From Terriglobia bacterium (GTDB taxonomy: Bacteria > Acidobacteriota > Terriglobia > Terriglobales > SCQP01), in contig JAJPKR010000024.1 in NCBI GenBank assembly GCA_021323595.1, forward strand, positions 1 to 42,004: a stretch of 42,004 nt of DNA, in the 5' to 3' direction. Positions 1-42,004 of this stretch are shown here, piece after piece (the stretch's first letter is position 1; each line of letters begins with the position of its first letter). The notes under the pieces were generated by a model. That model saw nothing but the letters and a program-made list of their open reading frames with translations, was not told the DNA's origin and made no database searches. The position numbers were made by a program, and so were the translations under genes.

Positions 1-896
1 CGCGCGAGCACGAGATTGGCGACGTTGGCGCAGGCGATCAGCAAAACGAAGCCGACGGCGCCAAGCAGGGTCAAGAGCAGCGTGCGCACGCCCCCGACGA
101 TATCGTCCTTGAGCGGCACCAAATTGACGCCGCTGCGCTGATCGTCGCTGGGATAGGCGGTCGCCAGTTGGCGCGCCACCGTGTCCAGATCGGCTTGCGC
201 CTGCTCGGCGGAGACGCCGGGCTGGAGCCGCCCGACCACGCGCGTGCCCATGCTGACGGACCGCTGGCGAAAGGTCGGATCATTCCATTGGCCGATGGGG
301 ATGTACACGTCGCGCGAGCCGAACGTGAAGGAGCGATCGAAGCGCGAGGGGACGATGCCGACGATCGTATAGGACACGTTATCCAGCACGACGCTGCGAC
401 CGATCACCGCGCCGGAGCCGCCGAACTTCCGGCGCCAAAAGCCCTCGCTCAACATCACCACCGGCCGCGCTCCGGGCTGATCTTCGCTGGAGGTGAATTC
501 GCGGCCCACCGCGATCGGCACGCCGAGCAAATGAAAGAAGCCGGCCGAGATCATCTCGGCGCGAGCGTGCTCGGGGCGGCCGGCGCCGGTGAGATCATAG
601 CTGTCGCCGCGATACGCGGCCATGCCGGAGAAGGTGTGGTTCAGGCGTTTCCAATCGAGGAAATTCGGGTAGGAGACCGAACCGTGTTTAAAGTTGGGAG
701 TGCTCGTGTAGAGGGAAACCAACTGGCTGGGACGGGCGAAGGGCAGCGGATTCAATAGGATTCCGTTGACGACGGAAAACAGGGCGGTGTTGGCGCCGAT
801 ACCCAGCGCCAAGGTCAAAATGGCGATCACCGCGAAGCCGGGCGCCTGGCGCAGCAGGCGCGCGCCATAGCGCAGGTCTTGGCCGAAGGCACCCAT
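1..896 (-). CDS. ADOP-type MacB/FtsX permease, 5' part only
   Basis: Read on the minus strand from ATG at 896, the frame stays open to the window edge (298 codons), so the 3' part is missing. The protein starts [15 protein letters not shown], followed by a membrane segment near residues 20-45 that contains the [13 protein letters not shown] motif typical of MacB-like permeases. A long extracytoplasmic MacB_PCD-type region follows, and a second membrane segment ([16 protein letters not shown]) begins at the edge. No ATPase is seen beside it. That fits the acidobacterial duplicated orphan permeases (ADOP), which are about 800 aa with two FtsX units. The likely role is ABC-type export or envelope signalling; the substrate is unknown. 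It is divergent from the S53 peptidase gene. A TATAGC box lies just upstream of the ATG. Confidence 0.9.
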
Positions 897-1257
897 ATGC
901 TCGCTATACGGCCGCGGGCCGCGTTTGTTCCGCTTTGCGCACGCTATCCGCGCCAACGGGGCGCGGCCTTCGGCTGCGCGCTACGAGGCACTGTGCCGGC
1001 TTGGCTATGCGCCGGCCGCTCGAATTGTTTTAGCTTGCGAGCGCCATGTCACAGGCTGCCGCGGCCGGTGTCAAGTCGCCTCGCATGGAAGGCCCAGAGG
1101 CGCGGCGTTTGCGGCGATTCGCCGCCATCTCTGGTTTGGGATTTGTGGATGGCCACAATCGTGGTTCTTATCTGCAACTTGCAAGTGCATAGGCTCCGAT
1201 CGCTTGGGCGCCATTGACAGAGTGGATTCCTTCCATTAGATTGGCGGTCAGTTTCGC
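897..1257. other. Divergent intergenic region, 361 bp
   Basis: This is the control region between the ADOP permease (-) and the pro-kumamolisin gene (+). Short frames here (for example from 879 or 925) have no recognisable protein content and no start signals. The only clear elements are the consensus promoter at 1214-1242 facing right and a weak TATAGC box at about 903-908 facing left. Confidence 0.6.
1214..1242 (+). promoter_or_regulatory. Near-consensus sigma70 promoter for the pro-kumamolisin gene
   Basis: A TTGACA -35 box (1214-1219), a 17-nt spacer and a TAGATT -10 box (1237-1242) match the housekeeping promoter closely. Transcription would start near 1249, only about 9 nt before the ATG at 1258. 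There is no strong Shine-Dalgarno; a weak GGCGG lies at 1243-1247. The leader is therefore very short. Confidence 0.75.
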
Positions 1258-4200
1258 ATGACTGGCTGGCGCTTTAGCGGGCAATTTGTCGGGCTTATAT
1301 GCACCGCACTTTCTCTCGCCTGTTTCGGTCAACAGCCGCGTCGCTTGGTGACCGCACCAATCAGCGATGCGAACGTGGTTAAGCTGGTCGGCAACACCTA
1401 TCCCCTGGCGCAGTCTCGATACGATCGCGGGCCGGCGCCGGCGAGCTTGCCTCTGCAGCGCATGCTGCTGGTGCTCAAACGCTCGCCGCGGCAGCAAGCC
1501 GAGCTTCGAACGCTGCTGGCGCAACAGCAAGACGCCGCCTCGCCGGATTTTCACCGATGGCTCAGGCCGGAGCAGTTCGCCCAGCGCTTCGGCTTGGACG
1601 CCGCCGATCGGAATGCGATTGTGGGGTGGCTGGAGGGCAAGGGATTTATCGTCAACCGCATCGCCCGCGGCGGGAACGTGATCGAGTTCTCGGGCGACGC
1701 GGGAAAAGTCGCCGCCGCCTTCCACACCGAGATCCATCGCTATGTCGTGCGCGGCCGGGCGCACTGGGCTAATGCCGGCGATCCCTCGATTCCGGCGGCG
1801 CTGGCGCCGGCGGTGGCCGGCATCGTCAGCCTCAATGATTTTCCGCGGCATCCACAGCATGTGGTGGCGGGAGTTTTCAAGAAGCAGCGCGGCAGCGCGC
1901 TGGCGACGCCGATACAGCCCGCCTTCACGACCCAATGCTCTGGCGGCGGCCAAAGCTTCCCTTGTTATGCCCTGGGACCGTACGACTTCGCGACGATTTA
2001 CAACCTGCTGCCGCTATGGAACGCGGGCATTGACGGCACCGGCTGGACCTTGGCGATCGCCGGCGAAAGCGACGTCAATGTGGCCGACATGACGAGCTTT
2101 CGCAGCATGTTCGGGATGCCGGCGCCGGTCATCAACGTCATTTACAACGGACCAACGCCCGGAATCCTGCAAGGCGATGAAACCGAATCCGACTTGGACC
2201 TGGAGTGGGCGGGCGGCATCGCGCGCGGGGCCGCCATCGATTTCGTCGTGTCCGCTTCGACGGATACGACCTCCGGCATCGATCTATCGTCCGAGTACAT
2301 CGTGGATAACGACCTGGCGCCGGTGATGAGCGTCAGCTATGGCGCGTGCGAGTTGGAGATGGGCACGGCCGGAAACCAGTTTTACGACCAGCTTTGGCAG
2401 CAAGCGGCGGCGGAAGGGATCAGCGTGTTCGTGGCGGCCGGCGATGCCGGCTCGGCGGTTTGCGATTACGGGCAAATCGCGGCGACCCATGGCCTGAGCG
2501 TCAGCGGTTTGGCGTCGCCGCCCAACGCCGTGGCCGTGGGCGGGACGGATTTTCAAGAATTCAATAATGCTTCGGCCTATTGGAGTTCCACCAATGATCC
2601 GACCACCCTGGCTTCGGCTAAGGGCTATATCCCCGAGATCACGTGGAACGATTCCTGCACCGATTCGCTTTGGGAGCTGCTCACCGGCTCGATGGATGCG
2701 GAAACCAACTGCAACAACGCGCAGCTTCTGCAATATCAGATCGGCGTTGTGGGCGGGAGCGGCGGCGCCAGCAATTGCACGACTTCCGACGGACTGGCCT
2801 TGACCAGTTGCGCCGGCGGCTATGCCAAGCCCGCCTGGCAACCGGGCAACGATGCGCGGCGCGATCTGCCCGATGTTTCCCTCTTTGCCGGCGACGGCCT
2901 CGAGAACGCGTTCTATCTTCTTTGCGAGGCCGATGTCCAAGGCTCTTGTCAGGGCGGTCAGTACGCGCAGTTCTTGGGGGTGGGCGGCACGTCGGCTTCG
3001 GCGCCGGCGTGGGCGGCGATTCAGCTTCTTGTGGATCAAAAGCTGGGTGCGGCGCAAGGCGACCCTCACTACGTGCTCTATCATCTGGCCTCGCAGCAGC
3101 CCGCGAGCGGCTGCGCGGCCAACCTGCCGCCGGGCGCGACTTGCATCTTCCCTGACATCACCGTGGGCACGATCGCGCAGCCTTGCTCGACGGGCACGCC
3201 GAGCTGCATTACCAAGGTGGCGACCGACCGATATGGCGTGCTCTCGGGATTTGACGCCGCCGCCGGCTTCGACCTGGCGACCGGGCTAGGCTCGGCCAAC
3301 GTCGAGAACCTGGTGAATGCGTGGGCCGCAGTGACGTTCGCACCCGCCAAGGCGACGCTGACGCTGAACCCGACCAGCGGCATCACCCACGGCGCGCCGG
3401 TCGCGGTCACGATCGGCGTGGCGGCGCAGAACTCGGGCGGCGGCACGCCAACCGGGCTGGTGTCTTTGCTGACCGCGAGCGGCCAGGAGGTCGCGACGTT
3501 TTCCCTGATATCGGGCGCGGTAAGCGGAACGACTTCGGATCTCCCCGGCGGCACCTACGCGGTGCACGCGCACTATCCCGGCGACGGCGTTTTCGCGCCC
3601 GCCGACTCCGCTCCCATCACCGTCACGGTCGCGCCCGAGGCCAGCAACACCACCGCGCAAGTGTTGACCGCGGATGCCAATGGCAACCCCATCGCCATCA
3701 CCTCGCAGCCTTACGGCGAGTACGCCTATTTGCGCGCCGACGTCGCCGGGGCGTCGAAACAGGGCGTGCCCACCGGCACGGTCACGTTCTCGATCAATAG
3801 CCAGGCCTTCGGCAGCGCCATTCCCCTCAATAGCGAAGGCACCGCGGCCGCGCCTAACGGCACGTTTCTCCTGCCCGGCGGCACGGACGCCCTGACGGCG
3901 CAGTATTCGGGCGATGCCAGTTTCAACGCCAGCACGTCGCCGCCGGTGAAGTTCATCATCACGCCCGGACCGACCTCGTTGTCGCTCTATTTGCCGGCGA
4001 ACATCAGCGTCGGCGTGGACGGCTTCGGCAACGTCACGATCAACACGCAGAGCCAGGGCGCCGCGCCGACGGGAACGCTCACGATCCAGAACGGGGGCAA
4101 GGCCGTGGGCAGCCCGGTGCCGGTGAGCGGTGCAACCAGCGTCGGAGCAAACAATTACATTTCGTCGCAGACCATTCTCAATATTCCCGCGGCGGCGCTC

Positions 4201-5112
4201 AACGTCGGCCTGAACCCCATCACGGTCGCCTACAGCGGCGATTCGAATTATGCCCCCGCGAGCGCGCCGCCGCAAAACATCGATGTCCAAATTCCGACGG
4301 TGATGGCGCTTTCGAGTTCGGCGACGACGATCAATCAGAGCGGGAGCGTCACGCTCACGGCCAAAGTTACTCCGAGCCAAACCGGACCCGCGCCGATGAG
4401 CGGCACCATCAACTTCTCGGATCTCCAAGGCTCCTCCTTGGGCTCCGTGCCGGTCGGCAGCGGCCAAGTCCAATTTACAGCCTCGAAGTTGCCGGTGGGC
4501 TCGGGAGCCATCACCGCGGCTTATAGCGGCGACGTCAACTACGCCTCGTCATTCATGTCGGTCAGTATCACCGTGAACCCAGACCTGACGCTAGCGGCGG
4601 CCGCACCCAGCGTGATTATTTCCGCGCCCGGCGGCAGCGGCACCGACACCCTTACCGCCACATTCGCCAGCAGCTTCAGCGGCTCGGCCCAGTTCACTTG
4701 CACGGGTCTGCCCAGCGAAGCCGCTTGTTCATTCACCCCGGCCACGCTTTCGGCCAGCGGCAATACCACGCTCACGATCAAGACGACGGCGCCCAGCCTG
4801 ATGGCGCCGCCGCCCGCCGCGCCCAAGGATGGCCCGCTGGGGTTCGGGCTATTCCTCCTCGCGCTCGCCGCCCTGGGCGCCGCCCTGGCGGCGCTACCCC
4901 ATCGCGGGCGCCGCCGGCGTCTGGCGGCGGCACTGCTCCTGACGATGGCGTTCGCCTCCTGCGGTGGCGGTGGCGGCGGCTCGAGCTCTTCAGGCGGCGG
5001 CTCCCCGATTACAGATCCAGGGACGCCGCCCGGGGTATACCTGGTGGGGATCGTGGCCACCGACAGCAGCGGAGCGACGACCAGCATGAATCTGACGTTG
5101 AACGTGCAGTAG
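1258..5112 (+). CDS. Secreted pro-kumamolisin (S53 sedolisin peptidase) with Ig-like repeats
   Basis: This is a 1284-aa secreted acid serine-carboxyl peptidase. A signal peptide covers about residues 1-24. A pro-kumamolisin activation domain (about 40-195) precedes the S53 catalytic domain (about 215-680). By family alignment the catalytic residues are E310 and D314 in the ETESDLDLEWAGG stretch, oxyanion D396 in AAGDAG and S579 in GGTSASAP. The calcium-site region is DLATGLGSANV. Four Ig-like repeats of the Big_3_5 kind follow (about 690-1110), each ending in a Y.GD..Y/F-type strand, and then a further beta domain. The C-terminus is unusual: a hydrophobic helix (1192-1214), an Arg-rich HRGRRRR (1215-1221), a second hydrophobic stretch ending in ASC (C1235), a Gly run, and a final short beta domain. 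Substrates are probably extracellular proteins or peptides at low pH. Confidence 0.93.
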   Translation: MTGWRFSGQFVGLICTALSLACFGQQPRRLVTAPISDANVVKLVGNTYPLAQSRYDRGPAPASLPLQRMLLVLKRSPRQQAELRTLLAQQQDAASPDFHRWLRPEQFAQRFGLDAADRNAIVGWLEGKGFIVNRIARGGNVIEFSGDAGKVAAAFHTEIHRYVVRGRAHWANAGDPSIPAALAPAVAGIVSLNDFPRHPQHVVAGVFKKQRGSALATPIQPAFTTQCSGGGQSFPCYALGPYDFATIYNLLPLWNAGIDGTGWTLAIAGESDVNVADMTSFRSMFGMPAPVINVIYNGPTPGILQGDETESDLDLEWAGGIARGAAIDFVVSASTDTTSGIDLSSEYIVDNDLAPVMSVSYGACELEMGTAGNQFYDQLWQQAAAEGISVFVAAGDAGSAVCDYGQIAATHGLSVSGLASPPNAVAVGGTDFQEFNNASAYWSSTNDPTTLASAKGYIPEITWNDSCTDSLWELLTGSMDAETNCNNAQLLQYQIGVVGGSGGASNCTTSDGLALTSCAGGYAKPAWQPGNDARRDLPDVSLFAGDGLENAFYLLCEADVQGSCQGGQYAQFLGVGGTSASAPAWAAIQLLVDQKLGAAQGDPHYVLYHLASQQPASGCAANLPPGATCIFPDITVGTIAQPCSTGTPSCITKVATDRYGVLSGFDAAAGFDLATGLGSANVENLVNAWAAVTFAPAKATLTLNPTSGITHGAPVAVTIGVAAQNSGGGTPTGLVSLLTASGQEVATFSLISGAVSGTTSDLPGGTYAVHAHYPGDGVFAPADSAPITVTVAPEASNTTAQVLTADANGNPIAITSQPYGEYAYLRADVAGASKQGVPTGTVTFSINSQAFGSAIPLNSEGTAAAPNGTFLLPGGTDALTAQYSGDASFNASTSPPVKFIITPGPTSLSLYLPANISVGVDGFGNVTINTQSQGAAPTGTLTIQNGGKAVGSPVPVSGATSVGANNYISSQTILNIPAAALNVGLNPITVAYSGDSNYAPASAPPQNIDVQIPTVMALSSSATTINQSGSVTLTAKVTPSQTGPAPMSGTINFSDLQGSSLGSVPVGSGQVQFTASKLPVGSGAITAAYSGDVNYASSFMSVSITVNPDLTLAAAAPSVIISAPGGSGTDTLTATFASSFSGSAQFTCTGLPSEAACSFTPATLSASGNTTLTIKTTAPSLMAPPPAAPKDGPLGFGLFLLALAALGAALAALPHRGRRRRLAAALLLTMAFASCGGGGGGSSSSGGGSPITDPGTPPGVYLVGIVATDSSGATTSMNLTLNVQ

Positions 5113-5124
5113 CGGGCGGCGCGG

Positions 5125-5130
5125 TAGGCT
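5125..5130 (+). promoter_or_regulatory. TAGGCT -10-like box of the 57-aa ORF
   Basis: A TAnnnT hexamer lies exactly 6 nt before the GTG at 5137, the same geometry as several other first genes in this window. No -35 box is obvious. The call rests on that recurring spacing. Confidence 0.35.
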
Positions 5131-5136
5131 AAGGGT

Positions 5137-5310
5137 GTGGGCGGAGTTCCGCAATTCCTGCAGGCTTTGGTGTACGGGCTCGGCGCGGTCTTGCTGATCG
5201 CGGGCGTGTTCTCGCTCGCGCAGGCGCTGCTGGCGCGCCTATACCGCGAGCCGCTGATCACCGAGGATCCCGCCGAAGACGAAGTGCGCGCAGCCGCGCG
5301 GCGGCCGTGA
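5137..5310 (+). CDS. Small single-pass membrane protein, 57 aa
   Basis: A GTG-started frame encodes 57 residues. It has a short amphipathic N-terminus, one hydrophobic helix (about residues 9-30, with GLGAVLLIAGVFSLAQALLA), then an acidic and Arg/Ala-rich tail (REPLITEDPAEDEVRAAARR). That layout is typical of small inner-membrane proteins. It lies 24 nt after the peptidase stop and 66 nt before scoA. A TAGGCT box 6 nt upstream supports the GTG start. I do not recognise a family. The alternative GTG two bases upstream gives a non-membrane-like frame. It may be a real small gene or a chance frame. Confidence 0.5.
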   Translation: MGGVPQFLQALVYGLGAVLLIAGVFSLAQALLARLYREPLITEDPAEDEVRAAARRP

Positions 5311-5361
5311 CCGGCCCTGGAGACCGCCTCGCGCCCGCCCCCGCAGCTTTCCCCGGCGCAA

Positions 5362-5367
5362 TAGAAT
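5362..5367 (+). promoter_or_regulatory. TAGAAT -10 box before scoA
   Basis: TAGAAT lies 9 nt before the scoA ATG and no Shine-Dalgarno lies between. Transcription would begin at or within a few bases of the start codon. No good -35 is visible. Confidence 0.5.
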
Positions 5368-5376
5368 AAACGAGCC

Positions 5377-6090
5377 ATGAACAAAGTGATCGCCACGGCC
5401 GAGGAAGCGGTCGCGGATATTCCCGCGGGCGCGACGGTGATGATCGGCGGCTTCGGCCTGTGCGGAAATCCCGAGAATCTGATCGCCGCGCTGGCGCGCC
5501 GGGGTGTGGGCAATCTCGTGATCATCAGCAACAATGCCGGCATCGACGACGTGGGCATCGGGGTCTTGCTGGCGGCCGGCCAAATCCGCAAGATGATCGC
5601 GACCTATGTCGGCGAAAACAAGAAGTTCGAGGAACTGGCGCGCTCGGGCCAATTGGAAACCGAGCTGGTGCCGCAAGGGACTTTCGCCGAGCGGATTCGC
5701 GCGGGCGGCGCCGGCATTCCGGCGTTCTATACGCCGGCAGGCGTGGGCACGGTGGTGGCGGAGGGCAAGGAGCAGCGCGACTTCGACGGCCAGCGCTACC
5801 TGATGGAGCGCTGGCTGCGCGCGGATTTCGCGCTCATTAAAGCGTTCCGAGGCGACCGCTGGGGCAATTTGATCTATCGCAAGACCGCGCGGAACTTCAA
5901 TCCGGTGATGGCCACCGCAGCCCGCGTGACCATCGCCGAAGTCGAAGAACTGGTCGCGCCGGGCGAAATCGACGCGGAGGCCGTGGTCACGCCCGGCATC
6001 TTCGTGCATCGCGTCGTGCGCGGCGCGCACTACGTCAAACCGATCGAACGGCGCACCACGCGGCCGCGGCCGGAAGGAGCCCGCCCATGA
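5377..6090 (+). CDS. scoA: 3-oxoacid CoA-transferase, subunit A
   Basis: This is the alpha subunit of a two-subunit succinyl-CoA:3-oxoacid (or 3-oxoadipate) CoA-transferase, 237 aa, the usual family length. It starts with the family's N-terminal region, including the glycine-rich CoA-binding motif GGFGLCGNP (about residues 28-36), and contains VISNNAG and [15 protein letters not shown]. Together with subunit B it would move CoA between succinate and acetoacetate or a related 3-oxo acid, in ketone-body, short-chain fatty-acid or aromatic catabolism. Its stop overlaps the start of subunit B by 4 nt (ATGA), so the two are translationally coupled. The exact acid substrate cannot be read from sequence. 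Confidence 0.95.
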
Positions 6091-6758
6091 GCGCAACCGG
6101 CAGCGAAGACAAGCGCTTGGTCATCGCGCGGCGCGTGGCGCGGGAGCTCCGCGACGGCTATTACGTCAACCTCGGCATCGGGCTGCCGACGCTGGTCAGC
6201 AACCTCGTGCCGGCTGGCATCGAGGTCGTGCTGCAGTCGGAGAACGGGATGCTCGGAGTCGGGCCTTATCCCTACCCGGGCGAAGAAGACCCCGACCTGA
6301 TCAACGCCGGCAAGGAGACGGTGACCGAGCTGCCGGGCGCGGCGTATTTTTCCAGCGCCGATTCCTTCGCGATGATTCGCGGCGGCCACATCGACATGGC
6401 CGTGCTGGGGGCCATGGAGGTGGATGAGCAAGGCAACCTCGCCAATTGGATGATTCCGGGCAAGCTCATCAAGGGCATGGGAGGCGCCATGGACCTGGTG
6501 GCGCGGGCGCGGCGGCTTTACATCGCCATGGAACACACGACTAGGACCGGGGAGCCGAAGATTCTCCGCCGCTGCCGGCTGCCGTTGACCGGCGCCGGCG
6601 TCGTGCACTTCATCGTGACCGAAATGGGTTTCATCCGCGTGACGCCGGAGGGACTGGTGCTCGAAGAAATCGCGCCCGAGCTCACCGTCGAGCGGGTGCA
6701 AGCGGCGACGGAAGCGCGTTTGATCGTTTCGGGGGCGCTTCGGCCGATGGCGAGCTAG
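6087..6758 (+). CDS. scoB: 3-oxoacid CoA-transferase, subunit B
   Basis: This is the beta subunit, 223 aa. It carries the catalytic glutamate in the SENG motif (E52), which forms the glutamyl-CoA thioester in family I CoA-transferases. [12 protein letters not shown] (residues 28-39) and [15 protein letters not shown] are family signatures. It overlaps scoA by 4 nt and is followed 8 nt later by a 105-aa unknown gene. No thiolase or 3-hydroxyacyl-CoA dehydrogenase sits beside it, so the pathway assignment remains general. Confidence 0.95.
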
Positions 6759-6766
6759 CGACGCCG

Positions 6767-7084
6767 ATGCGCATACCCTCCATCGTGGTCGTGACGCTCG
6801 CCAATCCCCGCGAGAAGATTTGGGGCCAACTCCTGGCGCTGAATCCCGGCGGGCTCACGGTGCGCGGCGTCGAGCTCAATTCCTTCGACGATTTCATCGC
6901 CCAAATTCTCGAATACCGGCAAGGCCGCCTTCCCTTCCCCACCAGTTTCTTCCCCATGCACCGCGTCGAGCGAGTCTCGCTCGATGAAAGCATCGGCGAG
7001 ATCGCGGCTCTGGGCGAGCGGTTTCGCTCGCGCGTCGGCGCCAGCATCGAAGATTACCTCGCGGATCTGGAGACGCGCGGCTGA
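6767..7084 (+). CDS. Conserved-looking small protein of unknown function, 105 aa
   Basis: The ATG lies 8 nt after the scoB stop, so it is probably the third gene of the CoA-transferase operon. The protein is soluble, with no signal peptide or membrane segment. The first half (NPREKIWGQLLALNPGGLTV, then RGVELNSFDDFIAQ) alternates hydrophobic strands with turns. It looks like a small beta-barrel, and an Sm-like or PilZ-like fold is a guess. The second half is helical (SLDESIGEIAALGERF). I know no function. Linkage to scoAB suggests a regulatory or accessory role, but this is inference from position only. Confidence 0.75.
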   Translation: MRIPSIVVVTLANPREKIWGQLLALNPGGLTVRGVELNSFDDFIAQILEYRQGRLPFPTSFFPMHRVERVSLDESIGEIAALGERFRSRVGASIEDYLADLETRG

Positions 7085-7155
7085 CGCTTTTCTTGGCGGG
7101 CGGATGGCTAATGGTGCCGGCGGCAACCGGCGGGACGCCGGCGTAGTTCCTCGGA

Positions 7156-7947
7156 TTAGCGCCTGGGGGCGGGCAGGAGCTTGATGCTGGTGCTGGCTCC
7201 GAAGTGGCGATAGCGGCTGAAGCGCACGAATTCCTTCATCTCCACCGGCCCGGCAGTGAAATCCAGCCAATCGTCGCCTTCGGTCAGGATCGGGAACCAG
7301 AAGCGACCGTCGATCTGCTGAAAATAAGTCGTGAACCGACCAAACAGATTTTCTTCCTCTTGCCCGCGGACCCATTTGCGAATCTGCGGTTCGGGCCTGC
7401 CGGAGATTTGCACGATCCCCGCGGAGACGGGATCGATCCAGACTTCGCCGTGAAAATAGCGCTGGCCGGGAAAAATCTGGCGGGGCGAGACGCGATACAC
7501 CCAAGTCTCGAGCCGGCCGATCGGACGTTTCTGCTCGTTGAATAGGTAAATCGTCTCGACGCGGTCGAAGCGGATGAGATAACGCGGCAGAACTTGCGGC
7601 GTCAGCAGAAACGGCACGACGCGGCGGAGATCGACGAAATCTTCATTGGTCAAGCGGACCAAGCTCAGCGTGTTGACCGGGCCGTGCAAAATGCGCTCAA
7701 GCCTGCCGCCCGCGGGCGTGAACGTGATATCGGTGGTGACGTGATAGTAGCCGCCGGGCTGATGGCGGCGATCGAAAGCATAGAAGCGAAAATCTTGGAC
7801 GTAGGTGTACTCGCCGCGTGCGCGCACGTAGGCGGCTTCATTCTCTGCCGCTCGCCGCACCAGGGCCTGCTGGGCCGGCGACGCCTCGATCTGCGCGCCG
7901 AGCAGACCGGCCAGCAGCAGCACCACCCCAAGCGCCCCTCGCGCCAT
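7156..7947 (-). CDS. Secreted protein of unknown function, LolA/outer-membrane lipoprotein-sorting-like
   Basis: This is a 263-aa protein with a clear signal peptide (MARGALGVVLLLAGLLGAQ). The mature part has alternating beta strands and repeated aromatic residues (YTYVQDFRFYAFDR, GGYYHVTTDITF, GEVWIDPVSAGIVQISGRP, FTTYFQQIDGRFWFP). That pattern resembles periplasmic half-barrel proteins of the LolA/LppX type, in which an IDP..G.I strand is common; this is a fold-level impression. An upstream in-frame ATG at 7983 would add 12 charged residues ahead of the signal peptide. The ATG at 7947 is preferred because it begins the signal peptide and has TATGAT 6 nt upstream. Confidence 0.75.
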   Translation of the reverse strand: MARGALGVVLLLAGLLGAQIEASPAQQALVRRAAENEAAYVRARGEYTYVQDFRFYAFDRRHQPGGYYHVTTDITFTPAGGRLERILHGPVNTLSLVRLTNEDFVDLRRVVPFLLTPQVLPRYLIRFDRVETIYLFNEQKRPIGRLETWVYRVSPRQIFPGQRYFHGEVWIDPVSAGIVQISGRPEPQIRKWVRGQEEENLFGRFTTYFQQIDGRFWFPILTEGDDWLDFTAGPVEMKEFVRFSRYRHFGASTSIKLLPAPRR

Positions 7948-7953
7948 GGCCCG

Positions 7954-7959
7954 ATCATA
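7954..7959 (-). promoter_or_regulatory. TATGAT -10-like box
   Basis: TATGAT (minus strand) lies 6 nt before the ATG at 7947. It matches the short-spaced start signals seen at several other genes here and supports that start over the upstream one. Confidence 0.45.
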
Positions 7960-8138
7960 GCGGCGAGCGGCGGCAAATGCCACCGCAGCGGCGGACCGGC
8001 AAGCGGCATGGCGATTCCGGCCGGCCCGCCGCCGAGCCGGCCCGACGCGCCGCTGCGCGGGAGTTCGCCCCGCCTTTCTCGGCGTTCCATCCGCGCTCGC
8101 CGCGCGTCCGCGAACGGCACGCTTCCGGCCCGGCGCGG

Positions 8139-9245
8139 CTAATGGATGGTGATCGCAACCGGCGCGGAGCGCGGGCTCTCATTGCCGTCTTCATCCACAG
8201 CGGTAGCCGCGTACTGGTAGGTGCCGGGCGAAACCCCGGCGTCACGGAAAATCGGGGTGGGCAACAAGACGGCGTTCAAGCGCTGCCATTGTTCGGCACC
8301 GGCGGCAGTGCGGTAAACGTTATAGCCGGCGAGACGAGGCGCCGTCACCGGGAGCCAGGAAAGATCCACCGCCGCCGGCCCCGGGCCGGGGGCGAGCACT
8401 GCCCGCAACTCGGCGGGCGCGGGAGGCGGGAATCGGTTGGCGGCGACGATTGTGACCGCCGGCGAAGGCAGGCTCTCCACTTCGGCCTGGCCGGCGCCGG
8501 CGACGGCGCGGAGCGTATAGGAGTAGCGCGCGTTCCAGACGATACCGGTATCCAGATACGTCGTCGCGCTGCCGAGAAGATCGGCGAGCGGCTGCGCGGG
8601 GAGCGGCTCCGGCGCGGCTTGACTGCGGTACAGGCGCAGAAGGGGCGGCGGGGGCGCGAGGGCGGGCCACTCCAAGCGCACCCCCTCTGGCGTGATCACG
8701 GCATGCGGCGGGGGCGGCGGCGGCGGCGCGGGCGTCCAAGGTGCCAGCACAAACGGCGACCAGGTCCCCACTTGGCGGTTGGCGTTCGCGAATGCGAGGG
8801 CGACGTACATGAACGGCGCCACAACCGCCGGTTCCGCATTGCCGGCACCCGGCAGCTCCAACCGCAGGCGCTGCAATGGCACGCTTTCGGCGCCCTCGCT
8901 GCCGGGCCGCCCGGCACTGCCGATTGGAACTTGGCGCGGGCAAGGGACATTGGGCGGGACCGGAACCCGTGGGCGGCTGGTGGGCCACAAGCAAAGCACC
9001 GGCCGGATGAACCCGCGCTGGCCGGCGCCATCGCTGGTGCGCGCCGACGAGCGCCACGAGAGCTGCAGCGCGTTGCCGGCACGCATCAGAACGAACGCCA
9101 CAGGAGCGGCGGGGAGATTGGCGCTGGGCGGCGCCGGAGGGCCGACCTGCGCGCAGCCGGCGAGCAGCAGCGCCGCGCCGGCGAGCCAGCAGCCGCGGGC
9201 GGCGCGCGGGCGCGAAGCCCCCGCGCCGGAGCACCGCGCCGACAA
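8139..9245 (-). CDS. Fibronectin type III-like lipoprotein
   Basis: This is a predicted outer-envelope lipoprotein. The lipobox LLLAGC follows a hydrophobic stretch (WLAGAALLLAGCAQ), so the mature protein begins at that Cys. The body holds Pro-rich linkers (one run of eight prolines) and at least two fibronectin-III-like units, with motifs such as LQLSW, YLDTGI..NARYSYTLRAV and VDLSWLPV...YNVYR...YQYAATAVDEDGNES. The start is uncertain. The upstream ATG at 9329 would overlap hslU by 74 nt and add about 28 residues that do not look like a signal peptide. A TTG at 9245, 10 nt after the hslU stop, gives a sensible lipoprotein signal. It is probably cotranscribed with hslVU; a binding or scaffold role is likely. 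Confidence 0.8.
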   Translation of the reverse strand: MSARCSGAGASRPRAARGCWLAGAALLLAGCAQVGPPAPPSANLPAAPVAFVLMRAGNALQLSWRSSARTSDGAGQRGFIRPVLCLWPTSRPRVPVPPNVPCPRQVPIGSAGRPGSEGAESVPLQRLRLELPGAGNAEPAVVAPFMYVALAFANANRQVGTWSPFVLAPWTPAPPPPPPPHAVITPEGVRLEWPALAPPPPLLRLYRSQAAPEPLPAQPLADLLGSATTYLDTGIVWNARYSYTLRAVAGAGQAEVESLPSPAVTIVAANRFPPPAPAELRAVLAPGPGPAAVDLSWLPVTAPRLAGYNVYRTAAGAEQWQRLNAVLLPTPIFRDAGVSPGTYQYAATAVDEDGNESPRSAPVAITIH

Positions 9246-9255
9246 GGGAAAACGC

Positions 9256-10713
9256 TTAGAGAATATAGCGGGACAAGTCCTGGTCCTTGACGATGCTCTG
9301 CAACTGGGCTTTGACGTAGGCGGCGTCAATGGTGATGTCCTTGTCCTGCAACTCCGAGCCCTCGAAGGAAATCTGCTCGAGCACTCGCTCCATGATCGTA
9401 TGCAAACGCCGCGCGCCGATGTTCTCGGTGGCGTCGTTCACCTCGGCGGAAAGCCGGGCGATCTCCGCCAGCGCATCGTCGGTGAAGGTGAGGCGGATGC
9501 CCTCGGTTTCGAGCAAAGCCGTGTATTGCTTGATCAGCGCGCTCTTGGGTTCCTTCAAGATCTTGACGAAATCCTCGACCGTCAGCGAATCGAGCTCGAC
9601 GCGAATCGGAAAGCGGCCCTGCAGCTCGGGAATCAAATCGCTGGGCTTGGAGACGTGGAAAGCGCCGGCGGCGATGAACAAGATATGCTCCGTGCGCACC
9701 ATGCCGTAGCGCGTATTCACGGTCGTGCCCTCGACGATCGGCAAGATATCACGCTGCACGCCCTCGCGGCTGACATCGGGGCCATGGCCCGCCTCGCGCC
9801 CGGCGATTTTGTCGATTTCATCGAGAAAGATGATCCCGCCCTGCTCGACGCGCTCGACCGCCGCGCGCGTGACCTGATCCATGTCGATGAGCCGCTGCTC
9901 TTCCTCCTGGATCAGGTAATCCATGGCCTCCGACACCCGCATCTTGCGCTTCTTCGTGCGCGGTCCGAAGAGATTGGGCAGCATGTCCTTGATATTGATG
10001 TCCATCTCTTCGACGCCTTGATTGGTGATGATCTCGAACGAGGGGAAATTGCGCTCCCGAGTCTCGATCTCGACCATCTTGTCGTCCAGCTTGCCTTCGC
10101 GCAGTTGCTGGCGCAGCTTCTCGCGCGTCTTGCGCTGGCTGTCGTTGGCGGGGCCGGCGGCGGCGGCGCCGGAGCCCGCGGCCGGGCCGGCGGCGGGCGC
10201 GGCGGGGACGAGCACGGGCACAGCGACCGTGGACGCGGGGACCGGCGCCGGCGCCGGAGGCAATAGAATGTCGAGCAGTCGTTCCTCGGCGTTCTGCTCG
10301 GCCTTGTCCTCGACCTCCTGCAGCTTTTCTTCGCGCACCATGTCGATGGCGATCTCGACCAGGTCGCGGATCATGCTCTCGACATCGCGCCCGACATAGC
10401 CGACTTCGGTGAACTTGGAAGCCTCGACCTTGAGAAAGGGCGAGTTGGAGAGGCGTGCCAATCGGCGCGCGATCTCGGTCTTCCCGACCCCGGTGGGGCC
10501 GATCATGATGATGTTCTTCGGCATGATCTCCTGCGCCAGTTCCGGAGTCAGCTTCTGGCGGCGGATGCGGTTGCGCAGCGCCACCGCAACCGCGCGCTTG
10601 GCCGCTTGCTGGCCGACGACATGCTTGTCGAGCTCGGCCATGATCTCGCGCGGGGTCAGGGAATCGAGCGCGGGAGCTTCCTCTTCGATGGATGCGGGCA
10701 AATACAGGGCCAT
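9256..10713 (-). CDS. hslU: ATP-dependent protease ATPase subunit HslU
   Basis: This is the AAA+ unfoldase of the HslUV protease, 485 aa. It has Walker A GPTGVGKT (residues 72-79), Walker [10 protein letters not shown], the GYVGRD pore-loop region and the conserved C-terminal tail ending SRYIL, which inserts into HslV. The intermediate domain carries an Ala/Pro-rich low-complexity linker (about 151-190), longer than I recall for E. coli HslU. ATG at 10713 is preferred over a TTG two codons upstream. It lies 38 nt after hslV and is followed by the lipoprotein gene. Together HslV and HslU degrade unfolded and regulatory proteins in the cytoplasm. Confidence 0.97.
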
Positions 10714-10751
10714 GATCAAAAAACCGTGCGGCGCGGGCCGCCCGAGCGATT

Positions 10752-11399
10752 CTAGGCGGAAGCCGGCGGACCCGCCGGCGGCGCGGACCGGACCGAGGCC
10801 GCCTCTTCGATGGTGACCTCGTTATTGGAATAAATGCAAATCTTGGCCGCCAGCCGCAGCGCTTCTTCCACCACGGCGCGGGCGCCGAGTTGCGTATGCA
10901 TCATCAGGGCGCGGGCCGCGGCCAGGGCGTACGGGCCGCCGGAGCCGATGGCGCAAACGCCATCGTCGGGCTCGATGATGTCACCGTGGCCGCTCAGCAG
11001 AAACGTGTCGTGCTCGTCGGCCACGATCAGCAGCGCCTCCAGGTGGCGTAGCGCCTTGTCGGTGCGCCAGTCCTTGGCCAGCTCCACCGCCGCGCGGCTG
11101 AGGTTGCCGTGATATTGCTCCAGCTTGGTTTCGAATCGGCTGAAGAGCGAAAAGGCGTCCGCGGTCGAGCCCGCGAAACCCGCGAGCACCCGGTTGTTGT
11201 ACAGGCGGCGGATCTTGCGGGCGTGGTGCTTGGTAATGGTATCGCCCATCGTCACCTGGCCATCCCCGCCCATGACCACCTTGTCGCCGAGACGCACACA
11301 CAGCACCGTGGTCGAGCGAATGCGCAGACGGCTTTCGGATTGAACGCGCCCTGAGCGGCGCGGCCGGGAGGTCGCGGCAAAGCCGCGGGATCGAGCCAT
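10752..11399 (-). CDS. hslV: ATP-dependent protease peptidase subunit HslV
   Basis: This is the N-terminal-threonine peptidase of HslUV. The core STTVLCVR...[34 protein letters not shown] and AIGSGGPYA is canonical. The catalytic Thr should be the first residue of the mature chain, but the ATG-started frame places it at T30 after a basic, Ser-rich extension. A non-canonical ATT at 11321 would give MRSTT, close to the usual N-terminus. Either a propeptide is removed or translation starts internally. A perfect TATAAT lies at 11417-11422, 17 nt before the ATG. Confidence 0.95.
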
Positions 11400-11416
11400 T
11401 GGGTCCGCAGATAACG

Positions 11417-11422
11417 ATTATA
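11417..11422 (-). promoter_or_regulatory. TATAAT -10 box for hslVU
   Basis: A perfect TATAAT on the minus strand lies 17 nt upstream of the hslV ATG. The -35 region is GC-rich and does not match TTGACA. Predicted transcription starts near 11410, giving about 11 nt of leader and no Shine-Dalgarno. Confidence 0.55.
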
Positions 11423-11622
11423 GTATGGCGCACCGCTCGTGCCGGGGGCGCCACGCGGTGGACCGCACCGGCGCCAATCGCGGGCGGCGAGCAAGAGAAG
11501 CCCGGAGTTCTCGCGGCGGGGCTGGCACCCTGTTGCCCCGCGCCGCTTCGGCCCCCGCCGCGCGCGGCGCCGGGCCATTCTCCGGCAGCGCCGTCAAGAA
11601 TGACCTTGCCTCGCGCACAGCC

Positions 11623-11871
11623 TCAAGCGGCGAGCGCGGCCTCGTTCAAAGCTTGGCGAATTGCCTCGAGGCTGAAGCCCTGCGTGCCGAAATTGAGCAC
11701 CGCATCGCGTGCCGTCTGGGGCGAGATGCCGTAGCCGCGGCCCGAAAGAAAGGCTTGAATGACCTCAGCCGCGCCGTCGTAATCCGCGCCCATGGACATC
11801 AATTGACTGCGCAGGGTCACGAGATCTCCGACCGGAAATTTGTCTTGCTCAGCGCACGTCATCGTGTCCAT
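11623..11871 (-). CDS. Small soluble protein of unknown function, 82 aa
   Basis: The start is well supported: AAGGAGG (11876-11882) lies 4 nt before the ATG. The product is acidic, appears mostly helical and has no signal peptide or membrane segment (MDTMTCAEQDKFPVGDLVTL at the N-terminus; GFSLEAIRQALNEA near the end). I recognise no family. It lies downstream of rpsU but beyond a strong terminator, so it is probably transcribed separately. Base composition resembles its neighbours. Confidence 0.7.
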   Translation of the reverse strand: MDTMTCAEQDKFPVGDLVTLRSQLMSMGADYDGAAEVIQAFLSGRGYGISPQTARDAVLNFGTQGFSLEAIRQALNEAALAA

Positions 11872-11875
11872 AGCG

Positions 11876-11882
11876 CCTCCTT
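11876..11882 (-). promoter_or_regulatory. Strong ribosome binding site of the 82-aa gene
   Basis: AAGGAGG with 4-nt spacing to the ATG at 11871. It stands out because many other genes in this window lack a Shine-Dalgarno, and it decides the start. Confidence 0.75.
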
Positions 11883-12143
11883 ATTGGCGGCCGCGCTCCG
11901 GTTGCCCTCGGAAGCCGCTGCCGTGAGGCTAACTGCACCGCTTGCCTCATCCATTTAGACACGGCATGAGGAGAAAATGTTTCGGCCGCCAAGCCGTATA
12001 TGCGGCCGCAACCGGACGGTTGGGCACAAACCTGAAGTTGTAGTGCCGGCGATGCTTGCCCCCGCCTGCCGGAGAGAACGGGCTTTTATCCAGTATCCAA
12101 GCGTACAGGGACGCGCCCGCGCCAGGCCGGCGCAAGACAAGAA
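11883..12143. other. Intergenic stretch upstream of the 82-aa gene
   Basis: No gene is supported here. Frames on both strands lack recognisable protein features and start signals. The rpsU terminator borders it on the right. I see no convincing promoter for the 82-aa gene. Confidence 0.5.
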
Positions 12144-12173
12144 CGGCCGGACCGCGCTGCCGCGGCCCGGCCG
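12133..12173 (-). terminator. Rho-independent terminator after rpsU
   Basis: On the minus strand a 13-bp stem (arms at 12161-12173 and 12144-12156, one G-U pair) with a 4-nt GCAG loop is followed by the T-rich TTCTTGTCTTG. It is the clearest intrinsic terminator in the window and ends the unit that includes rpsU. Confidence 0.85.
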
Positions 12174-12195
12174 GGATCGAGCGCCGAAGGCGGAC

Positions 12196-12393
12196 TTACT
12201 CGCCTTCGCGACGCGCCTTCTTGCGGTTACGCTTGCGCGCGAGAGCCTGTTTGATGCGCATCTTTTCACCGGGCTTGAGGTAAAACGAATGGCGCTTGAC
12301 TTCTTTGATGATGTCTTCTTGCTGCACCTTGCGTTTGAAGCGGCGCAGGGCGTTTTCCAAGGATTCGCCTTCTTGCAGCCGGACCTCGGCCAT
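12196..12393 (-). CDS. rpsU: 30S ribosomal protein S21
   Basis: This is a 65-aa basic protein with the S21 hallmark residues: EVRLQEGESLENALRRFKRK, then QQEDIIKEVKRH and a Lys/Arg-rich C-terminal helix (RKRNRKKARREGE). S21 binds the 3' region of 16S rRNA and helps mRNA pairing at initiation. ATG at 12393 is preferred; an upstream GTG at 12405 lies within the Shine-Dalgarno region (AAAGGAGGTGAA). A strong terminator follows the stop, and rsmI lies 62 nt upstream. Confidence 0.95.
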   Translation of the reverse strand: MAEVRLQEGESLENALRRFKRKVQQEDIIKEVKRHSFYLKPGEKMRIKQALARKRNRKKARREGE

Positions 12394-12400
12394 AGTTTCG

Positions 12401-12412
12401 TTCACCTCCTTT
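12401..12412 (-). promoter_or_regulatory. Extended Shine-Dalgarno of rpsU
   Basis: AAAGGAGGTGAA is nearly fully complementary to the 16S 3' end, with AAGGAGG 11 nt before the ATG at 12393. It decides the start: the in-frame GTG at 12405 falls inside it. Confidence 0.75.
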
Positions 12413-12455
12413 CGCGCTGGTTTATTTTACCTGACGCTGCGGCGCGCCGCGCCCG

Positions 12456-13310
12456 TCAGCTGCGGGACCGGCCCGCGCTTTGCCATTCGCGATAAACCGT
12501 CGCCCTGGGCTGGCCGGTCTCGCGGGCCGCTTGTTTGAGCGCGTCGCGCTGGGACAGGCCGGCCGCCAGCAGCTCCCGCATCCGGAGGACGCTCGGCGGC
12601 TCGGAGAGCGGTGCGGGCGCGCCGCTCTCCCCCGCCGGCGCCGGCGCCAGCACGACCGTGAATTCGCCGCGAGGCGGCGCGGCCTCGAGGTGCCGCAGCG
12701 CCTCAGCAATCGTGCCCCGGAAGAATTCTTCGTGCAGTTTCGTCAGCTCGCGCGCTAGCGCCAATTGCCGTTCCCCACCCAGTTCCGCCGCCGCATCGCG
12801 TAAGCTGGCGATTAAACGATGCGGCGCTTCGTAAAACACGATGGTCTCGCCGCGGTTGCGCCAGGAGGCCAAGACCTTGCGGCGCGCGCCGGGGGCAGCG
12901 GGCAAGAAGCCGGCAAAATAGAACGGCGCTGCCGCCAGGCCGCTGGCCACCAGCGCGGCAGCCAGCGCCGCGGGACCGGGAATGGGCGTGATGACAGCGC
13001 CGGCGGCGAGCGCCGCTTGCACGAGGCGGTGGCCGGGATCGGAAAGCAAGGGCGTGCCCGCATCGGAGACGAGCGCCAGCGACTCGCCCGCGGCCAGCCG
13101 CGCCGCCAATTCCGGCGCGCGCCGCCGTTCGTTGTGCTCGTGGTAGCTGACGAGCGGGGTCGCGATCGCGAAGCGGGCGAGCAGCTTGCGCGTTTGCCGC
13201 GTATCCTCGCACGCGATCGCCGCCACCTCCCGCAACACACGCTGGGCGCGGGGCGAGAAGTCTTCGAGGTTGCCGATCGGCGTCGCGACGAGGTACAGCG
13301 TGCCCGCCAT
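12456..13310 (-). CDS. rsmI: 16S rRNA (cytidine(1402)-2'-O)-methyltransferase
   Basis: This is a 284-aa SAM-dependent tetrapyrrole-methylase-fold enzyme. The N-terminus GTLYLVATPIGNLEDFSPRA, the ACEDTRQTRKLL motif, the SYHEHNE segment, the SDAGTPLLSDPG glycine-rich loop and IPGPAALAAAL are RsmI signatures. It adds the 2'-O-methyl group at C1402 in the ribosomal P site. Its C-terminus (LSQRDALKQAARETGQPRAT) is the small helical extension found in the family. It lies between rpsU and the RNase HI-like gene on the same strand. Confidence 0.96.
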   Translation of the reverse strand: MAGTLYLVATPIGNLEDFSPRAQRVLREVAAIACEDTRQTRKLLARFAIATPLVSYHEHNERRRAPELAARLAAGESLALVSDAGTPLLSDPGHRLVQAALAAGAVITPIPGPAALAAALVASGLAAAPFYFAGFLPAAPGARRKVLASWRNRGETIVFYEAPHRLIASLRDAAAELGGERQLALARELTKLHEEFFRGTIAEALRHLEAAPPRGEFTVVLAPAPAGESGAPAPLSEPPSVLRMRELLAAGLSQRDALKQAARETGQPRATVYREWQSAGRSRS

Positions 13311-13384
13311 GATTCGCCGGCTAAGTCCCGCCCCGAGCGCAGCCGCCGGCCGTCCGCTCCGCGCTGCGCCCCGGCGCCGGAACG

Positions 13385-13822
13385 TTAGGCATGATAGGCG
13401 GCGGCACCATCGTCCATCGCTTCATTGGCGAGGCGGTCGGCGGCGCGATTCTCTTCGCGAGGCACGTGGACGATCCGGAACTCCGCGAAGCCGGCGGCGA
13501 GCGTTCGGGCCTCTTCGAAGAGCGGGCGCAACGCCTCGCTGCGGACCTGATAGCGGCCGGTCATCTGCCGGACCATCAATTCCGAATCCGCCCGCACTTC
13601 GATCTCGCCGACGCCATGCTCGCGCGCCCAGCGCAGCGCGGCCAACAGGCCCTGATATTCGGCGTAGTTGTTGGTTTGCCGGCCGAGATAGGCCTTCAAC
13701 TCGCCGCAGACGGCGCCGGCTTCGTTTTCGAGCACCACGCCGAAGCCAGCGGGACCGGGATTGCCGCGGGAGCCGCCATCCACGCGGGCGATCAGGCGGC
13801 CCGCCGCGCGTGCCGGGCTCAA
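13385..13822 (-). CDS. Ribonuclease HI family protein
   Basis: This is a 145-aa RNase H-fold protein. The opening DGGSRGNPGPAGFG carries the first catalytic Asp (D15); E55 lies in TNNYAEYQG and D79 in RADSELM, with a further Asp in NRAADRLANEA. The short form, with no N-terminal hybrid-binding domain, matches the RnhA-like/YpdQ group that cleaves RNA in RNA-DNA hybrids. The start codon overlaps the stop of the upstream zinc-ribbon gene by 4 nt, so the two are coupled. The symbol is left blank because an essential housekeeping rnhA may exist elsewhere. Confidence 0.9.
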   Translation of the reverse strand: MSPARAAGRLIARVDGGSRGNPGPAGFGVVLENEAGAVCGELKAYLGRQTNNYAEYQGLLAALRWAREHGVGEIEVRADSELMVRQMTGRYQVRSEALRPLFEEARTLAAGFAEFRIVHVPREENRAADRLANEAMDDGAAAYHA

Positions 13823-14574
13823 GCGAGCTGGGCGGCGCCGGCGACCGGCGCGACTTCCGGCTCCGCGGCGGCGGTGGCGGCGTAGAGCAGTCGCCCGCAG
13901 GACTCGCAGAAAAACACCCGATCGGATGGCGTCAAGATCTCCTGCAAAAACTGCGGGCGCAGCCGCACCCGGCAGCAGCCGCAGGCGTTCTGATCGAGTA
14001 CGGCCACGGCCTGGCCGCGCAAACGCGCGACGCGGTCGTAGCGGCGCAGGGTATCTTCCGCGACCGTGGCGCGGCGTCCGGCGCGCTGCTCGGCGACGCG
14101 CTGCCGCTCGGCGCGATCCGCGGCGGCGCGCTCTTCGATGGCGCGCTTTTCGCCCGCGATCGCGGCCTGGGCGGCGGCCAGCGCCTGCTCCGCTTCCTTC
14201 ACCGCGGCGGCACGAACTTCGCCGTCTTCCATCAATTGAAGCAGGCGCTCCTCGCTCTTCGCCACCTCGGCTTCACCGAAGGCGATCTCATCGAGCAGCG
14301 CCTTATACTCCTGGTTGTTCTTGACTTCGCTGGAATGGCTGCGCGACTTTTCTACCTTGGCCTTGAGGTCTTGAATCTGGCTTTCCAGCTTGCGGCGTTC
14401 GGCTTGCGAGGCCGCCTGGGCGGCTTGCGCGGATTCGAGGGCTGACTTTTGGGTGGCGATTTGAGCTTCGATGGCGGCGAGGCGGCGAGGCAGGGAGTTG
14501 ATTTCGGAATCCAGTTCCTTCAAACGTTGCTCGAGCGCCTGCACCTCGAGCAACGTCTCGACGTCTTTGTGCAT
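13819..14574 (-). CDS. Coiled-coil protein with C4 zinc ribbon (zf-RING_7 type)
   Basis: This is a 251-aa protein. An N-terminal coiled coil (about residues 5-175, rich in Ala/Glu/Gln/Lys) contains the conserved SRSHSSEVKNNQEYKALLDE motif. A C-terminal zinc ribbon has one Cys pair in CGCC and a second in CESC. This is the conserved CT398-like family, often found beside RNase H genes, with a suspected role in nucleic-acid or export complexes; function is unproven. Start choice: ATG at 14574 gives the usual MHKDVETLLEVQALEQRL opening and has TAAAAT 11 nt upstream. ATG at 14595 would add seven residues. Confidence 0.88.
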   Translation of the reverse strand: MHKDVETLLEVQALEQRLKELDSEINSLPRRLAAIEAQIATQKSALESAQAAQAASQAERRKLESQIQDLKAKVEKSRSHSSEVKNNQEYKALLDEIAFGEAEVAKSEERLLQLMEDGEVRAAAVKEAEQALAAAQAAIAGEKRAIEERAAADRAERQRVAEQRAGRRATVAEDTLRRYDRVARLRGQAVAVLDQNACGCCRVRLRPQFLQEILTPSDRVFFCESCGRLLYAATAAAEPEVAPVAGAAQLA

Positions 14575-14635
14575 TGCAATATCGAATTTTAGCATGGCGT
14601 GAGGCCAGCGTGCGCTAACATCGTCGAGGCGCCCC

Positions 14636-14911
14636 ATGGAAACGATCGCCTCCAGTTGCGCCGCGGTTTTGCGCGGCTTGCCCCCGGAAATCTCCGCGAT
14701 GCTGGCCTGGCCCCTGGCCGCCGGGCCGATGCTGGCCGCGCACGCGCGCGCGCAAGGCTGCCGCGCGGGCACGCTCGCCGTCGCCGTGCCCGATCCCGCC
14801 TGGCGGGCGGAAATCGAGCGCATGCGTCCGGAGCTCTTGCGCGCCCTGCAGGCGCTGCTGCCGCCCGGCGCGGTGCGGCAAATCGCGCTCCAGGCAGGAG
14901 GCCGGGCATGA
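14636..14911 (+). CDS. DUF721 (DciA-like) protein
   Basis: A 91-aa protein with the DUF721 pattern: a tryptophan in a helix (AMLAWPLAAGPMLAAHARAQ), then a GTLAVAVPDPAWRAEIERM core and a terminal strand AVRQIALQAGG. DciA-family proteins help load the replicative helicase DnaB in many bacteria that lack DnaC, so this may be the loader or a relative. It is short, a KH-like core without extension. It overlaps gatC by 4 nt. TAACAT at 14616-14621 may be its -10 box. The helicase-loader role is inferred from family only. Confidence 0.75.
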   Translation: METIASSCAAVLRGLPPEISAMLAWPLAAGPMLAAHARAQGCRAGTLAVAVPDPAWRAEIERMRPELLRALQALLPPGAVRQIALQAGGRA

Positions 14912-15216
14912 AAATCGACCGCGCGACCGTGGCGCATATTGCCGCCCTCGCCAACCTCGAACTCGGCGAGGCTGAAATGGCGGCGATGGAGCGCGATCTG
15001 GCGAGCATCCTCGAATACGTCGCCCAGCTCGACCAACTGGAGTTGAGCGGCGTGGAGCCGATGGCGCAGGTGGCGGCGCCGAATGCCGCGCCCGGCGATC
15101 GTGCCCGCGACGACCGGCCGCGGGTTTGGTTCACCGCCGAAGAGGCCGTCGCCAATGCGCCGCAGGCGGGCGGCGGCTGCTTCAAAGTTCCCCGCGTGAT
15201 CCAACCCGCGTCATGA
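14908..15216 (+). CDS. gatC: Asp-tRNA(Asn)/Glu-tRNA(Gln) amidotransferase subunit C
   Basis: A 102-aa protein with the GatC pattern: the opening [20 protein letters not shown], the [11 protein letters not shown] helix, GVEPMAQVA, a DD pair (RDDRPR) and the C-terminal [11 protein letters not shown]. It wraps GatA and stabilises the GatCAB complex, which converts misacylated Glu-tRNA(Gln) or Asp-tRNA(Asn). The ATG overlaps the DUF721 stop by 4 nt and is preceded by AGGAGG. Its own stop overlaps gatA by 4 nt. Confidence 0.95.
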
Positions 15217-16697
15217 CCGACCTGCACACGCTCACCACCGCAACCGTGCGCACGCAGCTGGCCGAAGGGCAGATCAGCGCGCGCGGGCTGGTGGAGGAGT
15301 TTCTGCGCGCGATCCCGGCGGTGGACGGGCGCGTGCACTCGTACCTGACGATGGCGCCGGAGCGCGCCCGCGCGCAGGCGGCGCGCCTCGATGCCCTGGC
15401 CGAGCGCGGCGAGCCCCTGCCGCCGCTGGCCGGAGTGCCGGTCGCGGTCAAGGACGTGATCTCGACGCGCGGCATACGGACCACCTGCGGCTCGCGCGCG
15501 CTCGAGCGCTACACGCCGCTGTTCGACGCCACCGCCGTCGAGCGGCTGGAAGCGGCGGGCGCCATCATCCTCGGCAAGCTGAACTGCGACGAGTTCGCCA
15601 TGGGCTCGTCGAATGAAAACTCCGCCTTCGGACCGGTGCGCAATCCCTGGGACCTGGAGCGGGTGCCGGGCGGATCGAGCGGCGGCGCGGCGGCGGCGGT
15701 GGCGGCGGGATTGGCGGTCGCCGCGCTGGGCTCCGATACCGGCGGCAGCATTCGCCAGCCCGCCGCCTTTTGCGGCGTCGTCGGGCTGCTGCCCACCTAC
15801 GGGCGCGTCTCGCGCTTCGGCTTGGTGGCCTTTGCTTCCTCGCTGGACCACATCGGCCCGCTGGCGCGCAGCGCCAAGGATGCCGCCGCGGTGCTCGCCG
15901 CGATTGCCGGCCGCGATCCCCTCGACGCCACCAGCGCTGACGCGCCCGTGCCGGACTACGTGCGCCAGCTCGACGAACCCATTGCCGGCCTGCGCATTGG
16001 CGTCCCGCGTGAGGCGATGGCCGCCGGTGCGGGACTGGATGCGGCGGTCGCCGCGCAATTTCAGGCCGCCTTGGCCCAGCTCGAGCACGCCGGCTGCAAG
16101 ATCGTGGAAATTTCGCTCCCCCACGCGCCGTACGCCATCGCGACCTACTATGTGATCGCCACGGCCGAGGCCAGCTCGAATCTGGCGCGCTACGACGGCG
16201 TGCGCTACGGGCTGCGCGTGGAAGCCGACAGCTTGGGCGAAATGTACCGGCGCACCCGCGAAGCCGGGTTTGGCGCCGAGGTGAAACGGCGCATTCTGCT
16301 CGGCACCTTCGTTCTCAGCGCCGGCTACTACGACGCGTATTACCGGAAGGCGCAACGCGTGCGCAACCTCGTCGCCGGCGATTACCGCGCAGCGTTCGAG
16401 TCCGTGGATGCCATCGCCACGCCGACCACGCCCACGCCCGCTTTCCGGCTGGGCGAGAAGATCGCCGACCCGCTGCAGATGTACCTCAACGATATCTTTA
16501 CGGTTTCCGCGGATCTTGCTGGTATCCCAGGGATTTCTGTCCCGTGCGGATTTGCCTCGGGTCTGCCTGTGGGTTTGCAGTTGCTCGGCAATTATTTCGA
16601 AGAAGCGCGGCTGCTGCGCCTGGCGCACCATTACGAGCGGCTGCGGGGCGCTTTCCCCGATCCGCCCGTGAGCCTGGCGGAAGCTCCGCGCGGCTAG
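15213..16697 (+). CDS. gatA: Asp-tRNA(Asn)/Glu-tRNA(Gln) amidotransferase subunit A
   Basis: This is a 494-aa amidase-signature enzyme that releases ammonia from glutamine for tRNA-bound amidation. The catalytic Ser-cisSer-Lys triad is readable: K80 in PVAVKDV, S155 in PGGSSGG and S179 in [27 protein letters not shown] matches GatA rather than general amidases. The ATG at 15213 overlaps gatC by 4 nt; a longer in-frame start at 15126 lies inside gatC and is rejected. gatB is not in this window and must lie elsewhere. metG converges on its 3' end. Confidence 0.97.
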
Positions 16698-16789
16698 GCC
16701 AGCCTGGGAGCGCCTGGCGCACAAGGCCGGTCCGCAGGCCCGACGGCCGGAAGGGATCGCTTTCGCTTTGCCGAAGCGTGTGCCGCCGA

Positions 16790-18802
16790 TCAGCGCAGGC
16801 GGGCGCCGTTAGGGGTTTCGGGGGGAACGGACACGAGCACGGGCGTGCCTTTGTCGCCGACGGCGGCGGCGACGATCATGCCGTTTGACTCGACGCCGCG
16901 CAGCTTGCGCGGCTGGAGATTGGCGACGATGACGACCTTGCGCCCCGGCAAGGTTTCCGGCGCATAGGCCTCGGCGATGCCGGCGACGATCTGGCGCACC
17001 TCGCTGCCGATGTCCACGGTCAGCTTCAAGAGCTTGTCGGCGCCTTTGATGCGCTCGGCCGTCTTGATCTCGCCGACGCGCAGATCGACTTTGGCGAAAT
17101 CGTCAATGGCAATGCGCGTCTCCGCCGCCGCGGATGCTTGCGGCGCGCCGGGCGCGACCGCCGCCGCCGGCTGCGCGGCAGCCACGGCCTTCTGAGCCGC
17201 CGGCGCGCCGTCGGCGGACTCTTCCTTTTCTTTTTGGCGCAATAGGTCCACCGTTGGTCCTTTCTCAAGCCGGGGAAACAGCGGCTCGAGAGCGCCGAGC
17301 GGCTGGTCCACGGGAAGCTGGCCCCAGGTCAAGACTTCGAGCGGCAGGGCGGGCGTACCGGGAAGGCCGAGCTGCCGCCAGAGCCGCGCCGCGCTCTGCG
17401 GCAGCACGGAGGAGAGCAGCACGGCGGTGAAGCGCAGCGCCTCGGCGGAAAAATGCAAGACCGTGGCGAGACGGCTGCGTGCTTGGCTGTCGCTCTTTTC
17501 CGCCAGCGCCCACGGCTCGCTCTCGACCAAATAGCGATTGACGCCGCCGATGAGCTGCCAGACGGCTTCCAGCCCGCGGGAAAACTGAAAATCCAAAAAG
17601 GCCTTGCGCTGACCGTCGCGCGCCGCCTCCGCGAGCTTGACGATCTCGTGATCGGCCGGCAGCCATGCGCTCGCGCCTGCCGGGTAAGGAATTTTGCCGT
17701 CGAAATAGCGGCCGATCATGGTCAGCGTGCGATTGGCGAGATTGCCCCAATCGTTGGCCAAGTCGCTGTTGTAGCGCGCCACCAAGGCGTCGTAGGAAAA
17801 CGCGCCGTCATTGCCGAAGCTGACTTCCCGCAGCAGGAAGTAACGCAAAGCGTCGGCGCCGAGCACCTGGCGCACCGGCTCGGGCCGCACCACGTTGCCG
17901 CGCGATTTCGACATCTTCTCTTCTTCGAAGAGGAGCCAGCCGTGGGCGACGATGCCGCGCGGCAACGGCAGGCCCGCCGCCATCAAGAACGCCGGCCAAT
18001 ACACGGCGTGAAAGCGGACGATCTCTTTGCCCACCAGATGCCAGGCCGGCCACCATTGGCGGAATCGCTCCTGATCTTCCGGATTCTCCGAGCCGAAGCC
18101 GATGCCGCTCATGTAGCCGATGAGGGCGTCGAACCAGACGTAGAGCACATGCCGTTCATCCCCGGGCACGGGGATACCCCAGTGAATGGAGGTGCGGCTG
18201 ATCGAGAGGTCGCGCAGCCCGCTCTCGACGAAGGCCAGCACTTCGTTGCGGCGCTGCTCGGGCCGGATGAAATCCGGCTGCTGGCGGAACAGCTCCAGCA
18301 GCCGATCCTGAAAGGCCGAGAGCTTGAAGAAGTAGTTCTCTTCGGTGACGGTTTCCGTCGGGCGTCCGCACTCGGGACAGGGCGAGCCCGGCTGTCCCTC
18401 GCCCAGAAACAGCTCGTCGAAAACGCAATAGAGTCCGCTATAGCGGCCCTTGTAAATGTAGCCGGCCTGCTGGATGCGGCGGAACATGGCCAGCACGGCC
18501 GCCTGGTGGCGCGGTTCCGTCGTGCGGATGAAGTAGGAGTACTTCAAACCCAGCCGGTCCCACTCCTGCCGAAAGCGTGCCGACTGCTCGTCGGTGAATT
18601 GCTGCGGCGAGACGCCCGCCGCTTCCGCCGCCCGCTGGAGCTTTTGACCGTGCTCGTCGGTGCCGGTGAGGAACGCCGCATCCTCGCCCAACTGGCGGTG
18701 ATAGCGGACCAGGGTATCGGCAACGATGGTGGAATAGGCGTGGCCGAGGTGCGGCCGCGCGTTGACGTAATAGAGGGGGGTGGTGAGAAAGAACCGGCTC
18801 AT
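16790..18802 (-). CDS. metG: Methionyl-tRNA synthetase with C-terminal tRNA-binding domain
   Basis: This is a 670-aa class I synthetase. It has HLGH (18-21, the HIGH motif), GTDEHGQK, and KMSKS (296-300). The zinc knuckle keeps C126, C142 and C145, but the partner of C126 is missing (YCVFD instead of CxxC). An anticodon-binding helical domain follows, then a charged Ala-rich linker (about 535-570) and a C-terminal OB-fold tRNA-binding domain (IDDFAKVDLRVGEIK..., VANLQPRKLRG). ATG at 18802 starts the typical SRFFLTTPLYYVNA; an ATG at 18829 adds nine residues. It is probably the last gene of a unit with ypdA and the LarC-like gene, 65 nt or more downstream. Confidence 0.96.
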   Translation of the reverse strand: MSRFFLTTPLYYVNARPHLGHAYSTIVADTLVRYHRQLGEDAAFLTGTDEHGQKLQRAAEAAGVSPQQFTDEQSARFRQEWDRLGLKYSYFIRTTEPRHQAAVLAMFRRIQQAGYIYKGRYSGLYCVFDELFLGEGQPGSPCPECGRPTETVTEENYFFKLSAFQDRLLELFRQQPDFIRPEQRRNEVLAFVESGLRDLSISRTSIHWGIPVPGDERHVLYVWFDALIGYMSGIGFGSENPEDQERFRQWWPAWHLVGKEIVRFHAVYWPAFLMAAGLPLPRGIVAHGWLLFEEEKMSKSRGNVVRPEPVRQVLGADALRYFLLREVSFGNDGAFSYDALVARYNSDLANDWGNLANRTLTMIGRYFDGKIPYPAGASAWLPADHEIVKLAEAARDGQRKAFLDFQFSRGLEAVWQLIGGVNRYLVESEPWALAEKSDSQARSRLATVLHFSAEALRFTAVLLSSVLPQSAARLWRQLGLPGTPALPLEVLTWGQLPVDQPLGALEPLFPRLEKGPTVDLLRQKEKEESADGAPAAQKAVAAAQPAAAVAPGAPQASAAAETRIAIDDFAKVDLRVGEIKTAERIKGADKLLKLTVDIGSEVRQIVAGIAEAYAPETLPGRKVVIVANLQPRKLRGVESNGMIVAAAVGDKGTPVLVSVPPETPNGARLR

Positions 18803-18894
18803 GATCGCGGACGAAAACGGCGAACCCATATCATCCCATGATCGCGGCCCGCAACCGGGATCCGAGTTCGCGGATCGCCTTGAAGGCCGACGGC

Positions 18895-20058
18895 CTATTC
18901 CGGGGCCGCGAGCGGGCGGGCGGCGTGCTCGGCATAGGCGCGCATCGCTTCTTGGAAGACGGCTTTCAGGGGCGCCTGGTGGCGCAGGGCGGCTTCGCGG
19001 CAGTCCTCATATTCGGGCGCGGCATTGAGCGCGCGGCCGCCCGCGCTCGCCACCTTGACGCGAATCGGCCCATAGGCGGTTTCGACGGTGGTGAAGGCGC
19101 GGTCGAGGACCGCACGGCGGGCAAGATGGCTGCGCACGCCGATCGTGGTGGTCTCTTCGAGCAGCAGCCGCTCGAACTCGCTCGCCTGCTCGGGCGGAGC
19201 CAAGATCGTGATCAGCAGCCCGGGCCGGCCCTTCTTCATCTGCGCCGCGACGGCGAAGACCTCGAGCGCGCCGAGGGCGAAGGCGCGTTCGGCAAAATAG
19301 CCGTAGAACTGCGGGTTGAGGTCGTCGACGGTGGCTTCGATCACGGCGACGTTGGGCGTGCCGGCGCGCTCGACCGCCATCGCCGCTGGGACGCTCTCGG
19401 CGGCCGGATGCTCGACGGCGCGGCCGACGATCAAGCGCAAGGGTCCGCCGGCTTTCCCCGGCGCGGCATAACCCAGGCCGGAGGCTTCGGGGCGCAGCGG
19501 TGGCATGGGACCAAAGCCTTGCGCCCAACTGCGCGCCAGCGCCGCGCCGACGGCGGTGACTAGGCCGGCGGAAGCGCCGCTCGAGTAGATGGCGGTGCCG
19601 CGCAGCAGGTCCACCAGCGCCGCGCTGGGCGCGGCGGCGCCGCCAACGTTGAGGGGCGAGCAGGTCAGCCGCTCGATGCCCAGCTCTTCCAGCACCAACG
19701 CGTTGCCCACGATCTCGGCGAGAGCGGCGTCGTCGGCCGCGCCCAGTTGGCCGCCGCGCGCCTCGGCCTGCGACAGTAGCTGCACCACGGCGCGTGCTCG
19801 CGCCGCCGGCCCCGGCGCCAGCCCGGCGCGGCCCAGCAGCCGCGCGGCCTCGCTCCAGGCGCGGCCCGCCCCGCTCTCGGGCAGCCGCACGCGCAGCGCG
19901 GGTCCGGCGTCGCTTTCGGCTTTATCGGCGGCCACGTCCAAACCCAGACGCGCCAAGCCGGCGCGCACGCGCTCGAGATTCGCGCCGCAGGCCAACCCGG
20001 CGGCAAGCAGCAATTCCCCGGTCAAGCCCTGGCTGCAGTCGACGTAGCCGACGCGCAT
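18895..20058 (-). CDS. LarC-like protein (DUF111) with degenerate N-terminal domain
   Basis: A 387-aa protein. The C-terminal half (from about 236) is clearly LarC: VIEATVDDLNPQFYGYFAER, AAQMKKGRPG and TTTIGVR. LarC inserts nickel into the pyridinium cofactor of lactate racemase in a CTP-dependent reaction. The N-terminal half keeps the opening (YVDCSQGLTGELL for the usual YLDCFSGISGDM) and the SPLNVGGG-like strand, but the usual His-rich HFHEVG segment is absent; at residues 97-118 there is no histidine. No larA, larB or larE lies nearby. Either this is a repurposed family member or the rest of the pathway is elsewhere. It lies 14 nt after ypdA. Confidence 0.85.
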   Translation of the reverse strand: MRVGYVDCSQGLTGELLLAAGLACGANLERVRAGLARLGLDVAADKAESDAGPALRVRLPESGAGRAWSEAARLLGRAGLAPGPAARARAVVQLLSQAEARGGQLGAADDAALAEIVGNALVLEELGIERLTCSPLNVGGAAAPSAALVDLLRGTAIYSSGASAGLVTAVGAALARSWAQGFGPMPPLRPEASGLGYAAPGKAGGPLRLIVGRAVEHPAAESVPAAMAVERAGTPNVAVIEATVDDLNPQFYGYFAERAFALGALEVFAVAAQMKKGRPGLLITILAPPEQASEFERLLLEETTTIGVRSHLARRAVLDRAFTTVETAYGPIRVKVASAGGRALNAAPEYEDCREAALRHQAPLKAVFQEAMRAYAEHAARPLAAPE

Positions 20059-20072
20059 CGCGCCCCGCCCGC

Positions 20073-21080
20073 CTAGCGCGCCACCGCCGCGTCGAGGCGC
20101 GCGCGTCGTTTCAAGATGTCGTCGGCGATCACTTTGCCGTGAAAGCGCCCGTTCTCAATGAAGACCTCGCCGGTAAACGGCCCGGCGACGACCACGCCGC
20201 CCAAATAGAGGCCCGGCACATTGCTTTCATAGGTGGCGGGATCGACCTTCGGCCGGCGGGTTTCGGGGTCGAACTCCACGCCCGCCGCACGCAAGAAATC
20301 GTAGTCCGGGTGGTAGCCGATGAGCGCGAAGACGAAATCGGCGGGCAGCTCCTCTTCCCTGCCGTCGCCATGGTGGCGGACGCGCACGGATTCGGGCGTG
20401 ATCGCCACGACCTCGGTGTCGAGCAGCGCGCGAATCTGGCCGGCTTTGATGCGGTTCTCGATGTCGGGGCGAACCCAATACTTGATGCTCTTCGAAAGCT
20501 CCGGCCGCCGGTGCACCAGCGTCACTGCCGCGCCGTGCCGGTAAAGATCGAGCGCGGCTTCCACGGCCGAGTTCTTGCCTCCGATCACGACGACGCGGGA
20601 GGCGGTGAAGGGATGCGCCTCCTTGTAGTAGTGAAAGACGTGCGGCAAGTTCTCGCCCGGTACCCCCAGCTCGTTGTAGAGATCGTAGTAGCCGGTGGCG
20701 AGCACGACATAGCCGGCACGATAGTGGCCGGCCGCGCCATTGCGGCGCGTGGTGGTGATGGCGAAGCCCTCATCCTCGCGCTCGACCCTTTCAACCTTTT
20801 CGTACTGATGAATATCGAGGCGGTAATGCTGCGCCACTCTGCGGTAGTATTCCATCGCTTCTTGGCGCGAGGGCTTGGCGGCGGCCGAGCTCATGGGAAT
20901 GTCGCCGATCTCGAGCAGTTCGGGCGTGGTGAAGAACACCATGTTGTTCGGATAGTTGTAGATCGAGTTGACGATGCAGCCCTTCTCGAGCACGACCGCA
21001 CTCAACCCGTTCTTTCCGGCCTCGATGGCGCAGGCCAGACCCGTGGGTCCACCGCCGACAATGACGACGTCGTAACGCAT
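20073..21080 (-). CDS. ypdA: YpdA-family FAD/NADPH disulfide reductase (bacillithiol-disulfide reductase type)
   Basis: A 335-aa two-dinucleotide-fold flavoprotein. The FAD motif is VVIVGGGPTGLACA (residues 5-18) and the NADPH motif is VVVIGGKNSAVEAALDL. It lacks the CxxC of thioredoxin reductase, as expected for YpdA/Bdr, and has NSIYNYPNNMVFFTTPELLEIG, a YpdA signature. The family reduces bacillithiol disulfide; bacillithiol synthesis genes are known in Acidobacteriota, but none is in this window. The ATG has TAAAAT 8 nt upstream and only a poorly spaced purine run. It leads a unit with the LarC-like gene and is divergent from the metallothionein gene. Confidence 0.92.
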   Translation of the reverse strand: MRYDVVIVGGGPTGLACAIEAGKNGLSAVVLEKGCIVNSIYNYPNNMVFFTTPELLEIGDIPMSSAAAKPSRQEAMEYYRRVAQHYRLDIHQYEKVERVEREDEGFAITTTRRNGAAGHYRAGYVVLATGYYDLYNELGVPGENLPHVFHYYKEAHPFTASRVVVIGGKNSAVEAALDLYRHGAAVTLVHRRPELSKSIKYWVRPDIENRIKAGQIRALLDTEVVAITPESVRVRHHGDGREEELPADFVFALIGYHPDYDFLRAAGVEFDPETRRPKVDPATYESNVPGLYLGGVVVAGPFTGEVFIENGRFHGKVIADDILKRRARLDAAVAR

Positions 21081-21088
21081 GTCCTTCT

Positions 21089-21094
21089 ATTTTA
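21089..21094 (-). promoter_or_regulatory. TAAAAT -10 box before ypdA
   Basis: On the minus strand TAAAAT ends 8 nt before the ypdA ATG, so transcription would begin at or beside the start codon. No clear -35 is seen. Confidence 0.5.
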
Positions 21095-21165
21095 GGGGCG
21101 GGAGCATTGGTGCTGGGACGAAAGACGGCCGGACGGGGCAAAAAGGGAGGCCGACGGCAGGCGGG

Positions 21166-21192
21166 TTGACTACTTGGGAAGTGGAGTATATT
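21166..21192 (+). promoter_or_regulatory. Candidate promoter of the metallothionein-like gene
   Basis: TTGACT (21166-21171) and TATATT (21187-21192) resemble -35 and -10 boxes, but the spacer is 15 nt, shorter than ideal. Predicted initiation near 21199 leaves a leader of about 19 nt containing the GGAGG ribosome site. Confidence 0.45.
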
Positions 21193-21217
21193 GAAGGCGC
21201 TCGTACCTGGAGGGGTT

Positions 21218-21394
21218 ATGGGTGACGAGAAGAAAAAGCCCGTGCCGAAATGCGCGCATCCGGCTTGTGATTGTCCCCCCGCCAAAGGCAGCCGCTACTG
21301 CAGCGACTACTGCAAAGACGCGCGCGGCAGCCTGGAGCTGAACTGCAACTGCCGTCATCCCGATTGCGGCACGCTGGTGGCCGGCGCACGCTAG
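21218..21394 (+). CDS. Metallothionein-like cysteine-rich protein, 58 aa
   Basis: The 58-aa product has eight cysteines (C12, C17, C19, C28, C32, C43, C45, C50) and histidines H14 and H47. The order KCAxxxCxC, YCSxxC, CxCxHxxC closely parallels cyanobacterial SmtA-type bacterial metallothioneins, which bind Zn, Cd or Cu through Cys and His. The ATG at 21218 is preferred because GGAGGGG lies just upstream; an in-frame start at 21191 would overlap the predicted -10. The basic DEKKK N-terminus has no signal peptide, so it is cytoplasmic. Neighbours are a thiol-disulfide reductase and an oxidoreductase. Metal preference cannot be told from sequence. Confidence 0.85.
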   Translation: MGDEKKKPVPKCAHPACDCPPAKGSRYCSDYCKDARGSLELNCNCRHPDCGTLVAGAR

Positions 21395-21401
21395 ATTGCA
21401 A

Positions 21402-22349
21402 TCACACCATGGTCAGAACGACCTTGCCCGAGGTGTGACCCGAGGCCAAGGCCGCGAAGGCATCGGGGGCTTGCGCCAGCGGAACCAGGCGCGCGATTTC
21501 CGGCGGGCGCAAGGCGCCGGATTCGAAGCCCGGGCGCAAGGTGTCCAGCAGATCGCCGCAGGTGGCGGCATCGAGGGCGAGCGTATCGAGGCCGAGCAGC
21601 GCGAGGTTGCGGTGGTAGAAATCGACCAAGTTGAACTCGACCCGCGGCTGGCTCGGCGATGCGATCGCGACCTGCCGGCCGTGCGGCCCCAAGGACTGCA
21701 AGACCGGTTCGAACAGCGGGCCGCCAACGCAGTCGAGAGCGAGATCGGCGCCCGCGCCGCCGGTGAACTCCGCGACACGCGCGGGCCAATCGCCGGCGGT
21801 GGCCAGGCGCAAGTCGCCTTCCTTGGGCGGCTCGCGGTCCAGCGCGATGGTACGCGCGCCTTGCCAGCGAGCGATGTGGAGGGCGGCGCCGCCGACGGCG
21901 CCGGCGGCGCCGGTGATCAGCACCGTCTCATGGGGGCGCAAGCGCGCCACGCGCAGCAACGCCGCCGCCGCGGTCATGTACGCCAGCGCGGCGGCCGCGG
22001 CCTCGGCCATGCCCAGGCTCGCCGGCTTGGGCCGCGCCAATTCCGCCAGCAGGATCACCAGTTCCGCATGGCTGCCGGGGATGCGCTGGGCCAGCGGCCC
22101 GGAGGCGGCCCAGACTTCTTCGCCGCGGCGCGCCTCCGGGGCGACCACCACCCCGGCCAGGTCGCGGCCGGGCGTGCTGGGCAGCTCGGGGCGGCCGAGG
22201 CGGCCGGCGACGATGGCGAGGTCGCTGGGGTTGAGCGAAGCCGCATGCACGCGCACCAGCAGCTCGCCGGTCTTGGCCAGCGGCGGCGGGGTTTCCTCCA
22301 GGCGCAAAACGCGGGGCGGCCCGAATTCGCGATAGATCAGCGCTTGCAT
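21402..22349 (-). CDS. Zinc-independent quinone oxidoreductase-like protein (MDR superfamily)
   Basis: A 315-aa medium-chain dehydrogenase/reductase. The N-terminal GroES-like domain (VRVHAASLNPSDLAI, TPGRDLAGVV) lacks zinc ligands. The Rossmann domain carries ETVLITGAAGAVGGAALHIA (NADPH-binding), and the C-terminus ends SGKVVLTMV as in NADPH:quinone reductases. The likely reaction is NADPH-dependent reduction of quinones or alpha,beta-unsaturated carbonyls. It starts 8 nt after the stop of the upstream secreted-protein gene, so the two form an operon. Its 3' end converges on the metallothionein gene. Confidence 0.9.
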   Translation of the reverse strand: MQALIYREFGPPRVLRLEETPPPLAKTGELLVRVHAASLNPSDLAIVAGRLGRPELPSTPGRDLAGVVVAPEARRGEEVWAASGPLAQRIPGSHAELVILLAELARPKPASLGMAEAAAAALAYMTAAAALLRVARLRPHETVLITGAAGAVGGAALHIARWQGARTIALDREPPKEGDLRLATAGDWPARVAEFTGGAGADLALDCVGGPLFEPVLQSLGPHGRQVAIASPSQPRVEFNLVDFYHRNLALLGLDTLALDAATCGDLLDTLRPGFESGALRPPEIARLVPLAQAPDAFAALASGHTSGKVVLTMV

Positions 22350-22357
22350 GGCCTCGT

Positions 22358-22897
22358 TCAGGTCTTAGGCAAGAAGCGGGCGAAGGGCAACTCGCTCGTG
22401 TGCGCGTACACCGGCGCCGCGGGCTGCCGGCCGGCACCGGGCGGCGCCGGGCGCGGCTTGCCGCTCGCCAGCCAGAAATAGTGCCGCTCTTGGCCGTTCA
22501 GTTGTCCGGCCGCCGTCCAGCCGCGCTCGCGCACGGCGATCAAGTCTTGCGCCACGGACCGGAACTCCTCGCGCAGATAGCGCAGCCGGCCGGCGGGATC
22601 GAAACAGTAGTCGTCGTACTCGATCGTGTTCGCGGCGCCGCCGCTGCGGGTGACGGCCACGAAGCGGATGCGCCGGCCGCGCTCCCATGCCGCCGCCACC
22701 GCCTGCGCCGACTCGGGCACCGCAGTGCCGGTTTCCTCGCGCCAATGCGCGCCGTTGGAGGCAAACACGTACTCCGGCGGTTCGTGCGCGGCGATCTCGC
22801 GCAACTGAGCGCAGGCGGGCGTCACCGCCAGAATCACCGGCGGCCGCCGCTGCGGCGGCAGCGCCAAGCCCAACGCCAGCAGCAGGGCGGCAGTCAT
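22358..22897 (-). CDS. Small secreted protein of unknown function, 179 aa
   Basis: The N-terminus MTAALLLALGLALPPQRR is a short, borderline signal peptide. The mature part includes a segment APPEYVFASNGAHWREE-like and IRFVAVTRSGGAANTIEYDDYCFDPAGRLRYL, with beta-strand alternation; YDDYCFDPAGRL resembles a recurring D.x.G.L strand-turn found in secreted acidobacterial proteins. No family is recognised. A TATCCT box lies 7 nt before the ATG. It is probably the first gene of a unit with the oxidoreductase. Confidence 0.65.
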   Translation of the reverse strand: MTAALLLALGLALPPQRRPPVILAVTPACAQLREIAAHEPPEYVFASNGAHWREETGTAVPESAQAVAAAWERGRRIRFVAVTRSGGAANTIEYDDYCFDPAGRLRYLREEFRSVAQDLIAVRERGWTAAGQLNGQERHYFWLASGKPRPAPPGAGRQPAAPVYAHTSELPFARFLPKT

Positions 22898-22904
22898 GAC
22901 TTCC

Positions 22905-22910
22905 AGGATA
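22905..22910 (-). promoter_or_regulatory. TATCCT -10-like box
   Basis: TATCCT (minus strand) ends 7 nt before the ATG at 22897. Its spacing matches the other putative leaderless starts in the window. Confidence 0.4.
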
Positions 22911-23139
22911 CATTCGGGCGCGAGCGCCGGCCGTCATAGCTGCCGGCGGCGCAACGCGGACCGGCCTGGAGTGGAGCAGACGTCGCCCGGCACGCCAAGC
23001 CGTCATCCGGCCTTACTGCGGCTGCCCTCGACATTTTCCGGGAGCCGCGCAACGGCCGGCCAGCGGCGGCAACGGCGGCGGCGGCACCTGCTCACCGGGC
23101 CAGTTGCCCCATTGCAACTTGGCGCTCACAATAGAGACC

Positions 23140-23613
23140 ATGCGGAATATTTCGGCGAGCGTTTTACGCTGCGCGCTGGTCTTCACGATCGCCGCCGGCT
23201 TGGCCTTTGCCGCCGGCTTCGACCACGACCACGATCACGGCGACCATGGCCACGGCCACGGTCGCGGGCACGACCGCGATCGCGTGCAAGTTTGGCACCG
23301 CGATCATGACGACTATCACTGGAGCGATCGCGACCGGGAGTATGTCGAGGCCTGGTATCGCGAACATCGCGAGGATTTGCCTCCCGGCCTGGCCCGCCGC
23401 GACCGGCTGCCGCCGGGGTTGGAGCGCCAGCTCGACGAGCGTGGCGAGCTGCCGCCGGGGCTGCGCCGCCACATCGAGCCCTGCCCGGCCAGCTTATGGC
23501 GCCGGCTGCCTCCGCCTCCGCCCGATTACAACTACGCCTTCGTGACCGGGCACCTGGTGCTGCTCAACCGCAGCAACTTCCGCGTCTTGATGGTTTTCCA
23601 CTTCGGCGAGTAG
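23140..23613 (+). CDS. His/Asp-rich secreted protein, RcnB/CigR-like
   Basis: A 157-aa protein with a signal peptide (MRNISASVLRCALVFTIAAG...AFAAG). Residues 27-60 are a His/Asp/Gly run (HDHDHGDHGHGHGRGHDRD), a likely low-affinity metal-binding segment. Three LPPGL motifs follow at 80, 90 and 104. The C-terminal beta region holds PPPPPDYNYAFVTGHLVLLN. The LPPGL series and final strand resemble periplasmic RcnB/CigR-like proteins; RcnB takes part in nickel and cobalt homeostasis. ATG at 23140 begins the signal peptide; an upstream in-frame start at 23104 is less likely. Its last 120 nt overlap the 3' end of the opposing GH2 gene. Confidence 0.8.
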   Translation: MRNISASVLRCALVFTIAAGLAFAAGFDHDHDHGDHGHGHGRGHDRDRVQVWHRDHDDYHWSDRDREYVEAWYREHREDLPPGLARRDRLPPGLERQLDERGELPPGLRRHIEPCPASLWRRLPPPPPDYNYAFVTGHLVLLNRSNFRVLMVFHFGE

Positions 23614-26319
23614 CGAAAGCCGCGGCGCACAGTCCGCGCTTTTCACATAACCGATCAGTTCGTTCAGTATGGCCGTGGCCAGCGGGTCACGGCCGTACTG
23701 GCTTAGATCCAGCGTCGTGACGACGACATGGCCCCGCCCCACGCGCGCCTGGACGGCGAGGGCGCGCGCCTGGTGGACCCAGCCGAGAAAAAAGCCCGCC
23801 AGCACTTCCCTGCTCTCGCCGTTTCGCGGCGTTGCGATGACCGAACGCGGCGTGATCGCCCGCGCCGCTTCGCCGAGGATCGGGCCCAAAGCGCGGAAGG
23901 CCGCAAACGGCGGCCGCGTCGAATCGAGCCAGTTGAAATTCGAGATCCAGTCCCCGCGCAGGTTGCCGCGCCTGGGCTCGATTCGGAAGCGCGCGCCGGC
24001 CGGGAGCGCGGCGGCGCCGCTCGCCAGCACGATCACCGCGCCGCCGCCCGCCGCCGTTGCCCGCGCCCGCGCGTTCCACTGCGCCGTGATCAGCACCGGC
24101 GCGGCGCCGGCGGCGGGATGGCGGGCGCGCAGCGCGGCGGCCAAGTCCGCCGGCACGGAGTCATCGAGGGCGATGGCAGCGGCGGAGGAGGCGGGCGCCA
24201 CCACGGCGAGGCGCAGCACGCGGCGATCGAGCAGCGCGCCCTGTGCGCCGCGCAGCTCCAATGCGACGGTCTGATATCCGGTTTGCGCCCGGCGAATCGG
24301 CACGGTAAAGGTCCCGGCCGCGGCCAGCGCGCCGCTGGCGACGGCGGCTACCGGCCGGCGTTCACCGGCGACGACGGCGGCGGCGCCGCGCAGCACCGCC
24401 GGTGCTTCGTTCGAAACCCATGCCGCGATGCGGGCCGTGTCGCCGGGCTGGTAATCTGCGCGATCGGCTTGCGCCATCAGCACCACCGGCTGCTGCAAGA
24501 CGGCCAAGCGCGCGGCAAAGTTCTTCGGCCGGCGCCACATGGTCAAGAGACCGTTGCTCTCCCAATTCACGTCGGTGAACTCGGTAATCACGTAGCCCTG
24601 AATCGCCGGCTGCAGCCGCAGGCTCTCGATCTCGTGCCGCAGGGCTTCCCACTCGTGCTCTTGCGTTGCCGCCGCCAGGTTCGCGTAACTGCCGAAGACG
24701 CGGGTCAGGCCCGCCGCGCGCATCCGCGTGAAGACCCCGGCGGGCAGCGTCAGCCGATTTCCATTGAAGTCTAGCTTGAACCACCAGGGCAGGCGCGCGG
24801 GCAGGTCCGGCAGCCCCCAGTTGCCGAACTCGCTCACCACCAGCGGTTCGTCACCGCGTTCGCGCGCATCGCCGAAGGGCGAGAACAGCCAGCGCGGGCG
24901 CGCGGCGAATCGCCGCACCCAGGCATCCCACGCCGCCTGATCGTCGGGAATGGAGTCGTAATTGTGAAAATCCGCGAGATCGGTGGCCAGGTGAAAGTTG
25001 TCGCAACAGGGGCTGTTATCCACCACTAAACGGTCGGGCAGATGACGGCGCGCCCAATCGGATTCGGCCAGCAACCAGGCGCGATCGCCGGGGCGCTTCA
25101 AATCCGCGCCCCAACTCTCGTTGATGATGCTCTGCAAGATCAGCGACGGATGGTTCCAATCGCGGGCGATGGCGGCAACCAGCAGCGCCTGCGCGCGCTG
25201 CCGGGAAAGGGCGGTCAGGCTATCCCAGTTCGGGATCTCATACCAAAGCAGCATTCCCGTCTCATCCGCGGCGCGCAGATAGCGGGGATCCGGGGTCTTG
25301 ATGTGCAGGCGCAGCAGATTCAGGCCGAGCCTCTTGCCTTCCGTCATCTCCGCGCGCAAGTACGCCAAGGAGGGGGGCGAATAGATCCCTTCTGGGTAGA
25401 AGGCTTGATCGAGCGCGCCGCGAAGATAGATGGGCTGGCCGTTGAGAAAAATGCGGCCGTCGTGGACGGCGATCGTGCGCAGGCCGAAGGAATCGTCGAG
25501 CCGGTCGCCATTCGACAGCACGACAGAAAAACGATACAAGCGCGGATGCGACGGCGACCACAGCCACGCGCGCTCCAGGTCGAAAGGGAGCTCTTGATCC
25601 GGCCGTGCGGATATGGGGAAGACGCGGCGAACGGCGCGCCCATCCGGCGCCGTGACGGTGATCGTGGCGCGAGAGCCGGCCGGGAGCTGATCGGGATGCG
25701 CCAGCCGCAGCTCGAAGCCGTGCAGCCTCGCGCCTTCGGTCAGGGCGTGGACCCATTGGAGATAGGCCGGCGGCTTGAGCTCGAGCGCGACGCTCTGCCA
25801 CATTCCCGAAGTCTGCACGTACCAGTTCTGCTTGCCGTGCGGAATTTGCGCGTAGCTCGCCCGAAACGCCGCCGGCGGGCCGGGAGGATCGGCGATGCGC
25901 ACGAGCAGCACGTTGCGGCCGGCGCGGAACGCTGCCGTGGCGTCGAGATCGAAGGGCGTGTAACCACCCTCGTGTGCGCCGATCATGCGGCCGTTCAGCC
26001 ACACTCGCGCCTCATAGTCGGCCGCGCCGAAATGAACCAGCAGACGATTGCCGGCTTTCACGGGCGGCGCCGTGAAGGTGCGCCGGAACCAGGCGGCGCC
26101 TTTGAAGTCGCGCAAGTCCGAGAACTGCGCCTGAATGGAGACGGGCACTTGCGCCGCGCGCCATCCGGCGCGCGGCAAGGTCGCCGGCGAGAGTCGCTCC
26201 GCGACATCGGGAAGAAATTGCCAGGAGCCATCGAGTGAAACGCGGGACTGCGCAACGGCAGCGAGACACAGCGCGAGGGTGAACGCCGCCAGGGGCGCGC
26301 CGCTAGGAAGTTTGCGCAT
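23494..26319 (-). CDS. Secreted glycoside hydrolase family 2 protein
   Basis: A 941-aa protein with a signal peptide (MRKLPSGAPLAAFTLALCLA). It has an N-terminal jelly-roll sugar-binding domain (about 30-180; WFRRTF, RVWLNGRMIGAHEGGYTPF), an Ig-like domain, and a TIM barrel with the acid/base E401 in INESWG and likely nucleophile E497 in VSEFGNWG. A C-terminal region ending GHVVVTTLDLSQYGRDPLAT resembles a Rossmann-like domain found in some large GH2 enzymes. Substrate is open: beta-galactoside, beta-mannoside or beta-glucuronide. Residues from about 903 on are antisense to the His-rich gene and have no conserved look. ATG at 26319 is preferred over an upstream ATG at 26454 because it starts the signal peptide and has TAGCAT 8 nt before it. 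Confidence 0.9.
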   Translation of the reverse strand: MRKLPSGAPLAAFTLALCLAAVAQSRVSLDGSWQFLPDVAERLSPATLPRAGWRAAQVPVSIQAQFSDLRDFKGAAWFRRTFTAPPVKAGNRLLVHFGAADYEARVWLNGRMIGAHEGGYTPFDLDATAAFRAGRNVLLVRIADPPGPPAAFRASYAQIPHGKQNWYVQTSGMWQSVALELKPPAYLQWVHALTEGARLHGFELRLAHPDQLPAGSRATITVTAPDGRAVRRVFPISARPDQELPFDLERAWLWSPSHPRLYRFSVVLSNGDRLDDSFGLRTIAVHDGRIFLNGQPIYLRGALDQAFYPEGIYSPPSLAYLRAEMTEGKRLGLNLLRLHIKTPDPRYLRAADETGMLLWYEIPNWDSLTALSRQRAQALLVAAIARDWNHPSLILQSIINESWGADLKRPGDRAWLLAESDWARRHLPDRLVVDNSPCCDNFHLATDLADFHNYDSIPDDQAAWDAWVRRFAARPRWLFSPFGDARERGDEPLVVSEFGNWGLPDLPARLPWWFKLDFNGNRLTLPAGVFTRMRAAGLTRVFGSYANLAAATQEHEWEALRHEIESLRLQPAIQGYVITEFTDVNWESNGLLTMWRRPKNFAARLAVLQQPVVLMAQADRADYQPGDTARIAAWVSNEAPAVLRGAAAVVAGERRPVAAVASGALAAAGTFTVPIRRAQTGYQTVALELRGAQGALLDRRVLRLAVVAPASSAAAIALDDSVPADLAAALRARHPAAGAAPVLITAQWNARARATAAGGGAVIVLASGAAALPAGARFRIEPRRGNLRGDWISNFNWLDSTRPPFAAFRALGPILGEAARAITPRSVIATPRNGESREVLAGFFLGWVHQARALAVQARVGRGHVVVTTLDLSQYGRDPLATAILNELIGYVKSADCAPRLSLLAEVENHQDAEVAAVEQHQVPGHEGVVVIGRRRRQPAP

Positions 26320-26327
26320 GTCTGGCG

Positions 26328-26333
26328 ATGCTA
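26328..26333 (-). promoter_or_regulatory. TAGCAT -10-like box of the GH2 gene
   Basis: TAGCAT on the minus strand ends 8 nt before the ATG at 26319. A possible TTGCCA -35 lies at 26353-26358 with a long 19-nt spacer. Confidence 0.4.
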
Positions 26334-26454
26334 GCAGACGGCGGAGGGCAGTTGGCAAAGGCCGAAAGCCGGGGGTGGGCGGCGCGCCGAATCGGCGCGA
26401 GGCGCTGGGCACTCCGCGCGAGCGCCGGGGCGGCCTCGCGGCCTCGCGGAGCAC

Positions 26455-27675
26455 CTAGTAGGCGAAATAGGGACCGGGGCCGACGGGAGTCTGCAGCGTG
26501 TTGATCGCGAAAAAGACCTTGCGCCCGAAAAAGAACGGCATGCCCCAATCGAAGGAGCCGGCGCTGGGTCCGCCGACATCGTTGAAGGCGGCATTTCCGG
26601 AATTGAACAGGGTTTCGGCGTCGCCGACGCTGAAATTCACCGTTCCGGTCTCCTTGGCCGCGCCGATATTGGTCGCCGACAAGTTGACGGTGCTGGTGGG
26701 GCAGTAGAAGGCGTTGTTGCTGCTGCAGAGCGGCAGGCCGGTCGTCGCCGAATCGAGGAAAAACAGCAAGTTCGAGCCGGTGTCGATGACGCTGGGAACG
26801 GTGGTGGTCTTGAAGGTCGTCGTCATTTCACCGTTGGAATCCACCGTGAAAACCTGGGCGGTGCCCAGGCCGTTGTCGCTTTGCGTGTCGATCCCGAAGG
26901 TGAGCGTGCCGGCGGAGGTGGTGTCGCCTTGCGCCGGAATCGAGGGCAGATTCACCATGACGCCGTTGTTATCCTGCGGGAACAGCCAGACGGGGTTTTG
27001 CAATTGGTCGGCTAAATCCACGTAAGTCGCGGTGCAGCCGGTGCTGGGGCAACTGAAATAGACCGGCGGAATCGGACTGGCGCCGCCGGGCGCGCAGCCG
27101 GCCCCGCAGTCGTGGCGAAAGACCCCAATGCCGAGGATGCCGTTGGCGCCCAGCGACTGGACGGTATCGTTGGGCGGCAAGCCGGAGTTCGTGCATGCCG
27201 CCGGCGGCGGCGGAAAATTGGCGTTGCCGTTGATCGCGCCCTGGCCGATCAATTGGATCGGCACGCTGCTTGCCTTCTCATTGCCTAAAATCACATCGGC
27301 GGCGGCCACCGGGCCCCAAACGAAGGAATCGGCGAAGGTGCCGCAATTCCCGAGGGGATTGCCGTTGCTGTCGTTGATCTGCGGGTAGTTCAGCGTGGTT
27401 TGCGACGCCAAAATCCGCAGTCCGAACGAGCCCGTGTCCACCAAGACGTTGGGGATGGTATCGCATTGCGCCGTGCCCGGCGCGCAGATCGTAACCGTCA
27501 CAAACAGCCCGTTGACGTAATTGCCCGTGGGGCCGAGCGTCACCTGCACGGGAACGGTATTGTTGACGACCGGCGGCGGCGGATTGATCGGCAGCGGGCT
27601 GCCGCCGCCGCCGCACCCGGCCCATGCCGCGGCGGTGGCAGCCAGCGCAGCGGCCAGCAGCACCTTGCGCCTCAT
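26455..27675 (-). CDS. DUF3443 lipoprotein with pepsin-like DTGS motifs
   Basis: A 406-aa protein. A lipobox (AAWAGC, C21) is followed by a Gly run and a Pro-rich linker. Two DTGS motifs occur: VLVDTGSFGLRI (D80) and VIDTGSNLLFFLD (D298). Each sits in the hydrophobic-DTG context of aspartic-peptidase lobes, about 218 residues apart, as in a two-lobed pepsin fold. This matches DUF3443, a family known mainly from Burkholderia-type and other environmental bacteria. Whether it cleaves peptides is unknown. Many cysteines (CPSTGC, CGAGC) suggest disulfides. The ATG overlaps the stop of the upstream DUF2844 gene by 4 nt. Confidence 0.88.
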   Translation of the reverse strand: MRRKVLLAAALAATAAAWAGCGGGGSPLPINPPPPVVNNTVPVQVTLGPTGNYVNGLFVTVTICAPGTAQCDTIPNVLVDTGSFGLRILASQTTLNYPQINDSNGNPLGNCGTFADSFVWGPVAAADVILGNEKASSVPIQLIGQGAINGNANFPPPPAACTNSGLPPNDTVQSLGANGILGIGVFRHDCGAGCAPGGASPIPPVYFSCPSTGCTATYVDLADQLQNPVWLFPQDNNGVMVNLPSIPAQGDTTSAGTLTFGIDTQSDNGLGTAQVFTVDSNGEMTTTFKTTTVPSVIDTGSNLLFFLDSATTGLPLCSSNNAFYCPTSTVNLSATNIGAAKETGTVNFSVGDAETLFNSGNAAFNDVGGPSAGSFDWGMPFFFGRKVFFAINTLQTPVGPGPYFAY

Positions 27676-28136
27676 TGCACGACCGCCTGGTTGACGTTCG
27701 AGGGGATCAGGTTTTCAACGTACGCCCGGCCGTGGTAAGCCCGCATGTGGCCGCCGACCTCCACCACCAAGCCATCCACTTGGACCGCCAAGGGACCGCG
27801 GCGGCGGCGCAGGGTTTGCGTCTGGCGCGCGGCCTTCTGGAATGCGCTGAAGTAGGCCCCCAAGAGTTGGTGCAAATCCGGCGCCGCGGGTCCGCTCCAA
27901 GCCACGCCGAAGACGATGCCGTCGGGCGAAACGAACTCGCGCACGATGCCGCCATCGGCGGCCGCGATCCGCTGCACGGAGTAGCCTTGGCGCTGGATCA
28001 GACGAATTTGGCCTTTCAGATGAGCGCGGTCGGCCTCGACGGATTGCACGGGTTGGCCCAGCACTGCCCAAGCCGGCAATCCGGCTGCGCAGGCGAGCAA
28101 GAGAAGAGCCACTGCTTGCATTCCGAACTTTTTCAT
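27672..28136 (-). CDS. DUF2844 secreted protein
   Basis: A 154-aa protein with a signal peptide (MKKFGMQAVALLLLACAAG). The mature part shows DUF2844 features: VEADRAHLKGQIRLIQRQGY, VREFVSPDGIVFGVAWSGPA, PDLHQLLGAYF and VEVGGHMRAYHGRAYVENLI-type strands. It is translationally coupled to the DUF3443 gene by a 4-nt overlap. To my knowledge the two families often sit side by side, which suggests a two-protein envelope unit. A perfect TATAAT lies about 57 nt upstream. Function is unknown. Confidence 0.88.
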   Translation of the reverse strand: MKKFGMQAVALLLLACAAGLPAWAVLGQPVQSVEADRAHLKGQIRLIQRQGYSVQRIAAADGGIVREFVSPDGIVFGVAWSGPAAPDLHQLLGAYFSAFQKAARQTQTLRRRRGPLAVQVDGLVVEVGGHMRAYHGRAYVENLIPSNVNQAVVQ

Positions 28137-28192
28137 GGGGAAACCCCGAGGCGCGCCGCCGCTCTCGTCGCGCTGTTCAACCCTCTCTGGGG

Positions 28193-28198
28193 ATTATA
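28193..28198 (-). promoter_or_regulatory. TATAAT -10 box of the DUF2844-DUF3443 unit
   Basis: A perfect TATAAT on the minus strand gives a leader of about 50 nt before the ATG at 28136. The -35 region is weak. Confidence 0.5.
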
Positions 28199-28372
28199 CG
28201 TTTGCGAGTAGCGCGACGGTTGCAGCTTTTTCCGCCTGGTCCGCGGGACAGGAACCGAGGGCCGATAACGGAGGCAGCGCGGCCCCGCTCGGGGAGGTGC
28301 TCCCCAGGACGCGGAACTGCCTGGGCAACTTGGGGCTGCGCCGCCGCCTCTACATCGGGGTAAGGGTTCCCC

Positions 28373-29065
28373 ATGCGCCGTCTGTACGTGCTCGGATTGC
28401 TGCTCGGCTTGCTGGTTCCGCTGTTCGCCGCCCAATCGAACCGCGATGACGATCTCGCGCGGATTCGGAGCGCGACGCAAGTGCTGCACGAGATTCAGTC
28501 CGTGCCGGATCAGGCGATCCCGAATGCGATTCTGAGCGGAGCGGCGTGCATCGCGGTGATTCCGAGCGAAAAGAAATTCGCGCTGGGCATCGGCGGCTCC
28601 TACGGCAAAGGGCTGGTGACTTGCCGCAACGGCAATCGCTGGTCGGCGCCGGCGTTCATCACCGTCGGCGGCGGCAGTTGGGGATTCCAGATCGGCGGCG
28701 AAGCCAGTGACGTCGTCATGGTGTTTCGCAATCGCCGCGGCGTGGAGCGGCTGCTGAGCAATAAGCTGCGCATCGGCGCCGACGCTTCGGCCGCGGCCGG
28801 TCCGGTGGGCCGCCATGCCGCCGCCGCCACCGATGCCACGCTCAACGCCGAAATCCTCACGTACGCCCGCAGCCGCGGCGCGTTTGCCGGCGTCAGCTTG
28901 AATGGCGCCATCGTGCAGCCGGACGAATCCGGCAATATCGCGATGTACGGCCGCGCCGCGCGCCACCAGCAAATTTTGAGCGGTGAAGTTCGTGCTCCCG
29001 CCGCGGCGCAGCCGCTGCTGCAAGAGGTCGCCACCATTACCGGAACCGGCCCGGTTCCGCGGTAA
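28373..29065 (+). CDS. Secreted SYLF (YSC84) domain protein
   Basis: A 230-aa protein with a signal peptide (MRRLYVLGLLLGLLVPLFAA) and then one SYLF domain over nearly its full length: PNAILSGAACIAVIPSEKK, GIGGSYGKGLVTCR, APAFITVGGGSWGFQIGGEASDVVMV and a C-terminal ILTYARSRGAFAGVSLNG. SYLF proteins bind phosphoinositides in eukaryotes; bacterial members are envelope proteins of unclear role. It appears monocistronic. A perfect 20-bp palindrome lies 69 nt after its stop. Confidence 0.92.
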   Translation: MRRLYVLGLLLGLLVPLFAAQSNRDDDLARIRSATQVLHEIQSVPDQAIPNAILSGAACIAVIPSEKKFALGIGGSYGKGLVTCRNGNRWSAPAFITVGGGSWGFQIGGEASDVVMVFRNRRGVERLLSNKLRIGADASAAAGPVGRHAAAATDATLNAEILTYARSRGAFAGVSLNGAIVQPDESGNIAMYGRAARHQQILSGEVRAPAAAQPLLQEVATITGTGPVPR

Positions 29066-29133
29066 GGTTGCGCGCGACTGCGCGCTGCTTGAAAACACAG
29101 ATGACGGCTGGCGTGGTGCCGGGGTTCTCTTTC

Positions 29134-29153
29134 CTTGCGCGCCGGCGCGCAAG
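29134..29153. repeat. Perfect 20-bp palindrome
   Basis: The arm CTTGCGCGCC is followed directly by its reverse complement with no loop. It lies in the 299-nt gap between the SYLF gene and the transporter gene. There is no T-run on either side, so it is not a standard terminator; it could be a dimer-protein operator. Confidence 0.6.
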
Positions 29154-29364
29154 CGACGAGCCTACCGGCCGCTCGCGCCGGTACTGGTGCTTTCGGCTAC
29201 GTCCCGCGGCCGCCGATCCATGGCGCGCCGCGAGCTGCGCTCCCCTGGTGCGCGGTTGACCGGCGGGCTGCCGCGAAGGGCAGCGACCGCCGCGCCAGGG
29301 TTGCTACACTCAAAACGAGCGAAGCGGGGGATGCACCCGAATTTTCGGGGTAGGCGGAAAGTCT
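29154..29364. other. Leader region of the transporter gene
   Basis: No gene is supported here. TACACT at 29305-29310 is a possible -10 for the transporter, giving a leader of about 48 nt with GGCGGAAAG before the TTG start. A TTGACC at 29256-29261 is too far away to pair with it. Confidence 0.4.
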
Positions 29365-30438
29365 TTGGCGATTTTCGAACCACGCGCCTTTCGGGTGCTG
29401 ACCACGATCTTGGTCTATGCCCTGGCCCTGATCTTCCTTTACATGGCGCGCCATGTGCTGGTGGCCTTCCTGCTCGCGCTTTTGCTCGCCTACTTGGTCG
29501 AGCCAGTCGTGGGCTGGATCCAGAAGGCCTTGCGGCTGCCGCGCGGCTGGTCCATCGCGCTGCTATACCTGCTGTTCACGCTGGCGGTGGTCCTTTTCTT
29601 CACCGCGGTCGGTCCCGGCTTGCTGCGGCAAAGCGTCAAGCTGGGGCGGGATCTGCCGGGGCTCACGGAAAAGCTGGCAAGCGGCAAATTGGTCGCCCAA
29701 GTCGGCAGCGCGCGCGGATGGAGCGTCGAGACGCAGCGTGAAGTCACCCGCATCATCGCCGAACACCGCAACGACATCACGCGCCTGATCCAAGAGCTGG
29801 AAAGTTACGCCGCCGCCTTCGCCCAGAATCTTTGGTGGATCGCCATCATTCCGATCATCAGCGTCTTTTTCTTGGTTAGCGGCGGCGAACTCGGCCGCGG
29901 CATCATCGATCTGGCGTTGATCCGGCGCCGCCGGCAGTTCCTCGACGCTTTGCTGGCGGATTTGCACGACGTTTGGGCTCATTTCATCCGCGCCCAACTG
30001 CTGCTGATGTTGATTGCGATGGCGGCTTACGTGCTCTTCCTGACCTCGATCAGGGTGCCCAACGGCCTCGTGCTGGGGTTCTCGGCGGGCCTGTTAGAGT
30101 TCATCCCCACCCTGGGGCCGATCATCGCGGCGGTGGTCATTCTGGGCGTTTCCTTCGTGTTCGGGTATCCACATTGGCTGGTCATCTTGATCTTTCTCGG
30201 GATCTGGCGCGGCGTGCAGGACTACGCCATCGCGCCCCGCGTGATGGGCCGGCATATGGAACTGCATCCTTTCCTCGTGATCTTCGCGGTGCTCACCGGC
30301 GCCGAGCTGGCCGGGGTGCTGGGCGTGTTTCTATCCGTTCCCGTGGTCGCGAGCCTGCGCGTGCTCTGGATCCGCTGGCGCGCCGATGATCTCTCACGGC
30401 CGGAGCCAGGCCCCGGCGGCCCCGCGCCCGCGTTGTGA
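29365..30438 (+). CDS. AI-2E family transporter (PF01594-type permease)
   Basis: A 357-aa polytopic membrane protein. It has an N-terminal pair of helices (TTILVYALALIFLYMARHVLVAFLLALLLAYLVEPVV), the GPGLLRQ segment, a central soluble region, and a C-terminal block with the family motifs GFSAGLLEFIPTLGPIIAAV and DYAIAPRVMGRHMELHP. Members include TqsA and sodium/proton antiporters; the AI-2 link is not general, so the substrate is unknown. The start is TTG, preceded by GGCGGAAAG; the first ATG lies inside the first helix region. Confidence 0.92.
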   Translation: MAIFEPRAFRVLTTILVYALALIFLYMARHVLVAFLLALLLAYLVEPVVGWIQKALRLPRGWSIALLYLLFTLAVVLFFTAVGPGLLRQSVKLGRDLPGLTEKLASGKLVAQVGSARGWSVETQREVTRIIAEHRNDITRLIQELESYAAAFAQNLWWIAIIPIISVFFLVSGGELGRGIIDLALIRRRRQFLDALLADLHDVWAHFIRAQLLLMLIAMAAYVLFLTSIRVPNGLVLGFSAGLLEFIPTLGPIIAAVVILGVSFVFGYPHWLVILIFLGIWRGVQDYAIAPRVMGRHMELHPFLVIFAVLTGAELAGVLGVFLSVPVVASLRVLWIRWRADDLSRPEPGPGGPAPAL

Positions 30439-30515
30439 CCCAAGGACCCGGCGCCGGGCACGCCGCCGAGCCTGGGGCCCTGGGGGGTTGGCCGGCCTGG
30501 CCGCGGCACGGCCCG

Positions 30516-30521
30516 TATAAT
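30516..30521 (+). promoter_or_regulatory. TATAAT -10 box of the hemX-hemA unit
   Basis: A perfect TATAAT 29 nt before the ATG at 30551, predicting a leader of about 22 nt. The -35 area is GC-rich with no clear match. Confidence 0.5.
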
Positions 30522-30550
30522 CGGGGAAACGGCGGGTTTGCCGGCCTTCG

Positions 30551-31390
30551 ATGCTGACCTTGAGCCTCTTTTGGGCGCGCCTGGCGCTCAGCCTTTACAC
30601 CTTCGGCCTGGCGACCGCGCTCATTACCCTGGCCGTGCGTCGCGAATCGTTATTCCGAGTGGCGCGCGGCGCCGTGGCGTTGGGATTTTTCTTTCACTTC
30701 GTGAGCATCGTGGAAACCGGCGTGGCCCTGCATCGCTTTCCGGCCGCGCAATACAGCCAGGCCAGCAGTCTGCTGGCCTTTGTGATCGTCGCCTTTTTCC
30801 TCGTCGTTTATCGCTTCTATTCGCCGGCCGCGCTTTCACTGGTGGTGTTTCCGCTGGTCTTCGTGCTGACGCTGGTTTCGATCTACGGGAGCCCGGGCGT
30901 CACGCAGTTGGCCGCCGCGAGTTCACGCGCTCCGGGCAACGGGTGGATCTACGGCCATGCCATCCTGATCGCCGTCGGCTATGCCGCGCTGACGGTGGCT
31001 TTCGCGGGCGAGGTCCTGTACTTGGTCGCCGAGCGCCGGCTCAAGCGCCTGCCGCTGCGTCCGGAAGGCGGGCCGCGGCTCCCCTCGCTGCAAACTCTCG
31101 ATGCCATCGGCTATCGTTCGCTGCTTGCCGGGTTTCCGCTCCTCACCATCGGCATCTTGATCGGACTCTACTGGGCCGACAGGCGGTTCGGCGGATTGAG
31201 CCTGACTGATCCCAAGGTGCTGCTCACGCTTTTGACCTGGGCCATCTATCTCATCTTGCTCTTTTCGCGCTGGTCGGCCGGGTGGCGCGGGCGCAAGGCG
31301 GCCTACGTCACGATCCTTTGCTTTCTGGTCGCCGCCGCCGGCTGGGTGAGCGGCAATCAAACGGGCCTGCATCACTTCCTAGGGCGATGA
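30551..31390 (+). CDS. hemX: HemX/CcsA-like membrane protein
   Basis: A 279-aa protein with about eight hydrophobic helices, of the cytochrome c assembly (CcsA/HemX) family. Family marks are FFFHFVSIVETG, WIYGHAILIAVGYAALT and the C-terminal SGNQTGLHH. The tryptophan-rich WWD heme-binding motif of true cytochrome c assembly proteins (WGxxWxWD) is replaced by FGGLSLTDPK at residues 213-222. That points to HemX, which in Bacillus sits beside hemA and lowers the level of glutamyl-tRNA reductase. The stop overlaps the hemA ATG by 4 nt. Conserved histidines H49, H61, H136 and H274 could still contact heme. Confidence 0.85.
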   Translation: MLTLSLFWARLALSLYTFGLATALITLAVRRESLFRVARGAVALGFFFHFVSIVETGVALHRFPAAQYSQASSLLAFVIVAFFLVVYRFYSPAALSLVVFPLVFVLTLVSIYGSPGVTQLAAASSRAPGNGWIYGHAILIAVGYAALTVAFAGEVLYLVAERRLKRLPLRPEGGPRLPSLQTLDAIGYRSLLAGFPLLTIGILIGLYWADRRFGGLSLTDPKVLLTLLTWAIYLILLFSRWSAGWRGRKAAYVTILCFLVAAAGWVSGNQTGLHHFLGR

Positions 31391-32718
31391 ACTTCCACCT
31401 GCTCGGCTTGAGCCATCACAGCGCGCCGCTGGAGCTGCGCGAGCGGTTCGCCGTGCCGGATGCGCGCATGCCGGAAGCGCTGGCGGCGCTGGCGGCCGAG
31501 CCGGGCGTGGCCGAGGGACTGGTCCTTTCCACCTGCAACCGGGTCGAGTACTTGGCGATAACCACGAGCGGCGACGCGCTCTGGAGCTTTATCCGCCGCT
31601 GGTACGGGCAAGAGCCGGCCGGATTGGCGCCGCGGTTTTATCTGCATGCGGGCGCGGCGGCGGCGCGCCATGTGTTTCGCGTCGCCGCGAGCCTCGACTC
31701 GCTGGTCGTCGGCGAGCCGCAAATCCTCGGGCAATACAAGGCCGCATTTCAAGCGGCGGCGAGTGCCGGCGCCGCCGGCGGCGGCTTGCGCGCATTGCTG
31801 AACGCCGCCTTTATCGCCGCCAAGCGCGTGCGCGCGGAAACCGGGCTGGGACGACATTCGCTCTCCATCAGCCACGCCGCGGTGGAATTGGCCAAGCGCA
31901 TCTTCGGGGGCCTGGGCGGCAAGACGGTTTTATTGATCGGCGCGGGCGAGATGGGGACGCAGGCGGCGGGCTATCTGGTGCGTCAGGGAGCGAGCCGATT
32001 GCTGGTGGCCAATCGCGGGCAAGAGCGCGGCCAAGCGCTCGCCGCCAAATACGGCGGCGAAGCCATCCCTTGGGAGCATCTGCGGGCCGAGGCGCACCGC
32101 GCCGACGTCATCATCAGTTGCACCGGCGCCACGGAGCCGCTGCTGGCGAAAGCGGATATCGCCGCCCTGCTCGCCCGCCGCAAGTCGCGGCCGATCCTGC
32201 TGCTCGACATCGCCGTGCCCCGCGATATCGCCGCCGACGTGCAAGAGCTCGAGAACGCTTTCCTCTACAACGTTGACGACCTGGAAAGCGTGGTCGCCAG
32301 CCATCGCGCCGACCGCGAGCGCGAGGCGGCGCGCGCGGAGGCGATGATCGAAGCCGAACTGGATCGCTTCTGGCGGCGCTGGGAGGCGCGCGATGCCCTG
32401 CCCACGCTGCGCGCGCTGGAGGCGCACGGCGAGAACCTGCGCCGGCGCGAACTCGAGCGCTGGCGCTCGCTGCTGGCCGCGCTGCCGCCCGAGCAGCGCG
32501 CCGCGGTCGAGGAGCTGACGCGCGCGCTGATGCGCAAATGGCTGCATCGCCCGCTGACCGCGATCCGCGCGGCGGCAGAAGAACGCAGCGACTTGGCGAT
32601 CCTGGACAGCGCCGCCGAACTCTTCGGCCTGCAGATCGCCGCCGCCCCGGCGGCGAACGAAGCCGGGCAGCCGCAACCCGCCGCGCAGCCGCCCGCCGGG
32701 CTCAAGGCTGGCGCCTAA
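31387..32718 (+). CDS. hemA: Glutamyl-tRNA reductase
   Basis: A 443-aa enzyme for the first committed step of C5-pathway tetrapyrrole synthesis, reducing Glu-tRNA(Glu) to glutamate-1-semialdehyde with NADPH. The catalytic Cys is C50 in LSTCNRVE. The opening MNFHLLGLSHHSAPLELRER, SLVVGEPQILGQYK, the NADPH motif VLLIGAGEMG and DIAVPRDI are all canonical. The Ala/Pro-rich C-terminal tail after about residue 415 is unconserved. The start overlaps hemX by 4 nt; an earlier in-frame start at 31282 lies inside hemX and is rejected. Confidence 0.97.
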   Translation: MNFHLLGLSHHSAPLELRERFAVPDARMPEALAALAAEPGVAEGLVLSTCNRVEYLAITTSGDALWSFIRRWYGQEPAGLAPRFYLHAGAAAARHVFRVAASLDSLVVGEPQILGQYKAAFQAAASAGAAGGGLRALLNAAFIAAKRVRAETGLGRHSLSISHAAVELAKRIFGGLGGKTVLLIGAGEMGTQAAGYLVRQGASRLLVANRGQERGQALAAKYGGEAIPWEHLRAEAHRADVIISCTGATEPLLAKADIAALLARRKSRPILLLDIAVPRDIAADVQELENAFLYNVDDLESVVASHRADREREAARAEAMIEAELDRFWRRWEARDALPTLRALEAHGENLRRRELERWRSLLAALPPEQRAAVEELTRALMRKWLHRPLTAIRAAAEERSDLAILDSAAELFGLQIAAAPAANEAGQPQPAAQPPAGLKAGA

Positions 32719-32791
32719 ACCCGCGCCCCCGACACCTGGATTCTCCCGCGGCGCCCGCTGGCGAATTGCCCGGCCGGCCGAGGGTTGCCGC

Positions 32792-33661
32792 CTATCGTTC
32801 GAGCATGGCTTCGTCGCCGGGCAGAATCACATCGCGCGAATAGGTAATCAGCGCCGCGCTCGAATTCGGCCGTGTGGAGATGATCACCGCCTCGCCGACG
32901 ATCTTCGCCGGTTCGCCCGCCGCCGCGACTTCGGCCTCAACGCCGTAGGCGGCACGGCGGAAGACGGCCATGCTGGGGCTGTGCGTCCGGCGGAAGATGA
33001 GCCAACGCTGCCCCACCGCCGTCGCAACGCCGCGGCCGGTGAGGAAGATTTCGTCGCCCTTGGCGAACTCGTTGCCCAGATCGCGGCCGGCGGCGACCAT
33101 CTGCAACCGGCCTTCCACAGGGTGCAGGAGGTCGATGGTCTCGGAGGGTTCCAGCTTGGGGCTGGCCCGCGGCTGCCACGCGATCGCGAAATCGCCGCGT
33201 TGGGATTCACGGCAGGACAGCTCGATGCGCGCGGTCGCCACTCCGGCGGCGTTGATCCTCAAGACCCGCGCGCGGCCGACCATCGCGAAAAGCCGCCCCA
33301 TGCCGTTCAAGTAGGCGGTCTGGCCGGGGAATTGATCGGTGTGAGGCACGGCGGATTCCACGCGCATGAGCCGCACGCTCTCTCCCGGCTGCAAGGCTTC
33401 CCCGCCCCTGAGGTAAATGATCTCGCCTTGCGTCTTATTGGGAATCTGCAGCTCGTCTTCCGACCCCACCTCCCAAGACACTCGCGAATAGCCCTGAGTC
33501 GAATACATGTCGGCGCATTCGATCTGCGAGGCGCTGAAGGAGGGTTCCTGCTGAATCTCGACCTGCCAACCCGGCCCTTGCGCCGCCGCCAGCAATGCCA
33601 GCCCGCAAAGTCCTGCGGTAACGGCCACCGATTTCGACAAAGCCTTTAATGACAGTGACAT
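32792..33661 (-). CDS. Secreted protein of unknown function, 289 aa
   Basis: It has a signal peptide (MSLSLKALSKSVAVTAGLCG). The mature part looks all-beta and is rich in charged turns: GEIIYLRGGEALQPGESVRL, GRLFAMVGRARVLRIN and KGDEIFLTGRGVATAV. The repeated spacing hints at tandem beta domains, possibly SH3- or LysM-associated envelope modules, but I recognise no family. The start is supported by GGGGGTGAT 5 nt before the ATG. It is divergent from aroDE, with 73 nt between the starts, and converges with hemA at its 3' end. Confidence 0.75.
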   Translation of the reverse strand: MSLSLKALSKSVAVTAGLCGLALLAAAQGPGWQVEIQQEPSFSASQIECADMYSTQGYSRVSWEVGSEDELQIPNKTQGEIIYLRGGEALQPGESVRLMRVESAVPHTDQFPGQTAYLNGMGRLFAMVGRARVLRINAAGVATARIELSCRESQRGDFAIAWQPRASPKLEPSETIDLLHPVEGRLQMVAAGRDLGNEFAKGDEIFLTGRGVATAVGQRWLIFRRTHSPSMAVFRRAAYGVEAEVAAAGEPAKIVGEAVIISTRPNSSAALITYSRDVILPGDEAMLER

Positions 33662-33695
33662 GTCTGATCACCCCCGGTCGGGCTTCCGCTTTTCA

Positions 33696-33725
33696 TTGCC
33701 AAGCGCGAAGCGGCGTGAGTATTAT
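33696..33725 (+). promoter_or_regulatory. Promoter of the aroDE fusion
   Basis: TTGCCA (33696-33701), an 18-nt spacer and TATTAT (33720-33725) form a good promoter. The -10 ends 9 nt before the ATG at 33735, so the transcript would start at or within a few bases of the start codon. No Shine-Dalgarno is present. Confidence 0.6.
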
Positions 33726-33734
33726 GCTCCACCG

Positions 33735-35294
33735 ATGGTTCTAATCCCAGCCGCAAGCAGCAATCCGGTTCCCAACCGCATTCCGCCCGAGCGGCTGCCG
33801 CGGCTTTGCGTGGCGCTGGAAGCCACGCAACCCGCCGACCTGTTCGCCAAAGCAGAGCGGGCGGCGCGCGACAACTCGTTGCTGGAGTTGCGCTTAGACC
33901 ATCTGAAAACGCCTGCGCAAGCGCTGGGCCGGCTCCGTGACTTTGCAGATTCCCACCCGGCGGCAATTTTGATCGCCACCTGCCGTCCGACCCGCAGCGG
34001 AGGCAAGTTTCGCGGCAGCGCTGAGGCGGAATGCGCCATTTTAAGCAAGGCCGCGCAAGCGGGCTGCCAGTGGCTGGATCTGAGCTTGCCGAGTGCGGAA
34101 AGGGTCAATGCCAATATATTGAAAAAGCTGCACTTACATGCCAACCTCATGGTCTCCTGGCACGACTTCGAGGGGCCGCGGTATCTCCATGGGCTGGCGG
34201 CGCGGTTCGCGAAGATTCCGGCGGACCTGTATAAAGTCGCCGCGCGTGCCCGTAACTTCGCGGACAACGGGCGCATACTTCGGTTTCTGGCCGAGACCAG
34301 CGCGCATTTGCCGATCGTCGCCTTTTGCATGGGCGAGGCCGGGCTGGCCAGCCGCATCTTGGCCCCGCATTTCGGTTCGGCTTTTACGTTCGCCAGCTTG
34401 GCTCCGGGGTTGGCCACGGCGCCGGGACAGCTCGATATCGCCAGCATGCGGCGCATCTATCGCGTCGAGACCATCAACCGCGCGACCCGGGTGTATGGAG
34501 TGCTGGGTTATCCGCTGGCCCATTCGCTGTCGCCGCTGATGCTGAACGCGGCATTTCGCCGGACCAGCGTCAATGCCGTGTACGTGCCGATGCCGACGCG
34601 CAACCCCAACGACGTGCTGTCGCAGCTCGATGCGCTCGACCTCAACGGATTCAGCGTGACCCATCCGCACAAGTCGGCGTTCTTGAAGCAGCTCGACGGA
34701 ATCGATCCCATGGCGCGCAAGATCGGCGCCATCAACACCGTCGTCCGCAGCAGCGGCAAGCTTTACGGTTACAACACCGATCTGGCCGGCATCCTCGTAC
34801 CGCTCGAGGCGCAGATGCGCATCGCCGGAGCGCGCGTGCTGGTGATCGGGGCCGGCGGCGCGGCGCGCGCGGCGGTCTTCGGGCTGCGCGAGCGCGGCGC
34901 CAGCGTCACGATCCTGAATCGCACCGCGGCCAAGGCGCACCGGCTGGCGAAGCAGGCGCGCGCCAAGGTCGCGCGGCGCCGCGAACTCAGGAAAACCAGC
35001 TTCGATCTCATCATCAACGCCACCCCGGTGGGGCAAAGCCCCAAGCCGCAAGCGAGCCCGCTGGACGCGGAGGAGATCAACGCGCCCCTCGTCTTCGATT
35101 TCGTTTACAACCCGATCGAGACCAGCCTGCTGCGGATGGCGCGGGCGCGGGGAGCGCGCGTGATTTCCGGGCTCGAAATGTTCGTCATCCAGGGCGCGCG
35201 CCAGTTCGAGATCTGGACGGGCAAGCCGGCCCCGCGCGACGAGATGCTGCACGAGATTCTCACTTATCTGCAGCAGCCCGCGGCGACGACCTAG
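33735..35294 (+). CDS. aroDE: Bifunctional 3-dehydroquinate dehydratase / shikimate dehydrogenase
   Basis: A 519-aa fusion for shikimate-pathway steps 3 and 4. The N-terminal type I dehydroquinase (about 20-245) has ELRLDHL, H143 in SWHDF and the Schiff-base lysine K167 in ADLYKVA. The C-terminal shikimate dehydrogenase (about 253-515) has GYPLAHSLSPLMLNAAF, substrate lysine K313 in SVTHPHKSA, D349 in GYNTDLAG, the NADP loop VLVIGAGGAARAA and NATPVGQSP. The fusion is known from plants, Chlamydia and some other bacteria. ATG at 33735 is preferred over an in-frame ATG at 33660, which overlaps the divergent gene start. Confidence 0.96.
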   Translation: MVLIPAASSNPVPNRIPPERLPRLCVALEATQPADLFAKAERAARDNSLLELRLDHLKTPAQALGRLRDFADSHPAAILIATCRPTRSGGKFRGSAEAECAILSKAAQAGCQWLDLSLPSAERVNANILKKLHLHANLMVSWHDFEGPRYLHGLAARFAKIPADLYKVAARARNFADNGRILRFLAETSAHLPIVAFCMGEAGLASRILAPHFGSAFTFASLAPGLATAPGQLDIASMRRIYRVETINRATRVYGVLGYPLAHSLSPLMLNAAFRRTSVNAVYVPMPTRNPNDVLSQLDALDLNGFSVTHPHKSAFLKQLDGIDPMARKIGAINTVVRSSGKLYGYNTDLAGILVPLEAQMRIAGARVLVIGAGGAARAAVFGLRERGASVTILNRTAAKAHRLAKQARAKVARRRELRKTSFDLIINATPVGQSPKPQASPLDAEEINAPLVFDFVYNPIETSLLRMARARGARVISGLEMFVIQGARQFEIWTGKPAPRDEMLHEILTYLQQPAATT

Positions 35295-35439
35295 AACATT
35301 CCGCGAAAATCAGCGCCGCCCGGCGCGTGAGCCGGCGGCGGGACGGCCGGCCGCGGCGCTGAACGGAGGCGCGTCTCCGATCCAACTCCTCGCGGTCCTT
35401 TTCGCCGCGAAGCGCGCCCGGTGCGCCGCGGCCGACCCG

Positions 35440-35832
35440 TCAGCGGATTCCGGCGGCGCCGCCGGCAGCGGCTTTGGCGCGTTCGGCGGTCCAGGTACCC
35501 GTGTCGTTTTGATCGCTGGAAAATGTGCCGCTCATCTTATCGCCGGAGACGGTGCCCTTGATGGTATAGACGCCGCCTTCGGTCTCGACCTGGAAGCTGA
35601 TGTTCTTGCCGTCGAACTTCAAATACTCCATCGGCATGTCGCCGCCGTCGGCAACGGAAAGCGTTCCGGCCAGCGCGCCGTTGACCTGCTTGAAGGTCAT
35701 CGTGAAATCGCGCTGTCCGTTTTGATTGCTGTTGGAGCTGCCGTTCCACGTGCCGCTGAGATCGGCGGCCCAGGCGAAGGCCGCGAGCAGCATGAACGCG
35801 AGCGCCGCGCGGACGAAGGTCTTCCTATTCAT
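35440..35832 (-). CDS. Small secreted beta-rich protein, 130 aa
   Basis: It has a signal peptide (MNRKTFVRAALAFMLLAAFA). The mature chain is a series of short strands: LSGTWNGSSNSNQNG, FTMTFKQVNGALAGTLSV, KFDGKNISFQVE, TIKGTVSGDKMSGTF and TGTWTAER. The repeated W-start and G-x-W-end resemble small lipocalin-like or beta-barrel periplasmic proteins that are common in Acidobacteriota. No catalytic site is visible; ligand binding is possible. A GGGGG tract 5 nt before the ATG may act as ribosome site. Confidence 0.75.
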   Translation of the reverse strand: MNRKTFVRAALAFMLLAAFAWAADLSGTWNGSSNSNQNGQRDFTMTFKQVNGALAGTLSVADGGDMPMEYLKFDGKNISFQVETEGGVYTIKGTVSGDKMSGTFSSDQNDTGTWTAERAKAAAGGAAGIR

Positions 35833-35947
35833 CGCATCCCCCGTTTTCTGACCGCTTCGCCCGCCATCATCTCATACCCGGCCGACGCCGGAGCCAGAGC
35901 GGGCGCGCGCCGGGGCGCGGCGCGCCTGCCGCCGCCGTGCGCGCAGG

Positions 35948-35953
35948 TACACT
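35948..35953 (+). promoter_or_regulatory. TACACT -10-like box of priA
   Basis: TACACT ends 6 nt before the priA GTG, so the GTG itself could be the first transcribed codon. No -35 is clear. Confidence 0.4.
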
Positions 35954-35959
35954 CGAACC

Positions 35960-38440
35960 GTGGCTTCCGCCCGCATCAGCGCCGCGAGCGCCGGCTACGC
36001 CGCGGTGGCGCTGCCGGTGCCGCTCGATCGCGCCTTCACCTATGTCGTGCCCGACGGCCTGACCCTGGCGCCGGGCATGCGCGTGCTCGTGCCCTGGAGC
36101 GGGCGCCGGCTGGTCGGCGTGGTGCTGGAGGCGACGGCCGAGGCGCCGCCGGGCGTGGCCGAGGCCAAGCTGCGGCCGATCGAGCTGGCGCTCGACAGCG
36201 AACCGATCCTCGACGCGCCTTTGCTGGCGCTGGCGCGCTGGACGGCGGCCTATTACCAGGCGCCGCTGGGCGAAGTGCTGCGCTGCGTGCTGCCGCCGGC
36301 GCCGGGCGTCCGCGACCAGCAGCGCCTCGCACTCACCGCCGCCGGCCACGAGCGGCTGCGGGCGCCGGCGCAAACCGCGCTGTTCGCGCCGGCGGCGGAG
36401 GGCGCGCCGCTGCTGCGCGCGGCGCAACGGGGGCTGAGCCTGGCGGGCGCTCTGCGGCGCCATGGGACGCGCGCCGTGCGCCAGGCGCTGGCGCAAGGCT
36501 GGCTGCGGCTGGAAGCGCCGGCGGCCGCGGCGGCGGCCGAGCCAGTGATCCGCACCTATCGCCTGGCCGCCGGCGCCACGGTTCCCGCACGCGCGCCGGC
36601 GCAGGCGGCGGCGCTGGCGCTGCTGCGCGCCGCCGGCGGCGAGATGGATGCCGCCACCCTGCGCGCGCAGGTGGCCGGCGCGGCGCTCGCCGCGCTGCGC
36701 CGCCGCGGCGCCATCGCCGCCGGGACCCGGCCGGCGCCGCCGGCCTCGCCGCTCTGGCACCCGCGCCCGCGCATCACCGCGCTCAACGCCGAGCAACGCG
36801 CCGCGCTCGCGCTGATTCTCGAGCATCTGCCCCCGGAGGGCGCGCCCGCGCCCATCTTGCTGCACGGGGTCACCGGCAGCGGCAAGACGGCGGTGTATTT
36901 GGAAGCGATCGCCGCCGCCTTGGCGCGGGAGCGAACCGCGCTCCTGCTGGTGCCGGAGATCGGCCTGACGCCGGCCCTCTTCGCCGATTTCATGGATGCC
37001 TTCCCGGAACAAGTCTCGATCCTGCACTCCGGCCTCACGCCGGCCGAGCGCGCCCAGCATTGGCATCGCGCGCGCCGCGGCCAGGCGGCGGTGGTGATCG
37101 GGACGCGCTCGGCGATCTTCGCGCCGCTGCCGCGCCTGGGCTTGATCATCGTGGACGAAGAACACGACGCCGCCTACAAACAGCAGGAGTCGCCGCGCTA
37201 CCACGCGCGCGATCTCGCGGTGATGCGCGGACGCCTGAGCGGCGCAACGGTGCTGCTGGGCTCGGCCACGCCGTCGCTCGAATCCCACGAGAACGCCCGC
37301 GCCGGCAAATATCTGCTGGCGCGGCTGCGGTCGCGGGTGGAGAGCCGGCCGCTGCCGGCGGTGCGCATGGTGGATATGTGCGCCGAGTTCCGCGCCCAGG
37401 CGGCGGCCGCGCCGCGCCCGGGCCGCGGCCGCGGCGCGCCGGCCGACGCGCTCTCGCGCCCGCTGGTGGCCGCGCTCGGCGCTTGCCTGGCGCGCGGCGA
37501 GCAGGCGGTCGTGCTCATCAACCGCCGCGGCTATGCGCCGGCGGTCGTCTGCCGCGCCTGCGGCCAGCCGGTGACGTGCCGCCACTGTTCGCTGTCACTC
37601 GTCTATCACAAGCGCGAAGGCCGGCTGCTCTGCCACGCCTGCGGCTTCAACTTGCCGGTGCCCAAGCACTGCCCCGCCTGCGGCAGCGAGCACCTGTATT
37701 TTCTGGGCGCGGGCAGCGAAAAGATCGAAGAGGCGTTGGCCGGACTTTTTCCGCGCGCCCGCATCGCCCGCCTCGACCGCGACACCGCGCGCGAGCGCCG
37801 GCATTTCGCGCGCGTGCTGGGCGATTTCCGCGAAGGCAAGTACGATCTGCTGGTCGGCACGCAGATGATCGCGAAAGGGCATGACCTGCCCGGCGTGACC
37901 CTGGTGGGCGTGCTGCAGGCGGACTGGGGGCTGACGCTGCCGGAGTTTCGCGCCGCCGAACGCACCTACCAGCTGCTCACCCAGGTCGCCGGGCGCGCGG
38001 GCCGGGGCGAGGCGCCCGGCGAAGTCGTGCTGCAGCTCATGCACCCCGAGCATTACGCGGTGCAGGCGGTGCTGCGCGGCGAGCCGGAGCTGTTTTACGA
38101 GCCGGAGGCGCGATATCGCCGCCTGCTGCACTACCCGCCGTTCGCGGCGCTGGCGCTGGCGCGGATTCGCCACCGGGACTACGAGCAAGCGCTGCGCTGG
38201 AGCGCCGATCTGGGCCGCTTCCTCGAAGAACGGCGCGCCGCGCACGCGGATATCCGCATCCTCGGGCCCGCGCCGGCGCCGGTGCCGCGGCTGAAGGCCG
38301 AGCACCGCCTGCAGTTTTTGCTGAAGTCCGCCCGGCGACGCAGCCTGGCGGCCTTGCTGGGGGAGATCCGGCGCTATGCCGCCGAGCGCCTGCCGGCCGC
38401 GGCTCTGACGATCGACGTCGATCCACAGGCGGCGAATTGA
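35960..38440 (+). CDS. priA: Primosomal protein N' (replication restart helicase PriA)
   Basis: An 826-aa superfamily 2 helicase that reloads the replisome at stalled forks. It has the N-terminal DNA-binding region (VALPVPLDRAFTYVVP), Walker A GVTGSGKT (K309 at residues 303-310), DEEH (399-402), GSATPSLES, an eight-cysteine zinc region (CRACGQPVTCRHC, CHACG, CPACG) and the helicase motif QVAGRAGRG. The linker around 180-265 is unusually Ala-rich. The start is GTG at 35960. ftsK follows 176 nt later on the same strand. Confidence 0.96.
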   Translation: MASARISAASAGYAAVALPVPLDRAFTYVVPDGLTLAPGMRVLVPWSGRRLVGVVLEATAEAPPGVAEAKLRPIELALDSEPILDAPLLALARWTAAYYQAPLGEVLRCVLPPAPGVRDQQRLALTAAGHERLRAPAQTALFAPAAEGAPLLRAAQRGLSLAGALRRHGTRAVRQALAQGWLRLEAPAAAAAAEPVIRTYRLAAGATVPARAPAQAAALALLRAAGGEMDAATLRAQVAGAALAALRRRGAIAAGTRPAPPASPLWHPRPRITALNAEQRAALALILEHLPPEGAPAPILLHGVTGSGKTAVYLEAIAAALARERTALLLVPEIGLTPALFADFMDAFPEQVSILHSGLTPAERAQHWHRARRGQAAVVIGTRSAIFAPLPRLGLIIVDEEHDAAYKQQESPRYHARDLAVMRGRLSGATVLLGSATPSLESHENARAGKYLLARLRSRVESRPLPAVRMVDMCAEFRAQAAAAPRPGRGRGAPADALSRPLVAALGACLARGEQAVVLINRRGYAPAVVCRACGQPVTCRHCSLSLVYHKREGRLLCHACGFNLPVPKHCPACGSEHLYFLGAGSEKIEEALAGLFPRARIARLDRDTARERRHFARVLGDFREGKYDLLVGTQMIAKGHDLPGVTLVGVLQADWGLTLPEFRAAERTYQLLTQVAGRAGRGEAPGEVVLQLMHPEHYAVQAVLRGEPELFYEPEARYRRLLHYPPFAALALARIRHRDYEQALRWSADLGRFLEERRAAHADIRILGPAPAPVPRLKAEHRLQFLLKSARRRSLAALLGEIRRYAAERLPAAALTIDVDPQAAN

Positions 38441-38577
38441 ACGCGGTCCATCGCCGGCGGCGCGGCGCGAACGCGCGGCTGGCGGGCGGTGGCGGGCGGC
38501 GGGAAGGCCGGCGGGCGGCGGCCGGACGCCAAGTCCGGCGAGGTGTCGGTAAAGGCGCGGAGTGAGTCGCCCTGGGG

Positions 38578-38583
38578 TACAAT
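38578..38583 (+). promoter_or_regulatory. TACAAT -10-like box of ftsK
   Basis: TACAAT lies 33 nt before the ftsK ATG, giving a leader of about 27 nt. No matching -35 is visible and the leader has no clear Shine-Dalgarno. Confidence 0.4.
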
Positions 38584-38616
38584 AAGAACGCTCTGGTTGC
38601 CTCTCCGTCGGCACAC

Positions 38617-41052
38617 ATGGTCTCACTTCGTCCGACGGCCAATCGACGGTTCAACGAGCTGATCGGCCTGTTACTCGGCGTGGCCGCGGCGCTGCTGCTG
38701 CTCGCCCTCCTTTCCTATCATCCCGCCGACCCTTCGCTCGACACCGCCGGTTGGGCGCAGCGCCCGGAGAATTGGGTGGGACCTGTCGGCGCGTGGCTCG
38801 CGGACCTGCTCTTCCAGGGCTTCGGCATCGCGGCATTTCTCTTGGTGGCAGGCCTGGGGGCCTGGGCGCGGACGTGGCTAGTGGAAAGGCCCGCGTCCGC
38901 GCGAGGAACCAAGCCGGCCTTCGCGTGGGCGCCGCCGGCGGGCTTGCTGCTGACCATGATCGCGCTCGGGGCGGTGCTGGCGCAGGCGCCGTGGCAATTC
39001 GCCTGGCGCGCCGCGGTGCCCTGGCAAGGCATGGCCGGCGCGCTATTCGCGAGCGTCCTGGTCGGCTGGTTCAATCCCATCGGCGGGTTCATCGTCACGC
39101 TGACGGCGCTGCTCGTCGGCGTGTTTCTGTGCACGAAGTTCTCGTTCGCCGCCACCGCCGACTGGCTGGCGCTGCACGCCGGTCCCAAGCTGGCGCCGGC
39201 GATGCGCCCGCTGCTGGCGCCGTACCGGGCTTGGACGGCATGGCGCGAGACTCGGCGGCAACGCATTCAGTCGCGCCGCGCCGAACGCGCCGCCGCGCTC
39301 GCGGCGCGGCGGCCGGCGAAGATCGTTTCGCAGTTCATTCCCTCGCCCGGACGACCCGGCGAGGCGGGCGCCGGCGAGACGCTCGTGCCGGCTTCGGTGG
39401 CGGCGCGCCTGGCCGCCGCGCACGCCTCGCAGGAAGCGGCGGCGCTGGCGCCGGTTGCCGCCGGTCCGCCGCCGGACTCCGATCCGGTGGTGGCGCCGGT
39501 GACGCCGCGCGCGGCGCCGGCGGCGCGGGCCAAGATCCGCTCGGCGGCGGGCGCCTACCGCCTGCCCTCGCCAGCGCTGCTGCAAGAGGCGGCGCTCGGC
39601 GAGCGCGTGGACGAGAACGAACTGCGCGCGCTGGCCGCCGCGCTCACCAGCAAATGCAGCGAGTTCGACGTGCGCGGCCAGGTGGTGCAGATCAATCCCG
39701 GGCCGGTCGTCACCACCTACGAATACAAGCCGGAGGCGGGCATCAAGTACAGCCGCATCACCGCGCTCAACGAAGATCTCTGCCTGGCGCTCGAAGCCGA
39801 ATCCATTTACATTGAGCGCATTCCCGGCAAGAGCACGGTCGGCATCGAAGTGCCCAATCGCCGCCGCGAGACGATCTTCCTGCGCGAGGTGGTGGAATCG
39901 AGCGAATTCCACGCCTCGGCTTCGCCGCTCACCGTCGCCCTGGGCAAGGACATCGCCGGGCGCATCGTCACCGCCGATCTGGCGGCGATGCCCCACCTGC
40001 TCATCGCCGGCTCGACGGGTTCGGGCAAGAGCGTCGCGCTCAACAGCATCATCGTCTCGCTGCTCTATAAGTCCACGCCCGACGAGGTGCGGCTGATCTT
40101 GGTGGATCCCAAGCGGCTCGAGCTGGGGCTCTACGACGGGATTCCCCATCTCTACACGCCGATCATCACCGAGCCGAAGCTGGCGGCGAGTGCCTTGCGC
40201 AACGCCACGCGCGAAATGGAGCGCCGCCTCAAGCTGCTCGCCGCGCACGGCGTGCGCAACATCGCCCAGTTCAACCGACTGTTCGAGAAGGCGGCGCCGG
40301 GGCTCTTCGACCAGCTCGAAGCCGATCCCGACAATCGCCCGCTGCCCTATATCGTGATCGTGATCGACGAGCTGGCCGACCTGATGATCGTGGATGCCAA
40401 TAACGTCGAGGAGTCCATCACGCGCCTGGCGCAGATGGCGCGGGCGGTCGGCATTCACCTGATCTTGGCCACGCAGCGGCCCTCGGTGGACGTGATCACC
40501 GGCCTGATCAAAGCCAACTTCCCCGCGCGCATCTCCTTCCGCGTGGCGACGAAAGTGGACTCGCGCACGATTCTCGACGCGCAAGGCGCGGAATCGCTGC
40601 TCGGCAAGGGCGACATGCTCTTTCTGCCGCCCGGCACCTCGCGCCTCCACCGCGTGCACGGCGCGTACGTGACCGAGCGCGAAATCACCGGCGTGGTGGA
40701 GTTCTGGGCGCAGCAGGCGCAGCCCGAGTTCGACGAGACGTTCTTGCGGCCGCCGGCCGAGGAAGAAGCGCCCAGCGGCCTCGAAGGCGCGAGCGGCGGC
40801 GAGGCGGGCGGCGCGGGTGAGGCGGGCGGCGACGATCCCATGTTCGAGGACGCGGTGCGCGTCGTGCTCGAATACGGCAAAGCCAGCACTTCCCTGCTGC
40901 AGCGGCGGCTGCGCATCGGCTATGGCCGCGCCGCCCACCTGATTGACCTGATGTACAACGACGGCATCGTCGGCCCCGCCGACGGGCCCAAGCCCCGCGA
41001 AGTGCTGAAGCGGCCCGACTGGCTCGCGGAAGTGGACGAGGCGCTGCGCTAG
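38617..41052 (+). CDS. ftsK: DNA translocase FtsK/SpoIIIE
   Basis: An 811-aa protein. Residues 1-170 hold about four membrane helices, followed by a charged Ala-rich linker (about 205-310) shorter than that of E. coli. The motor domain has the EYKPEAGIKYSRI alpha region, Walker A GSTGSGKS (465-472), LILVDPKRLELGLYDGIPHL, Walker B VIVIDELADLMIV and ATQRPSVDVITG. A gamma winged-helix domain (about 750-805; STSLLQRRLRIGYGRAA) reads KOPS-like sequences. It pumps chromosome termini through the division septum and activates dimer resolution. The 3' side is followed by the structured intergenic region. Confidence 0.97.
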   Translation: MVSLRPTANRRFNELIGLLLGVAAALLLLALLSYHPADPSLDTAGWAQRPENWVGPVGAWLADLLFQGFGIAAFLLVAGLGAWARTWLVERPASARGTKPAFAWAPPAGLLLTMIALGAVLAQAPWQFAWRAAVPWQGMAGALFASVLVGWFNPIGGFIVTLTALLVGVFLCTKFSFAATADWLALHAGPKLAPAMRPLLAPYRAWTAWRETRRQRIQSRRAERAAALAARRPAKIVSQFIPSPGRPGEAGAGETLVPASVAARLAAAHASQEAAALAPVAAGPPPDSDPVVAPVTPRAAPAARAKIRSAAGAYRLPSPALLQEAALGERVDENELRALAAALTSKCSEFDVRGQVVQINPGPVVTTYEYKPEAGIKYSRITALNEDLCLALEAESIYIERIPGKSTVGIEVPNRRRETIFLREVVESSEFHASASPLTVALGKDIAGRIVTADLAAMPHLLIAGSTGSGKSVALNSIIVSLLYKSTPDEVRLILVDPKRLELGLYDGIPHLYTPIITEPKLAASALRNATREMERRLKLLAAHGVRNIAQFNRLFEKAAPGLFDQLEADPDNRPLPYIVIVIDELADLMIVDANNVEESITRLAQMARAVGIHLILATQRPSVDVITGLIKANFPARISFRVATKVDSRTILDAQGAESLLGKGDMLFLPPGTSRLHRVHGAYVTEREITGVVEFWAQQAQPEFDETFLRPPAEEEAPSGLEGASGGEAGGAGEAGGDDPMFEDAVRVVLEYGKASTSLLQRRLRIGYGRAAHLIDLMYNDGIVGPADGPKPREVLKRPDWLAEVDEALR

Positions 41053-41774
41053 CCCGCGCCGGTGCCCGCTCCTGCACCCCAAGCGGCGGAACGAGCCGCC
41101 TCGCGAACGCCGCGTCGCTCTTGCCGGCCCGAGACGGCGCCCGTCGCCGCGTCTGATGACGGTGAGACCACCCCGCGCAGCTTACGCGGCAGAGTTGGAG
41201 ACGAAAGCGCCGTTAAGTCAATCAGTTAGCCGGGGCGAGCGGGGCTGATACGCTGCTCAAAAATGGTCTCCTGGTCGAAAGTACAGGTCAACGCTGGGGT
41301 TGCGGCGGCGGGCGAGACGGGAGACCTAACGCATTGGGGCGCTGCAACTTACAGGTGGTGGTCGGCCCCGCGCAAAAGGCTCGCGCTGTTAAGCTTCCCA
41401 ACGTGGGAAGCCTAAAGAGGGGCCACCCCTCAGGAGGGGATGCCGGCCACGCGCAAGACGGCGAACCCCTCCTGGACCTGCACGCGGTTAGGGCGGCGGG
41501 ATAAGTTCGATTGTCAAACAGCGGCGGGTCACCGCGAAATACGCGGCCCGCGGGGGCGACCCCTGGGGGGCCCCAAAGGTAGGATTCCGTTCGGCCGGGC
41601 GGAGTTGCCCGAAGCTGGCGCCATCGCGGCGGCTTTGCCGCGCGTGCGGGAGGCAAGCGCGGCCGCGCACGGCGCGCACGCGGCGGCTGACGCTATCGCG
41701 AACGATCCTCTTCGGCCGCTGCAGACGCGGCGAAGCGTTGGAAAATTCGGGGCGCGAGGCGCACGCGCTGTCCG
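41053..41774. other. 722-bp non-coding region rich in inverted repeats; candidate structured RNA
   Basis: No convincing gene lies here and its composition differs from the flanks. Hairpins are dense: GGTG-AGAC-CACC (41161-41172); CCGCG-CAGCTTA-CGCGG (41173-41189); CCTG...CAGG (41270-41287); GCTTCCCA-ACG-TGGGAAGC (41393-41411); GAGGGG-CCA-CCCCTC (41417-41431); AGGAGGGG/CCCCTCCT (41432-41439 with 41466-41473) enclosing GCCG/CGGC; CCGCG-AAATA-CGCGG (41532-41546). CCTAACGC (41325-41332) pairs with 41484-41492 (one bulge) and closes a branch around three of them. GGTCTCC/GGAGACC (41265-41271 with 41320-41326) crosses GTTGCGGC/GCTGCAAC (41299-41306 with 41341-41348), a possible pseudoknot. Strand is unknown. 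It does not show RNase P, tmRNA, 5S or tRNA signatures. Confidence 0.5.
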
Positions 41775-42004
41775 ATGGCGGGCATGGGCTTTCCGCTGAA
41801 CGCCTCCTTCCGGCCTTACTTGGTCCTGCGCAACGCCACCGGCCGCGCGCTGCCGGTGGCGCTAAGATTGAATTGGATGGAGGGGGAGGCGCCACGCACG
41901 CTGCCTCTTCCGACTCAAGTGCTGGCGCCCGCGGCAACCCGGCGCGTGCATCTGGGCCAGTTCATGGACCGTGCCGGGCTCGGGGATTTCGACGGCAGCG
42001 TCAA
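41775..42004 (+). CDS. Gene of unknown function, 5' part only
   Basis: The frame is open to the window edge from ATG at 41775 (76 codons visible; an alternative ATG is at 41784). It reads FRPYLVLRNATGRALPVALR, WMEGEAPRTLPLPTQVLAPA and RRVHLGQF...GLGDFDGS. The layout of short beta strands with L.LRN.T and LP...L.P...R.V.LG resembles repeat units of secreted acidobacterial proteins. There is no signal peptide and no Shine-Dalgarno at this start, and the frame is open upstream only to 41691, so it may be a 5'-truncated remnant or have a different start. Confidence that the frame is coding is moderate. Confidence 0.5.
   Translation, partial: MAGMGFPLNASFRPYLVLRNATGRALPVALRLNWMEGEAPRTLPLPTQVLAPAATRRVHLGQFMDRAGLGDFDGSV

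Follow-up and report, generated by a model that had tools for sequence, protein, structure and literature searches.

Most work on boxA antitermination concerns rRNA operons, along with a small number of mRNA leaders; CRISPR arrays can also have boxA leaders. REP/BIME, BOX, and ERIC are examples of modular, palindromic repeats that lie dispersed between genes in many copies per genome. In rRNA operons, the 16S leader and the 16S-23S spacer are known boxA antiterminator sites, and the rrn sites have the order boxB-boxA-boxC (PMC10250234). A gamma-proteobacterial boxA consensus is GYTCTTTAANA, and boxA also occurs outside rRNA, in the leader of suhB and at further sites predicted as targets (PMC5725501). 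Among RNA genes, LhrC is a multicopy sRNA family (PMC4132741).

The window, i.e., the whole 42,004-nucleotide stretch of Terriglobia bacterium DNA that was analyzed, contains an element at positions 41164 to 41613 of the minus strand (read from 41613 to 41164), delimited by BLAST and profile matches to its dispersed copies. Like the rrn nut-like site, the element has a GC hairpin and then a boxA, the 13-mer being identical in the rrn operons of relatives, and it has a further leader hairpin in common with some 16S leaders. Unlike that site, it has no rRNA after boxA; a hairpin ~36 nt past boxA and a 164-nt body stand in place of 16S, and there are ~23 dispersed, non-coding copies of ~340-450 bp. 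The suhB leader and the boxA of CRISPR arrays also employ an rRNA-type boxA outside rRNA operons, whereas the element is multicopy and non-coding and has no consistent downstream gene. As with REP/BIME, BOX, and ERIC, it is intergenic, modular, palindromic, and multicopy in one genome, but it is longer and possesses a promoter-like block, a boxA, and a length-constrained body. LhrC resembles it in consisting of paralogous RNA genes in one genome (here predicted from sequence), yet the copies described here are more numerous, longer, and far more diverged, and they start with boxA.

On the plus strand, the sequence of the element's most conserved block is TTGTCAAACAGCG. Reverse-complemented, it becomes CGCTGTTTGACAA (positions 41511-41523, minus strand), which is the boxA of the rrn leader or 16S-23S spacer of relatives and is unchanged or almost unchanged in 18 copies. 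We found CGCTGTTTGACAA either ahead of 16S or within the 16S-23S spacer in G001, G002, G006, G007, and G010, and also in a matching leader of G003; the genera concerned are g2 and g3 for the 16S leader or spacer and g4 for the matching leader. The boxA identity is judged against these rrn operons of relatives because the host assembly contains no 16S rRNA, so that its own rrn boxA is absent from the comparison. The 16S leaders of relatives further contain the GGCCCCCCAGGGG hairpin or AATCCTACTT, which they have in common with the elements. Beyond boxA, the likeness to leaders is modest for most relatives, with a mean z of 3.1 for the G006 leader, 1.1-1.7 for other 16S leaders, and ~0 for 23S spacers. 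In the hairpin that follows boxA, wobble changes at three loci (L045, L051, and L052) give G.U pairs on the minus strand only and A.C on the plus strand. Because boxA points in this direction and the wobbles pair only there, we infer that the minus strand is the RNA strand; the plus strand, on which the helices had initially been read, is unsupported as such.

Read on the minus strand, the element begins with a conserved promoter-like block (41580-41610; alignments A1 and A3) composed of GGGCAAC (41610-41604) and AATCCTA (41586-41580). Its pattern, CAAC-N18-AT, recurs in genera g3 and g6, there at single loci. This block may well serve as a promoter; in the window copy, we found neither a sigma-70 promoter match nor a clear terminator. 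Two GC hairpins follow, GGGGCCCCCCAGGGGTCGCCCC at 41553-41575, whose core is the GGCCCCCCAGGGG hairpin of the 16S leaders, and another at 41521-41551, which the alignment of copies places directly before boxA, where rrn sites have boxB. At 41433-41472, 38 nt after boxA, lies a terminator-like or RNase III-like hairpin (GGAGGGG...CCCCTCC). It has 11 bp in most copies, begins 33-41 nt past boxA, and varies in loop length. Its two arms covary: 93% of cells are paired, three pairs are changed on both sides, and none of 500 shuffles was as good. The body (41270-41433) alternates conserved blocks with variable spacers, and although the copies have diverged heavily, 11 of 14 keep a body length of exactly 164 nt. 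Within it are inverted TCAACA/TGTTGA repeats, held at a constant distance of ~100 bp, and several TTGAC-like blocks, and it ends in a 3' hairpin, CCTGTACTTTCGACCAGG (CCTG...CAGG, 41270-41287), that is seen in the alignment of copies. Many copies continue into another domain, which GGAGACCA and TGGTCTCC close, with a helix of 8-13 bp in the eight GGAGACCA-bearing copies of the alignment. In the window copy, this optional domain spans 41164-41270 and is closed by GAGACCATTTT/GGGGTGGTCTC; its interior is variable, and a second subfamily lacks it. Compensatory changes, present in the hairpin after boxA, are suggested for the 3' domain and are few in the body. A REP-like palindrome, GGCAGGCAGGAATGCCTGCCCCAC, is repeated beside the promoter end of one subfamily (L041, L047, and L061).

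Every frame is closed in at least one copy, and the body has neither codon phase nor three-base periodicity, in agreement with the initial annotation, which had held that no protein frame explains the region. A candidate short protein encoded by the body (WSKVQVN...LAVLSFPTGG) was rejected: stop codons interrupt it in 6 of the 11 copies aligned, and codon phase is lacking. The open frame at 41775-42004 of the window, which begins MAGMGFPLNASFRPYLVLRN and is cut by the contig end, has no Pfam match.

Our favored reading, at slightly better than even odds, is that the element belongs to a family of non-coding RNA genes that has been amplified in one lineage and whose members begin with an antitermination segment resembling an rRNA leader. 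An RNA made from the minus strand would begin near 41580, and its initial ~70-100 nt would play the part of such a leader, in which the hairpin at the boxB position and boxA would recruit NusB/S10 (NusE) and partners. Polymerase would thereby withstand Rho while producing an untranslated RNA, proceeding through the covarying hairpin into the length-constrained 164-nt body and, in one subfamily, through the extra closed domain as well. The transcript would extend no further than ~41164, in convergent orientation to the 3' end of ftsK. Both transcription and antitermination are predictions drawn from the sequence. As a first guess, the body might act as a stable structured RNA, its genes having spread as small non-autonomous units. 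We raise only tentatively, as a rather doubtful possibility, that a family of RNA genes, whether selfish or functional, spread through one lineage by imitating the rRNA leader and using the rRNA antitermination machinery. If the family is real, it would mean that antitermination is used, or exploited, for untranslated RNAs other than rRNA, and it would add an RNA family missing from Rfam, discovered through paralogs in one genome.

The region between ftsK and the next gene had been proposed to hold an unassigned structured RNA, on the strength of nested and crossing helices thought to exceed chance. That proposal survives in outline, given that there is no Rfam family, no coding signal, one covarying hairpin, and many copies, but the strand, the extent, and the helices are different. 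The complementary segments are present in the window copy: CCTAACGC at 41325-41332 with 41484-41492, GGTCTCC at 41265-41271 with GGAGACC at 41320-41326, and 41299-41306 with 41341-41348. All three, the long-range helix and the two crossing ones, failed the comparative test because the partner positions (41484-41492, 41320-41326, and 41341-41348, respectively) shift between copies. For GGTCTC (41265-41270), conservation points to a different partner, GAGACC (41164-41169), and other copies retain this arrangement. Relative to dinucleotide shuffles, the region's fold is more stable, though only moderately (z of -2.67 on the plus strand and -2.21 on the minus strand); across homologous copies, the minus-strand z ranges from -5.1 to +0.7. 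What clearly exceeds chance is how often the entire unit recurs.

This repetition was apparent throughout the host genome, which comprises 3.55 Mb in 65 contigs. BLAST with positions 41053-41775 returned 49 pieces; the top matches have 67-89% identity and reach ~360 bases in length. From the genome, 27 regions were extracted and aligned for comparison of the copies. A profile of the boxA module (R1) gave 24 matches at E ≤ 0.01, of which we accept 23 as convincing, and a body profile (R3) found 20 copies. Pairwise identity is 51-84% (mean 63%) among the 16 copies that can be aligned from the promoter block to the 3' hairpin. The copies are mostly intergenic and have unrelated neighbor genes. 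In close copies, similarity ends near GGGGGAGACCA, a sharp left boundary beyond which the flanks are unrelated. Some copies are partly deleted. Contig ends fall inside the element in C43, C46, C54, and C26, apparently at the same point, and thus suggest near-identical, recent copies that break the assembly. A tRNA gene (L062:1769-1855), the sole Rfam match, directly adjoins the C2 copy as a neighbor.

The element boundaries suggest a spread as a mobile-like unit, an option that the initial annotation had listed and that fits the many dispersed copies. Dispersal, unrelated flanks, partial deletions, and the assembly breaks would also be expected if the element were a mobile, non-autonomous DNA repeat of the MITE-like or BOX/REP-like kind, in which case the boxA-like block and hairpins would be passengers or borrowed and there would be no functional RNA. 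We consider this unlikely, though worth serious attention. Some blocks are almost invariant between otherwise diverged copies, beside highly variable spacers, and the body length is free of indels, a pattern that speaks for selection on each copy, now or recently, and not for neutral decay. Moreover, no helper gene was found among those sought in the host genome (RVT_1 and TnpB).

A second alternative would take the element as DNA, an array of protein-binding sites at fixed spacing, e.g., a chromosome-organizing or recombination site. The body might act as DNA because covariation in its middle is scarce and its folding energies are only modestly low. RNAalifold likewise found few supported pairs in the body, and the fixed 164-bp length, the inverted repeats at constant distance, and a density of ~1 copy per 150 kb would all suit such an array. 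We nevertheless regard it as improbable: the hairpin after boxA has compensatory changes, wobbles specific to one strand, and loops of varying length, and the boxA identity likewise speaks against it.

A 5' leader that uses boxA to regulate the next co-directional gene has precedent, as boxA is known upstream of single genes (PMC5725501), and two copies are immediately followed by QueD- and RsmG-type genes. Against this, the nearest gene ahead is convergent in ~14 of 23 copies, including that in the window, and the co-directional genes have no common function; such a leader is therefore very improbable. Least probable, and contradicted, are a group II intron, an IS200/IS605 omega-RNA, or a similar RNA of a known mobile system: GTTAAGTCAA and CTGATACG of the window copy, which resemble domain I motifs of group II introns, are not kept in other copies, the host genome has no match to the reverse transcriptase (RVT_1) or TnpB profiles, and no Rfam intron or HEARO matched the window and 20 further loci, leaving the intron-like origin initially suggested unsupported.

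The family of boxA-headed RNA genes that we favor appears confined to one lineage. The initial annotation had been unable to match the region to several known RNAs, and Rfam 15 gave no family for the window and 20 further loci, whether above the gathering threshold or permissively. The check initially proposed, for homologous copies in related genomes, fails for the body, whose copies are paralogs inside one genome. The query (41053-41775) had no comparable match in 100 relatives, nor did the body profile match anything in 13 other genomes of the host's taxonomic family. The boxA-module profile found no other member in 396 genomes of the phylum (E of 1e-4, strict filters), and the boxA-module pattern was found in none of 84,980 species genomes or viral contigs. 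Body-pattern matches were absent from viral contigs, and the two among the 84,980 genomes were rejected, as they lie in coding-like sequence with the rest of the element missing. The element was not found in plasmids and phages, and we found no description of the family in the literature.

Related promoter-boxA modules followed by a hairpin occur at single loci in G002, G007, G010, and G005, and the boxA module, as judged by sequence, has single-locus relatives in two sister genera. In G005, the module (L066:1507-1700) consists of promoter-boxA and then a GC hairpin with TTT, and it lies just upstream of a gene that, by eye, we take to encode an EngA/Der-like GTPase. Repeats found with L067 in genus g3 were set aside because they belong mainly to a separate ATGTTGCAT...ATGCAACAT palindrome family. 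Genus g3 (G002, G007, and G010) has its own dispersed palindromic element of ~60 bp, AAATGTTGCATTTAAG...TGAAAACAAAG...ATGCAACATG, at many loci; the palindrome loci of this genus are L129-L136, L138, L140, and L142-L144.
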